The position numbers and the translations under genes are program-made. Below the pieces are notes generated by a model that saw only the letters and a program-made list of their open reading frames with translations, was not told the DNA's origin and searched no databases. From Rhodocyclaceae bacterium (GTDB lineage Bacteria; Pseudomonadota; Gammaproteobacteria; Burkholderiales; Rhodocyclaceae), in NCBI GenBank assembly GCA_030682175.1, contig JAUXOM010000028.1, forward strand, positions 1 to 64,000: a stretch of 64,000 bases of DNA, written 5' to 3'. Positions 1-64,000 of this stretch are shown here, in pieces; position 1 is the stretch's first letter; the number at the start of each line of letters is the position of its first letter.

Positions 1-235
1 CCCATAGGCCGTGGCCTACCCGAACCGCGCAGCAGCATTCCGCGGTTTCCTCCCTGGAGGTTTATTCAACGTCTGCCCGCAGGCACTCGCGCGTCAGCCA
101 GCTTCGTCACGTGGGGGGCAGACGTCGAACAAACCTAAACCTGACCCGTCTTTCAGCGAACCAGGCTACTCGGTCAGCAATGCAACGGTTAGCTGCCCCG
201 CAGTGGCGAATCGGGCTGAAAGGCAGATGGTCCAA

Positions 236-1489
236 TCATCCCCACGCACTGACCTGCCATGCCGGGATCGCCTCTACCTGTGCCGAGATCGGTAGCCGTT
301 CCGCGCTCAGGCAGATGACGGCTCCGGCACCTGTTGCGAGTCCAAGATTTTCCAGTACCGAAAAATGCCGCACCGCATCCCGCCCCGGCTGCGCCGTCTT
401 CTTGATCTCGACCGGATACACACGCCCATCGCGCACGATCAGCACGTCGATCTCTTTCTGGTCCTTGTCGCGGTAATAGTAAAACGGCGCCTGCTTGCCG
501 TTGTGCCACCAGCTCTTGAGCAGTTCGCCCACCACCCAGGTCTCGAAAATTGCACCTGACATGGCGCCCGCCTCCAGCGTGGCCGGGCTGCTCCATTCCG
601 TGAGATAGGCAGCCAGACCGGTATCGAGGAAATACAGCTTGGGCGCTTTCACCAGGCGCTTCGAGAGGTTGGTGTGATAAGGCTCCAGCAGCCAGACCAG
701 GCCGGACGCCTGAAGGATGGAAAGCCAGTGCTTGGCGGTATTCGGCGCCACGCCCACGTCGCGCGCCATATCGGCGATATTGAGCAGTTGCGCCGTGCGT
801 GCCGCCGCGCTGCGCAAAAAACGGGTGAACGCCATCAGGTCGCCCACCTGGGCCAGATCGCGCACGTCGCGCTGGAGATAGGTTTGCAGGTAAGAAGCGT
901 AAAACAGATCGCGGTCGGGAGCTTCGCCGACATAGAGCGCGGGAAAGCTGCCGCGCCAGATCCGCTCGAAGACCCAGTTCAATGGCGCGGCCGGCGGGGA
1001 AACCACCGTCCCAGGCGGGCTATCGGGCAGAAAGGGACGCAGCATCGCGCCGTGGCCCAGGCTCTCCCCCAGTGACAAGCCCTGCAGGTGCATCACCGCC
1101 ACGCGCCCAGCCAGCGATTCGCCGACGTTCTGCATCAGGTGAAAGGGCTGAGAACCGGTCAGCCAATACTGCCCCTTGCCGCCCCCGGCATCGACGGCTT
1201 CCTTGATGAGCGGCAACAGGCCGGGGGCGTACTGGATTTCGTCGATCAGCACCGGCGGCGGAAACCGCTGCAGGAACAAAGCCGGCTCCTCGCGCGCCAA
1301 ACCCAGCATCATCGGGTTGTCGAGCGTGACATAGCGGCGTGCCGTCGGGCCGGATTCAGCCTCGCACAAGGATTTGAGCAGCGTGGTCTTGCCCACCTGT
1401 CGCGGCCCGGTAAGCATCAGCACCGGGAATTGGCGGCTGGCTGTCGCGATGGAGCGGGCGAGCGAACGGGGGAGGATGGGAGCGGTCAT
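236..1489 (-). CDS. AAA-type ATP-binding protein, DUF4143 family
   Basis: 417-aa ORF with Walker A 'TGPRQVGKTTLL', Walker B-like 'PVLIDEIQYAP', C-terminal 'FYYYRDKDQKEIDVLIVRDGRVYPVEIKKT' nuclease-like segment typical of DUF4143 ATPases. Confidence 0.88.
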   Translation of the reverse strand: MTAPILPRSLARSIATASRQFPVLMLTGPRQVGKTTLLKSLCEAESGPTARRYVTLDNPMMLGLAREEPALFLQRFPPPVLIDEIQYAPGLLPLIKEAVDAGGGKGQYWLTGSQPFHLMQNVGESLAGRVAVMHLQGLSLGESLGHGAMLRPFLPDSPPGTVVSPPAAPLNWVFERIWRGSFPALYVGEAPDRDLFYASYLQTYLQRDVRDLAQVGDLMAFTRFLRSAAARTAQLLNIADMARDVGVAPNTAKHWLSILQASGLVWLLEPYHTNLSKRLVKAPKLYFLDTGLAAYLTEWSSPATLEAGAMSGAIFETWVVGELLKSWWHNGKQAPFYYYRDKDQKEIDVLIVRDGRVYPVEIKKTAQPGRDAVRHFSVLENLGLATGAGAVICLSAERLPISAQVEAIPAWQVSAWG

Positions 1490-1555
1490 GATCGTCCAAT
1501 GTGCAGTTTGGATGAACTATAGACGATACCGCAGGTTTTATGGGAAGGCGCCAAC

Positions 1556-1604
1556 GAAAAAGTCTGTTCTGGCGGGATGCAATGCCCCGCATGGGGTACG
1601 GCGG
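1556..1604 (+). repeat. Dispersed repeat family copy (GGCGGGATGCAATGCCCCGCATGGGGTACGGCGG)
   Basis: Near-identical to 3671-3741 and 37084-37116. Confidence 0.75.
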
Positions 1605-1773
1605 GGACGGAGAAATAGCGCCCCCCCCATTCAAGCGGACATATTGCGCTCACTCGGCTCTTTGACGCCCGCCACAAACCCCACCTTGCCATGAACAAGA
1701 ATATTTCCTAGAGTGGAACGTGGTTATTTCGTGGGCAGCTCATTCAGGTGCCGTTCTTAACCAGGAGGCGATC

Positions 1774-2253
1774 ATGAAAAAGAGTGTGCTACAGGCAGTC
1801 GGCTGGGTGGTGGTGGGCATGGCCCTGATGGGCCTCATCGTTTGGTTTGCGATGCCCTCAATGATGTTGGTCAAGCACAAGAGCAGTCGCAGTTATGAAG
1901 AAACGATTACGGTATTGAGCGAAGCCATCAAAAGCAAGCAAGACTGGCAGGTGCTGAACGTCAATGACTATCAAAAGAGCGCAGCAGCCTTCGGCAAGCT
2001 CGAGCGGGTGGGTAGCGTGACGATATGCAATCCTCGTTATGCATCGAGGATCCTCGCCAACGACACGGATCGGGGGGTTACGGCATTCATGCCCTTGGGG
2101 ATTGGGGTCTATGAGGACAAGGCTGGGCAGGTCTATGTGTCGCAGTTGAACGTCGGTTTGCTGGGCATGATGTTCGGTGGAACCATCGCAGATGTCATGG
2201 GGTCGGTTGGAAAAGAGCTTGACGGTGCCGTTGCGTCCGTTGTTGCCAAATAG
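1774..2253 (+). CDS. DUF302-domain membrane-anchored protein
   Basis: ATG preceded by AGGAGG; N-terminal TM helix, then 'SRSYEETITVLSEAIKSKQDWQVLNVNDYQKS...ICNPRYASRIL..FMPLGIGVYED' DUF302-like pattern. Confidence 0.7.
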   Translation: MKKSVLQAVGWVVVGMALMGLIVWFAMPSMMLVKHKSSRSYEETITVLSEAIKSKQDWQVLNVNDYQKSAAAFGKLERVGSVTICNPRYASRILANDTDRGVTAFMPLGIGVYEDKAGQVYVSQLNVGLLGMMFGGTIADVMGSVGKELDGAVASVVAK

Positions 2254-2329
2254 GGTTTGGATTGGTCTGCTTTAGGCCACGAACAGGCATTGCCAGACCA
2301 AACAGAAAGTCGGCGCTGGCGGGACGGCG

Positions 2330-2545
2330 CTTGCTGGCGCGCTGCAGGCAGTTCCGGCAGCTCCGCCGCAGACAGCGCTGCCCGTTGCGCCGGCCGCCCC
2401 GGCGCTGCGCCGCATGATTTCCCCGGCGGCACGCAAGCACGCCGCCGACCACCGCGTCTCCGACGGCCATCGCGGCGCGCTGTTCCTGCGCGAGCTCGCC
2501 GAGCTGCTGCAGCATCCCGAAGAACTCGACAAGGAAGCGCCATGA
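2330..2545 (+). pseudogene. Truncated C-terminal remnant upstream of acyl carrier protein (Ala/Pro linker plus short helical domain, possibly E3-binding-like)
   Basis: Open frame '...LAGALQAVPAAPPQTALPVAPAAPALRRMISPAARKHAADHRVSDGHRGALFLRELAELLQHPEELDKEAP*' ends overlapping the ACP ATG; it lacks a start and is cut by a dispersed repeat at ~2281-2330. Confidence 0.4.
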
Positions 2546-2796
2546 CCGAAGCTGACATCCGCGACATCCGCGCCGTGGTGCTGGCCACGCTGCAATCCAT
2601 CGCACCCGAGGTCGAAGCGGATGCGTTGCGCGGCGACCGCCCGCTGCGCAATCAGGTGGACCTCGATTCCATGGACTGGCTCAACTTCCTGCTCGGCCTC
2701 AACAAGCAGTTCAAGGTCGAGATTCCCGAGGTCGATTACAGAAAACTGGTTACGCTGGATGATGTCGTGGCTTACCTGCAGGCCAAGGTCGTCTGA
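2542..2796 (+). CDS. Acyl carrier protein
   Basis: 84 aa 'MTEADIRDIRAVVLATLQSIAPEVEADALRGDRPLRNQVDLDSMDWLNFLLGLNKQFKVEIPEVDY..VTLDDVVAYLQ' with the DSMD phosphopantetheine Ser motif. Confidence 0.85.
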   Translation: MTEADIRDIRAVVLATLQSIAPEVEADALRGDRPLRNQVDLDSMDWLNFLLGLNKQFKVEIPEVDYRKLVTLDDVVAYLQAKVV

Positions 2797-2852
2797 GCGC
2801 CGCTGGGTCGCGTGCCGCGAATCGCGGAGGGATTGCCTACGGTCACGCCGAA

Positions 2853-2975
2853 TTAGGGAAATGCTGATCAAGTCCAGATTCGCACTCATTCCGGCGCAAA
2901 CCGGAATCCAGGAAAATCAACACGCTGGACACCAGCCTGCGCCGGTGTGAAGAACTTGATCAGCGCTTCCTCAGG
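2853..2975. repeat. MITE-like palindromic repeat, copy 1
   Basis: Terminal inverted repeats TTAGGGAAATGCTGATCAAGTCC / GAACTTGATCAGCGCTTCCTCAGG; internal hairpins 'ATTCCGGCGCAAACCGGAAT' and 'ACACCAGCCTGCGCCGGTGT'; related copies at 23641 and 32081. Confidence 0.8.
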
Positions 2976-3019
2976 CATTGCGGCATTGCCTTCCATGCCG
3001 CGTTTACAGGAGATTCACC

Positions 3020-3526
3020 ATGGAAAACAACGATCAGGACAAGAGCAGGCTGGCAGAGCAGTACGATAAGTTTGCCAGCAAATTCAATGAACTTTATTTG
3101 GCAGGAAAGGAGCGTGGGCGTGAATCAATGTCAGTGGCGCTCGATAAAGCCCACGAGCAGTTGACCGCACTCGGTGAGTTCAGCGCCGAACAAGGGGCAG
3201 AATTAAAGCAATACCTTGCCCGCGACCTGGATCAGACCATAGCCGATGCCCAGCAACTTGGCGAAGAGGCCAAAGAACGGTTTCACCCGGCCCGACTGGG
3301 CGCAGGAGCACTTTCCTCCCTCGCGACCGTGCTGGAATTAACCGGCAATGCGTTGCGTTCCCTGAGTAGTAAAACAAAAGAGACACTTACGTACAGGACA
3401 GGCGAGATGACATCCGCTGGTACTTTGACTTGCCAGGCGTGCGGACAGAAAGTGCAGCTCAAGAAAACCGGGCATGTCCCGCCTTGTCCAAAATGCAGTA
3501 GCACCCTTTTCAACAAAGGCTATTAA
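3020..3526 (+). CDS. Zinc-ribbon-containing protein (DUF1451-like)
   Basis: RBS-like CAGGAG upstream; C-terminal zinc ribbon 'TCQACGQKVQLKKTGHVPPCPKCSSTLF'. Confidence 0.75.
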   Translation: MENNDQDKSRLAEQYDKFASKFNELYLAGKERGRESMSVALDKAHEQLTALGEFSAEQGAELKQYLARDLDQTIADAQQLGEEAKERFHPARLGAGALSSLATVLELTGNALRSLSSKTKETLTYRTGEMTSAGTLTCQACGQKVQLKKTGHVPPCPKCSSTLFNKGY

Positions 3527-3670
3527 TTACCCGGGCATCGATTGTTTGCAACTCGCCGGGTCAGGTCTCGAAATCACGCCTTCGTCCAACACTGCATTCG
3601 GCCCATATTCATACAGAAAGGGCTTGAACGTCTGCATTTCCGTGAATTCGTGGGCAACGGCATCTAGCCA

Positions 3671-3741
3671 CAAACCGGCATTGCCAGACCGGGCTGAAAG
3701 TCGGCGCTGGCGGGATGCAATGCCCCGCATGGGGTACGGCG
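3671..3741 (+). repeat. Dispersed repeat 'AAAGTCGGCGCTGGCGGGATGCAATGCCCCGCATGGGGTACGGCG', copy
   Basis: Matches 1556-1604 and 37045-37116; preceded by 'GGCATTGCCAGACC', which also occurs upstream of the ACP at ~2286. Confidence 0.75.
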
Positions 3742-3742
3742 T

Positions 3743-3791
3743 GGTTACGCTGGATGACGTTGTCGCCTATTTGCAGGCCAAGGGCGGCTGA
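3743..3791 (+). pseudogene. Partial duplicate of acyl carrier protein 3' end
   Basis: Encodes VTLDDVVAYLQAKGG*, versus VTLDDVVAYLQAKVV* at the ACP C-terminus; no upstream ACP body. Confidence 0.75.
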
Positions 3792-3921
3792 ACGCCGCTG
3801 CGGGCTGCGTCGCGTAACGCCAGTCACAGATGGGTCGCTATGTAAACCTCTGCATTGAGGTCCTGGAGATCCGTTCGTCCCGTCAGGGTTTCAACGGCAG
3901 GTATCCGATGTCAAGCGGCCG

Positions 3922-5874
3922 TCAGTCACCGCGCTTCTCCAACCAGCCAATCAGGGTTTCATACAGCTTGTCCGGATCGACCGGCTTGGCGATATGGTCG
4001 TTCATGCCGGCATCAATGCAGACCTGGCGATCCTCGTCGTAGGCATTGGCGGTCATCGCCAGAATCGGCGTTTGCGCGCAGCCGGGCAGTGCCCGGATCG
4101 CCCGGGTGGCATCGACACCGTTCATGACCGGCATCTGCATGTCCATCAGGATCAGGGCGTAGCTGTTCTGTTTGGCCAGATCGAGCGCCTGCTGACCATC
4201 CTCGGCCAGATCGACGACCAGGCCGGCGTGTTCCAGCAAGTCGCGCGAAACTTCCTGGTTGATTGGCTCGTCTTCGGCGAGCAGGATGCGGGTGCCGGCA
4301 AATTCGGACCGCAGGCGTGTTTCGGCGCTGCCCTGGGCAAAAGTCGGCGCTGGCTGATCGGCCTCGTTGGACTTCATTAGACGCACGGTAAACCAGAAGG
4401 TGCTGCCCTGGCCTGGCGTGCTGTTGACCCCGAGCTCGCCGCCCATCAGCTGCACCAGGCGCTTGCTGATGGCGAGGCCGAGGCCGGTGCCGCCGTACTT
4501 GCGGGTCATCGAGTCATCGGCCTGTTCGAAGGCAGTGAACAGACGTTTCTGGTCTTCGGGGGCAATGCCGAGACCGGTGTCGGCCACTTCGATGCGCAGC
4601 AGGACGCCTTCCGGGTTGTCTTCCAGCAGTCGGGCACGGAGAGTGATCGATCCGTGATCGGTGAACTTGAGGGCGTTGCCGGTCAGGTTGATCAGGATCT
4701 GGCCGAGGCGCAGCGGGTCGCCCAGGAACGTCAGGTGGGGAACTGCCGGGTCCAGATCGACCAACAGCTTGAGTTGCTTTTCCGCGGCCTTGTGGCTGAC
4801 AAGGCTGAAGAGGTTTTCCAGCACTTCGCCGAACTTGAAGTGGATGGTTTCTAGCGTCAGGCGATCGGCTTCGATCTTCGAGATGTCGAGGATGTCGTTG
4901 ATGACGGCGAGCAGGCGCAGCGCGGAACCCTTGCTCTTGTTCAGCCAGTCGATCTGTTGCGGGTCGGTAGCGCGGCGCAGCGCCAGGTCGATCATGCCCA
5001 TGACGCCGTTCATGGGCGTGCGCAGTTCATGGCTCATGTTGGCGAGGAAGGTGCTCTTGGCGCGGCTGGCGGCTTCGGCCGCTTGCTTGGCCGCGGCGAG
5101 AGCAGCCTCGGTTTTCTTCCGCCCGGTGATGTCACGCGACAGCACGATGAAACGCGGCCCTAATTCCGCCTTGTCGGGTTTGCAGGCAATGGAGAGCTCG
5201 AACCAAGACTGGCCCTGCGGAACTTGCAACTCGATCTGGCTGCCTTGGGAGCGTCCTGTTTGATGAGCCTCTTGTAGCGCCGATATCACGGTATTTGCCG
5301 CCTTGGGTGGCAAGACGTCGTGTACTGTCTTGCCAATCATTGCTTCGGCAGGTGCGGCCAGTAATTCTCTACGTGAAGAACGGTAGTCAAGGTAGCGCCC
5401 GTCCAGGTCAAGCTCAAACAGCAAGTCAGGAAGGGCATCAATCGTGGCGGAAAGTCGGTTTTTCGCTTCAACTGCTTCAGATTCGTGACTTTGCAGACTT
5501 ATCAAATTTTTGACCCGCTGTTCGGCAATCTCAAGACGAATGTTCAAGAGCGGCTCATCAACAGGCTTTGCGAGATAGTCATCGGCGCCGGCAGCCAGCA
5601 CTTTTCCGAGGTCACCGGGCTTCGTGCGCACGGTTATTACCAGGATCAAGCTGCTAGCTCCTTTCGGGCAGCACCGAATCCTTCGGCACACTTCCAGTCC
5701 GTCGATTCCTGGCAATAGCCAATCCAGGATCACCATGGGAAAGTGCTGGCTCAGATAGCACGCCCACCCACTTTCACCATCGGCGACCGTTGTGACGGTA
5801 TGACCACGGCTTTCAAGCACGGCTTGCAGCAACGCACTCATTTCCGGGTCGTCTTCAACCAGCAGTACATCCAT
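3922..5874 (-). CDS. Hybrid sensor histidine kinase (REC-PAS-HisKA-HATPase-REC)
   Basis: N-terminal REC '[17 protein letters not shown]', PAS, HisKA '[19 protein letters not shown]', HATPase '[18 protein letters not shown]', C-terminal REC '[13 protein letters not shown]'. Confidence 0.92.
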
Positions 5875-5985
5875 TGCCGTTACCCTCTATGCTTACCATC
5901 TGATAATGATCGGGCCGTTTGCAATCACTAAGCTGCCGGTCGGTAAATATCAATTCGGTCGCTGGCGACGCAGTCAGGGCTCGTT

Positions 5986-7644
5986 CTACGCCGGGCGCGC
6001 CTCAACCCGGTTGCGACCTGAGCGTTTGGCCTGGTAGAGCGCATCATCGGCGGCATTGACCAGGCTCGCCGCGTTGTCCGGCGGGAGGGCGGCGGCCACG
6101 CCGCAACTGAAGGTGCAGGTGAATTCCCCCTGGCTGGATTCAAAGCGCAGCTTGCCGAAACTCTCGCGCAGTTCGTTCATGATGTCGATCGCCAATGCTG
6201 GCCGCGTATTCGGCATGGCCACCACAAATTCCTCGCCGCCATAGCGGCCGATGATGTCGAATTTGCGCAGCCGTTTGCTCAAGAGTTGCGCCAGGCCCTT
6301 GATGACGCGGTCGCCCACCGGATGACCATAGGTATCGTTGATCTTCTTGAAATGGTCTATGTCCAGCATGGCCAGCGAAATGGGCTGATGCTCGCGCCGG
6401 CTCCGGTCAATTTCCCCCTCCAGCCGCAGCTTGAAGGCAATGTGATTCAGGAGGCCGGTCAGGCTGTCCTGGCGAATCAGCATCGACAGGGCGCGAAAGC
6501 GCTCGGCGCGAACGGTGACCGCCATGATCAGGTTGGCATCCGAAATGGGTTTGGTCAGGAAATCCTCGGCCCCGATCTTCATGGCATTCTGCTGCTGGGC
6601 GAGACCGGTCTCGGTGGACAGGAAGACGACCGGCAGGCTGGCGTATTGCGAATCCTGGCGAATCACGCGCAAGGCTTCGAGGCCGCTGCAACCGGGCATG
6701 TAAAGATCCAGCAGCACAATTTCCGGCTGGTGCTCGGCCAGGACATCCAGCAGGCGGGCAGGCTCGGTGAGTGCGTTCGCCTCCATCCCGGCCGCGCTCA
6801 GCGTCTGGACATAATGTCTGGCCAGCATTTCATCGTCGTCCACCACCAACACCCGATAGGGAACGTGGATGGTACGGTGGGTGACGCGGTCGAGTTGTGT
6901 GGCCAGCGCGGCCACATCGACTGGCTTGACCATGTAGGCAGCCGCACCCGAGCGAACGGCGGCCAGGCGTGATTCCCAGTCGCTGCGGGCGGAGATCACC
7001 ACATGGGGCACGCTGACGTCCGCCGGGTATTGCAACTGCTGCATGAGCTCAAGACCGGCCAGGGGGCCTTCCGGCAGCGCGATATCAACCACCAGGGCGG
7101 CCGGCCAGGGTGCCTGCAAGGCGGTGCGGGCAGCCGCGGCCTGGTCAAAGACGCTCACCTCCCAGCCGAACATGCTGAGCTGTGTTGCCAGGTCCTGGGC
7201 CACCAGCATGTCGTCCTCGATCAATACGATGTGGCGGTTATCGGGCAGCGCCTGGTCTTGGTTGCCATGCTGCATCAGGTCTGCCGCCACACCCTGGCCG
7301 TCATCCGGTCCGACCTGCGCCATGGGGCGCAAGGCATCGATCAGTTCGCGGATTCGCGCTGTCCACGCAGCGTCGGGCGGCAGGTCTCGGGAGGACCGGG
7401 CCAGCGCCTCTTCCAGTTCCCTGGCCTTGTCACCAAGCCGGCGGTAGCCGAAGGTACCTGCCGAGCCCGCCAGCGAGTGGGCCAGGCGGATCAGTTCGGC
7501 GGGCACCGTTTGCGGCGGGTCAGCCGCTTCGGCCGCGCGCCAGCAAGCCGCCATGGCCTCCAGACGTTCCGGCAGGCCGGCTGCGAAGGCGGCGCGCAAG
7601 GCCGTCAGCTTCGCCAGCTTCTTTTCACGCGCCGCATCAGTCAT
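5986..7644 (-). CDS. HPt-REC-REC-GGDEF diguanylate cyclase
   Basis: HPt 'LAHSLAGSAGTFGYRRLG', two REC domains, GGDEF 'IGRYGGEEFVVAMP'; start at MTDAAREKKLAK overlaps the next CDS by 8 nt. Confidence 0.9.
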   Translation of the reverse strand: MTDAAREKKLAKLTALRAAFAAGLPERLEAMAACWRAAEAADPPQTVPAELIRLAHSLAGSAGTFGYRRLGDKARELEEALARSSRDLPPDAAWTARIRELIDALRPMAQVGPDDGQGVAADLMQHGNQDQALPDNRHIVLIEDDMLVAQDLATQLSMFGWEVSVFDQAAAARTALQAPWPAALVVDIALPEGPLAGLELMQQLQYPADVSVPHVVISARSDWESRLAAVRSGAAAYMVKPVDVAALATQLDRVTHRTIHVPYRVLVVDDDEMLARHYVQTLSAAGMEANALTEPARLLDVLAEHQPEIVLLDLYMPGCSGLEALRVIRQDSQYASLPVVFLSTETGLAQQQNAMKIGAEDFLTKPISDANLIMAVTVRAERFRALSMLIRQDSLTGLLNHIAFKLRLEGEIDRSRREHQPISLAMLDIDHFKKINDTYGHPVGDRVIKGLAQLLSKRLRKFDIIGRYGGEEFVVAMPNTRPALAIDIMNELRESFGKLRFESSQGEFTCTFSCGVAAALPPDNAASLVNAADDALYQAKRSGRNRVEARPA

Positions 7645-8029
7645 GGCGAACTCCTTCCCAGAGGCTGCGCACGTGATCGGCCAGGGCCATGGGGTCGAAG
7701 GGCTTGGCAATGACATCGACGGCCCCCAGCGCCTTCAAGTGGGCGACTTCCTGCGGCTGTACCTTGGCGGTGACGAAGGCGATCGGCAGTTGTCCCAGAC
7801 CGGGCTGCGCATGCAGCCGCTGCAAGGCGGTCGGGCCGTCCATGCCCGGCATCATCACATCCAGCAGCACGAGGTCGGGCCGGTAGTCGGCCACTGTGTC
7901 CAGCGCCTCCTGGCCGGAGGCGCAGATTTTCAACACAAAATCTTCTTCGTCTTCGAGGGCGAACTGGACGATGGTGCGGATGTCTGCCTCGTCATCCACA
8001 TACATGATCTTCAGGGGTGGGGGGGGCAT
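7637..8029 (-). CDS. CheY-like response regulator
   Basis: Single REC: 'KIMYVDDEADIRTIVQ...LVLLDVMMPGMDGPTALQRL...VIAKPFDP'. Confidence 0.9.
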   Translation of the reverse strand: MPPPPLKIMYVDDEADIRTIVQFALEDEEDFVLKICASGQEALDTVADYRPDLVLLDVMMPGMDGPTALQRLHAQPGLGQLPIAFVTAKVQPQEVAHLKALGAVDVIAKPFDPMALADHVRSLWEGVRHD

Positions 8030-8033
8030 GGCT

Positions 8034-11000
8034 TCAGTTCCTTTCCTGGTGAATGACTTGCTTGATCGTCGCGAGCAGGCGGTCGTTGCTGGTGGTGCCC
8101 TTGACCAGCGCGGCCGTCACGTGCTGCCTGAGTGCGGCACCCGGATCCTGTCCGGAAAACACGATCACCCTGGTATCCGGGCTGATGGCGTCGAGCAGTT
8201 CCAGCCCGGAGCCGTCGGGCAGCGTGAGATCGAGCAGCAGCAGATCGCAATGGCTTTGTGCCAGGGCCAGGCGCGCTGCCGCCAGCGATGTGGCATAGGT
8301 ATAGTCGGCATCCTCCTCCAGCAGCGCCTGAGTGACCTGGATGATGTCGGTATCGTCTTCGACGTGGAGGATGCGGGGGCGCCGCTGGCTTTGCAGCGCC
8401 TGGTTCAGCGCCTGGCCCAGGCGCTCGCGGTCCACCGGTTTCTGCAGCCAGTCGATCACGGACAGGGCCTGACCATCCCAGGCGGCCGTGTCCTCGCGCG
8501 TCCGCCCGGACACCACGATCACCGGCAGATTGCGGGTTGCCGCGTCGCTGCGCAGGTGCTGGATCAGCGTCATGCCATCCATGTCGGGCAGATTGAGGTC
8601 GAGCAGCAGTGCGCGATACTGCTTGCGCCCCAGCATCTCGAGCGCCGCCGCACCCGTCGTCACCCGATCGCTGGACACGCCTTCCTGCTCCAGCAGCTCG
8701 GCCAGCACCATCGCCACGTCGGCATTGTCCTCGCAGATCAGCATGGTCGGCCGGTCGGCTGCCCCGGATGACTGCTCGATGATCTCCCGCCATTCCGGCA
8801 GCTCGAAGTGGAACTCGGTACCCACGCCTTCTTCGCTGGTGAAACCGATGCTGCCGCCGTGGCGTTCGACAATCGCCTTGGTGATGGACAGTCCCAGCCC
8901 GGTGCCGCCCTTTTGCCGCGTATCGGAACTGTCCGCCTGGGCAAAGCGCTGGAACATGCGGCTGCGGAATTCGGCGGGAATGCCGGGGCCGCGGTCGCGC
9001 ACGCTGACGCGAATGCGGCCCGCCTGCCCGCCCAGCGCCACATCAACCGTGCCGCCCTGCGGGGAATACTTGACCGCATTGGAGATGAGGTTGGCGAACA
9101 CCTGCAGCAGGCGGTGCTCGTCCGCCTGAACCATGGCCCGCTCCGGCGTCGCGACGAGCCGCAGCGCCACATCGTGTTGCTGGCCATAACCCTCGTTGGC
9201 AACGAGAGCATGCCGGGCGACGGCCACCAGATCAGTCGCCTTGCGCTCGAATTCCAGCCGGCCCGACTCGATCTTTTCCAGATCGAGAATATCGTTGATC
9301 AGCAGCGTGAGTCGCTCGCTGTTGCGGTTGGCCGTGTCCAGAAGCTGGCGGGCCTTGTCGGGCAGGGCGTCAGAAAATTTCCCGAGCACCAGCCCCAGGG
9401 CGCCGCGGATCGAGGTCAGCGGCGTGCGCAGCTCATGGCTGACGGTGGAGACAAACTCGCTCTTCATGCGTTCCATCTGCTTGCGTTCGGTGATGTCGCG
9501 CACGATGCCGGTGAACATGCGCTCGCCGTTCACGGCCATCTCGCTCACCGCCAGTTCCATGGGAAAGGTGCTGCCATCCTGGCGCTGTCCGATGACTTCA
9601 CGGCCGATGCCGATGACCATTTTCTTGCCGGTGCTCAAGTAGTTGTGCAGGTAGCCGTCGTGCGCTGCATGGTAAGGCTCGGGCATCAGCATGTTGACGT
9701 TGTGGCCGACGACCTGCTCTGCCCGGTAGCCGAAAATCCGTTCCGCTGCCGGATTGAAGCTGCGCACGCTGCCGTGCGCATCGATGGTGACGATGCCATC
9801 GACCACCGTATCGATAATGGCACGGATGCGATTCTCGCTCGACAGCAGGGCGGCCTCGGCTTGCAGCCGGCGTTTTTCCAAGCGCAACGATTCGATGATG
9901 TTCTTGCAGGCGGTACGTAGCGGCTCCAGTTGTGGCAAGAGGCTTTCATCGTAGCCCCCCGCCCGGTTGGCGACACCGATCATGCCCACCACCTGCTCGC
10001 CTTCATAAAACGGTATGCCGAGAAAGCTGTTGAGGGCCGGGTGGCCATTGGGCAGGCCGCCGCGGCGCGGGTCGTGCGCCGGATCGTTGGCGATGACCGT
10101 CACGCCCGCGGTGACAACATGGCCGAACAGGTTGTCGAGTTTGTGGAACTCCAGGCCCGTCGGCGCGTTTTCGTCATGGAAGCGGCGGGTCGTCTCGTCC
10201 CAGGCGATATTGGTAATGCCATGGGTCTTGATGTAGGGCCGTCCGTCTTCAGTGCGCATCACCTCGCCGATAAAACCGTATTCACTGCCGGTGATCGCCA
10301 GGATCGATTCGAGCAGGCCCTGGAAGATATCGGTCGGTGCCACATGGGCGATGAATTGGGATTGGGCGCGGTTGATGGCATCCAGCAGCTTGTTCTGCTC
10401 CTGAACCCGCTGTTCTCCACGCTTGCGCTCGCTGATGTCGCTCTCGATGGCGATGAATCGAATCACGCGGCCCTGCGCGTCATGGATCGGCTGGATGCTC
10501 AGCGCCAGCCAGTAGGGGGTGCCGTCCTTGCGGTAGTTCAGCACCTCGCTGCTGAAGGCCGCGCCGGCGCACACCTTGCTGCGCATGAAGGCCACGGTTT
10601 CCGGGTCGGTGTCCGGCCCTTGCAGGACATCGCCTGGTTTCTTGCCGGCCACCTCGGCCAGGGTGTAGCCGGTAATGCGCTCGAATCCCAGGTTGACCCA
10701 TTCCACACGGCCTTCCCCATCGGTAATGATGACCGCGTTGTCGGTACGTTCCGCCACCAGGGCAAGCCGCGCCACTTCATCGACGGCTGCCAGCAGGTGG
10801 GTCCGCTCCAGCTCCGCTTCCACCCCGTCGGCCAGGTCGCGCAGCACGGACAATTCCACAGGCGTGAACTGCCGCGGCTTGTCGTCAATGATGCACAGCG
10901 TGCCGATACGCTGGCCGTTCGGCGCATGCAGCGGTGCGCCGGCATAAAAACGGATCGCGGGGCCGCCGGTCACCAGCGGGTTGTCGGCGAAGCGCGGGTC

Positions 11001-11282
11001 CTCCAGGGCATTGGGGATATGGAAAATGTCATCGGCCAGGATGGCGTGGCCGCAGAAGGAGATTCCGCGCGAGGTCTCGCAGGCGTCCAGCCCCCGTTTC
11101 GACTTGAACCACTGCCGCTGGGCATCGACGATGCTGACCAGGGCGATGGGCACCTGGAAGTAGCGCTGGGCGACGCGGGTGATGCGGTCGAAGCGCTCTT
11201 CGGCGGGGGTATCGAGAACATCCAGCGCGTGCAGGGCCTGCAGGCGCTCAATTTCGTTGGCAGGAATGGGCGGCTTGAGCAT
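8034..11282 (-). CDS. GAF/PAS-rich hybrid histidine kinase with two C-terminal REC domains
   Basis: GAF, 'GYTLAEVAGKKPGDVLQGPDTD' PAS, second GAF, PAS, HisKA 'FVSTVSHELRTPLTSIRGALGL', HATPase, two REC domains. Confidence 0.92.
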   Translation of the reverse strand: MLKPPIPANEIERLQALHALDVLDTPAEERFDRITRVAQRYFQVPIALVSIVDAQRQWFKSKRGLDACETSRGISFCGHAILADDIFHIPNALEDPRFADNPLVTGGPAIRFYAGAPLHAPNGQRIGTLCIIDDKPRQFTPVELSVLRDLADGVEAELERTHLLAAVDEVARLALVAERTDNAVIITDGEGRVEWVNLGFERITGYTLAEVAGKKPGDVLQGPDTDPETVAFMRSKVCAGAAFSSEVLNYRKDGTPYWLALSIQPIHDAQGRVIRFIAIESDISERKRGEQRVQEQNKLLDAINRAQSQFIAHVAPTDIFQGLLESILAITGSEYGFIGEVMRTEDGRPYIKTHGITNIAWDETTRRFHDENAPTGLEFHKLDNLFGHVVTAGVTVIANDPAHDPRRGGLPNGHPALNSFLGIPFYEGEQVVGMIGVANRAGGYDESLLPQLEPLRTACKNIIESLRLEKRRLQAEAALLSSENRIRAIIDTVVDGIVTIDAHGSVRSFNPAAERIFGYRAEQVVGHNVNMLMPEPYHAAHDGYLHNYLSTGKKMVIGIGREVIGQRQDGSTFPMELAVSEMAVNGERMFTGIVRDITERKQMERMKSEFVSTVSHELRTPLTSIRGALGLVLGKFSDALPDKARQLLDTANRNSERLTLLINDILDLEKIESGRLEFERKATDLVAVARHALVANEGYGQQHDVALRLVATPERAMVQADEHRLLQVFANLISNAVKYSPQGGTVDVALGGQAGRIRVSVRDRGPGIPAEFRSRMFQRFAQADSSDTRQKGGTGLGLSITKAIVERHGGSIGFTSEEGVGTEFHFELPEWREIIEQSSGAADRPTMLICEDNADVAMVLAELLEQEGVSSDRVTTGAAALEMLGRKQYRALLLDLNLPDMDGMTLIQHLRSDAATRNLPVIVVSGRTREDTAAWDGQALSVIDWLQKPVDRERLGQALNQALQSQRRPRILHVEDDTDIIQVTQALLEEDADYTYATSLAAARLALAQSHCDLLLLDLTLPDGSGLELLDAISPDTRVIVFSGQDPGAALRQHVTAALVKGTTSNDRLLATIKQVIHQERN

Positions 11283-11321
11283 GCATGAATCCCGGTTCGG
11301 GGTGGATTGTCGGAATGGTCA

Positions 11322-12110
11322 TCAGGGATTCTCCTGCCCGCGGGCGCGCAGGAGATCGCGGACACTGTGCAGCAGGGCGTCCCCGATGCCGGCATCGCGC
11401 GTCAGCACCTGGTCCGGGGCCAGCGCCGCGGGCAGCGGCTGCAGCGGCGCCGCCGACACCAGGATCGCAGGGATGCAGCGGTTGTCCGACCCGCTCAGGC
11501 GCACTGCGGCGATCAGCGCCGTGCCGTTGAGCACAGGCAGCAACTGGCCGCTGATCAGCAGGTCGAACTTCTGTTGCAGCACCTGACCCAGCGCCACGTA
11601 GCCGTTGTCCACGACGGTGAACTCAATGGGCAGCGCGCGCAGGGCGTTCAGGTAAAGCAGGGTGTTGACCTTCGAGGTTTCTACCAGCAGGCCGGTGAGT
11701 CGCTTGCCCGGCAAGCGGCCGCGCAGCGCCTCAAGTGCCCTCTCCAGCTCGGCAAATGTGTCCGCGCCAGCGGCAGCCTCCACCTGCGCCTTGCGCATCA
11801 GGTCGATATGGACCAGGCAACCATCGACCTGCTCGGCGGCAAGACGGGTGGCATCCGTCGGGCAAGCCGACAGAATATCTTCCATCTGATGACAGATGTC
11901 GGTGATGATCGCCAGCCCGTAACTGCCGGCGCTGCCCTTGAGGCTGTGCGTCTTGCGACACAACTCGCCCAGCGCCTGCGGCGCCGGTTCGGCCTGGCCA
12001 AGCTGCAACGCGAGTTGCTCCAGCTCGTCGAGCCGCTCAGGCAATTCAGCCAGATAGTTGGCCTTCAGCTTCGCCAATTTCTGTTGCATCGCGGCTGTAC
12101 GCTCAGACAT
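11322..12110 (-). CDS. HPt-domain protein with degenerate receiver domain
   Basis: HPt 'KTHSLKGSAGSYGLAI'; C-terminal REC-like fold 'FDLLISGQLLPVLNGTALI' lacking the acceptor Asp. Confidence 0.75.
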   Translation of the reverse strand: MSERTAAMQQKLAKLKANYLAELPERLDELEQLALQLGQAEPAPQALGELCRKTHSLKGSAGSYGLAIITDICHQMEDILSACPTDATRLAAEQVDGCLVHIDLMRKAQVEAAAGADTFAELERALEALRGRLPGKRLTGLLVETSKVNTLLYLNALRALPIEFTVVDNGYVALGQVLQQKFDLLISGQLLPVLNGTALIAAVRLSGSDNRCIPAILVSAAPLQPLPAALAPDQVLTRDAGIGDALLHSVRDLLRARGQENP

Positions 12111-12122
12111 GCAGGGCTCTCC

Positions 12123-13067
12123 TCAGATCGAAGCCGGCGCAACGCGGTCGCGGCCGGCGCGCTTGGCGACGTACAACTGCTTGTCAGCCTGATTCAGCAG
12201 GGCGTCCGGGGTGCACGGCGCGTCTGGCGCATAAACCGCCGCCCCGACGCTGCAGGTGACCGCCCCTGCCGGCAAGGTGCCGACGGCGGCGGCGCGCAGC
12301 GCGCCAAGCAACGTTTGGGCGCGGAACAGCGCTTCGGGCAGCGGGCAGCGCGTCAGCAATACCACGAACTCCTCGCCGCCGTGGCGCACGAAGAGGTCGG
12401 AATCACGTAACTGGCCACCGAGCACCTGGGCAAAGTCGCGCAGCACCCGATCGCCAACCGCGTGGCCGTGCGTATCGTTGATGCGCTTGAAATGATCGAT
12501 GTCCAGCATCAGGCAGGAGACGGGATAGTTGTGCCGCTGGGCCTGCTTGAGTTCCTGCTCCAGCCAGGAGGCCATGAAGCGGCGGTTGTACAGCCCGGTC
12601 AGCGAGTCATGGTGGCTACTCTCCTGCAGCGCGCGCGCAGCGGCGATCAGGGACTGTGCCTGCAGCACGTTTTCAGTCACATCAGTGATGCTGACCAGCG
12701 CCAGCGGCGTACCATCTTCCGCGGCCAGCGCGGTGATCTGCACCTTCTGTTGCATAAGCACCAGTTCGTAGGGATTGGGGACACTCAGCCGGATCGGAAT
12801 CACGTGGCGGTTCAGCGTGTGCGACAGCACCTGCGGCGAGCCGGTGGCCAAGACCTCGGCGAGCGCCCAGGCGAAACGGGGATGGTCGAAACCGGGAAAC
12901 AGCTCCGGCAGCGTCTTGCCCAGCGCGGCGGGCAGCACGATCGCCGTGTGGCGGGCGAGCCAGTCATTCCAGCCCCGAATGCGGCCGGCCGGATCCAGCA
13001 ACAGCACGCCCAGCGGCAGCTGATCGACCATGTCACCCCAGAGTGCGGCTGAAAGTGTCGCCTGCAT
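12123..13067 (-). CDS. PAS-GGDEF diguanylate cyclase
   Basis: 'DSLTGLYNRRFMASWL', 'DIDHFKRINDTHGHAVGDRVL', 'FVRHGGEEFVVLL'. Confidence 0.9.
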   Translation of the reverse strand: MQATLSAALWGDMVDQLPLGVLLLDPAGRIRGWNDWLARHTAIVLPAALGKTLPELFPGFDHPRFAWALAEVLATGSPQVLSHTLNRHVIPIRLSVPNPYELVLMQQKVQITALAAEDGTPLALVSITDVTENVLQAQSLIAAARALQESSHHDSLTGLYNRRFMASWLEQELKQAQRHNYPVSCLMLDIDHFKRINDTHGHAVGDRVLRDFAQVLGGQLRDSDLFVRHGGEEFVVLLTRCPLPEALFRAQTLLGALRAAAVGTLPAGAVTCSVGAAVYAPDAPCTPDALLNQADKQLYVAKRAGRDRVAPASI

Positions 13068-13073
13068 GCTCGC

Positions 13074-13703
13074 CTACGCGGATTGAAGGTCGGCCAGCCA
13101 TTGGTCGATGCGGCTGACGAGCACACCCAGGTTGGCGCGCGAGATGATCACGATCAATGACCCGTCGACCTCGCGTTTCATCACGCGCATATGGCTTTTC
13201 AGCAACAGCACGAAGCTTTCCTGGTCCGGTTCCTCGTCTGGCAGGTGTCGCAGGACGTCGTTCAGGTCGCCTTCGGTGTAGGCGGCCAGCGAGAGCCGGA
13301 TATTGCCGCCCAGCAGGTCGGCGAACGCGCCGACATAGGCGGAGACCACGATGTTGCCGATCTCGGTCATCGCGTCGTGCTCGAGTGCGCGCGTATCGGC
13401 GCCGACCATGGGCAGGCCGATACCGACCAGCTCCCGCACCAGCTGCTGACTTTCCTCGGAATGGAACAGCAGCGAGACCTGAGCCGTGAGCATGCCCACG
13501 GCGGCCTGCCGCACCCCCACCAGCAGATCGCCGGGGGCCGTGCCCAGCAGCGCCGACAACTCGTGGCGCTGGCCGACGCAGACCTCGGGCACATTCATCT
13601 GCACCGTGTCCCTGAGCAGCACCGACAGGTGGCGCGCCGCCTTGCCAGCGCCGATGTTGGCGATTTCGACCAGGGCATCCTGCTGCGCCGGCGTCAGAAT
13701 CAT
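13074..13703 (-). CDS. cheC: CheC-family chemotaxis phosphatase
   Basis: Two DxxxExxN motifs: 'DALVEIANIGAGKAA' and 'DAMTEIGNIVVSAYVGAF'. Confidence 0.8.
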   Translation of the reverse strand: MILTPAQQDALVEIANIGAGKAARHLSVLLRDTVQMNVPEVCVGQRHELSALLGTAPGDLLVGVRQAAVGMLTAQVSLLFHSEESQQLVRELVGIGLPMVGADTRALEHDAMTEIGNIVVSAYVGAFADLLGGNIRLSLAAYTEGDLNDVLRHLPDEEPDQESFVLLLKSHMRVMKREVDGSLIVIISRANLGVLVSRIDQWLADLQSA

Positions 13704-14059
13704 CGCGATGCCTCCTCGAGCAGCTTGGCCAGCCCTGCGCTGGTGATCGGCTTCTCGATGATCCAGCCAAAGCCGCAGGCCCGTGCCTCATCGACCACGG
13801 CTTGCTGGGTGTTGGCGGTCAGCAGCGCCAGCTTGGCATCGAGTCCGGTCGCCAACAGCCGCTGCGCAACTTCGACGCCGTTGTGATCCGGCATGTTGTA
13901 GTCCAGCACCACCAGGTCCGGGCGGGTGCTGGCATTGGCCGCAAGCGCGCTGTCCAGATCTTTGGCCTCCTGCACGGCATAGGCATGTCCCTTGGGCAGG
14001 TGGGCCTTGAACAGCATGCGCGAGGTGGCACTGTCGTCGATGATCAAAATGTTTTTCAT
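13700..14059 (-). CDS. CheY-like response regulator
   Basis: 'MKNILIIDDSATSRMLFKAHL...LVVLDYNMPDHNGVEVAQ...IIEKPIT'; overlaps cheC start by 4 nt. Confidence 0.85.
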   Translation of the reverse strand: MKNILIIDDSATSRMLFKAHLPKGHAYAVQEAKDLDSALAANASTRPDLVVLDYNMPDHNGVEVAQRLLATGLDAKLALLTANTQQAVVDEARACGFGWIIEKPITSAGLAKLLEEASR

Positions 14060-14130
14060 GGGTCGTGGTTTCATTTTCAAAGGGTCAGGGGTCAGTCCGG
14101 TCGGGCCATCTGGCATGCCGGGTTCAATGT

Positions 14131-15222
14131 TCAATGGGACGCGGCAATCATTGCCGTGCGGAGAGCACCAGTGGCTGACGGCATGGCCAGACTTTGCAGG
14201 TAGGCCGCCATATGTTTCAGGTTCACGATGCGATCAACCGCATCGATGGCGATCGCCGCGCCCGGCATGCCGTACACCACGGCACTGACCTGGTCCTGCA
14301 CGAGGGTGTGGGCCCCGGCCTGGCGCATCGCCAGCAGGCCCACGGCGCCGTCGCAGCCCATGCCGGTCAGCAACACGCCGATGCCGCCGCCCTGGCAGGT
14401 TTGCGCCACCGACTGCAGCAGCGGCGTCGCCGACGGGCGAAAGCCGTTGATCAAGCCTTCCTGGCTCAGTTGCGCGACCAGGCCATGAGCATCGCGGACC
14501 ACCCGCAGGTGAAAATCATCCGGCGCAAAATAGACTGTCCCCGGCTTGAGTTGTTCCCCATGGGTGACCAGGCGGATATTGAGCAGAGACTGGCTGCGCA
14601 GCCATTCGGCAAGGCCGCCGATAAAGCCCTTGGACATGTGCTGGGCGATCGCGATCGGCAGCGGGAAGCTGGCCGGCAAGGTGCCGAGCACGGCCTGCAA
14701 GGCCTGCGGGCCGCCGGTCGAACAGCCGATGGCGACGATCTCGCGCACCCGCCCGGGCGGCACGCGCTCCGCCTCGACCATCGGCTGCGCAGGCTGTTTC
14801 GCCTGGGCACGCCGGCGGAACACCTTGAGCGCCGCCATGGCGCGCACGGTGTCGGTGATTTCCCGCCGCATGGCCTCGAACTCGGGGTGGCTGAGACCCA
14901 CCGGCTTTTCGATCACCGCCAGCGCGCCCTCTTCGATGGCGCGGAAGGTGGTGCGCAACTCGGCATCGTCGACGCTGGCGCTGATGACCACGATCGGCAC
15001 CGGTTGGGATGACATGATCAGGCGCGTGGCCTCGAAGCCGTCCATCACCGGCATGCGGATGTCCATGGTCATCACGTCGGGCCTGAGCTCCTGCGCCAGG
15101 CGCACCGCCTCGCGCCCGTCAGCGGCGATGCCGACCACCTGCATGTCGGACTCGCTCTCGAAAATGATCTTCAGCAGCTGGCTGATGACCCTGGAGTCGT
15201 CGGCAATCAGGATTCTTATCAT
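14131..15222 (-). CDS. cheB: Protein-glutamate methylesterase CheB
   Basis: REC 'MIRILIADDSRVISQLL..MTMDIRMPVMDG'; methylesterase 'AIGCSTGGPQALQAVL', 'IAQHMSKGFIGGLAEWL', 'TGMGCDGAVGLLAMRQAG'. Confidence 0.95.
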   Translation of the reverse strand: MIRILIADDSRVISQLLKIIFESESDMQVVGIAADGREAVRLAQELRPDVMTMDIRMPVMDGFEATRLIMSSQPVPIVVISASVDDAELRTTFRAIEEGALAVIEKPVGLSHPEFEAMRREITDTVRAMAALKVFRRRAQAKQPAQPMVEAERVPPGRVREIVAIGCSTGGPQALQAVLGTLPASFPLPIAIAQHMSKGFIGGLAEWLRSQSLLNIRLVTHGEQLKPGTVYFAPDDFHLRVVRDAHGLVAQLSQEGLINGFRPSATPLLQSVAQTCQGGGIGVLLTGMGCDGAVGLLAMRQAGAHTLVQDQVSAVVYGMPGAAIAIDAVDRIVNLKHMAAYLQSLAMPSATGALRTAMIAASH

Positions 15223-15259
15223 GGGGTTGTTCCTTTGCCGCGCCCTGCAAGCAGCTTTT

Positions 15260-17581
15260 TCATAGCAGTTGATTGATGACGTCGAGCAGCACTTTGGTCT
15301 CGAACTGACCCTTGACGATGTAGGCATCGGCGCCCACCGCGATGCCGCGCCGGCGGTCGGCATCGCTCGCCAGCGAGCTGACGATCACCACCGGGATGTC
15401 GCGGTACTTCTCGCTGCTCTTGATCCGCTGCGCCAGCTCAAAGCCGTTCATCACCGGCATTTCCACATCGGTCACCACCAGATCGAAGTCCGCCCGCTGA
15501 AGTGCCTCCCAGCCCAGTTGGCCGTCGACCGCCAGCGTCACCTGATAGCCCTGGCTTTCCAGAATGTTCTTTTCCAGGCTGCGCGTGGTGATCGAATCGT
15601 CCACCACCAGCACCCGCGGAGCCTGCGCCGGGGCTTCTCCCGCGCGCTGGCCGCGCACCCGGGCCGCCGCGCCCAGGCGCAAGGCGGAACTGACCAGGTC
15701 GGCCGGGTTGAGCACCATCACCACCTGGCCACTGCCGGTGAGCGTGCCGCCGGCCACATTGCGCACGGCCAGCAGCGGCGCCTGCAGCCGCTTGATGACG
15801 ATTTCCCGCTCGCCAACGATTTCGTCCACCAGCAGGGCCACGCTCTGCCGGCCCTTGGCAATCACCACCACCGGCAGCTTCGCGCGCGCCGCCGGCGCAG
15901 ACGGCGCGAGTTCCAGCACGGCGGCGAGTTCGCGCGCGGCGATAGCCCGGCCGTTGATGACGACGGCCTGGCTGGCCTCGATGTCGATCAATTCGGCCGC
16001 CTCGATCTCCATGACGCGCTCGACCGAAGCCGTCGGAATCGCAAACAGGGTCCCGGCCACGCGCACCATCAGGCCGTGATCGGTCGACAGGGTCAGCGGC
16101 AGGCTCAGAATGAAGCGCGTGCCCACCCCCTCGGTCGTCTCCACCTGCACGCTGCCCTTGAGCTTGCGCAGATTGGCCAGCACCACGTCGAGGCCGACGC
16201 CGCGGCCGGAGATGTCGGTGATGATCTCCTTGCTGGAAAAGCCCGGATGAAAGATCAGGTCCAGGGTTTCCGCCGGCGTCAGCGCCTGCACTTCGGCCGC
16301 GGTCATCAGTTTCTTCGCCACCGCCGCGGCGGCGATCCGGGCGACGCTGATGCCGGCCCCGTCGTCCTCGATGGTGATCACGATGCGGCTGCCCAAAGCG
16401 GTGACACTCACGGCGAGACGTCCCGTTTCCGGCTTGCCGCCGGCCAGACGCTGTTGCGGGTCCTCGATGCCGTGGTCGACGGCATTGCGCAGCAAATGCA
16501 CCAGGGGATCCTTGATACCCTCCAGCACCGGTCGATCCATTTCGATGCCGTCGCCGCTGACCGAATAGTCGACCTTCTTGCCCAGCTCCATCGCGATATC
16601 GCGCACCGAGCGCGCCAGCGGCTGCAGCAGTGACGCTACCGGCACCAGGCGCATCATGCGCACTTCGCCCTGCAGGGCGCCGGTGATCAGGCCGAGGCGG
16701 CGGCTGCTGGCGCTCAGCTGCTTGTAGAGTTGCCCGCTGCTGGCGCTCAGCTGCTGGATGGCGGCGCGGGCCGTCGCCAGCGCGCTGCTGGTGGCGCCTG
16801 CCGCGGCAGGGGCCTCGGCAGGCTTCCACTCGGCGGTCAGTTGCGTCCAGGCACGCGCGCAGGCTTGCGCCTCGTCATCGAGACCGCGCAATGCGGCGAG
16901 GTGGTCCTCCATTTCGATCTTCGAGGCGAGCAGTTCTTCGGTCAGGGCAGAAACCTGATCGAGCTTGCGCAGGGCAACGCGCGCCACTTCGCCACCCGCG
17001 CGCGCGGCACCCGCCTCGGGCGCGGGGGGCGGGGCGTCTCTGGGGGCCTGTTTCGGTTCCGGTACCGATACTGCTGCCGGTGTCGTCGGCACGGCCATGG
17101 CGGGCGGGGCGGTCGGCGCGGCGGCCGGCGTAGCAGCAGCGTGGCCGGCAGGAGTGACTTGCGCGCCTACCGGCGCCTCCAGCCCATGGTTCAACTCATC
17201 GATCAAGGCCGGCAGGTCGAAACTCAGCGCTTGCTGCGATTCGAAGGCCGCCATCGCTTCGCGCATGTGATCGAGGCTGCGCAGGCACAGGCCGATCAGC
17301 GGTGCGCCGGGATCGGCTTTTTCACGGCGCAGGGTGCTGAACAGGGTTTCCAGATGGTGGGCAATCTCGGCGACGGCTTTCACGTCAACGCCACGTGCCG
17401 CCCCCTTGATGTTGTGCGCGGCGCGGAACATGGCGTCCAGGCACTGCTCGCGCGCCGGTCCGGCAACGCCTTTTTCCAGCGCCAGCAGGCCATCGGTGAT
17501 CGCCTGCGACTGTTCATCGAGTTCGGCCTGGAAGGTCAGCACCAACTGCCGCAGCATGGCCGGATCAAATTTCATTGCCAT
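15260..17581 (-). CDS. cheA: CheA histidine kinase with C-terminal receiver
   Basis: HPt 'MFRAAHNIKGAARGVD', 'HLLRNAVDHGIEDPQQR', CheW-like domain, REC 'LVVTDVEMPVMNGFELAQ'. Confidence 0.95.
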   Translation of the reverse strand: MAMKFDPAMLRQLVLTFQAELDEQSQAITDGLLALEKGVAGPAREQCLDAMFRAAHNIKGAARGVDVKAVAEIAHHLETLFSTLRREKADPGAPLIGLCLRSLDHMREAMAAFESQQALSFDLPALIDELNHGLEAPVGAQVTPAGHAAATPAAAPTAPPAMAVPTTPAAVSVPEPKQAPRDAPPPAPEAGAARAGGEVARVALRKLDQVSALTEELLASKIEMEDHLAALRGLDDEAQACARAWTQLTAEWKPAEAPAAAGATSSALATARAAIQQLSASSGQLYKQLSASSRRLGLITGALQGEVRMMRLVPVASLLQPLARSVRDIAMELGKKVDYSVSGDGIEMDRPVLEGIKDPLVHLLRNAVDHGIEDPQQRLAGGKPETGRLAVSVTALGSRIVITIEDDGAGISVARIAAAAVAKKLMTAAEVQALTPAETLDLIFHPGFSSKEIITDISGRGVGLDVVLANLRKLKGSVQVETTEGVGTRFILSLPLTLSTDHGLMVRVAGTLFAIPTASVERVMEIEAAELIDIEASQAVVINGRAIAARELAAVLELAPSAPAARAKLPVVVIAKGRQSVALLVDEIVGEREIVIKRLQAPLLAVRNVAGGTLTGSGQVVMVLNPADLVSSALRLGAAARVRGQRAGEAPAQAPRVLVVDDSITTRSLEKNILESQGYQVTLAVDGQLGWEALQRADFDLVVTDVEMPVMNGFELAQRIKSSEKYRDIPVVIVSSLASDADRRRGIAVGADAYIVKGQFETKVLLDVINQLL

Positions 17582-17637
17582 TCCCCGCTGTCCCGTGGGG
17601 GCCGTTGCGCATTGCCGGTTTCATCGTTTCGCGCCAC

Positions 17638-19182
17638 TTATGTCTTGTACACGCCGACACTGTCCTTGAGCTTGCCGGCAACCTCGGTCAAGTTGCTCGC
17701 CGCCTCTTTGGTTTGCTGCGTGCTAGCGACAAACTGGCCGGTGACCTTGTTGATTTCGCCCATCGCCAGGCTCACCTGTTCGATGCCGACGAATTTCTGC
17801 TTCACCGCCGCGATGATCTGCTGGCTGGCCAGCGCGCCTTCGCGGATGACTTCGTTCAACTGCCTCATCACCTCACCGCTCTTCTGCACCAGCACCACCC
17901 CGGCGTCCACGCCCTTGCTGCCTTCCTCGGTGGCCATCACCGCGCGGTCGGTGGCATGGCGGATGTCCTGCAGGATCTTCTGCACCTGCGCCGTCGATTG
18001 CTGCGACTGCTCGGCCAGCTCCTTGACCTCGGCCGCCACCACCGCGAAGCCCTTGCCGGCCTCGCCGGCCTTGGCCGCTTCGATCGAGGCGTTGAGCGCC
18101 AGCATCTTCGACTGCTGCGCCAGTCCGGTGACCACCGCCGTGATCTCGCCGATCTGCTGGGTCTGCTCGGACAGCGCCAAAATCGTCTGGGCGATGGCCT
18201 CGACGCGCTGGCGAATCGCCTCCATCCCCCGGCTGGCCTGCTCCAGCGTCTGCAGGCCCTGCTCGCCCTCGCGCCGGGTACGCTCGGCCAATGTCCCGAA
18301 GTCCTGCGTCTTGGCCAGGGTCTGCGCCGCCATCTGCTTGATTTCCTCCATCGTCGCCGTGGTCTGGTTCACCGCCGCCGCCTGCTCGGCCGCGCCCGCC
18401 GACTGCGCGCTGATTGCGCCTTGCATTTGCGCCAGGGTGCTGAACATGGCATTGCTCGCGGTGCCGACCTCGCGCGCCATGCTCTGCAGGCTCTCGGTCA
18501 TGCTGTTGAGGTTGCCGCCGAGCTGGGCGAGCTCATCGCTGCCTGCGACGATCACGCGCTGCTTCAGGTTGCCGTGCGCCACGTCTTCGATGAAGGCGGC
18601 ATAGCTTTTGACCCGCGCCTCGATCTCGCCCTTGGACATGCTGATCCCCTTGAGGTCGGTCATCATGCCGTGGATGTAGGTATTGATCGCCAGTTCCGAA
18701 TCGATCGAAATGATCTTGTTCAGGGCCAGCACGGCCCGGTTGCGCCGGACCATGTTGAAGCGGTACTTGCGCATGATGATCGGCGTGATCGCCTGCACAT
18801 AAACGCTGTAGCTGCCGAGGTACCAGCGCGGCGTGAGGCCGATCCGGTTGTGCACCACGCCGATTCTCAGGCGGCGCTCGAAATAGCTGTCGCCATAGTC
18901 ACCCTCGAACAACTCCAGCAGATAGCGCTTCTGCGCCGCCTTCAGCCTGTCGATATTGGAGCCCGCATCGTTGATGACCTGCATCAGCTCCGGATAGCGC
19001 TGGATATTGCTGTAGAACTGATCGACGATGGCATCGGCCGCCGCGCTGACCTCGGGCAGCAGCGCCTTGAGCTCCCTGGCATCGGCCTCGTCAAAATCCA
19101 CGAAGGCCTTCATCTTGGCCTGGTCCTGCGCATCGATGCCCATCGTGTGGGTCAGTGACTGCTGCTCGCTGGTCTGTTTCAT
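17638..19182 (-). CDS. Globin-coupled methyl-accepting chemotaxis protein (HemAT-like)
   Basis: N-terminal protoglobin 'RRLRIGVVHNRIGLTPRWYLGSYSVYVQ'; MCP signalling hairpin 'QSKMLALNASIEAAKAGEAGKGFAVVAAEVKELAEQS'. Confidence 0.9.
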   Translation of the reverse strand: MKQTSEQQSLTHTMGIDAQDQAKMKAFVDFDEADARELKALLPEVSAAADAIVDQFYSNIQRYPELMQVINDAGSNIDRLKAAQKRYLLELFEGDYGDSYFERRLRIGVVHNRIGLTPRWYLGSYSVYVQAITPIIMRKYRFNMVRRNRAVLALNKIISIDSELAINTYIHGMMTDLKGISMSKGEIEARVKSYAAFIEDVAHGNLKQRVIVAGSDELAQLGGNLNSMTESLQSMAREVGTASNAMFSTLAQMQGAISAQSAGAAEQAAAVNQTTATMEEIKQMAAQTLAKTQDFGTLAERTRREGEQGLQTLEQASRGMEAIRQRVEAIAQTILALSEQTQQIGEITAVVTGLAQQSKMLALNASIEAAKAGEAGKGFAVVAAEVKELAEQSQQSTAQVQKILQDIRHATDRAVMATEEGSKGVDAGVVLVQKSGEVMRQLNEVIREGALASQQIIAAVKQKFVGIEQVSLAMGEINKVTGQFVASTQQTKEAASNLTEVAGKLKDSVGVYKT

Positions 19183-19226
19183 GTCTGCTTCTCCTATTTC
19201 AAATGCATGCTGGTGAGCCGGGGTAT

Positions 19227-19877
19227 TCAGGCTACGGTTTCGTTGATGAGCAGCGCCGGGTCGTCCAGCAGCGCGGCGATGTTCAAGATCGTGACCTGGC
19301 CCTGATGCACACCCAGCACGTGGTCCAGATTCGAGACGCCGCCCGAAGACAGGGGTGGGTCGAGGCTGTCGGCCGCATATTCGGCGTCGCCCTCGATTTC
19401 ATCGACGACCAGGCCGCACAGCGCGCGCCCGGCGTGGACCACGATCGCCTGCGTATCCGCGCCGGGCGGAGCCGCGTCGGTATGAAAGAACTGTTTCAGG
19501 TCGAGCAGCGTCAGCAGCTCGCCGCGGTAATTGGCGACGCCGGCGATGGCCGGTGGCGTACACGGCACCCGGGTAATGTCGACGCAGCGGATGATCTCCT
19601 CCAGATGCGCGTAGGGAATGCCATACAGCTCCGCGGGGCCGAGGCGAAAGCGCACATAGCGGTGGCTCGCCTGCGCCCGCTGTGACGCGGGGCTGGCTGC
19701 CAGCACGCGCGCGCGTTGCTGTAAAACAGCCTGCGCCCCGCGGCCCTTGGGCATCAGCGACCAGGCGCTGGCCTGGGCCAGGTCGCCGCGTGCCGCGCCG
19801 GGTTGCGCTGCGATCGACGCGGCTGGCTGAGCATTCCCGTACGTTGGCGGTGCGTCAGGCTTTGTCCTGCGTGTCAT
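19227..19877 (-). CDS. cheW: CheW-domain protein
   Basis: 'LYGIPYAHLEEIIRCVDITRVPCTPPAIAGVANYRGELLTLLDLKQFF'. Confidence 0.88.
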   Translation of the reverse strand: MTRRTKPDAPPTYGNAQPAASIAAQPGAARGDLAQASAWSLMPKGRGAQAVLQQRARVLAASPASQRAQASHRYVRFRLGPAELYGIPYAHLEEIIRCVDITRVPCTPPAIAGVANYRGELLTLLDLKQFFHTDAAPPGADTQAIVVHAGRALCGLVVDEIEGDAEYAADSLDPPLSSGGVSNLDHVLGVHQGQVTILNIAALLDDPALLINETVA

Positions 19878-21466
19878 GTTGTCGTCCTTGCGGGGGCGGC
19901 TGCTGCCTGGCCGTGTTGCCGGCGGGTCGCCGGAATCGCTGCGGCATGGATGCCGATCTCGTGGCGCAGGATTTCGGCAAAGCGGCCATGGTTCATGCCG
20001 GGGGCGTTATGGATCGGCCGTTGCGGATCGCTTTGCTCGGCAAGTTGCAGCGCATTGCGCAGGCTTTTCAGCCCCGCCGCACGACGCCCCAGCCGCAGCA
20101 GCAGATGGCCGAGCTGGTGGTGGGCTTCGGCAAAAGCGTGATCCAGGAACATCGCCTTGCGCAAGGCCGCCTCGGCCTGTTGCGCCTGGCCGTGTTCCAT
20201 CAGCGCCATGCCCTGAATCAGGTAGGTGTGCTTGTCGGTCGGGTTGAGCGCCAGACTTTGCTCGCAGGCCTGCAGCGCCGCTTCCAGATCGCCCAGATTG
20301 GCCAGCGCCTTCGCCCTGGCCTGCAGCAACCCAGCCGAGGTGCCAGTCGCGCTGCCGGCCTGATCGACAGCCAGCAGGGCCTCGCGCCAGCGCTCGGCGC
20401 GCAGCAGTTCCACCACGCGCGCCAGGTCCGTCGGCTCGGCGCCAGCACCCCGCGCCGGCGCCGCCAGCCCCGTGCCCAGCAGGTTCAGCGCCTCGGCCAC
20501 CGCGTCGGTGCTGATGGCTGCAGGGCGCTGCGCGGCCGTCTCGCAAGAGGGTGCAGCCACTGCCTCCGGCGCGGGCGCGGGCAGTTTTCTGAGAAAGGCG
20601 GCATCACCGAGCTGAATGCGCTGGAGCGCGTCGGCCGGCCACTCGACATGGTCGGAGGTACCGAGCAGCAGCAGCCCCTCGGGGAGCAGGGATTGCGCGA
20701 AGCGGTGCACGATCTGCCGCGCCGCCTTGCCTTCGATGTAGATCAGCACGTTGCGGCAGAGAATCAGATCGAGCGCATGGGTTTCGGTGATCAAGGAAGG
20801 GAAGGCATCCTCGGAGAGGTTGAGGTAGCTGAATTTGACCCGCTTGCGTATCGCACCATCGAGCTCATGCTCGCTGCCGACCGGCTTGAAGTACTTCGTG
20901 GCGATCGGCGCCGGCGTGGCGCGCAGCGACCAGTCGCGGTAGCGGCCGCGCAGCGCCGCCGCCAGCACGTCGGTGTTGATGTCGGTCGCCAGCAGGTGCA
21001 GCGCCCAGCGGTCGATGTCGGGCAACAGTTCGTGCAGCAGGATGGCGATGCTGTAGATCTCCTGTCCGTTCGAACAACCGGCGCTCCACACGCGAATGGC
21101 GCGATCCCCGGCCAGGCGCTTGCGCGCGATCAGCTCGGGCAGCAGTGTGTCGCGCAGCAAGTCCATCTGGGCGGCATCGCGAAAGAAATAACTCTCGCCG
21201 ACCGTGATCTGGGCCACCAGGAATTCCAGTTCGGGAGAAAACGCGGCCTTCTCCGTCAAGGCCTGCCGATAAGCTGCGGCTCCGGCGTAGCCGAAATGCG
21301 CGCAGGCTTGCGCCACGGTGTCGCGCAGGCCGCGCAACTGATGGTCGTGCAGCACGATGCCGGTGCGCTCGGTGATCAGGCGGCACAGCGCCTCCTCGCC
21401 GGCGGGGTCGAGGCTGTCACCGTGCTTGTTGCCGCTGTCAGGCGGTTCGTGTGCTGGCGTCGTCAT
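19874..21466 (-). CDS. cheR: CheR methyltransferase with TPR repeats
   Basis: 'ITVGESYFFRDAAQMDLLRDTLLPELIARK...IRVWSAGCSNGQEIYSIAILLHE...CRNVLIYI'; C-terminal TPRs. Confidence 0.92.
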   Translation of the reverse strand: MTTPAHEPPDSGNKHGDSLDPAGEEALCRLITERTGIVLHDHQLRGLRDTVAQACAHFGYAGAAAYRQALTEKAAFSPELEFLVAQITVGESYFFRDAAQMDLLRDTLLPELIARKRLAGDRAIRVWSAGCSNGQEIYSIAILLHELLPDIDRWALHLLATDINTDVLAAALRGRYRDWSLRATPAPIATKYFKPVGSEHELDGAIRKRVKFSYLNLSEDAFPSLITETHALDLILCRNVLIYIEGKAARQIVHRFAQSLLPEGLLLLGTSDHVEWPADALQRIQLGDAAFLRKLPAPAPEAVAAPSCETAAQRPAAISTDAVAEALNLLGTGLAAPARGAGAEPTDLARVVELLRAERWREALLAVDQAGSATGTSAGLLQARAKALANLGDLEAALQACEQSLALNPTDKHTYLIQGMALMEHGQAQQAEAALRKAMFLDHAFAEAHHQLGHLLLRLGRRAAGLKSLRNALQLAEQSDPQRPIHNAPGMNHGRFAEILRHEIGIHAAAIPATRRQHGQAAAAPARTTT

Positions 21467-21993
21467 GGGGTGCCCAGGCTCGCCGCGGAAAAGTCCAGTT
21501 GCATGATGCGCCGCATGTCGAGCAGCAGGGCCTGTCCGGACGCGGAATTCAAGGCGGCGATGAAGGGCGATACGGTCCCGGCGAAGGTACTTTCCATCTG
21601 CACGCTGCTGGCCGCGGCAGCTTCCGCCTGAAAGACCTCGCTCACCACGAAGCCGACCCGGGTCTGGCCGTCGTGACACAGGATGATGGGGGTATCGAGG
21701 CTGTAGGGCTCGCCGTCGGTCAAGCCCAGCCAGATGCCGAGGTCGACCAGCGCCAGGCTCTCGCCGCGGTAGTTCATCAACCCGGCCAGATAGCGCGGCC
21801 CGCCGGGAACCTGCTGTACGGCCACCAGCGGGGAAACACGTTCGACGAAGCACAGATCGATCGCGCACTGTATGTCCTGCAGCCGCAGGCGCAGCACCTG
21901 CAGTGCCACCGTCGGGGTGGCCGCGGCAGGGCTTTCGCGTCCGGGCCTGGTCCCGTCCGCCGGCGGCGATGCTTGCATTTTGGTCGATGGCAT
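21463..21993 (-). CDS. cheW: CheW-domain protein
   Basis: 'IDLCFVERVSPLVAVQQVPGGPRYLAGLMNYRGESLALVDLGIWLG'. Confidence 0.88.
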   Translation of the reverse strand: MPSTKMQASPPADGTRPGRESPAAATPTVALQVLRLRLQDIQCAIDLCFVERVSPLVAVQQVPGGPRYLAGLMNYRGESLALVDLGIWLGLTDGEPYSLDTPIILCHDGQTRVGFVVSEVFQAEAAAASSVQMESTFAGTVSPFIAALNSASGQALLLDMRRIMQLDFSAASLGTP

Positions 21994-21997
21994 TGTT

Positions 21998-23110
21998 TTA
22001 CCCGATCATGCAGCTTGAATACTTATCCCGTGCCCAGGCGATCGTGCCGGCCTCCTCGATGGCGCCGAATATTTTCTGGTCGAGATTCGCACGCCTGTCG
22101 GTGGGTAGCTGCAAGGCTTCAGGTCGCGTCTTCAGGATGTCGAGGAATGCCGCAATCAGTTCGCGATCGCGCAAATCCTTGTCGGCCTCTTCCTGCAGTG
22201 TAGCGATGATTCTGTCGCGCGACCAGGCCGGCTTGTAGGGCCGCTCCGACGCCAGCGCATCGTAGATATCGACGATCTGGAAGACGCGCGCCAGCAGTGG
22301 AATGTCCTGGCCCGCCAGACCATGAGGATAGCCGCTGCCATCCCATTTTTCATGGTGGTGGAGGACGATATCCACCGTCTTGCGCATGGTCTTCAAGGGG
22401 CTGCACAGGGCCGCGCCAATCTCGGCATGCTTTTTCATGATTACCCACTCGTCGACGGTGAGCGGTCCCTTCTTGCCCAGGATCGAGTCGGGGATGCCGA
22501 GTTTGCCGATGTCATGCAGCACGCCGCCCTTGCGCAGGGCTTCGAGGTCGTCGTGGGGGAGTCCGAGTGCGCGCCCGAAGACCACGCTGACATGGGCCAG
22601 GCGGTCGCAATGATCGCCGGTGTTTTCATCCTTGGCCTCGACCATGCGCGCCAGCGCGAACAGCACCGATTCCGCTTCGTCGAGGTGGTCGAGCGCCCGC
22701 TTGTGTTCGGCGGCGGCACGCAGCCGGGCCATCAGCTCCCGCCGTTCGAAGGGCTTGATGATGTAGTCGGTCGCACCGGCATCCAGCCCGCGCACGATGT
22801 CCTCGGGAGCCTCCTGTGTCGTCAGCATCACCACCGGCAGCAGCCGGAGAGGTTCATCGGCACGGATCCGGCGGCAGGTTTCGATGCCACCGATACCCGG
22901 CATGTTCACGTCGAGCAGCACCACGTCCACGGCTTCCCTGGCCAGCAGCTCCAGCGCCTGCTCGCCACTGACTGCCTCGCTGACCCGGTAAGCGTCACCC
23001 GCCAGGGTGGCCCGCACCAGCATGCGATTGGTGGCCATGTCATCGACGACCAGCACCCGGTACGGGGCCGCGTCTCGCCACGGCGCAATGCCGCTATGCT
23101 CAGTAACCAT
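21998..23110 (-). CDS. REC-HD-GYP c-di-GMP phosphodiesterase-type response regulator
   Basis: 'VLVVDDMATNRMLVRATL', 'GGVLHDIGKLGIPD', 'HAEIGAALCSPL', 'HHEKWDGSGYPHGLAG'. Confidence 0.93.
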   Translation of the reverse strand: MVTEHSGIAPWRDAAPYRVLVVDDMATNRMLVRATLAGDAYRVSEAVSGEQALELLAREAVDVVLLDVNMPGIGGIETCRRIRADEPLRLLPVVMLTTQEAPEDIVRGLDAGATDYIIKPFERRELMARLRAAAEHKRALDHLDEAESVLFALARMVEAKDENTGDHCDRLAHVSVVFGRALGLPHDDLEALRKGGVLHDIGKLGIPDSILGKKGPLTVDEWVIMKKHAEIGAALCSPLKTMRKTVDIVLHHHEKWDGSGYPHGLAGQDIPLLARVFQIVDIYDALASERPYKPAWSRDRIIATLQEEADKDLRDRELIAAFLDILKTRPEALQLPTDRRANLDQKIFGAIEEAGTIAWARDKYSSCMIG

Positions 23111-23150
23111 TGCTGCGCCTTTCATCTCATACCTGTGCAACAACCTTGCG

Positions 23151-23564
23151 CTACCCGGCAGCCGCGCGCAGGCCGTCCGGCCGGCCTTGACCACCCGCCG
23201 GAAAGGTCGCGGCGAGGAACGCCGGCAGCTGCGACACCAGATCGTCCTTGGCCAGGAAGCCATCCGCCCCGGCCCGGTGCGCGCCCTGCCGATAGATCGA
23301 CCCATTGTGCAGCGTCAGGATCAACACCTTCGGTGCGCTGGCCGACTGCTTGATCTGCTGCGTCGCGGCCAGGCCGCCCATGCCGGGCATCGCCAGGTCC
23401 ATGACGATCAGGTCCGGGGCCAACGCCGTTACCAGCTCGACCGCCTGCTCGCCGCAACTGGCGCGGCCAACCACGTTGACGTTGTCCAGACTCGCGAAGA
23501 AATACTTCGAGGCCCGGGCAAAGGCCGGGCTGTCATCAACCAGCAATACGCGAATCGGAAACAT
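23151..23564 (-). CDS. NarL-type receiver-only response regulator
   Basis: 'MFPIRVLLVDDSPAFARASKYFF...LIVMDLAMPGMGGLAATQQIK'; no HTH. Confidence 0.85.
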   Translation of the reverse strand: MFPIRVLLVDDSPAFARASKYFFASLDNVNVVGRASCGEQAVELVTALAPDLIVMDLAMPGMGGLAATQQIKQSASAPKVLILTLHNGSIYRQGAHRAGADGFLAKDDLVSQLPAFLAATFPAGGQGRPDGLRAAAG

Positions 23565-23640
23565 GGTGACCTCCTGCAGTGATAACCGGTACCGGTCAGG
23601 TCTATGACTTGAGCGATAGCGCGAATGGTGCCTGCCTGAC

Positions 23641-23804
23641 GCGGCACGGTCTATCGGGGGAAACGGTAAATGGCCTGCCAAATACCCTAGGGAAGTGCTG
23701 AACAAGTCCAGATTAGTCATTCCGACGCAAGCCGGAATCCAGTGCTTTCAAACACCTGGACACCGGCCTGCGCCGGTGTGACGGACTTATTTGGCGTTTC
23801 CCCA
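23641..23804. repeat. MITE-like palindromic repeat, copy 2
   Basis: 'CTATCGGGGGAAACGGTAAATGGCCTGCCAAATACCCTAGGGAAGTGCTGAACAAGTCC...CACCGGCCTGCGCCGGTGTGACGGACTTATTTGGCGTTTCCCC'; same orientation as copy 3. Confidence 0.85.
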
Positions 23805-23887
23805 GGAATGTGGTGAACAAATGTCCCTTTGTCATGAACACCGGTGTCGTTGAATAGCGGCATGAATCCGCAAAGCCCCCGTTAAGC

Positions 23888-25069
23888 TCAGCCGGCACTG
23901 CCCAACGCCAGCCGCAGCTTGTCAATCAGCGCAGCTGCTTTGACCGGTTTCACCACGAAATCCCTGGCGCCAGCCTTCAGGCTGTCGACCACGAGCTGTT
24001 TTTCGCCCTGGCCGGTGATCATGATGACCGGCACCGTGGCGAATTGGGGCAGGGCCTTCAGCCGCTGCGTCGTTTCCAGCCCATCCATCTGCGGCATCAT
24101 CATGTCCATCAGGATGACATCGGGGTGCATTTTGCGCAGCAGGCTCAGCGCCTCGATGCCATTGCTGGCGAACACCAGCTGATAGTTTTGCGCTGCGAGT
24201 ATCTGCGCAATGATCTGTTGCTGGAGTTCGTCGTCATCCACCACCAGCACCGTCGCCGGAGTGCGTTCCGCCATGCTGGCGTTCAGGGCGCTGAGTGATT
24301 CCATTTGCGGCGCGCAGGCTTGCTTGAATTTCTCAGCCCATTGCGCGGCCGGACGGGCGAATTCGCTTGCGGCGCGAAACATCTGTTGAATCTCATCCCG
24401 CTTGATGCGGCCGATCTCTTGTTGCAGCGCATCGGCATTCCTGACCTCGACCGCGCCAGGCAGCTCACCCTGGATGAGCCGACGGGAAAATCCATCCAGC
24501 GCCGCGCCGACTTGCTGTTCGGCCCGGGCGACGCCTCGCCTGGCCGAATCGATGTGCTGGCTGCCTTCCGCAACTTGTCGATCCAGCGTCGCCTGCAGTT
24601 CCGCCAGCAATCGGGCCTGCGCGGCAAACTCGGCCGCCGCGGGCGCGCCGGATTTGTGGGCGGCCATTTCGCGTAGCGCGCAGTGAATTGACATCGGCAG
24701 CCGCGACATGTCAAAGGTCATCGGCCAGAACAGAACGTAGTCGTCGAACAGATCCTTCCGGCACAACTGGTAAACCTGCTTCAGCTCATCCTTGCTGCAC
24801 AGAATCACGGTGCGGTGGGGATGTTCGTGTACCACCGGGCAATGGCGGTGCAAACCCAGGTAAAAACGCTCCGACTTCTCCAAGGTATTGAATGCCAGTA
24901 CCAGCACATCGGGACGGTGCTGTTCGAAGTCCTGCACCGCACTATCCGGATTGGCGGAAATGAAGATGTGGTCGAATTCATCCTGCAGGCTTTTTTTCAC
25001 CAGATTCGCATCGGTAGCCAGATCGGTGGCGATGAGGATCTTGGCGGCCATTGGGTTCGGTGTCGTCAT
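23888..25069 (-). CDS. Response regulator: N-terminal pseudo-receiver, helical middle region, C-terminal REC
   Basis: C-terminal 'TVLVVDDDELQQQIIAQIL...VILMDMMMPQMDGLETTQRLK'; N-terminal receiver-like 'AKILIATDLATDANLVKKSLQDEFDH..PDVLVLAF'. Confidence 0.8.
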   Translation of the reverse strand: MTTPNPMAAKILIATDLATDANLVKKSLQDEFDHIFISANPDSAVQDFEQHRPDVLVLAFNTLEKSERFYLGLHRHCPVVHEHPHRTVILCSKDELKQVYQLCRKDLFDDYVLFWPMTFDMSRLPMSIHCALREMAAHKSGAPAAAEFAAQARLLAELQATLDRQVAEGSQHIDSARRGVARAEQQVGAALDGFSRRLIQGELPGAVEVRNADALQQEIGRIKRDEIQQMFRAASEFARPAAQWAEKFKQACAPQMESLSALNASMAERTPATVLVVDDDELQQQIIAQILAAQNYQLVFASNGIEALSLLRKMHPDVILMDMMMPQMDGLETTQRLKALPQFATVPVIMITGQGEKQLVVDSLKAGARDFVVKPVKAAALIDKLRLALGSAG

Positions 25070-26271
25070 GCTTCCTCCGCTATCCGCGCCGGCCAGGCCT
25101 CGATCCAGCCGGGCAGATCGGCGGCGGGCATGGGACGGGCGATGAAATAACCCTGGGCGGTGTCGCACCCCGTCTGGCGCAGAAAATCCCAGTCGGCGCG
25201 ATCTTCAATACCCTCCGCCACGGTCTCTATCTTGAGTCGCTGCGCCAGATCGAGGCTGGCATTGAACATGGTTCGCAAAGTCTGGTCGGCCCAGGCGCGG
25301 TGCGAGAAGCTCTGGTCGATCTTGAGTTCGTCGAAGGGGATGTCGCACAACTGGGCGAGCGAGGAGTGGCCGGTGCCAAAATCGTCGATCGACAGGCGGA
25401 AGCGTTTCAGCCGCAGGCGCGTCAGGATTTCCAGCGGCGCGCGCGCGTCCTTCATCAGGCGGCTTTCCGTCACCTCCAGCACCAGATCCTGCGGCGCGAT
25501 GCCGCTTGCCGCCGCTTGCGTGGCGACGTAATCGGCAAAATCCAGCGTCGCCAGATTATCCATCGACACATTCACCGCGATCTTCAGGAAAATCCCCGCA
25601 TCCTGCCAGCGCCTGGCCTGCGCCAGCGCGCTGCTCAATACGACGCGCGTCAGGTCGTCGATCAGGCCGCTCGCTTCCGCCAGGTCGATGAACTGGTCGG
25701 GAAACACCATGCCGTCGGCGGGATGTTGCCAGCGCACCAGGGTTTCCACGCCGACCACCGCCCCGTCGGCGACGGCCACCTTGGGCTGGTAGTAATTGAC
25801 CAATTCACCGTTGGCGATGGCGGCACGCAGCTCGTCGGCCGCATAGGCCTTTTTTGCCGCACGTGGCCGACCCGGGGCCGCCGGCGACCAGGCGCTCAAC
25901 AGCGCGGCCAGATCGCCCGGCTGGACCGGTTTCGGCAGGTGGCCCAGAATATTGATCTTGTGCGCCCGCACCAGCTTTTCCACGGCCTGCCGCATGCGCT
26001 CATCCTCGCCGCTGATCAGGATCAGGCTGCCGGTATAGCGCCGCTCGACCAGATGGCGAACGAATTCGATGCCATCCATCTCCGGCATGTTCAGATCGAG
26101 GAGAATCAGCACCGGCCGTCCGGCCGGATCATCGAGGCTGGACAGCGCGGCTTTCCCGCTATCGAACTTGCTGACAGCGTGGTACCCCAGGTTTGCCAGT
26201 TGCCGTTCGAGCAGCATGCAGGCCAGGGGATCGTCATCGAGCAGGAGTATTTGACTGTTGGTGTTGTCCAT
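25066..26271 (-). CDS. REC-EAL domain c-di-GMP phosphodiesterase
   Basis: 'ILLLDDDPLACMLLERQLANLGY', 'VVGVETLVRWQHPADGMV', 'LSIDDFGTGHSSLAQL', 'KIDQSF', 'AEGIED'. Confidence 0.9.
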   Translation of the reverse strand: MDNTNSQILLLDDDPLACMLLERQLANLGYHAVSKFDSGKAALSSLDDPAGRPVLILLDLNMPEMDGIEFVRHLVERRYTGSLILISGEDERMRQAVEKLVRAHKINILGHLPKPVQPGDLAALLSAWSPAAPGRPRAAKKAYAADELRAAIANGELVNYYQPKVAVADGAVVGVETLVRWQHPADGMVFPDQFIDLAEASGLIDDLTRVVLSSALAQARRWQDAGIFLKIAVNVSMDNLATLDFADYVATQAAASGIAPQDLVLEVTESRLMKDARAPLEILTRLRLKRFRLSIDDFGTGHSSLAQLCDIPFDELKIDQSFSHRAWADQTLRTMFNASLDLAQRLKIETVAEGIEDRADWDFLRQTGCDTAQGYFIARPMPAADLPGWIEAWPARIAEEA

Positions 26272-26301
26272 GAATGTCGCTCGGTATGTATTTGTCCGGA
26301 A

Positions 26302-29283
26302 TCACGCCAGCAAGGAATCAAGCTGATCGAACACGGCGTGCAACTCGGCCGCGAAGCGCGGGCGCAGGTCGTTCAAGGTTTCACGCTGCCCGGCTTTGCC
26401 CGCCTGCTCCATGGCTGCGCACAACTCGCCCAGCGCCAGCGCGCCGAACGAGCGCGCCGAGGATTTCAATTTGTGCGCCAGCGCTGCTGCCTGCGCCGAC
26501 TGACCGGCGTCGATCGCAATCGTGATTTCGCTGGCGATTCCAAGGGCGCTGGCGCGAAAACTGCGCAAGAACTTGTCGATCACGGCCGGGTCGTCGCCGA
26601 CCAGCTGTTCGAGAACGCTCACATCGAGATGAAGGGCCGCTGGTGTGCTGGCGCCCGCCGCTTCTGGCCTTGCTGCCGCTGGCAGCGCTGCCTCCGGCAT
26701 CGGCAAGGCCACCGGGGGCAGCCATTTTTCCAGCGTCGCCTTGAGATTCACCAGTTGCACCGGCTTGCTCAGGTAGTCGTCCATGCCGACTTCGCGGCAG
26801 CGCTGCGCCTCGCCCTTGAGGGCATTGGCTGTGAGGGCAATGATCGGGAGACGGCGCTGGCCGGACAGCGCGGACTCGGCGGCGCGAATCGCTGCGGTCA
26901 ATTGATAGCCGTCCATCTCCGGCATGTGCAGGTCGCTCAGCAGCAGGGCGTAATCACCGCTGTGCCAGCGCGCCAAAGCGGCGCGGCCATCGACGGCGAC
27001 GTCCGCCGTCAGGCCGAGCAGTTTGAGTTGTTGCAGGATCACTTCCTGGTTGGTCTCGTTGTCTTCGGCGACCAGGATCAGCCGGCCTTGTTCGATGGCC
27101 TGCTCGCGGGTCGGCGGCGCGGGCTTGTCCCTGGACTCTGCCGGCAGTTCCGCCCGGGTGTCACTCTCGATGCGGCCGGCGGCGAGCGCGACGGCCTGCA
27201 GGAAGGTCAGCCGGTGCATGGCTTCGGCATCCAGCGTGACGACATCCGTTCTGAGCCGCGGCTTGCGACGCCGGCCCCGCTCGATGACCACCAGGTCGGA
27301 GGTGCCCGCGGCCGTTTCGTGTGCGATGGTGACGAAGTGGGCGTCGAGGCCGGCGCGGGCACGGCAGGCGGCGTGCAGTTCGTCGAGCGGCGGGCGCCCG
27401 GCGGGCGCATCGACGACGAAGACCCACGGGCCGGGCGGAAGGCCGGCGATCAATGGCCGGGCCGCGGCCAGATCGGGAGCGCGCTCGACCCGCGCGCCGG
27501 CGTGCGCCAGATAGGCGGCGAGATCATCGGCCAGGCTGCCTGCGCCGCCCAGCACCAGGCAGGACAGCCCGGCGACATCGACATCGGCTGCGGGCGCGGG
27601 TGTTGTAGCGGCTTGCTCGGGTGCCAGCGCAAACGGCAGGCGCACGCTGAAGGTGGCGCCTTGCCCCGGGGCACTGTGTACCGCAATCTCGCCGCCCATC
27701 AACTCCACCAGCTGGCGCGATATCGCCAGCCCCAGCCCGGTGCCGCCGAAGCGCCGCGTGGTCGAGCTGTCGGCCTGGCTGAACGAGGTGAACAGCCTGG
27801 CCTGGGTGGCCGCGTCCATGCCGATGCCGTTATCGCTCACCTGCAAGCTCACCGCCGTCTCGCCAGCGCCGACTTTCTCCAGTACCGCACGCACCCTGAC
27901 GCACCCGGGTCGCCCCGGGTCAGCGGAAAACTTGATCGCGTTGTTGGTGAGGTTGAGCAGCACCTGGCGCAGCCGCGTCGCGTCGCCCAGCACGACTTTG
28001 GGCAAGGCCGGGTCGGTGAACAGCGTCAGCTCGACGCCTTTCCTGTGAGCCAACTGGTCGAGCAGGTCGCAGACATCTTCCACCAGCGTGGCGATGTCCA
28101 GGGGCGCGTGCTCGATCTCCAGCTTGCCGGCCTCGATCTTGGAGAAGTCGAGGATGTCGTCGATGATGCCGAGCAGCGCGAGCGCCGAGCCGCGGATCAG
28201 CTCGACCATGCCCACCTGGTCGCTGCGGAGGCTGGTCTGGGCCAGCACGTCGACCATGCCGATGACGCCGTTCATCGGCGTGCGGATCTCGTGACTCATC
28301 GCGGCAAGAAAAGCCGACTTGGCCTGACTGGCCTGCTCGGCCTCCTGTCGCGCGCGTTCCAGTTCCTGGGTGCGTGCCGCCACCCGCGACTCCAGATCCT
28401 CGTTGGCCCGCTGCAGAGCCAGTTCGGCCTGCTTGCGTGCGCTGATATCGACATGGGCGATCACCGCATAGGCCGCATCCTTGACCACAAAACGGCTGCC
28501 GCGGCAGGTAAACCAGCGCTCCTGCTGGGGAGAGTGGCAGGGATACTCAAAACTGCCTTCCGTCCGTTGCCCGCCCAGCAGGTCCTCGATCAGCCTGGTG
28601 GCTGCGGATGCACTCTCGTCACCCGCAGCCTGGACTTGTTGACAGGTACCCAGATAGCTCGCACCTTCGCTGCACGCCGCCGCGGGCAGGCCGTTCTGTT
28701 GGGCAAACTTTCGCCATTGGATGTTGGTCAGCATGATGCGCCCGCTGCTGTCCAGCACGGCGATATGGGCGGGCAAGGCATCGAGCGTGGCACGGGTGAA
28801 CAGGTTCGCTTCGGCCTGCCTGGCCAGGACCTGCTCGCGTGCCCGGGCGATGCCGGCCTGGTGCTGCTGCACGGCGGCGCGCAGGCGGGCGATCAGTATC
28901 CTGCGGTCGAAGGGCTTGGTGACGTAGTCGGTCGCGCCGGCATCCAGCCCGCGCAACAGGTCGTCCGTCGAATCCTGCGTCGTCAGCATGATCACCGGCA
29001 GCAACCGGAGAGATTCGTCGGCACGAATCCGGCGGCAGGTTTCGATGCCGTCGATGCCCGGCATGTTCACATCCAGCAGCACCACGTCCACGACTTCTTT
29101 GGCCAGCAGCTCCAGCGCCTGCTCGCCACTGGCCGCCTCGCTGACCTGGTATGCGTCACCCGCCAGGGTGGCCCGCACCAGCATGCGGTTGGTCGCCATG
29201 TCATCGACGACCAGCACCCGGCACGGGGCCGCTTCGTCGTCGGCCATGGCAAGGGGCGCAAGCTCAAGATCTTTTGGGCTCAA
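26302..29283 (-). CDS. Hybrid histidine kinase REC-PAS-HisKA-HATPase-REC-HPt
   Basis: HisKA 'FLAAMSHEIRTPMNGVIGMVDVL', HATPase '[19 protein letters not shown]', REC 'ALLLSDLHMPEMDGYQL', HPt 'ALAHKLKSSARSFGALALGELC'. Confidence 0.93.
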   Translation of the reverse strand: MSPKDLELAPLAMADDEAAPCRVLVVDDMATNRMLVRATLAGDAYQVSEAASGEQALELLAKEVVDVVLLDVNMPGIDGIETCRRIRADESLRLLPVIMLTTQDSTDDLLRGLDAGATDYVTKPFDRRILIARLRAAVQQHQAGIARAREQVLARQAEANLFTRATLDALPAHIAVLDSSGRIMLTNIQWRKFAQQNGLPAAACSEGASYLGTCQQVQAAGDESASAATRLIEDLLGGQRTEGSFEYPCHSPQQERWFTCRGSRFVVKDAAYAVIAHVDISARKQAELALQRANEDLESRVAARTQELERARQEAEQASQAKSAFLAAMSHEIRTPMNGVIGMVDVLAQTSLRSDQVGMVELIRGSALALLGIIDDILDFSKIEAGKLEIEHAPLDIATLVEDVCDLLDQLAHRKGVELTLFTDPALPKVVLGDATRLRQVLLNLTNNAIKFSADPGRPGCVRVRAVLEKVGAGETAVSLQVSDNGIGMDAATQARLFTSFSQADSSTTRRFGGTGLGLAISRQLVELMGGEIAVHSAPGQGATFSVRLPFALAPEQAATTPAPAADVDVAGLSCLVLGGAGSLADDLAAYLAHAGARVERAPDLAAARPLIAGLPPGPWVFVVDAPAGRPPLDELHAACRARAGLDAHFVTIAHETAAGTSDLVVIERGRRRKPRLRTDVVTLDAEAMHRLTFLQAVALAAGRIESDTRAELPAESRDKPAPPTREQAIEQGRLILVAEDNETNQEVILQQLKLLGLTADVAVDGRAALARWHSGDYALLLSDLHMPEMDGYQLTAAIRAAESALSGQRRLPIIALTANALKGEAQRCREVGMDDYLSKPVQLVNLKATLEKWLPPVALPMPEAALPAAARPEAAGASTPAALHLDVSVLEQLVGDDPAVIDKFLRSFRASALGIASEITIAIDAGQSAQAAALAHKLKSSARSFGALALGELCAAMEQAGKAGQRETLNDLRPRFAAELHAVFDQLDSLLA

Positions 29284-31949
29284 TGGGTGTCTCCGTGGGT
29301 GTCTCCGCTGCCGGCCAGCGGCAGGCTGATGCTGAATGTGGTGCCGGTGCCGACTTCGCTGGCGACCTCGATGCTGCCCCCCATCGCTTCGACCAGGCGC
29401 TGGGCGATGGTGAGGCCGATGCCGCTGCCCTCGATCTCGCTGCGTTCGGCGCCGAGACGCTCGAAAGGCTTGAAGATGTCTTGCAGCCGCTCGGCGGCAA
29501 TGCCGGGGCCGGTATCGCTGACCGTGAGGCGCAGCATGCCGCCCGCGTCCGCCCGCGCCGCCAGCCGGATCTCGCCCGTCTCCCGGTTGTACTTGACGGC
29601 GTTGAAGAGCAGGTTGAGCAGCACCTGCTGTAGCCGCATGCGGTCGGCAAGCACAGCAAGGCCTGGCGCCAGTTCGATATGCAGGGCGATCCGGCGCCTG
29701 GCGGCCAGGGGCTGAATGAGCTCACGGCACTCATCGGCCAGCGGTGCCAGCGCCACCGGCGCCAGCAACAGGTCGAGGCGGCCCGCGTCGATCCTGGCGA
29801 GGTCGAATACCGCGTTGATCAGTTCCAGCAGGTGGTGGCCGGCCTTGAGGATTTCGGCGACACTCCGCTGCTGCTCGGCGCCCAGCGCGCTGTCGTATTC
29901 GAGCACCTGGGCGAAGCCGAGGATTAAATTCAAGGGCGTGCGCAGTTCGTGGCTCATGCTCGACAGAAAATCCGACTTCGCGCGGTTGGCGCGCTCGGCC
30001 GCCTCGCGTGAGGCAACCAGTTTCGCCTCGGCGGCCTTGCGCCCCCCGATGTCCTGCACCACACCGAGCATGTGCGCCGCCTTGCCGTCGGCGTCGCGCG
30101 TCACGGCACCGCGCTCCTGCAGCCAGTGCACCGTGCCGTCGGGCCAGACCACCCGATGCTCGATGTCATAGAGCTGGTCGTGTGCGATGCAGGTGTTGAC
30201 GGCGTCGATCACGCGCTGGCGGTCATCGGGGTGGACGGCGGCGAGGAAATTGTCGTAGCTGGTCTCCAGTTCGCCTTCGGCATAGCCGAACAGCGCGGCG
30301 ATACGCTCGGACCAGTACAGATCGCCGGTCTGGATGTCCCAGTCCCAGCAGCCGACGTTGGCATAGATCTGGCTGCGCCGCAGCCGCTCCTTGGCGATGC
30401 GCAGGCTTTCCTGGGTCTCCTTGATGGCGGTGATGTCGGTGCGGATCGCAACGTACTGGTACACATTGCCGTCCGCGTCGACGAAAGGCGTGATGGTGGT
30501 TTTCATCCAGCAGAAACTGCCGTCCTTGCGCCGGTCGCGTATCTCGCCATGCCAGACCTTGCCGCTCTTGATCGTGCTCCACATGTCCTGATAGAAGGCG
30601 ACCGGATGCAGCCCGGAATTGAGGATGTTGTGGCTGTGTTTAAGCAGTTCCTCGAGGCGGTAGCCGCTCATCAGGCAAAACGCCGGATTGGCGTAGGTGA
30701 TCAGGCCGGCGGCGTCGGCGACGCTGACCAGGGCATGCTGGTCGAGCGCCAGATGCTCGCGCTCCCGCTCGTAAAGGGTGATCTGCAGGCGCTGCAGGGT
30801 CTCGGTGTTCTGTCGGGCCCGCCGGGCACGCGCGCTCACTGCCGCGACCAGGTGTTCGGGCCGCACCGGCTTGACCAGAAAATCGTCGCCGCCGAGGTTG
30901 AGCGCCAGCAGTTGCTTGCTCAGGTCGGTTTCGGCGGAGAGAAACAGGATCGGCAGGTTCATGTGGCGGTCATGCTCGCGGATCACCGCCGCCAGCTCCG
31001 GCCCGCTGGCCTCCGGCATGTAGACGTCGAGCACCACTACGTCCGGCACGAACCGCGCCAGCGCATCGAGGGTTTCCAGCGGCCGGGCGATGGCGAGAAC
31101 CTCGAAGCCGGCCTCGCGCAGCACGGCGGCATGGTAGTCCAGCACTGCGTCGTCATTGTCCACCAGCAGCACGCGCAAGGGCTGGGGCGGCATGCGGGTG
31201 AGGACGTCGAGCTGCGCGCAGAGCTGGTCGGGATCGACCGGCTTGACCAGGTAACGGCTGGCGCCGGCCCGGTAAGCGGCCAGGTGTGCGGCGATGTCGT
31301 CACGCACCGACACGAACACCACCGGAACGCCGTTGCCGGCACCCAGGCCCAGCGTGGCAACGGTGGTGGCACCGGCCGTATCGCCTTGCGCAAAGATCAT
31401 GTCCATCACCACCGCGGCAGGCCGCTCGTCGAGCTTGCTGCGGATGACGGCACTGAAATCCGCCGGGTCGCTGAAGTGGCGCACGCGGAAGCCATGACCC
31501 AGCAGGCGCTGGCGCAGGAACTCGGCCTGGGGCAGATCATCCTCGACCAGGTGGACCAGCGGCGCGCGTTGCGGCCGGGGCGGCAGTTCGGGCGACGGTA
31601 GTTCGGGCGCGTCGCTGGCCAGGCTGAAGGTGACGCGCCGCGCCAGGCGGTCGAGCGCTTCCAGGATAGCCTGCCAGGCGGCGGCATCCGGGGGCTGGCC
31701 GCTGTCCAGCGTGTTGGCCAGGGCGTTTTCGAGCCTGCGGGCGACGTCGGACACCGCGGCGAGGCCGAAGGTGCCGGCCGAGCCGGTCAGGCCGTGCACC
31801 AGGCGATGCAGTGTCTGCGCCTGTTCCACCTGCCAGGCCGCCGGGTCGAGGCCGGCAAACGCCGCGCGAATGGCGGCAAGCCGCCCATTCAGTTGTTTCA
31901 GGTATTGCGCGCGGAATTCGGCGAGCTTTGCGGCAGCGCTACTGTTCAT
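29280..31949 (-). CDS. HPt-REC-REC-PAS-PAS histidine kinase
   Basis: 'LVHGLTGSAGTFGLAAVSDVARRLE' HPt, two REC, PAS/PAC, HisKA '[26 protein letters not shown]', HATPase. Confidence 0.92.
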   Translation of the reverse strand: MNSSAAAKLAEFRAQYLKQLNGRLAAIRAAFAGLDPAAWQVEQAQTLHRLVHGLTGSAGTFGLAAVSDVARRLENALANTLDSGQPPDAAAWQAILEALDRLARRVTFSLASDAPELPSPELPPRPQRAPLVHLVEDDLPQAEFLRQRLLGHGFRVRHFSDPADFSAVIRSKLDERPAAVVMDMIFAQGDTAGATTVATLGLGAGNGVPVVFVSVRDDIAAHLAAYRAGASRYLVKPVDPDQLCAQLDVLTRMPPQPLRVLLVDNDDAVLDYHAAVLREAGFEVLAIARPLETLDALARFVPDVVVLDVYMPEASGPELAAVIREHDRHMNLPILFLSAETDLSKQLLALNLGGDDFLVKPVRPEHLVAAVSARARRARQNTETLQRLQITLYEREREHLALDQHALVSVADAAGLITYANPAFCLMSGYRLEELLKHSHNILNSGLHPVAFYQDMWSTIKSGKVWHGEIRDRRKDGSFCWMKTTITPFVDADGNVYQYVAIRTDITAIKETQESLRIAKERLRRSQIYANVGCWDWDIQTGDLYWSERIAALFGYAEGELETSYDNFLAAVHPDDRQRVIDAVNTCIAHDQLYDIEHRVVWPDGTVHWLQERGAVTRDADGKAAHMLGVVQDIGGRKAAEAKLVASREAAERANRAKSDFLSSMSHELRTPLNLILGFAQVLEYDSALGAEQQRSVAEILKAGHHLLELINAVFDLARIDAGRLDLLLAPVALAPLADECRELIQPLAARRRIALHIELAPGLAVLADRMRLQQVLLNLLFNAVKYNRETGEIRLAARADAGGMLRLTVSDTGPGIAAERLQDIFKPFERLGAERSEIEGSGIGLTIAQRLVEAMGGSIEVASEVGTGTTFSISLPLAGSGDTHGDTH

Positions 31950-32080
31950 TTCCCGACCTTCTTTTGGTTTGTTCCCGATGGCTGCGGGCTGTGGCGCCGT
32001 GCAAGCTCGCGCCACCCCGCAGGTCATGCCGTCACAGCGCAACAGCTATAACTAATTGGGAAGAATGATGCCAGCTCGTG

Positions 32081-32250
32081 GCGGCGCGGCCTATCGGGGT
32101 AAACGGTAAATGGCCCGCCAAATACCTTAGGGAAATGCTGAACAAGTCCAGATTCGCACTCATTCCGGCGCAAGCCGGAATCCAGTGTTTTCAGACACCT
32201 GGACACCGGCCTGCGCCGGTGTGACGGACTTATTCGGTGTTTCCTTAGCG
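32081..32250. repeat. MITE-like palindromic repeat, copy 3
   Basis: 'CTATCGGGGTAAACGGTAAATGGCCCGCCAAATACCTTAGGGAAATGCTGAACAAGTCC...CCGGCCTGCGCCGGTGTGACGGACTTATTCGGTGTTTCC'. Confidence 0.85.
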
Positions 32251-32275
32251 CGCGAAAACCCGGCGGTGTCGGGGA

Positions 32276-32929
32276 CTATTCTTCCGCCGAGATCAGGCCG
32301 CTGCGGATGGCAAAACGCACCAACCCCGCGATATCGCGGATTTCGAGCCGTTCCATCAGCTGGGCGCGATGGGTCTCCACGGTCTTGATGCTGACATCGA
32401 GGTCTGCGGCGATTTGCTTGGTGCTCAGGCCGCGCGCGATGAGTTGCAGGATTTCCCGCTGGCGCAGGGACAGCGCATCCAGCGGGGACAGCCCGCTGGC
32501 CGCGGGTCGCACGTACTTGTTGACCAGTGCGCCCGATACCCGGGGACTCAGATAGGTCTCGCCCCGGGCGACGACCTGGAGCGCCGTTTCAAGTTCCTCC
32601 GGCGTCGCGTCCTTGAGCAGGTAGCCGGCCACACCGGCCTGCAGGGCCTGGGCAACATATTCGACGTCGCCATGCATCGACAGGATCACCACGCGGGTTT
32701 GCGGAAAGCGCAGCCGCATCTGCGCCGCGACTTCGATACCGCTGAGGTCGGGCATGGAGATGTCGAGCAGCGCGATATCCGGCGCGGTTTTTTCGGTAAG
32801 GTCCAGCGCCGCCTGGCCGCCATCGGCCTCGGCGACGATCTCGATCCTGGCAAAGGACTGCAGCAGCATGCGGATGCCGCTGCGCACCACCGTATGGTCA
32901 TCGGCCAACAGCAGACGCAGCGGCTTCAT
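32276..32929 (-). CDS. NarL/FixJ-family LuxR-type response regulator
   Basis: REC 'LRLLLADDHTVVRSGIRMLL', HTH 'LSLRQREILQLIARGLSTKQIAADLDVSIKTVETHRAQLMERL'. Confidence 0.95.
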   Translation of the reverse strand: MKPLRLLLADDHTVVRSGIRMLLQSFARIEIVAEADGGQAALDLTEKTAPDIALLDISMPDLSGIEVAAQMRLRFPQTRVVILSMHGDVEYVAQALQAGVAGYLLKDATPEELETALQVVARGETYLSPRVSGALVNKYVRPAASGLSPLDALSLRQREILQLIARGLSTKQIAADLDVSIKTVETHRAQLMERLEIRDIAGLVRFAIRSGLISAEE

Positions 32930-35721
32930 TGGCGCTCCCCGGCGGCGGGTCGCCGCAGCGGAAACCGCGCCACCACTTCGGTGCCCCGGCCTGTTGCGGA
33001 GAGGATCTCGAACGTGCCGCCCCTGCTGCGCACGCGCTCCTCCATGCTGAACAGGCCCAGGCTGGTCACCCCCCCATTTCCCTCGACGGCGGCGACATCG
33101 AAACCCCGGCCATCATCGCGGATGGCGAGTTCGAGCTCTTCGGTGTCCAGTATCAGTCTGACATGGACAGCGCTTGCCGCGGCATGGCGCATGATGTTGG
33201 TCAGACTCTCCTGTGCCACCCGGTAGCAGGCGAGCGCCAGGTCGGGTTCGATGCGCTCCGGCCTGACATCCGGATCAAAATGGGCGACCCAGCCCGCTGC
33301 GGCGGCGTCACGCTCGAGCAGCGCGCCCAGCGATACCACCAGCCCCAGGTCATCGAGTTGCAGCGGGCGCAAGTCCAGTGACAGGCTACGCACCTGTTCC
33401 AGGGTGTGGGCCACGGCCGCCAGCGCTTCGCGCAGGTTTTCGTGCGGGAACGTCGCATGATCGCGTGCCATGGGTTCCATCGCCTGCAGATGAATCTTCG
33501 CCGCCGTCAGGTTTTGCCCCACTTCATCGTGCAGTTCGTGGGCGATCATGCTCCGTTCTTCCTCCTGGATGGCGACGAGGCGCTCCGACAGCAGCCGCGT
33601 GCGTGCCAGGGCGTGCTCGAGAGCATCCTGCAGGCGCCTGCGCGCGGTGATGTCCTGCGCCAGGCTGGCCGCGCCGACGACACGACCCTCGCTGTCGCGC
33701 AAGGTCGTATTGAACCACTCGCAGATGATCACCGTGCCATCGCGGCGAACATTCTCGTTGATGCTGCGCCTGCCGCCACTGCCTGCCTGCAGGGGTTCCC
33801 ATGTCCGATCAATCGGTTCGCGCTCGCCCGGCGGCAGCAGGAACGATCCTTTCCGGCCCAGGGCTTCTTCGCGCGAATAACCGAAGATCTCAGTCGCCGC
33901 GGGATTCCATGCGGCCACGGTGAAATCTAAATTCCACTCTATTGCCGCGATCGGCGTGTGTTCGAGGTGAAAGACAAGGCGCTGTTGCGATTCGCGCAGC
34001 GCGTCTCTGGCTGCCATGCGCGCGCTGATGTCCTGCACGGTGCCCAGCGAGCGCAGTGGCTTGCCGCTGGCGTCGTAATCGGTCCGCCCGAGCTCCGCGA
34101 CCCATTTGACGCGGCCGTCGGGCAGCAGCAGGCGGTGCTCGATCGAATACGGGGCCTTGTTCGCCACCGACGCCTGGTAGGCGGCGTCCACGGCGGCACG
34201 GTCATCCGGATACACGGCCGCGATAAATTGCTCGTAATTTGCATCGAACCGGGCCGGATCGATCTCGAAGATGTGAAAGATTTCCGCCGACCAGCTCAAC
34301 AGGTTCCTTGCCAGGTCCAGCTCCCAGGAGCCCATCTGCGCCAGCACCTGGGCTTCCCGGAGCCGGGCCTCGCTGGCCAACTGGCCTGCGAGCGCCGACT
34401 TGCGGGCGGTGATGTCGTGCGACAGCACGATGAAATGCCGCGGTGTGCCGGCAACAAGGGGCAGCGCCGCGACCGACAGCTCAAACCAGGACTCGCCCTG
34501 GGGCAGGGGCAGGCATATCTGCCGCCCATAAGAGCAGCCATCCCGGGCCGCTTCGCGCAGCGCTGCCATGCCTTCTGCCGCTGCGGCGGCGGGCAGCATC
34601 TCGCCCAGCGTGCGCCCGAGCAGGCGCGCTTCCTCGGCCGCCAGCAACTCCGGTTGTCGCGCATGGATTTTGTGATAACGGCCATCCTCGTCGAGCTCGA
34701 ACAGCAGATCGGGTATGGCCTGCAGTATGGCCTGCTGCGCGGCGGCACTTGCCTGCTGCGCCAGCTCCAGCTGCTTGCGGGCAGTGATGTCGGTGACAAA
34801 GCCCTCGATGGCCTCCAGCGTGCCGTCGTCGGCGTACATGCCGCTGGCCAGTTCCAGAACCCATTTCTCGCCGCCATCCCGGGTGATGATGCGATATTCG
34901 TGGCGGCAGCGCCGGCGCGCCGCCAGATTGGCCTGGGCCTCGCGCCAGACCGGCTCCCGGTCCTGCGGATGCATGAAATCGGCGTAGTTGCAGGTGCCGG
35001 ATGTGAGTTCTTGCGGGCTGACCCCCAGCAGCGCGAGGCTGCCTTCGCTGACGAACTCCATGCTCCAGGAGGGGTCGTTGCGGCAGCGGTACGCCATGCC
35101 GTCCAGATTCTTCACCAGCATGCGAAATTGCCGGTCTTGCTCAGTCCTGTGCTCGCTAATGTCGGTCAGGGCAATGCGCAGCACCGTATCGCCAGTCCCG
35201 AAAAAGGGATTCCCTTCGGTCACGCCGACTTCACGCGGCGCGGCGACCAACCGGGCGGGAAACACCGTGCCATCTGCGCGCCGCATGGCGAGGTTTATGG
35301 TGTGCTTGTCGCCGGGCGGCATCATGCGCCTGAGGAAAAGCGTCCAGCGATCCTGATCCCGAGGCGCGACGCAGCTTACAAAGTCGCGGTTCAGCAGTTG
35401 TCCGCGCGCCACCCCCAGCCACTCGGCGGCGGTGAGGTTGGCCTCCTGGATGAGGCCATCCAGGGTCAGCGAGAGACAGCCGGACGGCGCGAAGTCGTAC
35501 AGATCGACATAGCGGTTGCGTGAAGCCTCCAATTCAAGCTGTGCCGCGCGCAAGGCTGCGTTCCGCATCTCCAGCTCGATCTGGTGCACCTGCAGTTCGT
35601 GCAGCAGTTCTTCGGCCGGCAGCCCGCGAGTTTTATGGGCGAGCGGATCCCGCGCAAGCTGCGCCTCGGCTATCGAGCGCAGCGACGGCGCCTGCGGTGG
35701 CTTTTCGTCTTGTGGTTCCAA
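32926..35721 (-). CDS. Multi-PAS histidine kinase (HisKA_3/NarX type)
   Basis: Several PAS/PAC; 'EEERSMIAHELHDEVGQNLTAAKIHLQAM', 'LACYRVAQESLTNIMRHAAASAVHVRL'; overlaps the LuxR regulator start by 4 nt. Confidence 0.93.
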   Translation of the reverse strand: MEPQDEKPPQAPSLRSIAEAQLARDPLAHKTRGLPAEELLHELQVHQIELEMRNAALRAAQLELEASRNRYVDLYDFAPSGCLSLTLDGLIQEANLTAAEWLGVARGQLLNRDFVSCVAPRDQDRWTLFLRRMMPPGDKHTINLAMRRADGTVFPARLVAAPREVGVTEGNPFFGTGDTVLRIALTDISEHRTEQDRQFRMLVKNLDGMAYRCRNDPSWSMEFVSEGSLALLGVSPQELTSGTCNYADFMHPQDREPVWREAQANLAARRRCRHEYRIITRDGGEKWVLELASGMYADDGTLEAIEGFVTDITARKQLELAQQASAAAQQAILQAIPDLLFELDEDGRYHKIHARQPELLAAEEARLLGRTLGEMLPAAAAAEGMAALREAARDGCSYGRQICLPLPQGESWFELSVAALPLVAGTPRHFIVLSHDITARKSALAGQLASEARLREAQVLAQMGSWELDLARNLLSWSAEIFHIFEIDPARFDANYEQFIAAVYPDDRAAVDAAYQASVANKAPYSIEHRLLLPDGRVKWVAELGRTDYDASGKPLRSLGTVQDISARMAARDALRESQQRLVFHLEHTPIAAIEWNLDFTVAAWNPAATEIFGYSREEALGRKGSFLLPPGEREPIDRTWEPLQAGSGGRRSINENVRRDGTVIICEWFNTTLRDSEGRVVGAASLAQDITARRRLQDALEHALARTRLLSERLVAIQEEERSMIAHELHDEVGQNLTAAKIHLQAMEPMARDHATFPHENLREALAAVAHTLEQVRSLSLDLRPLQLDDLGLVVSLGALLERDAAAAGWVAHFDPDVRPERIEPDLALACYRVAQESLTNIMRHAAASAVHVRLILDTEELELAIRDDGRGFDVAAVEGNGGVTSLGLFSMEERVRSRGGTFEILSATGRGTEVVARFPLRRPAAGERQ
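35190..35231 (-). repeat. Dispersed repeat copy embedded in histidine kinase CDS
   Basis: Reverse complement AAGTCGGCGTGACCGAAGGGAATCCCTTTTTCGGGACTGGCG is identical by eye to ~37047-37088. Confidence 0.85.
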
Positions 35722-36181
35722 GTAATCGCTTTCGTTACAAAGCCAACAAAGTCAACGCGACACTGCCCAACGGCCTGACAAGGCGCGAGGCACTGAGCAG
35801 CACATGGCGATGACCAAGCCGGATTTTCGGTTGCCAGGACAATCCATCGATCCACAATTAACCCATTCTTTCAGTATGGTATACGAAAGGCTAAGTTTTG
35901 TTCAGCGAAAGATGCGCGCCTCAAAGTGGCCAGTCAGATTTGGGCTTTGATGGAGATTGAAAACCTGTACCGAGATGATCGTAGTCAGCAGCTTTTAAGA
36001 ATATGGGCCGCAGGAGAGATGTAAGCGTCCATCTACCGCGCAACCCGGCGTGACCGAAAATCTTGCCGATTCACCATTGCTGATGGAGAGCAGCAACGGC
36101 CATTCCCGTCGCGAGAAATATCTTGAATCTCGGCTGGCGCGTATCTACAATGTAGAAACATTTTGGCAAGGAGCTGCAATC

Positions 36182-36424
36182 ATGGAAGCGGTTATTCGAA
36201 AATGGGGCAATAGCCCAGCACTACGTCTGCCGGTTGCCGTCATCAAGGAAGCGGATTTCAATCTTGAGCAAAAGGTCAACATCAGCGTAACCCGGGGGCG
36301 CATTGTGATCGAGCCATCTGACACCGTCGAATACGATCTTGACCAGTTGTTGAGTGGGATCACGGCCACGAACTCTCACAGCGAGGTGAGTTTCGGTAGC
36401 CCGGTCGGTAAGGAAGCGTTTTGA
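36182..36424 (+). CDS. AbrB/MazE-like antitoxin
   Basis: 'MEAVIRKWGNSPALRLPVAVIKEADFNLEQKVNISVTRGRIVIEP' swapped-hairpin AbrB signature. Confidence 0.88.
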   Translation: MEAVIRKWGNSPALRLPVAVIKEADFNLEQKVNISVTRGRIVIEPSDTVEYDLDQLLSGITATNSHSEVSFGSPVGKEAF

Positions 36425-36768
36425 TGGTGGGACGTGGCTATGTTCCCGAGTCTGGAGATGTTGTCTGGCTGGAGTTTGACCCACAAGCCGGTCATGAGCA
36501 GGCTGGCCACCGACCGGCACTTGTCATCAGTCCTGCGAGTTACAACGGCAAGACGGGATTAATGGTTTGCTGCCCGATGAGCACCAAGATCAAGGGGCAT
36601 CCTTTTGAAGTGCTGACCGAGGTGAGCGGCGTGGCGAGTGCAGTGCTGTCCGACCAGGTCAAATCATTGGACTGGAAGGTGCGCCATGCGAAGAAAAAGG
36701 CCACGGTGCCCGCTGACGTGATGATGCACGTTCGCGCCAAAATCAAGGCATTGCTGGTTATCCATTGA
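36424..36768 (+). CDS. MazF/PemK-family endoribonuclease toxin
   Basis: 'YVPESGDVVWLEFDPQAGHEQAGHRPALVISPASYN..GLMVCCPMSTKIKGHPFEV'; start overlaps antitoxin stop (TGATG). Confidence 0.9.
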   Translation: MVGRGYVPESGDVVWLEFDPQAGHEQAGHRPALVISPASYNGKTGLMVCCPMSTKIKGHPFEVLTEVSGVASAVLSDQVKSLDWKVRHAKKKATVPADVMMHVRAKIKALLVIH

Positions 36769-37044
36769 TCCGTAAATAATCGGAAACAATCCGCGGGCCA
36801 GACTGAAGACCAGCCACCGGGTATGCCATTATCAGCAGGCGGCAACCAGTCTCAGTCTTTATGTAAAGCCTTATATAACCCTAGAAAAAGCAGTTCACCA
36901 CGGATGGCACGGTGATCACGGAGAAAAAACAGGGCGTTACGAAATAAGAGAATGTCGCCCGTTGAGTGCGCCTGAATTTTGTGTGCTTGCGCCATTGCTC
37001 CGTGTCCTCTGTGCTCTATGGGGTGCGAGCCGGGTTTTTAGCGT

Positions 37045-37116
37045 GAAAGTCGGCGTGACCGAAGGGAATCCCTTTTTCGGGACTGGCGGGATGCAATGCC
37101 CCGCATGGGGTACGGC
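37045..37116 (+). repeat. Dispersed repeat copy, composite form
   Basis: AAAGTCGGCGTGACCGAAGGGAATCCCTTTTTCGGGACTGGCGGGATGCAATGCCCCGCATGGGGTACGGCGG. Confidence 0.85.
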
Positions 37117-37119
37117 GGT

Positions 37120-38412
37120 TTACGCTCCGCTGCGGTCTTTTGGCTTCACAAGAACCAGATATTGCCGGTGCAATGTCACCAGCACCCAGGCCCAGATGAC
37201 GCAACCCAGCAGGGTCACCCAACCGAGGTCGGCCACGCCCGCCCCGACCAGTGTCCAGTGGCTGAGGGCAATGATGATCAGTGAGCCCAGCGCCTTGAAC
37301 AGGCGGTAGCCGAACATGTCGATCCAGGCCTTGGCCTGGTACATGAGCTGGGGCTCGACGGGGATGTAGAGCAGTTCCTTGGCGGCGCGGTTGATGGAAT
37401 AGGACAGGCCGCGGTCGCTGATCTTCATGATGGCGGCCGTGATGTAGGTCGGCTGGAGCATGAAGCCGCCGGTCGCCAGGGCCAGCGCCACGGGTTGCAC
37501 CAGCAGCCCGGCGAGCACCCCCAGGGTGCCGAGGATCAGGGGGGTGAGCACCAGGTTCACGGCGATCGAGACGCCGCCCATGACGCTGAAGAACAGCGAG
37601 AGCGCGACGGTGCGCGCCTCCCGTTCCGGATAGGCCAGCTCGACGATGCGCAGGAACTGGTATTCCACCAGTGGGGCGATGGCCTGGGCCAGGAGCAGGG
37701 CGAAAGCGATCAGCACCAGATAGCGATTGCCGGCGATCAGGCGCCAGCCGCCCGCCTGCGCCGCCGGAATTGCCGGCGCTGCGTCTTCCCCCGCCCGGCA
37801 CAGCCATCCCCAGCGGTCCATGGCCCAGGTGAGGACGAAGATGAGGCCGACGATGGCGGCGGCCACCAGCATCAGGTCGGGGGTCTGCAAGAATGTATAG
37901 CTGAGCAGCAAGGTCGCCAGGAGACTGCCGAAAACCCCGCCCACCAGCCCGCCGGTGCCGACCAGGCCGTACCAGCGCCGGCCGTCTTGCGTGCGGTAGC
38001 TGCTGTCGGCGAGGCTCCAGAACTGCTCGACCAGCACGACGCCGAAAATGTCCACGAAGATGTAGAAGGCCACCGCCACCCAGGACGCATGCGTGGCGGA
38101 CAGTATCCTGAAGGCGACCAGGGCCCCGGCAAAAAACAGGCAGCTCAGCAGGACGACGCGCACCCGGCCGAACCGTTCAAGGATCTTCCGGTACACTGCG
38201 ATGGCGATCAGCAAGGCGACGGCGGAGCCGATCCAGACATACGGCAGTGACTCGGCACCGTGGGCCTCGATAAGCAAGGAGCGGCTGGCCGGTTTCAGTT
38301 GGTAGAGGGCGGTAATGATGAGGAAGAAATCCAGCAGGAACACCAGCGACCTCAAGAATGCCCCATGAACCTGGCCAAATTTTGGGGAACTTTTTTGCGG
38401 ATTGTCGGTCAT
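37120..38412 (-). CDS. Multi-TM transporter, putative Npt/ATP-ADP translocase-like nucleotide transporter
   Basis: 430-aa polytopic protein; 'GAFLRSLVFLLDFFLIITALYQLKPASRSLLIEAHGAESLPYVWIGSA' and 'SDRGLSYSINRAAKELLYIPVEPQLMYQAKAWIDMFGYRLFKALGS' resemble the translocase-like (TLC/NTT) family. Confidence 0.65.
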   Translation of the reverse strand: MTDNPQKSSPKFGQVHGAFLRSLVFLLDFFLIITALYQLKPASRSLLIEAHGAESLPYVWIGSAVALLIAIAVYRKILERFGRVRVVLLSCLFFAGALVAFRILSATHASWVAVAFYIFVDIFGVVLVEQFWSLADSSYRTQDGRRWYGLVGTGGLVGGVFGSLLATLLLSYTFLQTPDLMLVAAAIVGLIFVLTWAMDRWGWLCRAGEDAAPAIPAAQAGGWRLIAGNRYLVLIAFALLLAQAIAPLVEYQFLRIVELAYPEREARTVALSLFFSVMGGVSIAVNLVLTPLILGTLGVLAGLLVQPVALALATGGFMLQPTYITAAIMKISDRGLSYSINRAAKELLYIPVEPQLMYQAKAWIDMFGYRLFKALGSLIIIALSHWTLVGAGVADLGWVTLLGCVIWAWVLVTLHRQYLVLVKPKDRSGA

Positions 38413-38418
38413 AGTCGG

Positions 38419-40629
38419 CTATTTGCCTTGTGGGGAACGAGGATATTCGAGCCTCGTCCCAATCGATTTTTCCGGGGTCACGTCAGACGCCAGCAACCCG
38501 CCAGGAGGCCAGAAAGTTTGTTCTTTAAAAGACTGATCCTCAGCTTTACCCTGATCCTGACTTCGATATCCATTCACGCCGGCCAGTCCTTCCCGGCGCT
38601 CGAACGTTCCTTCGATGATCGTCTGCAATCCCAGCTTGAAGTCAGGCTGGAATCGCTCGGCCTTGCCGCGGCGGTGCGCGAACGCCGCCTGTCGGTGGCC
38701 CTGGTCGACATCACCGCGCCCGACCGCCCCCGCTTTGCCGCCCTCAATCCCGATCACATGGCCTATGCCGCGAGCCTGCCCAAGATCGCCATCCTGCTCG
38801 GGGCCTTCGCCCGCATCGAGGCCGGCGACATGCAGCTCGACGCGCCCACCCGCGACACCCTGACCCGGATGATCCGCGTTTCCTCCAACACCGCCGCCAG
38901 CGAGATGCTGGAGCGGGTCGGCATGCGCTACCTGGCCGGACTGCTGCAGTCGCCCCGCTACCGCCTGTACGACCCCGAGCGCAACGGCGGCCTCTGGGTG
39001 GGCCGGCCCTACGGCAAGGGCGGCGACACCCTGCGCGACCCCCTGCACAATCTTTCGCACGGGGCGACGGCCCTGCAGGTGGCCCGCTTCTACTACCTGC
39101 TGGAGACCGGGCGGCTCACTTCGCCCCAGCTGACCGGCGAGATGAAGGCCATCCTCGGCAATCCCGGCATTCACCACAAGTTCGTCAAGGGCCTGGAGGC
39201 CGAACGCCCGGGTTCGAAAATCTTCCGCAAATCCGGCAGCTGGCAGAACTGGCATGCCGACAGCGCCATCGTCGAACGCGACGGCCGCCGCTACATCGCC
39301 GTGGCCTTGGCGGAGGACCCCCAGGGCGGCGAGTGGCTGCGCCGCCTGATCGTCGGGATGGACAAGGCCGTGTTCGACACCGCCCCGCGCAGCCTGGTGG
39401 CGCTTCTCCAATAGCCGTTGCAGGCGGGTGCCCAGGGTCTGGTGGGCGACCGCCGAGTTCACCCGCAGCACGTTCGAGTTGATCACCACCAGGTAATGCA
39501 GCCGGCGCTGGCCCGCCGGGTGCTCGACGATGGCCACCGAGTTCAGCAGGTTTTCCACGTTGCCCTGGTATTTTCGGCAGACGAAGTCCGGCTCCGGCTG
39601 ACAGCGGAATAGGGAACCGGATTTGAAATACACGGCGGCGTCGTCGAGGGCGGGCGAGGAAGCGTAGCGGATGCGGCGCTGGGTCATGTACAGCAGGCGC
39701 TTGATCTCCCGGCTGGACCAGGCATCGACAATCCGCCCTTCCTCCAGCGCCAGCAGCCAGCGCATCAGTTCCCGTGGCGTCGCCCAACTGCCGCTCCCCG
39801 GCACGCGGGCCTTGCCGGTTTGCGTAAAAAAACCGCCCTGCTGCAGGGCCTGCGGATCCAGGCCATTGCGCGCAATACCGCCCTGCAGCGCCCGCCCCAG
39901 CCGTGCCGCGAGCTCTGCCCTGGAGTGGGTGCGGAAAAAGGCGTCGATCCGCGCCTGGTCCAGCGGGTAAGCGCGGCCCGCACCGGCCAGCAGCAGGGTT
40001 TCGCGCAGGACCATGGAGGCGGCGGCGTTGGAACTCGCCGACAGCATCCAGTCGAGGTAAGTCCACAAGCTCGCCGCATCGCCCTGGCGCAGGGGGCGGT
40101 GGGCAAGGCGGCTGCCGTCCCAGAAGGGGACGGCGTGGCTGTCGGAAACGATGAAACTGTCGGCGACCACCTGCGTTTCGCGCAGGATCCGTTCGCGGGC
40201 GGCGATGTCGTCGGGATAAAGATCGGCAAGCTGCTGGAACAGGGCCGTGGCCACCACCAGCTTGCCGACGCTGCCTGGATTGAAGCGGGCCGCGGCGCGG
40301 TGCTCCGCATAAACCGGCCGCGCCGGGTCGCTGAGGTCCAGCACGGCCACGGCATAGCGATCGGCCTCCGCACCCAGCAGATCCGTCAGCTGGCGGCTGA
40401 ATTCCGCGTCGGGCGCCGGCAGCGCCAGCTTGCTGCCGACGCGCCGCAGCTCGACCTGATGCAGTGCCAGCTGCCCGCCCGGCGGCTGCACCCGGCCACT
40501 GGCCTTGTTCCCTTGTGCCAGACGGTAGCCTTCGAGGCGGGCAATGCCGGTGTAGTTCAGGCCATCCAGCGGATAGGCGCGGGCCAGGCCGGGCAGCAGC
40601 AGGAACAGCAGAAACAGGGCGCGCATCAC
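38419..40629 (-). CDS. Secreted serine hydrolase / penicillin-binding-like; reading frame continues antisense through the convergent hydrolase gene
   Basis: Signal peptide 'MMRALFLLFLLLPGLARA', SxxK 'NPGSVGKLVV', 'SASSNAAASMV', KSG 'AVYFKSGSLFRC'; recognisable domain ends ~39380, then the frame reads antisense to 38518-39414. Confidence 0.65.
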   Translation of the reverse strand: MMRALFLLFLLLPGLARAYPLDGLNYTGIARLEGYRLAQGNKASGRVQPPGGQLALHQVELRRVGSKLALPAPDAEFSRQLTDLLGAEADRYAVAVLDLSDPARPVYAEHRAAARFNPGSVGKLVVATALFQQLADLYPDDIAARERILRETQVVADSFIVSDSHAVPFWDGSRLAHRPLRQGDAASLWTYLDWMLSASSNAAASMVLRETLLLAGAGRAYPLDQARIDAFFRTHSRAELAARLGRALQGGIARNGLDPQALQQGGFFTQTGKARVPGSGSWATPRELMRWLLALEEGRIVDAWSSREIKRLLYMTQRRIRYASSPALDDAAVYFKSGSLFRCQPEPDFVCRKYQGNVENLLNSVAIVEHPAGQRRLHYLVVINSNVLRVNSAVAHQTLGTRLQRLLEKRHQAARGGVEHGLVHPDDQAAQPLAALGVLRQGHGDVAAAVAFDDGAVGMPVLPAAGFAEDFRTRAFGLQALDELVVNAGIAEDGLHLAGQLGRSEPPGLQQVVEAGHLQGRRPVRKIVQGVAQGVAALAVGPAHPEAAVALGVVQAVAGRLQQSGQVAHADPLQHLAGGGVGGNADHPGQGVAGGRVELHVAGLDAGEGPEQDGDLGQARGIGHVIGIEGGKAGAVGRGDVDQGHRQAAFAHRRGKAERFQPDFKLGLQTIIEGTFERREGLAGVNGYRSQDQGKAEDQSFKEQTFWPPGGLLASDVTPEKSIGTRLEYPRSPQGK
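38518..39414 (+). CDS. Secreted serine hydrolase, class A beta-lactamase-like
   Basis: TTG start 9 nt after AGGAGG, signal peptide 'FFKRLILSFTLILTSISIHA', SxxK 'ASLPKIAIL', SxN 'RVSSNTAAS', KSG 'FRKSGSWQNWHADSAIV'. Confidence 0.75.
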   Translation: MFFKRLILSFTLILTSISIHAGQSFPALERSFDDRLQSQLEVRLESLGLAAAVRERRLSVALVDITAPDRPRFAALNPDHMAYAASLPKIAILLGAFARIEAGDMQLDAPTRDTLTRMIRVSSNTAASEMLERVGMRYLAGLLQSPRYRLYDPERNGGLWVGRPYGKGGDTLRDPLHNLSHGATALQVARFYYLLETGRLTSPQLTGEMKAILGNPGIHHKFVKGLEAERPGSKIFRKSGSWQNWHADSAIVERDGRRYIAVALAEDPQGGEWLRRLIVGMDKAVFDTAPRSLVALLQ

Positions 40630-43532
40630 GGTGTCTCCCGCAGCATGATGCTGCGCCCCGTCTGGGCGCGCAGCGGCGCATCCAGTTCAAGCAGAAAACG
40701 GTCGCGGCGCGCCTGCCGGCTCTGCAGATAGGGGCGAATCTGGAACAGCGCAAGGCGCCCCGCCACGAAGCCGAATTCCACGTCCGCCGGGACGACCTGC
40801 CCGCTCTCGTCACGCTGGGGAAAACGCTCCGGCAGTTCCCGGCCCAGTCGCCGCAACTGTTCGATTTCGGCCGGCGTCAGCACCGGCTGACCCGAAACCG
40901 GCTGGCTCTCGAGACCGCCAGCGGTGCCCAGGATGCGCCGGGTAGCGGCGCTGGCCTCGGCGAGCAGCCGCACCTCGCCGGTTGCGGCGACGATGAGGAG
41001 TTCCTCCGCGGCCTGCCCGGAAACAGCCCCGCTCACGCCCTCGTTCGCCGCCACCGTGTAGCCGGCGGAACTGCCGCTCTCCAGGTCGAGGGTCACCATC
41101 ACCCCCGACTTGTCCACCGGCACCGCGCGCTGCAGCAGAACCGAAACATAGACGTGCTCGGGAGCGTCCATGCGCATCTGCCGCCAGGCGAAGGCGCGTT
41201 CCGCGAAGGGCGAGGCCCACACGCGCAGGATCGCCGCAACCACGTCGTCCAGGCCCACCACATTCGGCACGGTGAGGTTGAGCCCCGCCCCGCTGAAGCC
41301 GGGCAAATCCTCCACATTGGTGTCGCTGCGCACAAAGACGGCATAGCTGCCGTCCGGACCGAAACGCTCCTGCATGGCACGAGCGAGGGCCGCGCGGAAT
41401 TGTGTCCCGACATCGGCCGTGCCGATCCAGCTCCGCAGCCGTTCCAAGAGCCGCCGGGCTTCGGGCTCCCGCTGCGCGACAGGCAGGCCGTCGATGCGGC
41501 GATACTCGGCGCGCAGCCACGCATGGGCGCTCATTCCCGTTCCCGGCAGGGCGTGTTCGAGGAAGGCGCGGAAGGCGCCGAAGGGAATGACCAGGCCGTC
41601 GGCCACCGCCGCCGGGTAGTGGTGCTTCAGTTCGCCCAGCCGTGCCGCCTTCGGCCCGGCGATGCGTCCGGCGTCGTCCGCCCGCAGCTCGCCGAGCAGA
41701 ATCGGATCGCGCCGCGCGAGGTCCAGCTTGGCGAGATTCGGGTGAATGCGCTCCGCTGGCCGCTCGGCGTGGCCAAAGACAGCCTCCCAGCGCGGGCCGT
41801 CCGCGGCGATCAGCACCCGCCCGCCCGGGCTCACGGCCATGACGATGGGCCGCCCCGCCATCGCCCGCAGGCGCGGCACCAGCCCGGCATCCACCACCAC
41901 GTTGGGGATGCCCAGGTTGCTGGCGAGCAGTTGCACATGGGAAAGGATGTTGCCGGCCTCCAGAGTGAGGATGCCGGCCACGGGCGGGAGGCTCTCTGTC
42001 GTTTCGCGCAGCAGATAGATGCCGTCCGGACGGGGAGCGGTGGCATCCAGACGCAGGATGCCCCGGGCCAGGCCCGGATTGAGGGCGCGCAACCCCGCCC
42101 CAACTGATTGGCCAAAAATCTCGTGCTCGATCCCGGCGAGGCTGTTGGCCTCCTGCAGCAGACCGTCCAGCAAGGCCGAATAGACCAGCAGCGGACTTGC
42201 CCGCAGGCGGTCGGGTATGAACTGGGATGCCAGAGGTTCGATGCGGGCGAGCCCCGTCACCGCAGCGGCAAAGTGGAAGGCCAACTCGCGCCCGGCCCAG
42301 GCGGGCACCCGCGCCAGATAGCCGAGTTCCGCGCGGTAACGCTCCAGGGGCAGGCTCGGCACCGCCAGGCGGTCGAGCGCCTCGCGCGTCGCCTGACGCT
42401 CCCGGGCGGTGAGCAGCCCCACGCCGTACAGGGCCTCGGCGGCGCTGCCCAGCACGGCGAGCCGCTCGGCCGGGCGCGCCCGCGACAGGTCGCCCTGCAA
42501 GCCGCGGCCGCTGGCGAAGGCCGTGGCCTCGACATCCAGACTGAGCCGGAGCGCCGCCACGCGCAGCTTTTGCGGGAGTTCCGGCAGGGCCGCGCGCAAT
42601 TCAGCCAGGAATGCCGCGCTGGCGGCGAAGCGCTGCGCGGGCGATAGTGTGACCTCAAGCTCGAGGGCAAAGCGGCGCAACTGGCCGGCAAATGGATGCT
42701 TGTCGAGGCGCCCGGCCAGTTCATTCAGTGGCTGCTTCAGGTCGCGGATGGCGAAGAGCGCTTCGATGGCCTGGGCGAGTTGCTCGAACTCGGGCTCGCT
42801 GCGCCCTTGCTGGCGGGCATAGGCCCGCACCCGCCCGGCGTCGGCGGCATCCGGCTGCGAGTGGAGCTTGTTGCGCAGCGACGCGAAGCCGGCATCCAGA
42901 GTGGCGAGGCTGGAGGAAAGTTCGTGGGAGCGCGTCACCGTCGCGCCATTGCGTGCCAGCGGCAGCAGCAGCGCCGCCTGGCGCAGCAGCAGAAAGTCCC
43001 GCTCCCCTTGCTGGCGGGCGGCCAAAGCGGCCAGAATCGCCTCTGCGGCCGCAATCTCGTCCTCCACCTGGAAGGCCCCCCGGTAGTAGCGCGCCCGGCG
43101 CAGGATCCAGCCGTTGTCCGCCGCAACCAGATAACGCTCCAGCAGGATGGCCTTCAGCGCCGCTTGTCCCGGCGTGGCGGCCAGGGCCTCGGGATCGGTG
43201 GCGGCCAGCACATTGCCCACCAGGAAACCGGCTTCCTCGAGCGCGCGGGCGCGTTCGCCGAGCCTGCCGTGCTGGATGCCGCCGCCACGGGGCGCGCAGG
43301 CATAGGGTCCGGGGGGCAGCACCGCACCATCCTTGCAGAACCAGTAGATCCCGTCGAAGGGGCCCCGGGGGTCGGTCTTCATCCCGGCGAGCCAACGAGC
43401 CATCTCTGCGGTGTCGGGGGGCGCGTCGGCTGCAGCGAGAGGCGCCCACGCGAGGAAGAGGGCAGTCAACAGTCCCCCTGTCGCGGCAAGGATTGCGCGG
43501 GGAAAGGTAGCGGTGCGTCTTTCGTGCTTCAT
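40626..43532 (-). CDS. Signal-peptide-bearing dikinase-like protein (phosphohistidine swivel plus PPDK/PEP-synthase ATP-grasp domain)
   Basis: 'PPVAGILTLEAGNILSHVQLLASNLGIPNVVV' swivel with candidate His532; 'GPKAARLGELKHHYPAAVADGLVIPFGAFRAFL', 'SYAVFVRSDTNVEDLPGFSGAGLNLTVPNV', 'VEFGFVAGRLALFQIRPY' ATP-grasp; N-terminal 'AILAATGGLLTALFLAWAPLAAADA'. Confidence 0.75.
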   Translation of the reverse strand: MKHERRTATFPRAILAATGGLLTALFLAWAPLAAADAPPDTAEMARWLAGMKTDPRGPFDGIYWFCKDGAVLPPGPYACAPRGGGIQHGRLGERARALEEAGFLVGNVLAATDPEALAATPGQAALKAILLERYLVAADNGWILRRARYYRGAFQVEDEIAAAEAILAALAARQQGERDFLLLRQAALLLPLARNGATVTRSHELSSSLATLDAGFASLRNKLHSQPDAADAGRVRAYARQQGRSEPEFEQLAQAIEALFAIRDLKQPLNELAGRLDKHPFAGQLRRFALELEVTLSPAQRFAASAAFLAELRAALPELPQKLRVAALRLSLDVEATAFASGRGLQGDLSRARPAERLAVLGSAAEALYGVGLLTARERQATREALDRLAVPSLPLERYRAELGYLARVPAWAGRELAFHFAAAVTGLARIEPLASQFIPDRLRASPLLVYSALLDGLLQEANSLAGIEHEIFGQSVGAGLRALNPGLARGILRLDATAPRPDGIYLLRETTESLPPVAGILTLEAGNILSHVQLLASNLGIPNVVVDAGLVPRLRAMAGRPIVMAVSPGGRVLIAADGPRWEAVFGHAERPAERIHPNLAKLDLARRDPILLGELRADDAGRIAGPKAARLGELKHHYPAAVADGLVIPFGAFRAFLEHALPGTGMSAHAWLRAEYRRIDGLPVAQREPEARRLLERLRSWIGTADVGTQFRAALARAMQERFGPDGSYAVFVRSDTNVEDLPGFSGAGLNLTVPNVVGLDDVVAAILRVWASPFAERAFAWRQMRMDAPEHVYVSVLLQRAVPVDKSGVMVTLDLESGSSAGYTVAANEGVSGAVSGQAAEELLIVAATGEVRLLAEASAATRRILGTAGGLESQPVSGQPVLTPAEIEQLRRLGRELPERFPQRDESGQVVPADVEFGFVAGRLALFQIRPYLQSRQARRDRFLLELDAPLRAQTGRSIMLRETP

Positions 43533-43639
43533 GCCTGCTCACCCAAAGAAGCCAGCGGCCAGAGACTCTGGCCTTGATCAAAGTGTATGCCCAATCCTGC
43601 CGGTGGCAAGGCCGCTGGAGGCACGCCGCCCCCATGTTG

Positions 43640-43735
43640 GCGGCGAGACGGCTGGCGCCGTCCACATGTTGAAGGCGAGACGGCTGGCGCCGTCCCGCCA
43701 GTCCCACGGGGATTCCCTTCGGTCACGCTCACTTT
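43640..43735 (-). repeat. Dispersed repeat copy with internal ~35-bp tandem duplication
   Basis: 'CATGTTGGCGGCGAGACGGCTGGCGCCGTC CACATGTTGAAGGCGAGACGGCTGGCGCCGTC CCGCCAGTCCCACGGGGATTCCCTTCGGTCACGC'. Confidence 0.7.
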
Positions 43736-43862
43736 TGCGAATTTTGCGGGTAGACGCTGGCGGGCCAAAAAAGCGATAATCCGACCTCTTTTACCGGCTT
43801 TCATGGTGCCAGACGGCATCAGGGCCATGGTTAACCATTCCTCACCACGCAGAGAGTCCAAT

Positions 43863-45734
43863 ATGGCAGCAGTAGCAGCACTCGCACCCGCGCCGAACCT
43901 GTCCCGGCTGCTTCTTTCCGGCAACGAGGCCGTCGCCCGCGCCGTCTGGGAATCCGGTTGCAAGGTGGCCGCTGCCTATCCCGGCACGCCTTCGACCGAG
44001 ATCCTAGAAGCCCTGTGCACCTACCCGGACATTTATACCGAGTGGTCGGTGAATGAAAAGGTGTCCATGGAGGTCGCGCTGGGCGCCTCGATGATGGGTG
44101 CGCGCTCTTTCTGTGCGATGAAGCACGTCGGCCTCAACGTCGCCGCCGACCCCCTGATGACGCTGACCTTGACCGGCACGGTCGGCGGCATGGTGATCGC
44201 CGTCGCCGACGACGTCGGCATGGCCTCGTCGCAGAACGAGCAGGACTCGCGGTTCTACGCCCGCTTCGCCCATCTGCCCATGTTCGAGCCGGCCGATTCG
44301 CAGGAGGCCTACGATATGGTGCACGCCGCGTTCGAACTGTCGGAACAGCACCAGGTGCCCGTGTTCGTGCGCATGACGGCACGCATCTGCCACGTCAAGT
44401 GCGTCACCCAGGTCGGCGAGCGCGTGGCGCACGAGCCGGCCGGCTTCGTCAAGAACGCCGAGCGCTGGGTGATGGTGCCGGCCCACGCCAAGCGGCGCAT
44501 TCCTTTGATGTTCGAGCGCGACGCGGTGCTGCGCGAGGTGTCCGAGCATTCTCCGCTGAACGTGCTGGAACCGGGCAAGGATCGCCGCGTCGGCTTCGTC
44601 ACCAGCGGGCCGGCCTACATGCATGTGCGCGAAGCCTTCCCGGATGCGCCGGTGCTCAAGTTGGGCATGAGTAATCCCCTGCCGCTGAACATGATCAAAG
44701 CACTGGCCGCCATGGTCGATACGCTGGTGGTCGTCGAGGAAGTCGAACCGGTCGTCGAGACCGAGATTCGTGCCGCCGGCATCGCCGTGCATGGCAAGGA
44801 CATCCTGCCGAAGATCGGCGAACTGGCCCCCGAGGTGCTGACCCCGGCGATCAACCGCCTGCTGAACAACGAACCAGCGCCGCCGCCAGTCGCCGCGCCG
44901 GCCGTGTTCCCGCGGCCGCCGACGCTGTGCGCCTCCTGCCCGCACATGGGCATTTACTACACGCTGTCGCAACTGAAGAACATCATCGTTGCCGGCGACA
45001 TCGGCTGCTACACGCTCGGCGCCGGCCACCCGTGGAATGCGCTCGACACGACAATCTGCATGGGCGCCGCCGTGACCGTTGCACACGGCATGGACAAGGG
45101 CCGCGGCGCGGTCGACAAGAACAAGAAAATCCTCGCCGTGATGGGCGATTCGACTTTCATGCACATGGGCATGCAGGGCCTGCTCGACGCGACCTACAAC
45201 AACAGCAACATCACTTTCCTGCTGCTCGACAACGGCACGGTGGGCATGACCGGCGGCCAGAACACGCCCGCCAACGGCCTCGACATCCGTGGCAACCCGG
45301 CGCCGCGCATCGACTTCCGCAAGCTGGTCGAGGCGCTCGGCGTGAAGCCCGAGCGGGTGCGCGAGGTCGATCCTTACGAGATGCCCAAGCTGTTCAAGGT
45401 GATCCGCGAGGAGACCAAGATCGAGGAAGTTTCGGTCATCCTCGCTTACCGGCCCTGCGTGCTCACCGACGAATTCAAGGCGGCGCGCGCCTACCATGTC
45501 GATGATGACAAATGCACCGGCTGCGGCAACTGCATCGATGTCGGCTGCCCGGCGATTCATGTCACGCATCGCGAAAAGGTGGTGAAGCCGTCCGGCAAGG
45601 AAGTCGACCTCGCCTTCGTGCGCATCGACCCGATCGCGTGTACCGGCTGTGGCATGTGCCTCCAGCCCTGTGCGCCGGATGCCATCATGCAGGTCGCAGG
45701 GCCGCGCGTCGTGGCCATGCTGCGTCCGGTCTGA
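43863..45734 (+). CDS. iorA: Indolepyruvate ferredoxin oxidoreductase alpha subunit
   Basis: 'AYPGTPSTEILEALCTYPDIYTEWSVNEKVSMEVALGASMMGARSFCAMKHVGLNVAADPLMT', TPP domain 'MGDSTFMHMGMQGLLDATYNNSNITFLLLDNGTVGMTGGQNTP', C-terminal 4Fe-4S motifs. Confidence 0.95.
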   Translation: MAAVAALAPAPNLSRLLLSGNEAVARAVWESGCKVAAAYPGTPSTEILEALCTYPDIYTEWSVNEKVSMEVALGASMMGARSFCAMKHVGLNVAADPLMTLTLTGTVGGMVIAVADDVGMASSQNEQDSRFYARFAHLPMFEPADSQEAYDMVHAAFELSEQHQVPVFVRMTARICHVKCVTQVGERVAHEPAGFVKNAERWVMVPAHAKRRIPLMFERDAVLREVSEHSPLNVLEPGKDRRVGFVTSGPAYMHVREAFPDAPVLKLGMSNPLPLNMIKALAAMVDTLVVVEEVEPVVETEIRAAGIAVHGKDILPKIGELAPEVLTPAINRLLNNEPAPPPVAAPAVFPRPPTLCASCPHMGIYYTLSQLKNIIVAGDIGCYTLGAGHPWNALDTTICMGAAVTVAHGMDKGRGAVDKNKKILAVMGDSTFMHMGMQGLLDATYNNSNITFLLLDNGTVGMTGGQNTPANGLDIRGNPAPRIDFRKLVEALGVKPERVREVDPYEMPKLFKVIREETKIEEVSVILAYRPCVLTDEFKAARAYHVDDDKCTGCGNCIDVGCPAIHVTHREKVVKPSGKEVDLAFVRIDPIACTGCGMCLQPCAPDAIMQVAGPRVVAMLRPV

Positions 45735-45744
45735 AATTATGGAT

Positions 45745-45856
45745 CCCCATCCCCCCAGCCCCCTTCCTCAGGAAGTGGGTGACTGTTGTTCAGCCGCTGC
45801 GCGGCTTCCATGCTCTGGCTGTTCCTCCTTGGGGCGGCCCGGCGGAGAAACCCATT
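45745..45856 (+). repeat. Shared ~110-bp leader repeat, copy upstream of iorB
   Basis: Aligns with 47529-47638, including exact GTTCCTCCTTGGGGCGGCCCGGCGGAG. Confidence 0.85.
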
Positions 45857-46468
45857 ATGGAAAATAACATTACCAACATCCTCGTCTGCGGCATTGGCGG
45901 CCAGGGTGTCATGACCGCCACCGAAATCCTCGCCGAGGCGGCCATCGCCGAAGGCCACGATGCGAAAAAAACCGAAGTCGCCGGCATGGCCCAACGCGGC
46001 GGCGTGGTGACCTCGCATCTGCGCTTCGGCCCCAAGGTGCTCTCGCCGCAGATCGCGCCGGGCACCGTGCATGTGCTGCTCGGCTTCGAAGCCGCCGAGG
46101 CGCTGCGCTGGTCGGCCTACCTGCGGCCGGACGGCCTCGCCCTGGTGAATGACTCGCGGCTGGTGCCGCCGGTGGTCGAGATCGGCCTGTTCGACTATCC
46201 GGCAGATCCGATCGGCGAGATGCGCGCCGCCGGCATCCGCACGGTAAGTTTCGATGCCGCCACCATCGCCAGCAACCTGGGTGACCTGCGTCTGGGCAAC
46301 ACCGTCATGCTGGGTGCCATCGCCGATCACCTGCCGTTTGCCGCGGACGTGCTGCTGCGCTGCATCGAGGCGCGCTTTGCCCGCAAGGGCGCGGCCATCG
46401 TCGAACTGAATCGTCGTGCCTTCGCCGCCGGCCGGGCTGCCGCGGCGCAGGAAGCCGTCCCCGCCTAA
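45857..46468 (+). CDS. iorB: Indolepyruvate oxidoreductase beta subunit
   Basis: 'NILVCGIGGQGVMTATEILAEAAIAEGHDAKKTEVAGMAQRGGVVTSHLRFG'. Confidence 0.93.
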   Translation: MENNITNILVCGIGGQGVMTATEILAEAAIAEGHDAKKTEVAGMAQRGGVVTSHLRFGPKVLSPQIAPGTVHVLLGFEAAEALRWSAYLRPDGLALVNDSRLVPPVVEIGLFDYPADPIGEMRAAGIRTVSFDAATIASNLGDLRLGNTVMLGAIADHLPFAADVLLRCIEARFARKGAAIVELNRRAFAAGRAAAAQEAVPA

Positions 46469-46671
46469 CTTTCATGGCGGCAGACACCACCCCTGATGAT
46501 GAAATCTGTCTTTCCCGCGAAGGCGGGAACCCATAATTTATCAGTCTGACCACCACAGTATGGATTCCCTTCCCCGATAAAAGCATTCGAGGATGACGCG
46601 CGGGAATGACGGTGCTTGAATTGTGTTTCACGAAAATGTTCCAAGCTTCACGCTAAAAAGGAATAAACACC

Positions 46672-47526
46672 ATGACCGCTCGCATTCTTGACGGCAACGC
46701 CCTGTCGCAAATTGTCCGCGCCGACCTGGCGGAAAAAGCCGCCGCCCTCAAGGCCACGCAGAACATCGTGCCCTGCCTCGCCGTGATCCTCGTCGGCGAA
46801 GATCCCGCCTCGGCCGTTTATGTGCGCAACAAGGTCGCGGCCTGCGAAAAGGCCGGCTTTCGCTCGATCAAGGAAAGCTACCCGCCCAATGTCGAACCGA
46901 TAGTGGTGCTCGGCAAGATCGCGGCACTCAACGCCGACCCGAGCGTACATGGCATTCTGGTGCAATTGCCGCTGCCCAGGCAGTTCGATGCCGCGGCCGT
47001 GCTCGAAGCCATCTCCCCCGAGAAGGACGTGGACGGCTTTCACGCCGAAAACGTCGGCGCCCTGATGCAGGGCAACCCGCGCTTCGTTCCCTGCACCCCT
47101 TGTGGCGTCATGAAAATGCTGGCGTCGGAGAACGTACCCCTCAAGGGCGCCGAGGCCGTCATCGTCGGCCGCAGCAATATCGTCGGCAAGCCGATGGCGA
47201 TGCTGCTGCTGGCGGAAAGCTGTACGGTCACGATCTGCCATTCGCGCACCAGGGACCTCGCCTTCCATACCCGCCGCGCGGACATCCTGGTTGCCGCCGT
47301 CGGCCAGCCGAAGATGATCACCGGCGACATGATCAAGCCCGGTGCGACAGTGATCGATGTCGGCATCAACCGCACCCCGGAAGGCAAGCTGTGCGGCGAC
47401 GTCGATTTCGAATCGGCCAAGGAAGTCGCCGGCCTCATCACCCCGGTACCCGGCGGCGTCGGCCCGATGACCATCACCATGCTGCTTGCCAACACCCTCG
47501 AAGCGGCCGAGAGGACGCTGGGATGA
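46672..47526 (+). CDS. folD: Bifunctional methylenetetrahydrofolate dehydrogenase/cyclohydrolase FolD
   Basis: '[56 protein letters not shown]', '[18 protein letters not shown]', '[18 protein letters not shown]'. Confidence 0.97.
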
Positions 47527-47528
47527 TG

Positions 47529-47638
47529 GCCCTCATTCCCCCAGCCCCCTTCTCGAAGAAGGGGGTGACGGTTGTTCGCGGGCTGCGCCCGCTCCATGTA
47601 TTGGCCGTTCCTCCTTGGGGCGGCCCGGCGGAGGAACT
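47529..47638 (+). repeat. Shared ~110-bp leader repeat, copy upstream of purE
   Basis: 'TTCCCCCAGCCCCCTTCTCGAAGAAGGGGGTGACGGTTGTTCGCGGGCTGCGCCCGCTCCATGTATTGGCCGTTCCTCCTTGGGGCGGCCCGGCGGAGGAACT'. Confidence 0.85.
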
Positions 47639-48157
47639 ATGAAAACCACACACCCGCTGGTCGGCATCGTCATGGGTTCGGATTCGGACTGGCCGATCAT
47701 GCAGGCGGCGGCGCGCATCCTTGAGGAGTTCGACGTGCCCTACGAGGCCAAGGTGGTCTCCGCCCATCGCACGCCCGACCTGCTGTACGACTATGCCGCC
47801 GTGGCGCACGAGCGCGACCTCAAGGCGATCATCGCCGGCGCCGGTGGCGCGGCCCACTTGCCGGGCATGCTGGCGGCCAAGACCATCGTGCCGGTGCTTG
47901 GCGTGCCGGTGCCGTCGAAGCATCTCAACGGCCTTGACTCCCTGCTGTCGATCGTGCAGATGCCCAAGGGCGTGCCGGTCGCCACCTTCGCCATCGGCGA
48001 GGCCGGCGCGGCCAATGCGGCGCTCACCGCCATTGCGATCATCGCGACCTGCAACGACAAGCGCGGCAAGGAACTGTCGCGCAAACTCGACGAATTCCGC
48101 GCGCGCCAGAGCGAAAAAGTGCTGGCGATGGAACTCGAATTGCCGAGGCAGGTGTGA
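47639..48157 (+). CDS. purE: 5-(carboxyamino)imidazole ribonucleotide mutase
   Basis: '[40 protein letters not shown]', '[17 protein letters not shown]'. Confidence 0.96.
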
Positions 48158-48184
48158 GCCAGCAATGATTCTGCCGCCGGCGCC

Positions 48185-49333
48185 ATGATCCTGCCACCCG
48201 CCACTCTGGGCATGCTCGGCGGCGGCCAGCTCGGCCGCTTCTTCGTCATGGCCGCGCATGAACTCGGTTACCGCGTCATGGTGCTCGACCCTGACGAACA
48301 CAGCCCCGCCGGACGCAGCGCCGACGAACACATTGTCGCCGCCTACGACGACCTCGCGGCGCTGGAGCGCCTGAGCGGCCAGTGCGCGGCGGTGACCACC
48401 GAATTCGAGAACGTGCCGGCGGACACGCTGGCCCACCTGTCGAAATTCGTCACCGTGCGGCCGAACGCCGAAGCGGTGCGCACCTGCCAGAACCGCAGTG
48501 CGGAAAAAGCCTTTCTCAAGCGACATGGCTTTCCCCATGCGCCGTATGCCGACATTCGCAGCGCAGACGATTTGCGCAACGCCAACGCCGGCCTGTTTCC
48601 GGGCATCCTCAAGGTGGCGCGCTTCGGTTATGACGGCAAAGGCCAGGCACGCGTCAATAGCCGCGCGGAAGCGCTGCTTGCCTGGGGCCAGATGCGCAAC
48701 GAGCCTTGCGTGCTGGAGCAGCAGATGAAGCTCGACTACGAAGTCTCCGTTGTGCTGGCGCGTGACGAATCCGGCAAGGTCAGATGCTTCCCCACCGCCG
48801 AAAACAGCCACCGCCGCGGCATCCTCGACATCTCGCTGGTGCCGGCGCGCACCTCGGGCTGCCTCGCCGGCAATGCCGAAGAGATTGCCGAAGGCATCGC
48901 CCAGAAGATGGATTACGTCGGCACCCTCGGCGTCGAGTTCTTCATCGTGCATGGCCAGTTGTACGTCAACGAAATGGCGCCGCGCCCGCACAACTCCGGC
49001 CACTACACCCTCGACGCCTGCGTCACCAACCAGTTCGAGCAGCAGGTGCGCGCCCTGTGCGGCCTGCCGCTCGGCGCGGCGCGCGCGCACAGCGCGGCGG
49101 CCATGGTCAATCTGCTCGGCGACATCTGGTACCGCACCGACCCGCGCCACGCGCATGAACCCGACTGGGCGCAACTGCTGGCGATTCCCAACCTGAAACT
49201 GCACCTCTACGGCAAACGCCACCCCCGCCCCGGCCGCAAGATGGGCCACTTCACCGTCATCGGCAGCGACCCGCTGGAAGTGCAAAAGTCGGCAATCACC
49301 GCACGAAAAGCCATCGGCATCGATGATGAGTAA
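48185..49333 (+). CDS. purK: 5-(carboxyamino)imidazole ribonucleotide synthase
   Basis: 'LGMLGGGQLGRFFVMAAHELGYRVMVLDPDEHSPAG', 'VNEMAPRPHNSGHYTLDACVTNQFEQQVRALCGLPLG'. Confidence 0.96.
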   Translation: MILPPATLGMLGGGQLGRFFVMAAHELGYRVMVLDPDEHSPAGRSADEHIVAAYDDLAALERLSGQCAAVTTEFENVPADTLAHLSKFVTVRPNAEAVRTCQNRSAEKAFLKRHGFPHAPYADIRSADDLRNANAGLFPGILKVARFGYDGKGQARVNSRAEALLAWGQMRNEPCVLEQQMKLDYEVSVVLARDESGKVRCFPTAENSHRRGILDISLVPARTSGCLAGNAEEIAEGIAQKMDYVGTLGVEFFIVHGQLYVNEMAPRPHNSGHYTLDACVTNQFEQQVRALCGLPLGAARAHSAAAMVNLLGDIWYRTDPRHAHEPDWAQLLAIPNLKLHLYGKRHPRPGRKMGHFTVIGSDPLEVQKSAITARKAIGIDDE

Positions 49334-49353
49334 TGTCCGGACCAGGTGCCGTC

Positions 49354-49491
49354 TTTCGGCGCAGGCTAACGTGAGCGTAGCGGACGTTAAGGTACAAAGC
49401 GGCGGCCGTAGCCAAAACGCAGTTTCGGCGCAGGCTAACGTGAGCGAAGCGAACGTTAAGCAGCGCAGCGGCGGCCGTAGCCAAAAGTCGG
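49354..49491 (+). repeat. Two tandem 69-bp repeat units
   Basis: Unit TTTCGGCGCAGGCTAACGTGAGCG[TA]AGCG[GA]ACGTTAAG..CGGCGGCCGTAGCCAAAA, period 69 bp (49354, 49423). Confidence 0.85.
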
Positions 49492-49524
49492 CGCTGGCGG
49501 GACGGCGTTTGCCGGGCAGCGGCG

Positions 49525-50574
49525 ATGAATGACCCGCAGCGCTCGTCCGCATTGCCTGCCGATATCCAGCGCGCCGTCGAACTGCTGCGCGCCGGCGAAC
49601 TCGTCGCCTTCCCCACCGAAACGGTCTATGGCCTCGGTGCCGACGCCCGCAATCCAGAAGCAGTAGCCAAAATCTTCGCCGCCAAGGGGCGGCCGGCCGA
49701 TCATCCGCTGATCGTGCACATAGGTGAAATCGCCCATCTGGAACACTGGGCGCGCGACATTCCCGAAGTGGCCCGGGTGCTGGCCAAGGCCTTCTGGCCG
49801 GGCCCGCTGACGCTGATCCTCAAGCGCCAGCCGGATGTCCCCGATGCCGTTACCGGTGGCCAGGACAGCGTCGGCCTGCGCATGCCGAATCACCCCGTTG
49901 CCCTGGAACTGCTGCGCGCCTTTGCCGACGCAACGGGCGGCGCGGGTAACGGATTGGCCGCCCCCTCGGCCAACCGCTTCGGCCGCATCAGCCCCACCAC
50001 GGCGCAGCATGTGCGGGATGACCTGGGCGCTGCCGTCAGCCTGATTCTCGACGGCGGGCCCTGCACGGTCGGCATCGAATCGACCATCGTCGACCTCACC
50101 GGACCGCGCACCGTCATCCTGCGTCCCGGCATGCTTTCCCCCTTCGACATCGGTCGCCTCCTCGGCCGCATGCCGGAGATGGCCGACAACCCGCTCGCGC
50201 CAAGAACAACGCCGCGTGCCTCGGGTTCGCTCGAAGCGCACTACGCCCCGCGCACGCCGTTGCAGATCATGCCCAACGACAGCCTGCCGATCGTCCTGCG
50301 CGATGCCCTCGTCAGGCGTGAGCACGTCGCCGTACTGGCCACCTTCCCCGCCCCCTTCGACCATCCGCTGATCAGCTGGCAGGTCGCCCCCGCCGATCCG
50401 GCGGGTTTTGCCCGCGAACTTTATGCCAATCTGCGCAAACTTGATTCCCTCGGTTGCGCCCACATGTTCATCGAGAAACCCGTCGGCCAGCCCTGGCAGG
50501 CCATCGCCGACCGCCTGAAGCGTGCGGCAGCCGGTTCCGGCGGCGAAAAAACATCGCCGCAAGACCACCCCTGA
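49525..50574 (+). CDS. Threonylcarbamoyl-AMP synthase (Sua5/TsaC family)
   Basis: 'AVELLRAGELVAFPTETVYGLGADARNPEAVAKIFAAKGRPADHPLIVHI', 'SVGLRMPNHPVALELL', 'APSANRFGRISPTTAQHV'; long form with Sua5 C-terminal domain. Confidence 0.93.
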   Translation: MNDPQRSSALPADIQRAVELLRAGELVAFPTETVYGLGADARNPEAVAKIFAAKGRPADHPLIVHIGEIAHLEHWARDIPEVARVLAKAFWPGPLTLILKRQPDVPDAVTGGQDSVGLRMPNHPVALELLRAFADATGGAGNGLAAPSANRFGRISPTTAQHVRDDLGAAVSLILDGGPCTVGIESTIVDLTGPRTVILRPGMLSPFDIGRLLGRMPEMADNPLAPRTTPRASGSLEAHYAPRTPLQIMPNDSLPIVLRDALVRREHVAVLATFPAPFDHPLISWQVAPADPAGFARELYANLRKLDSLGCAHMFIEKPVGQPWQAIADRLKRAAAGSGGEKTSPQDHP

Positions 50575-50723
50575 AGCAACAGGGCTTCGCAGAAAGCCTG
50601 CTTGAAAAATAGTAATCGGCCGGTGTCAGAACTTTTCGTGGCATAGATTCCTTTGCTGAACGAAATGTACGAACAGTTTAAGATTCAGCCACATCCAAAC
50701 CTAAAAAAAGAGGAAACCGCACA

Positions 50724-51344
50724 ATGATGACCACAATCCGCAAGGAAATTCCGGAACTACAGCCCCTCGCCACTTTCAAGGCGCCGCCGGGCACCGGTTA
50801 CATTGAACCCAGCACCTTCACGCTGGTGCGCGCCGAATCACCCGCGCTTGCCGTAATGACTGACCTCAAGCAGGTGACCGTTGCCACCACCGGCCCCGAT
50901 GCCACGCTGGCACAGGCCACCCAGACGATGATTTCACGCGGCGTGCGGCTGCTGCTGGTGGTCGATCGCGACGACATTGTCCTCGGCCTGATCACCTCGC
51001 GCGACACCCTGGGTGAAAAACCCATCAAGCTGATCAAGGCGCAAGGGGGGAAGCACAGCGATCTGCTGGTCAGCGACCTGATGTGTCCGCGCGACGACAT
51101 CGACCTGGTCTCGATCAACGACGTGCTGCACGCCACGGTCGGCGACATCGTCGCCACGCTCAAGAACCTGAAGCGTCAGCATGCGCTGGTCGGCGAACGC
51201 AATCCGATCACCAAGCAGACCCGCATTCGCGGCATCTTTTCGGCCACGCAGATCGGCCGTCAATTGGGCGCCGCCGTGCAGACCTTCGAAGTCAGCACCA
51301 CGTTCTCGGAAATTGAAGGCCTGCTCTCGCAGGACAACATCTGA
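50724..51344 (+). CDS. CBS-domain protein
   Basis: 'ATTGPDATLAQATQTMISRGVRLLLVVDRDDIVLGLITSRDTLGEKP' and a second CBS-like half. Confidence 0.8.
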   Translation: MMTTIRKEIPELQPLATFKAPPGTGYIEPSTFTLVRAESPALAVMTDLKQVTVATTGPDATLAQATQTMISRGVRLLLVVDRDDIVLGLITSRDTLGEKPIKLIKAQGGKHSDLLVSDLMCPRDDIDLVSINDVLHATVGDIVATLKNLKRQHALVGERNPITKQTRIRGIFSATQIGRQLGAAVQTFEVSTTFSEIEGLLSQDNI

Positions 51345-51380
51345 GCGATAGTCACCACACCCCTCGCTGACTGAACGCAG

Positions 51381-51404
51381 CAGGCCACCCGTCGCGGTGG
51401 CCTG
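51381..51404 (+). terminator. Putative intrinsic terminator after CBS gene
   Basis: Perfect 9-bp stem CAGGCCACC-cgtcgc-GGTGGCCTG followed by TTGTGCT (weak U-tract). Confidence 0.55.
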
Positions 51405-51585
51405 TTGTGCTCTCGCAACACCTCCCATGCCCATGTGCTAATGGCGCTCAGCTGAGTATCATTGCCATTCCTTAAGGCATAGAATTCACACAATTCAGGC
51501 CCGGACGAAGTTTCGGGTTTTTTTGTGGTCAGGTCGCCCTCTCAAACCCAGTAAATACTGCGCGGACGCCCTCCGCGACTACACC

Positions 51586-54500
51586 ATGCCAACGCAAACC
51601 GCTCTAGCCATGCATCGCTCAATCACCAGAACTTTGCGGCGCAAGGCAGTTGCCCTGGCATCCAGTCTGCTGGCAGCGACTGCCATGCTGACTTCCGGGG
51701 CGGCACTGGCCGCGGATCTTTCTGTCTCCGGATACACTTGGTCGCCTGATCCGGTAATGCGTGGCGCCTCATCCACATTTACCGTTGAAGTGACCAACAA
51801 TGCAGCGGCAGAAATCGTCAACAATCCGATACTGCTCATCGAATTACCGGGCAATGTCGATTTCAATTCCTCCCCCGCGCCTGCCGATTGCGCATTCAAT
51901 CTTGCGCCCACTCCGAAACTGTTGACCTGTACGCGTGCCAGCCTGGCCGCTCAGACAATCTGGACAACCGCATTCCAGGGCAATGGCTTGACGGCAGGCG
52001 TGGCGAGCACGAAAGCCAGCATCAGCGCTGTCGGCAATACAGACGGCAACTCGGGCAATGATGAGCTGACCAAAAACACCACGGTCATCAACGGCGCCAA
52101 CCTTACCATCGTCAAGACCGGCCCGGCCAGCGCCACGGCGGGCGACGTCATCAACTTCACACTTGCCGTCAGCAACGTCAACGGCCCCGATCCGGCCACG
52201 ACATTCCGGGTCATCGACAACCTGCCGGCGACCGCCGACTTCACCTACCAGTCCTACAGCGGCACAAACTGGTCGTGCAGTCACGGCGGCACAACGCTGA
52301 CCTGCGATTATTCCGGGGCACCGATCGCCAGCGGCGCGCCCGCCCCCCTTATTACCGTCACCGGCCGCATCATTACCAGCGCGGGCTCCATCACCAACGG
52401 CGCCAGCGTCGTTTCCACCGATGCCGCAACGGGCGACCCCGTCGCCGGCAACAACGGTCCCTCGCTGGCCGTGGTCACGGTGGCACCGGGGACTACGCTG
52501 CGCGCCAACAAGACCATGGTGTCCACCGCTACTGGCTTGACCACCTACGCCACCGGTGAGGGCGTCACGTTGACGCTGTCGGCAACCAACCAGGGGCCAC
52601 AGAACGCGACCGGCGTGGTGCTGGCGGACAGCGTGTCCGCCGATTTCAGCATCGGCACGCTGCCGGGCGGGTGTACTGCCAGCGGCCAGGACATCACCTG
52701 CACGGTCGGAGCGCTTGCCAATGGCGCGACCTCCTCAAACTTCATCATCCCACTGTCGGTAACCGGCGCCCCCGGCGCTGGCAGCAACGCCGCGACGATC
52801 GGCCGCAGCGCGCCAGCCGGCGGCACAAACCAGTCGGCAACGGTCAATTACAACATCGCCGCACCGTTCGCCCACCTGACATTGACAAAAAGCAAGGGCC
52901 CCAATCCGGTCGCGGCGGGCGGCAACATCACCAACACCATCATCGTCACAAATAGCACCACCTCAACGTCCACGGCCACCGGCACGATACGTGTGACGGA
53001 TGTGCTCTCGGCCAACGAAACCTACGTCAGCGCCAGCGGCACCAACTGGTCATGCAGCGCCAGCGGCTCACCCGAGACCGTGACCTGCGACAACAGCAAT
53101 CCGAGCGGGCTGGCGCGCGGCGCTTCTTTGCCGACACTGACCATCACCACCCAGGCTGCCAGCGGTTTTCTCGGCCCGCTCGCCAACACAGCCTGTACGG
53201 GGCAATCCGCCGGTTCGTCGCATCTGCCCGCCGACAACAGCACCACCGACAATTGCCAGACCCGCAGCGTGACCAGCACACCGCGCAATGTCGATCTGGC
53301 GATGGCGAAATCGGCTTCCTTGGCGACGCTGGATACGGCAACCAATACCTTCAGCTACACCCTGACAGCATCGAACAACGGTCCGGATGTCGCACCCACG
53401 GCGACGGTCACCGATGTCCTGCAAGCCTGGTACAACGGCAATGCCGGCACGACTGGCGGTAGCGCGGTTATTGCGGATGCTGCAGCTGGCGAATCGTGCA
53501 GCTTCGGTTCCACCGTCACGTGCACCTTGCTCAATATCACCAACGGTTCGCCACGCAGCATCACCATCACGGTGAATCGGCCGATTCTGAGCGGCAACAT
53601 CAACAACACCGCGACGGTCGCCACGCCGGATGCCATCGACAGCAACAGCGGCAACAACTCGGCCTCTGCCAGCATCACCGTCGATCCCATCGCCGATGTG
53701 GCCGTGCTGGGCATCGCCGCCGCGCCCAACCCGGTCAAGGTCGGCGTGGAACTGACTTACACCAACTCGATCCGCAACAATGGTCCGAGTGCGGCCGCCG
53801 GTGTCATCTTGCGGCAACGCATCGACCCGGCGCGGATGAGTTACGTGCCTGCCAGCGCGGCCATCTCCGGCACGTCGGCCTCATGCAACTACGTCACCTT
53901 CGTGGGCGCGCCCTATGCAGGCGAGCAAGGCATCGAATGCACCGGCTTCAGCCTGAGCAACGGCGAATCGCGCCAACTGGTGTTCAAGGTCATACCGGTT
54001 TACCCGTATCCGGATGCACTGGATGCCAGTTACACCAGCAACGCAACCATCAGCACGACCACGGTCGAGAGCGATGCCACCAATAACAGCGGCAGCAACA
54101 CGGTCACAGTGACCACCCAGGCCATCGACCTGACCGTCACCAACAACGATCCCGGATTCGACCCCACTGCCTTCGGCGATCACATCCAGTATCAGGTCGT
54201 CGCCCAGAATAACGGCCCGTCCCAGGCCACCGGTTTCAAGCTGACGGTGACGCCGACCCCGCCACCGCAGGGCAGCCAGCCAAATCCCTACACCATGACT
54301 TGGAACGCCGGCGGCAGCACCTTGCCGGCGGGGGCCAGTTGCGGCCTCGACGGCAGCAACGTGGTGTGTTACCTCGGCGCCAGTCAGGCCGCCAGCGTCC
54401 TGCCGCCCAACACCAGCAGAACGTTCGCGCTGCGATTCGATACCGGACCTTTAACCAACGTGCCGGCCAGCAGCATCACTTACCGCACCACAGCGGTCGT

Positions 54501-57500
54501 CGAATCGTATGAAACCGGCGCATCGCCTTTCGCCGGAGACACGTTGGCGGGTAACAATTCGGTTTCGGAAACCACCACCGTATTGCCCAAGACCGATCTG
54601 TCAGCCACCAAGTCGGTATCGCAGCCGGTCGTCGACCTGAATCAGGAGTTCACGTACACGATCACCGTGGCCAATGCCGGACCGTCCGATGCTGCCGGCG
54701 TGCGCGTGACCGACGTGCTGCCCAGCGGCTTTGTGCGCACCGGCACGGCCATCGGCGTGACGCCGGGCAGCGCCGTGTCGCTGACTTTGAATAGCTGTAG
54801 TGGCCCGGCCAGCGGCAGCGGCGGCACGGTGACCTGCGACCTGGGCGTGCTGCCTGCGGGCGGCGACAGTGATGCCAACAAGCGCGTCACCATCGCCATC
54901 CCGGTGCGCGCGGCTTACCAGGCCAGCGGCAGCTATGCCTTCGCCTTCATTACCAATATCAACAACACGGCCAGTATCGCGCCGCTGCCGAACACCTCGC
55001 TCGACGTCGCCAGCGGCAACAATTCGAACAGCGTCGCTGTGCAAGTGCGACGGAACAGTCTCGCCGGGACGGTGTATGCCGACAACAACCTTAACGACAG
55101 CTTCGATGCCGGCGAGGCTATCAACGCTGTCACCCTGACCCTGACCGGCACCGACAGCTACGGCTACACCTATGGGACGGGCGCTGGGCAGACCTACGCG
55201 GCCCTGACCACGACGACCAATGCCGGCGCATTCACCTTTGCAACCCTGCCGCCGGGAATCTGGGACTTGAGAGAAACTCAGCCCGCCAATTACTGGGACC
55301 GCTTCGAGACGGTCGGCACGGCAGGCGGCACAGCGCCGGCGAATACCTGCGACGGCACGGCAAACTGCTCCGCCTCAACTGCCCATAACACCATCAGCGG
55401 CATCAGCCTGCCCGCCGACACGGCCACGGCCGCGACTGGCTATGTGTTCCAGGAAATCCAGCGTGGCCAGCTATCTGGCTACGTCTATCACGATGCCAAC
55501 AACGACGGCGATCGCGCCGCATCGGGCGAGGCCGGCATCGCCAGCCTGGCCAACCACATCACGCTGTCCGGCCTGGCCTACAACGGCGTGGATGTCTGCA
55601 CGCTGGCGACCTGCACGCTCAGTCTCAATGCATCCGGTCAATACAGCTTCAGCAACCTCCCGCCCAGTGATGGCACCGGCTACACCATCCAGCAGAACTC
55701 CCAGCCGACCGGCTATCTGGATGGCAAGGATCAGCGTGGCGATGGCGTTGGCAATGTCGTCGCCGGCTCCGCCGGCCGCGCTGCGCCGGAGACGCTTACC
55801 GGCATCACCCTCAGCCCCAACCAGAGCAAGACCGAACACAACTTCGGTGAACTGCTTCCGGCCACACTCTCCGGCTTCGTCTTTATCGACAGCAACACCA
55901 ATGCGGTGCGCGAGGGCACGGAAACCGCTGGCGTCACCGGCGTGTCAATCACGCTGACCGGCACGGACGATCTCGGCAACACCGTCAATACAACCACCCC
56001 CACCGCCGCCAACGGTAGCTACAGCTTTACTGGTTTACGCCCCGGCAGTTATGCCGTGCAACAGGCCGTCATTGCCGGCCTGACCCATACCGGAGCCCAG
56101 GCCGGCAGCAAGGGCGGCACGATCGATGGCGCGGTGCGCGCCGCCAACGTGGGCGTCATTGGTACGGCACTGCGAGACATCACCGTCATTCCCGTTGTCT
56201 CCAACGATACTGCCAGCGGCTACAACTTCGGCGAATCCGGCCAGGGCCTGGCGGGCTTCGTCTATGTCGACCTGAACAACAACGGCGTCAAGGATGCCGC
56301 CGAACCGGGCATCGCCGGGGTGCAAGTCACGCTCTCCGGCCAGACCAGCGGTAGCGTAAACATCTGCATAGCCATTAGCCCCAACCCATGCACGGTGACT
56401 ACCGACGCCAGCGGCGCCTACAACTATGTCGGTCTGCCGGCCAGCGATGGCACCGGGTATGCCTTGACGCAACAATCCCAGGCCAGCCCGCCACTTGCCA
56501 ACTATGCTGATGGCCTAGACAGCCCGGGGTCGTTGGGCGGCAGCGCAGCGGTCAACGATGTTTTCTCCGGCATCGTCATGAACGTCGGTCAGTTTGGCGC
56601 GGACTACAATTTCGGCGAGCGCGGTGCCTCTCTCGCCGGCCGCGTCTATCACGACGCCAACGATGACGGCAGCTTCAACGGCAGCGATAGCGGCATCCCA
56701 GGGGTAACGGTCACCCTTTCCGGCACCACGGCCAGTGGTGCCAACGTCTGCAGCATCATCGCCAGTTGCACCACCACCACGGCGGCGGACGGCAGCTACG
56801 GCTTCACCGGCCTGCCTGCCAGCAACGGCGGCGGCTACACCCTCACCCAAACCCAGCCGGTCGATTACGCCAATCGCACTAACGCCACAGGCACGCCCGC
56901 CGGCACGGCGACGACGGGAACGACGATTTCCGGTATTCCCCTGACTGCGGGCGTGAACGGCAGCGGCTACCTGTTCGGCGAGAAGACCGGCACCATCACC
57001 GGCTTCGTTTACCACGATGCCAACAACGACGGCGTCAAGGATGCCGGCGAACCCGGCATCAATGGCGTGACACTGACCCTGTCTGGCAACACGGCTTCAG
57101 CTGTCGATGTCTGCACGACCATTCCTAGTTGCACCACAACCACAGCCGCCGACGGCAGCTACAACTTCGCCGGCCTGCGCAGTGCCGGAGCCGGCGGCTA
57201 CACTATCACCGAGACTCAAGCCGCCGGCTATCTCGACGGTCGCGAGGCGGCTGGCAGTCAAGGCGGCACGGTGGATAACAGCAGCTTTACCAACAACGCC
57301 GCACAAAACCGCATCAGCGGCATCGCCTTCAGCGCTGCCAACCCCGCCACCGGCTATAACTTCGGCGAAGTGCAGTCGGGCAGCCTGTCCGGCCGGGTCT
57401 GGCATGACGCCGACAACGACGGCACCTATGGCGCCGGTGAGGAACTGGCTGGCGTGACCTTGACGCTGACCGGCACCGACGACCAGGGCAATGCGGTCAA

Positions 57501-59919
57501 CCAGGCGACAACATCCTTCGCCGACGGCAGCTACAGCTTCACCAACCTCCGACCGGCCAACGGCGCCGGCTACACCATTACCGAGACGCAACCGACCGGC
57601 ATTGGCGATTACGCAGGTGCCACCGGCACACAGGTTGGCGGCCTCGGCGGTACAGCAGCACAGAACGTAATCTCCGCCATCCCACTTGCCTCGGGCAATG
57701 CCGGCGTCAATTACAACTTCCGCGAAAACGCCTCCAGCCTGGCCGGCTTCGTCTATCGCGACGACAACGATGACGGCGCCAAGGGCGCTAGCGAACCAGG
57801 CATCGCCGGGGTCGTTATCACCCTCAGCGGAACCGACGCCAATGGCGCGGCAGTGAATCGGACGACCACCACCGCTGGCGACGGCAGCTTCCGTTTCATC
57901 GGTCTGACCAGCGGTACCTACACCCTGACCGAAACCCATCCGGTCATTTACCAGGACGGCCGCGAAACCGTCGGCAACGCAGGCGGAACGGTCGATAACG
58001 GCAGCTTCACCACGGCCGCGGCGCAAAACCGTATCTCTGTCATCGCACTCCCCGTTGCCACTACCGGCACCGCTTACCTTTTCGGCGAACGCACCGGAGC
58101 CAATGCCCAGATATCCGGCAAGATTTGGGTCAACACCGTGAGTACCGACCAGACACAGCAAGCAGGCGAGCCCGGTGCCGCCGGCTGGCAGGTAGAAGCC
58201 TGGCAAGGTGGCGTACAGAGGGGAACCGCAACCACTGCCGCCGATGGCAGCTACCGCATTGCCAATCTGCCGGCAGCTACCGGCTACGAAATCCGTTTCC
58301 GGCATCCCAACGGTGCCCTGTACGGCAACCCGATTTCCCAGGATGCTGCCTACAACGCTGCCTTCGGCCTGCCCGATTACTCTGCCCGCACCATCGCCGG
58401 ACTGACGCTGGCCTCGGGGGCCAACATCGTCGAGCAGAACCTGCCCATCGACCCCTCCGGCATTGTCTATGACTCGGTAACACGCAACCCGGTGGCCGGT
58501 GCAACGGTAACGATCAACGGTCCGGCCGGCTTCAATCCAGCTGTGCATCTGTTAGGGGGTGCCGCAAACCAGAACCAGACCACCAATGCCACCGGCTTCT
58601 ACCAGTTCCTGCTGCTGCCCGGCGCGCCAGCAGGCACCTATACCCTGGCAGTGACGGTACCACCCATATACGTGCCATTCCCCTCGGGCATCATCCCGCC
58701 CTGCACCAACACCCCCACGGTCGGCGGTGCGCCTAATCCGGCGCTAGTGCAGACGAGCAACGCGGCGCCACCGGCAAGTACGCCTCAGCACAACCCGGCC
58801 AGCTGCCCCGTTACCAGCGCCAGCTTTGCTGCTAGTGCGGGCAGCACGCAGTATTTCACCGGGTTTGCGCTAAGCGGCCTATCAGCCGACGTCCTCAATA
58901 ACCATATCCCCCTCGACCCGATCCTCGGCGGGGCCCTGGTCGTCTCCAAGACGACACCGCTGGTCAACGTCAAGCGCGGCGAACTGGTGCCCTACACGAT
59001 CACGGCCACCAACACCCTGGCGGCAACTTTGCCCAACCTCGATGTGCGCGACCAGATTCCGCCGGGGTTCCGTTACCGGATCGGCTCCGCGACCCTTAAC
59101 GGCGTCCCCCTCGAACCCACCGTTGCCGGCCGCCACCTTACTTGGCGCAATCAGACGTTCACGCCAGCCGAGCGCAAGATATTCAAACTGATCCTGGTGG
59201 TCGGCGCCGGTGTCGGCGAGGCCGAGTACGTCAATCAGGCCTGGGCACTCAACAATATCGTTGACAGTCTGGTTTCGAATATCGCCTCTGCTACCGTACG
59301 CGTCGTTCCCGACCCGACCTTCGACTGCTCGGACATCATCGGCAAGGTCTTCGACGACAAGAACGCCAATGGCTATCAGGACGATGGCGAACCGGGCATC
59401 CCGAACGTGCGTGTCGTCACGGCGCGCGGGCTGCTGGTGACGACCGATGCCGAGGGCCGCTTCCATGTCACCTGCGCGGCGATTCCGCAGATGGACCGCG
59501 GTTCGAACTTCGTCATGAAGCTGGACGAGCGCACGCTGCCCTCCGGCTACCGGCTGACCACCGAGAATCCGCGCGACGTGCGTGTCACGCGTGGCAAGAT
59601 GGTCAAGCTCAATTTCGGCGCCACCGTGCATCGGGTGGTGCGTCTGGAACTGGCTGCCGGCGCCTTCGTCGGCGCGAGTGTGGAACTGGCGCCCGACTGG
59701 CACAAACAACTGGCTGCCCTGCCGGAAACGCTCACGGCGCGGCCCTCGGTGCTGCGCATCGCTTATCGGCCCGGCCAGGAGGGCACCGAACTGGCGCAAC
59801 AACGTCTGGCCGCCGTTGCCGACCGAATCCGCGTCCTGTGGAAAGAAAGTCGAAAAGAGGATGCGGATGAACCGCGCCACCCACTGCTGATCGAGACGGA
59901 ACTGGGGGGCGCGCAATGA
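51586..59919 (+). CDS. Giant secreted/surface protein with DUF11 repeats and ~9-10 SdrD B-like repeats
   Basis: Signal peptide 'KAVALASSLLAATAMLTSGAALAAD'; repeated 'TNNGPSAA..' DUF11 units; repeated 'G[FR]VYHDANNDGVKDAGEPGI.GVT.TLSG..TTTAADGSY.F.GL' units. Confidence 0.88.
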   Translation: MPTQTALAMHRSITRTLRRKAVALASSLLAATAMLTSGAALAADLSVSGYTWSPDPVMRGASSTFTVEVTNNAAAEIVNNPILLIELPGNVDFNSSPAPADCAFNLAPTPKLLTCTRASLAAQTIWTTAFQGNGLTAGVASTKASISAVGNTDGNSGNDELTKNTTVINGANLTIVKTGPASATAGDVINFTLAVSNVNGPDPATTFRVIDNLPATADFTYQSYSGTNWSCSHGGTTLTCDYSGAPIASGAPAPLITVTGRIITSAGSITNGASVVSTDAATGDPVAGNNGPSLAVVTVAPGTTLRANKTMVSTATGLTTYATGEGVTLTLSATNQGPQNATGVVLADSVSADFSIGTLPGGCTASGQDITCTVGALANGATSSNFIIPLSVTGAPGAGSNAATIGRSAPAGGTNQSATVNYNIAAPFAHLTLTKSKGPNPVAAGGNITNTIIVTNSTTSTSTATGTIRVTDVLSANETYVSASGTNWSCSASGSPETVTCDNSNPSGLARGASLPTLTITTQAASGFLGPLANTACTGQSAGSSHLPADNSTTDNCQTRSVTSTPRNVDLAMAKSASLATLDTATNTFSYTLTASNNGPDVAPTATVTDVLQAWYNGNAGTTGGSAVIADAAAGESCSFGSTVTCTLLNITNGSPRSITITVNRPILSGNINNTATVATPDAIDSNSGNNSASASITVDPIADVAVLGIAAAPNPVKVGVELTYTNSIRNNGPSAAAGVILRQRIDPARMSYVPASAAISGTSASCNYVTFVGAPYAGEQGIECTGFSLSNGESRQLVFKVIPVYPYPDALDASYTSNATISTTTVESDATNNSGSNTVTVTTQAIDLTVTNNDPGFDPTAFGDHIQYQVVAQNNGPSQATGFKLTVTPTPPPQGSQPNPYTMTWNAGGSTLPAGASCGLDGSNVVCYLGASQAASVLPPNTSRTFALRFDTGPLTNVPASSITYRTTAVVESYETGASPFAGDTLAGNNSVSETTTVLPKTDLSATKSVSQPVVDLNQEFTYTITVANAGPSDAAGVRVTDVLPSGFVRTGTAIGVTPGSAVSLTLNSCSGPASGSGGTVTCDLGVLPAGGDSDANKRVTIAIPVRAAYQASGSYAFAFITNINNTASIAPLPNTSLDVASGNNSNSVAVQVRRNSLAGTVYADNNLNDSFDAGEAINAVTLTLTGTDSYGYTYGTGAGQTYAALTTTTNAGAFTFATLPPGIWDLRETQPANYWDRFETVGTAGGTAPANTCDGTANCSASTAHNTISGISLPADTATAATGYVFQEIQRGQLSGYVYHDANNDGDRAASGEAGIASLANHITLSGLAYNGVDVCTLATCTLSLNASGQYSFSNLPPSDGTGYTIQQNSQPTGYLDGKDQRGDGVGNVVAGSAGRAAPETLTGITLSPNQSKTEHNFGELLPATLSGFVFIDSNTNAVREGTETAGVTGVSITLTGTDDLGNTVNTTTPTAANGSYSFTGLRPGSYAVQQAVIAGLTHTGAQAGSKGGTIDGAVRAANVGVIGTALRDITVIPVVSNDTASGYNFGESGQGLAGFVYVDLNNNGVKDAAEPGIAGVQVTLSGQTSGSVNICIAISPNPCTVTTDASGAYNYVGLPASDGTGYALTQQSQASPPLANYADGLDSPGSLGGSAAVNDVFSGIVMNVGQFGADYNFGERGASLAGRVYHDANDDGSFNGSDSGIPGVTVTLSGTTASGANVCSIIASCTTTTAADGSYGFTGLPASNGGGYTLTQTQPVDYANRTNATGTPAGTATTGTTISGIPLTAGVNGSGYLFGEKTGTITGFVYHDANNDGVKDAGEPGINGVTLTLSGNTASAVDVCTTIPSCTTTTAADGSYNFAGLRSAGAGGYTITETQAAGYLDGREAAGSQGGTVDNSSFTNNAAQNRISGIAFSAANPATGYNFGEVQSGSLSGRVWHDADNDGTYGAGEELAGVTLTLTGTDDQGNAVNQATTSFADGSYSFTNLRPANGAGYTITETQPTGIGDYAGATGTQVGGLGGTAAQNVISAIPLASGNAGVNYNFRENASSLAGFVYRDDNDDGAKGASEPGIAGVVITLSGTDANGAAVNRTTTTAGDGSFRFIGLTSGTYTLTETHPVIYQDGRETVGNAGGTVDNGSFTTAAAQNRISVIALPVATTGTAYLFGERTGANAQISGKIWVNTVSTDQTQQAGEPGAAGWQVEAWQGGVQRGTATTAADGSYRIANLPAATGYEIRFRHPNGALYGNPISQDAAYNAAFGLPDYSARTIAGLTLASGANIVEQNLPIDPSGIVYDSVTRNPVAGATVTINGPAGFNPAVHLLGGAANQNQTTNATGFYQFLLLPGAPAGTYTLAVTVPPIYVPFPSGIIPPCTNTPTVGGAPNPALVQTSNAAPPASTPQHNPASCPVTSASFAASAGSTQYFTGFALSGLSADVLNNHIPLDPILGGALVVSKTTPLVNVKRGELVPYTITATNTLAATLPNLDVRDQIPPGFRYRIGSATLNGVPLEPTVAGRHLTWRNQTFTPAERKIFKLILVVGAGVGEAEYVNQAWALNNIVDSLVSNIASATVRVVPDPTFDCSDIIGKVFDDKNANGYQDDGEPGIPNVRVVTARGLLVTTDAEGRFHVTCAAIPQMDRGSNFVMKLDERTLPSGYRLTTENPRDVRVTRGKMVKLNFGATVHRVVRLELAAGAFVGASVELAPDWHKQLAALPETLTARPSVLRIAYRPGQEGTELAQQRLAAVADRIRVLWKESRKEDADEPRHPLLIETELGGAQ
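55057..58130 (+). repeat. Region of ~350-400-bp coding repeats (SdrD B-like domains)
   Basis: Unit starts near 55057, 55470, 55866, 56247, 56632, 56995, 57387, 57740, 58110. Confidence 0.8.
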
Positions 59920-62900
59920 ACCACCGTGCACTGCGCCAAACCGCCCTCGCCGCCGCCATCGGACTGTTGTTCGCTCCTGCCTTTGCCGGCACAGAAACGG
60001 GCAAACGCATCGATAACGCTCGCGTCGATCTGCACGACATACCGCCGCCGGGCGAACTGCAGCCTGCCGTGAACTTTCCGCTGCCTTCCGGCGTTACCCG
60101 CGCCGAAGCTGCGGCCATGAAGTCTGCCGCCATCGCATTGCCGGCGACGCAGCCGGTGCTGAAAAAGTCCTTCGAAGATACCGCCCACGGGGCCCTGTTC
60201 GCCTCCGGCAAGGCCGACCTCACCGAAGCATACCGCCGTCATCTCGATGAACTGGCAGCACGCTTGCGCGGCAAGGATAATCTCAAAATATCCGTTGTTG
60301 GCCATACCGACAATCAACGCCTGTCTGCGGCCACACAGAATATTTACCGCGACAACCAGGTTCTGTCCGAAGCGCGCGCACTGGCGGTGGCGGCCCATCT
60401 CAAGAACACCCTGAAGCTTGCGGCCGGACAACTGGCCATCGAAGGCCTCGGCGCGACTCGTCCCGTGGCCGGCAACGACACTCCCGAGGGCATGGCGCAA
60501 AACCGGCGTGTGGAAATTCACATCTGGTTCGATGAGATCCAGGCGCCCCCATCCCTGCCGCCCCCTGCAATACCGCGCCAGCCGTGCGCAGCCGAAATTG
60601 CCGGCGCACCGCAGGCGCCGTTCCGCATCACCATCGACGGCGAGCCGGTGAATCTCGGCGCTGCCACTTCAGAGGCCGACCGCCAGCGCTGTACCGACGT
60701 GGCGCTCGAAAAAGCCGACATCCAGGTACGTTTCGATGCGCTGGCCATCAATCCGGCCATGAATGCCTGGGCCTATCCGAATGGCGTGGTGCGCGGCGAG
60801 GCGGTCGAATTCCGCGCCTGGTCCAACTATGTTCCCTGGATCGCCAGGGCCGAACTACGCCTGTTCCGGCCCGGACAACTGCCGGTGGAAACACCGCTCG
60901 CCGTCCTGCCCATCAGATGGGGTGAAACGGTCAATTGGCCCGCACCCGTCGTCGGCGCCGACGACAAGGTCTTTTACCTGCTGCGCGTTTACGACGCCGA
61001 CGGTCGCTTCGATGAAACCGGCCTTAAGCCCGTGGAATTGCTGGTGCGTCCGCGTCCGCCAGAGGGTTTCGCCGATCGCGACAAAATCGAGCGCGAGCGC
61101 CTGGCCGGCCATGGCGAAAATAGCCTGCAACTGCGCAACATTCCGGTCAAGGGCGGCACCGTCACCGTCAGCGGCAGCCGGCTCGCTCCGGGTCAAACGG
61201 TGCGCAGCCTCGGACTCGACATGCCAGTCGATGCCCAGGGCAAGTTCGCCATCAAGCAGATCCTGCCGGCCGGCCCGCACACCGTCGAGGTGATGGTCAG
61301 CAATCCGGACGGCAGCGCCACCACCTTCCGGCGCAACCTGACGATTGCCGCCGACGACTGGTTCTATGTCGCGCTGGGCGACCTGACCATCGGCCGCAAC
61401 CGGGTTTCCGGCCCGGCTACTCTGGTCACAGGCGACACCCAGCACTATGACGGCAGCACCTATATCGACGGACGTGGCGCCTTTTATCTGAAGGGCAAGA
61501 TCAAGGGTGAGTACCTGCTTACCGCCTCCGCCGACACCCGCGAGCAGCCGATCGAGAATCTGTTCAAGAACTTCTCCAGCAAGGATCCCCGCTACCTGCT
61601 GCGCAGCATCGACCCGAATGCCTATTACCCGGTGTATGGCGACGACTCCACCACCGTAGACGACGCGCCAACCCAGGGCAAGTTTTACGTCAGGCTCGAA
61701 AAGGGTGATTCCCACGTCATGTGGGGTAATTTCCAGACCGCCTGGAGCGGCACCGAGCTGCTGCAATACTCGCGCGGCCTCTACGGCGCCAAGGCGCGCT
61801 ACCGCTCCGAAGAAGCGACACCATTTGGCGAAAAACGCACGGTACTCGACGCTTTCGCCGCCGACCCAGGCACGGTGGCCGCCCGAGACGAATTTCGCGG
61901 GAGCGGCGGCTCGCTCTACTACCTGCGGCAACAGGACATCACCCAGGGTTCGGAACGCGTCTGGATCGAAATGCGCGACAAGGATTCCGGGCTGGTGATC
62001 GAGCGCAGGCAACTGGCGCCGGCCCAGGATTACGAGATCAACTACCTGCAAGGCCGGCTGATCCTCAGTCACCCCCTGGCCATGAGCGGCGGAGCCGCGG
62101 GTCTGGTGATGACCTCGGCGGCGGGCGGCAACCCGCTCTTTCTGGTCACGACCTATGAGCATGTGCCGGGCCTGACGGCGGTGGCCAATCTGACATCCGG
62201 CATCCGTGCCAGCCACTGGGTTGGCGACCACCTGCAACTTGGCCTGACGCATTACCGCCAGGGCGAGGCCAGTTTCGGCCAGACACTCCGGGGAATGGAC
62301 GTCACAGCGCGCTACAAGCCCGGCACCTGGGTGAAGTTCGAGGTAGCCCGCTCGGAGGGTGTCGGAACGCCATCACAAGTTTCGCAGGACGGCGGTTTCG
62401 GCTTCAACCCCCTCGCCAGCAACGGTCAGCCCGCCAATGCCCATCGCATTGAGGCATCGGCCGATCTGGCCGAGGTAACGGAAAGCATGAAGGGTCGCGT
62501 GTCGGCCTATGCGCAGAACAGGGAAAAAGGTTTTTCCGCTCCCGGCCAGATCGCTTATGGCGGCGAAGCCGTGAAGCAGCAAGGCCTCAAAGCTGATATA
62601 CAAGTCGCCGCAGGCACAACGCTACAGGCCAAGGCCGATAACCGTAACGGCGACATCCAGGACAGCAAGGCCATGGAAGTGGGCCTGCGCCAGAAACTCG
62701 ACAACGAATGGACCAGCGCTGTCGGCCTGCGCCGCGACGAACGCCAGAATGTCCTTGCCAACGCCAGCCCGACCCTCTCGCAGAATGGCGGCCGCAGCGA
62801 CCTCATCCTGCGCGGTGAATACCGGCCCGATAAAGCGGATGGCCAGCCGGGAGAAAAGGAAGACTGGGAAACCTATGGTTTCGTCCAGGGCACCCTGGCC

Positions 62901-64000
62901 AAGGACGGTGACCGGCAGGACAACCACCGGGGCGGTGTCGGCGGTGCCTGGCGCATCAATGATCGTTTCAAGCTACTGGCAGAAATCTCGGAAGGCAGTC
63001 TGGGTACGGGGGGCAAACTGGGCGGCGACTATCGTCTTTCCGACCGCAGCAATGCTTATCTGACCTATGTGGTGGAAACCGAAACACCCGACGTTGCTTG
63101 GCGTGGCCGCCAGGGCTCCTGGGTTTCCGGCACCAGCGCACGCGTTTCCGACGATCTGCGCGTCTTTGGCGAAACCCGCGCCACGCATGGCGCTGGGCCG
63201 CAGAGTTTGTCACAGGCATTCGGCCTCGACTGGGCCGCCAACGACCGCTGGACCTACGGCGTCAAGGGTGAAATCGGGGAACTTTCCGATCCTTTCTCCG
63301 GCGACATGGAACGCCGGGCCGTCGGCCTGTCGGCCAGCTACAAGTTCGAGAAAGTCAAATATACGGGCAACCTGGAATGGCGCGGCGAAGATGGCAACAT
63401 CACCGGCAAGCGCGACACGTGGCTGGTCAGAAACACTCTCGGTTACCAGGTCAGTCGCGAATGGCGCCTGCTTGGCAAGCTCAACTGGTCACATTCGACC
63501 AATAGCCGTGGCACCTTCTACGACGGGGCTTACCACGAGGTGGTTGCCGCTGCCGCCTGGCGGCCAGTCGACAATGATCGATGGAACACCCTGTTCAAAT
63601 ACACCAACCTCTACAACCTGCCCTCGCCGGGACAGATGGGCGCTTCCGGAAGCGTCGCCGACTATGCCCAACGGAGTCAGGTGCTGGCGGTCGATACCAT
63701 TTACGATCTCAAGCCCTGGCTGTCAGTGGGCGGCAAGTATGCCATGCGCTTTGGCGAATTGAAGGCCAGCAAAGTCGATGGCGAGTGGTTTGACTCGCGC
63801 GCCGACCTGCTGATCCTGCGTGCCGACTTCCACTGGATCAAGGAATGGGATGCCCTGGTTGAATTGCGCAAGCTGCGCGCCACGGAAGCCAAGGACGCGC
63901 GCGCCGGCTGGCTGGTGGGCGTATACCGCCATGTCGGCGAAGGCATCAAGATGGGCGTTGGCTACAACTTCACCAACTACTCCGATGACCTGACCGACCT
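59916..64000 (+). CDS. OmpA-domain outer-membrane beta-barrel protein (partial, runs off window)
   Basis: ATG overlaps stop of preceding CDS (ATGA); signal peptide 'ALRQTALAAAIGLLFAPAFA'; OmpA 'ISVVGHTDNQ...LSEARALAVAAHLKNTL...IEGLGATRPVAGNDTPEGMAQNRRVEIHIW'; long alternating beta-strand C-terminal region, open at 64000. Confidence 0.82.
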   Translation, partial: MNHRALRQTALAAAIGLLFAPAFAGTETGKRIDNARVDLHDIPPPGELQPAVNFPLPSGVTRAEAAAMKSAAIALPATQPVLKKSFEDTAHGALFASGKADLTEAYRRHLDELAARLRGKDNLKISVVGHTDNQRLSAATQNIYRDNQVLSEARALAVAAHLKNTLKLAAGQLAIEGLGATRPVAGNDTPEGMAQNRRVEIHIWFDEIQAPPSLPPPAIPRQPCAAEIAGAPQAPFRITIDGEPVNLGAATSEADRQRCTDVALEKADIQVRFDALAINPAMNAWAYPNGVVRGEAVEFRAWSNYVPWIARAELRLFRPGQLPVETPLAVLPIRWGETVNWPAPVVGADDKVFYLLRVYDADGRFDETGLKPVELLVRPRPPEGFADRDKIERERLAGHGENSLQLRNIPVKGGTVTVSGSRLAPGQTVRSLGLDMPVDAQGKFAIKQILPAGPHTVEVMVSNPDGSATTFRRNLTIAADDWFYVALGDLTIGRNRVSGPATLVTGDTQHYDGSTYIDGRGAFYLKGKIKGEYLLTASADTREQPIENLFKNFSSKDPRYLLRSIDPNAYYPVYGDDSTTVDDAPTQGKFYVRLEKGDSHVMWGNFQTAWSGTELLQYSRGLYGAKARYRSEEATPFGEKRTVLDAFAADPGTVAARDEFRGSGGSLYYLRQQDITQGSERVWIEMRDKDSGLVIERRQLAPAQDYEINYLQGRLILSHPLAMSGGAAGLVMTSAAGGNPLFLVTTYEHVPGLTAVANLTSGIRASHWVGDHLQLGLTHYRQGEASFGQTLRGMDVTARYKPGTWVKFEVARSEGVGTPSQVSQDGGFGFNPLASNGQPANAHRIEASADLAEVTESMKGRVSAYAQNREKGFSAPGQIAYGGEAVKQQGLKADIQVAAGTTLQAKADNRNGDIQDSKAMEVGLRQKLDNEWTSAVGLRRDERQNVLANASPTLSQNGGRSDLILRGEYRPDKADGQPGEKEDWETYGFVQGTLAKDGDRQDNHRGGVGGAWRINDRFKLLAEISEGSLGTGGKLGGDYRLSDRSNAYLTYVVETETPDVAWRGRQGSWVSGTSARVSDDLRVFGETRATHGAGPQSLSQAFGLDWAANDRWTYGVKGEIGELSDPFSGDMERRAVGLSASYKFEKVKYTGNLEWRGEDGNITGKRDTWLVRNTLGYQVSREWRLLGKLNWSHSTNSRGTFYDGAYHEVVAAAAWRPVDNDRWNTLFKYTNLYNLPSPGQMGASGSVADYAQRSQVLAVDTIYDLKPWLSVGGKYAMRFGELKASKVDGEWFDSRADLLILRADFHWIKEWDALVELRKLRATEAKDARAGWLVGVYRHVGEGIKMGVGYNFTNYSDDLTD

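Follow-up and report, generated by a model that had tools for sequence, protein, structure and literature searches.

Can a bacterium feed ATP to its own cell envelope? The periplasm is taught as free of ATP, and no member of the PEP-synthase superfamily is known to us there as a dedicated, ATP-fed phosphotransfer enzyme. The question is raised by a locus of a Rhodocyclaceae bacterium (contig JAUXOM010000028.1, positions 1 to 64,000; this whole stretch of 64,000 nucleotides is referred to as the window), where genes for a seemingly exported dikinase, two serine hydrolases and a transporter resembling ATP/ADP translocases lie side by side. A literature search found no published description of this four-gene system.

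The dikinase gene (positions 40626..43532, minus strand) encodes a protein of 968 aa, and the coordinates and reading frame given in the initial annotation were correct. The protein consists of a signal peptide (residues about 1-36), an N-terminal domain of new type (about 40-230) with C66/C79 and a WFCxDG...HGGGxQHG motif, a helical middle (about 230-470), a swivel (481-590) with His532, and an ATP-grasp (about 600-940) with K628, R735, E741, D917/E919 and Q931/R933. PF01326 (PPDK_N) matches residues 624-941 (E 1.4e-32, 113.8 bits versus a curated cut-off of 27), and a weak PF00391 swivel match (510-546, E 0.006) lies N-terminal to it, as expected from the earlier proposal of a swivel preceding the ATP-grasp. 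His532, the candidate phosphohistidine, and K628, R735, E741, D917, E919, Q931 and R933 are each present in 67/67 homologues, which are spread over several lineages of proteobacteria and desulfobacteria. The catalytic residues are lost in the homologue at locus L061 and invariant elsewhere. The PEP/pyruvate barrel, presumed missing from the outset, is absent from the AlphaFold model, and Pfam gave no match to PEP-utilizers_C. Foldseek matched the ATP-grasp to PEP synthase, rifampin phosphotransferase (RPH) and HpeI, and the best matches in a viral structure library were ATP-grasp-type proteins only. The N-half is all-helical, with two invariant cysteines, and Foldseek and Pfam searches found no relative of it among solved structures or Pfam families; Pfam likewise matched no glycan-binding domain, including the CBM families, in the protein. 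Judged by its domains, the protein is a PPDK/PEP-synthase-family dikinase with a swivel followed by a C-terminal ATP-grasp and without a barrel.

Export was assessed by hydropathy for the dikinase and both hydrolases. In a simple test, a signal-peptide-like hydrophobic stretch was found at the N terminus of the dikinase and in 66/67 homologues, versus 1/19 ordinary PPDK_N proteins used as controls, which bears out the signal peptide first suggested from the window. Hydrolase 1 was positive in 44/44 cases at a hydropathy cut of 1.6 (42 at 1.8) and hydrolase 2 in 31/31. By this measure, all three proteins carry export signals, and the invariant cysteine pairs C66/C79 of the dikinase and C343/C351 of hydrolase 1 would suit an oxidizing periplasm.

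Hydrolase 1 (39391..40629, minus strand, about 412 aa) is a predicted secreted protein of the class A beta-lactamase/PBP-A fold with the motifs S120xxK123, S199-S-N201 and K336-S-G338, in addition to the invariant C343/C351. The protein ends at about 39391, while its 736-aa open reading frame continues on the antisense strand of hydrolase 2 as far as 38419. Its start codon, GTG at 40629 or ATG at 40626, lies across the dikinase stop. The overlap of the two genes had been described as ATGA; the overlap is real, but the letters in the window are GTGATG, so that a GTG start gives a 4-nt and an ATG start a 1-nt overlap. ATGA is the reading in 29/33 homologous loci that have a 4-nt overlap. Hydrolase 2 (38518..39414, plus strand, about 298 aa), also predicted to be secreted and convergent with hydrolase 1, has the motifs S86xPK89, S122-S-N124 and K238-S-G240, and probably starts at TTG 38518 rather than at the GTG 38260 of its open reading frame, with GGAGG about 10 nt upstream. 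Both proteins match PF13354 (Beta-lactamase2) and retain SxxK, SxN and KSG, which indicates complete serine-hydrolase active sites and substantiates their initial designation as SxxK serine hydrolases. PBP-A of Thermosynechococcus elongatus, which shares these three motifs with both, is the best fold match to hydrolase 1, at only 11-12% identity, and the best, though weak, profile match to hydrolase 2. PBP-A is a DD-peptidase acting on peptidoglycan (PMC11189452), a likeness that for the two hydrolases is one of fold only.

The transporter gene (37120..38412, minus strand) encodes a membrane protein of 430 aa and is divergent from hydrolase 2; it is the two hydrolases that converge, a correction to the initial annotation. 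Its presumed similarity to ATP/ADP translocases was borne out by PF03219 (TLC; E 1.5e-15, 57.4 bits versus a cut-off of 21), whereas TIGR00769, the NTP/NDP exchange subgroup, scored 39.8 bits versus a cut-off of 387. Residues K40, R44, D121, E129, K330, R342, E346, K361, D365 and K373 are invariant. The KE..YIP and KAxID signature region of chlamydial Npt1-type proteins and plastid NTT1 is retained, but the relationship is distant (phmmer E 1.7e-8) and nucleotide transport by this 430-aa protein is putative. Some members of the TLC family carry other nucleotides or NAD, and some are uncharacterized. Orthologues (E<1e-100) were found in 11 genomes, all dikinase positive. In the dominant genus, a clustered orthologue is missing from about 10 genomes that have the dikinase; the transporter is therefore dispensable in the strict sense, unless its part is taken by a TLC paralogue. 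Displaced transporters (L078, L099, L113 and L142) are of TLC type as well. At some loci the dikinase is accompanied by TLC-like proteins that bear HEAT repeats, by a protein with a cNMP-binding domain or by Ser/Thr kinases with a Cache domain.

Conservation of the neighborhood, proposed as a check in the initial annotation, provides the decisive support for treating these genes as a unit. Hydrolase 1 is the next gene downstream of the dikinase, on the same strand, at 56/65 testable loci, usually with a 4-nt overlap; hydrolase 2 lies within the locus at 46/59 (convergent in 39) and the TLC transporter at 40/52. The exact four-gene order is found at 20/52 loci, and no fifth conserved neighbor was found across the dikinase loci. 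Among 399 genomes sampled across the phylum, hydrolase 1 occurs in 23, and 23/23 are dikinase positive (Fisher p about 2e-36, with only five genera represented and most genomes belonging to one genus); the sole genome with a dikinase-like gene and no hydrolase 1 has a decayed dikinase. Hydrolase 2 occurs in 24/45 genomes scanned; all 24 are dikinase positive, and no dikinase-negative genome has it. No match was found among 72,556 plasmids. Comparative sequence analysis thus shows the four genes to be a real, conserved and co-inherited module. The initial annotation had named four findings that would speak against it (no signal peptide, a cryptic barrel, a transporter from an unrelated family and no neighborhood conservation), and none of them came true.

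In the reading that we favor, and to which we give about an even chance, the four genes encode a periplasmic, ATP-driven and transporter-fed phosphotransfer module acting on an envelope acceptor. The transporter would move adenine nucleotide across the inner membrane, with ATP going out and AMP or ADP coming back. The periplasmic ATP-grasp would then pass phosphate from ATP to His532, yielding AMP and Pi, the chemistry of PEP synthase, RPH and HpeHI. Next, the swivel would turn to the acceptor, bound by the new N-terminal domain, and phosphorylate it; the acceptor is perhaps an envelope polymer. Peptidoglycan or a muropeptide, modified at a MurNAc/GlcNAc hydroxyl or at the stem, is our best guess, because both partner hydrolases are PBP-A-like. 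Phosphorylation might prime or mark material for trimming or release by the hydrolases, much as starch phosphorylation by glucan water dikinase (GWD) opens the granule to hydrolases. Periplasmic ATP, the direction of transport and the acceptor are what we infer here. The fuller proposal, of a widespread system in which a dedicated translocase exports ATP and a secreted dikinase phosphorylates peptidoglycan or another envelope polymer together with two dedicated hydrolases, is tentative and on balance doubtful.

Other functions were considered for the same genes. If the dikinase worked in the manner of RPH or HpeHI, it could phosphorylate small molecules in the periplasm and so inactivate or trap an incoming antibiotic or phenolic while the hydrolases attack related compounds; both the affinity of the ATP-grasp to RPH, PEP synthase and HpeI and the class A beta-lactamase fold of the hydrolases point that way. 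We consider this unlikely, since no likeness between the N-terminal domain and the RIF-binding domain was detected, no resistance or defense family was matched, similarity to PEP synthase and RPH falls below the family cut-offs, and the very broad spread and invariant N-domain residues suggest one common cellular substrate. A role in anti-phage defense was rejected, with no PADLOC family matched at E values up to 0.01. It is distinctly unlikely that the phospho-swivel activates a substrate for condensation, in the style of PigC and RedH, with the hydrolases editing or hydrolyzing the product of this ATP-dependent ligase: NCBIfam gives PigC and RedH as weak matches of the ATP-grasp, which speaks for this reading, but the resemblance is confined to that shared domain and falls short of the one to PEP synthase and RPH.

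A sensory system, with the transporter-like protein as receptor and phosphotransfer as the regulatory step, would accommodate the HEAT-repeat, cNMP-binding-domain and Cache-domain kinase proteins and the noncatalytic homologue at L061, but is improbable given that the transporter is mostly a plain protein of 430 aa and that, L061 apart, the catalytic residues do not vary. The dikinase might also run in reverse, making periplasmic ATP from AMP and a phosphorylated compound for import by the TLC-type transporter, as a means of scavenging nucleotide or phosphate; ATP import is known for TLC transporters, and the PPDK reaction is reversible; this is quite improbable, because PEP-synthase-like (water) dikinases strongly favor AMP and Pi and the two PBP-A-type hydrolases would be left unexplained. 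Pfam and NCBIfam matches could also indicate an ordinary PEP synthase or PPDK with a start-site error and unrelated neighbors. That reading is barely credible and was rejected on the missing barrel, the reversed order, scores far below the NCBIfam cut-offs and the conserved signal peptide and module. A link to exosortase/PEP-CTERM, prompted by loci L090 and L094, was rejected on the 399 genomes; among dikinase-positive members of the dominant genus, exosortase was found in one genome only, as a weak match.

Co-inheritance of an exported dikinase with an ATP/ADP-type transporter makes it directly testable whether cells feed ATP to the envelope and which molecule receives the phosphate. If the reading as an envelope phosphotransfer module is true, it points to a function for two uncharacterized serine hydrolase families and to a role for a branch of TLC transporters in free-living bacteria. 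The gene set is found in many environmental bacteria, and cultured carriers include Mariprofundus ferrooxydans PV-1, Guyparkeria and Sinimarinibacterium.

Among known dikinases, the plant enzymes GWD and phosphoglucan water dikinase (PWD) had suggested the name "GWD-like". In GWD, the swivel stands before a C-terminal ATP-grasp. The likeness comprises this order (substrate part, swivel His, then ATP-grasp) and a presumed conversion of ATP to AMP and Pi on a polymer. The protein described here differs in being a secreted bacterial protein with no starch-binding CBM found and an unrelated N-half, and its ATP-grasp is, among solved structures, nearest to PEP synthase and RPH. GWD1_pHisD (PF22973), the domain of the GWD phosphohistidine, His992 (PMC12892837), matched only 1/21 family members, at E 0.03. 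"GWD-like" is therefore apt, on sequence grounds, as a description of domain order and not as a claim of kinship. PEP synthase and PPDK share the ATP-grasp and swivel families, but the order is reversed in the dikinase, which has a signal peptide and no barrel and scores 104 bits versus a cut-off of 883 and 82 versus 740 against the NCBIfam equivalogs. RPH (5hv1) is the best solved match of the ATP-grasp (Foldseek E 6e-14), but is ordered ATP-grasp, RIF-binding domain and swivel and is not described as secreted; against NCBIfam RPH, the dikinase scores 91 bits versus a cut-off of 999. The two-component phenol dikinases pair a swivel protein, HpeH, with an ATP-grasp protein, HpeI (PMC12167813). 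In HpeHI, CreHI and phenylphosphate synthase PpsAB, a swivel-bearing component is accompanied by a separate ATP-grasp; HpeI (9goj) is among the Foldseek matches of the dikinase ATP-grasp, and HpeH concatenated with HpeI would reproduce the dikinase order. The dikinase differs from these systems in being fused, secreted, equipped with another substrate domain and partnered by hydrolases and a transporter.

The dikinase (40626-43532, minus strand, 968 aa) is encoded on contig C144 of a metagenome-assembled genome of 3.5 Mb, the close relatives of which carry the label Rhodocyclaceae, and the dikinase gene has a conserved neighborhood. A scan of genome contigs found at least 518 related loci, and neighborhoods were taken from the best 80 of these, which carry depositors' labels of Beta-, Gamma-, Zeta- and some Alphaproteobacteria, Desulfobacterales/Desulfuromonas, and, for some metagenome-assembled genomes, Myxococcales and Nitrospirae. 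Among these 80, the dikinase is directly followed on its own strand by hydrolase 1 (39391-40629, minus strand, in the window) in 56 of the 65 loci with enough sequence; the two genes overlap by 4 nt in just over half, with ATGA in 29 of 33 cases checked. Hydrolase 2 (38518-39414, plus strand) is inside the locus in 46/59, convergent in 39, and a TLC (ATP/ADP translocase)-type transporter (37120-38412, minus strand) in 40/52. Conservation of the four genes, a check named in the initial annotation, is borne out, with gene order identical to the window in 20/52, and no further conserved gene family was found in the neighborhoods of the best 80 loci. The four proteins have correlated distance matrices (r = 0.65 to 0.84; 0/2,000 permutations as high), as expected from co-inheritance but also from shared species history. 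Two loci (L090:13067-16620 and L094:13301-16012) have a long TPR lipoprotein-like gene between dikinase and hydrolase 1, and L090 also a PEP-CTERM gene; the exosortase link that they prompted was not seen as co-occurrence in 399 genomes. Near the module, three copies of a short repeat, GTGACCGAAGGGAATCCC (plus flanks), lie at 35229, 37049 and 43729, one within a PAS sensor-kinase ORF (as ...GVTEGNPFFGTG...) and two intergenic, and 36050-36768 holds, by eye, a probable MazE/MazF-like toxin-antitoxin pair.

In these 399 genomes, spread evenly over the phylum, the dikinase N-half plus swivel (E < 1e-40) was present in 24 and hydrolase 1 in 23, every one dikinase-positive (Fisher p ~2e-36, which overstates independence because only five genera, with most genomes in one, are involved). 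The dominant genus is Mariprofundus-like, judging from L132 and L133; two of its members (G080 and G256) jointly lack the dikinase and both hydrolases, several have two hydrolase 2 copies, one on each side of the transporter, and sister genera of the same family lack the module. A scan of 45 genomes for hydrolase 2 detected it in 24, each of which also has the dikinase; no dikinase-negative genome had it. The sole dikinase-positive genome without hydrolase 1 (G278) also lacks hydrolase 2, and its gammaproteobacterial dikinase homologue, in which the swivel His and the ATP-grasp RSDTN motif are both lost, is probably decayed or non-catalytic.

The ATP-grasp (Pfam PPDK_N) covers dikinase residues 624 to 941 (E = 1.4e-32), with a weak swivel match at 510 to 546; all matches to NCBIfam PEP-synthase and RPH models lie over the ATP-grasp and score far under the cut-offs. 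The AlphaFold2 model (67 homologues; pLDDT 88, pTM 0.85) comprises, after a signal helix, a small mixed domain (residues ~40 to 100), a long all-helical stretch reaching ~470, a swivel-like alpha/beta domain (481 to 590) and the ATP-grasp (600 to 940), with no barrel. Pfam and the model therefore agree with the earlier reading of a swivel ahead of a C-terminal ATP-grasp and no barrel. Foldseek against the PDB matched RPH, PEP synthase, HpeI and PPDK, the top matches spanning ~340 columns, the size of the ATP-grasp, and matched no solved structure to the N-half.

Invariant in the 67 homologues are His532, K628, R735, D737, E741, D742, D917, E919, Q931 and R933; those other than His532 and K628 match, by family equivalence, the ATP-grasp arginine and metal ligands of PPDK/RPH. 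K628 and His532 match the ATP-grasp lysine and swivel histidine, Lys22 and His825 (PMC4844700). Cysteines C66 and C79 are also invariant, as are W64, Q87, E132, W142, R151, H224 and D231 of the N-domain, which are candidate acceptor-site residues. In 66/67 homologues, versus 1/19 ordinary PPDK_N proteins, the N-terminus has a strongly hydrophobic stretch with an AxA-like site after it, so this hydropathy test upholds the apparent signal peptide. The source genome encodes four more PPDK_N proteins, in frames of 876 to 1,076 aa (C43:3795-4811, C114:3402-4475, C93:51439-52290 and C144:96669-97592).

Hydrolase 1 has the predicted fold of a class A beta-lactamase/PBP-A domain (pLDDT 91.6; best Foldseek match, PBP-A 2j7v), and the best PDB match of the hydrolase 2 profile is likewise PBP-A (E = 0.007), a peptidoglycan DD-carboxypeptidase/endopeptidase (PMC11189452). 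SxxK, SxN and KSG are kept in all sequences of both, save one SxN variant. Without its stop, the hydrolase 1 frame stays open for ~320 codons (38419-39390, minus strand), antisense through the entire hydrolase 2 gene, and closes 6 bases short of the transporter start; L064 and L066 have comparable open frames, and L067 has an overlong one. With lower conservation than the body (0.68 versus 0.82 in L066), the tail is probably a passenger.

The transporter, which had been likened to ATP/ADP translocases, is by sequence a distant yet clear TLC member with unusually many invariant charged residues; it scores far under the cut-off of TIGR00769, the model for NTP/NDP exchangers, so nucleotide transport is suggested at the family level. 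The 11 genomes in which its orthologue (E < 1e-100) was found all have the dikinase; remote TLC paralogues, by contrast, are widespread. In two further genomes, G133 and G208, a diverged TLC gene adjoins the dikinase, and elsewhere the position is filled by different members of the TLC family, HEAT repeats being present in some; the transporter is therefore linked to the module but replaceable. Occupants include a TLC-like, HEAT-repeat-bearing membrane protein (L078:1245-3500) and a 1,053-aa membrane protein with a cyclic-nucleotide-binding domain (L081:6684-9842). Next to the TLC-like protein of some dikinase loci are Ser/Thr protein kinases of the membrane that carry Cache/PDC-type sensor domains (L142:4482-6620 and L083:5030-7174).

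The simplest account is an ATP-fed phosphotransfer system in the periplasm. The superfamily transfers phosphate from ATP through phospho-His to an acceptor, releasing AMP and Pi, and, together with the export signals, this chemistry would require nucleotide in the periplasm. The TLC family is known for ATP/ADP exchange, and the recurrent TLC-family partner could serve this need. We lean slightly toward transfer of phosphate by the dikinase from ATP to something extracytoplasmic; peptidoglycan is the best guess for the acceptor, albeit a doubtful one, because the partner hydrolases are PBP-A-like. The gene combination and compartment appear undescribed in the open literature searched, within the limits of that collection, and each enzyme represents a new architecture or branch within a known superfamily. 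The domain order is like that of GWD, as the earlier label "GWD-like" had it, but the order of HpeH followed by HpeI (PMC12167813) is equally similar, so the resemblance is kept as one of order and GWD membership is not claimed.
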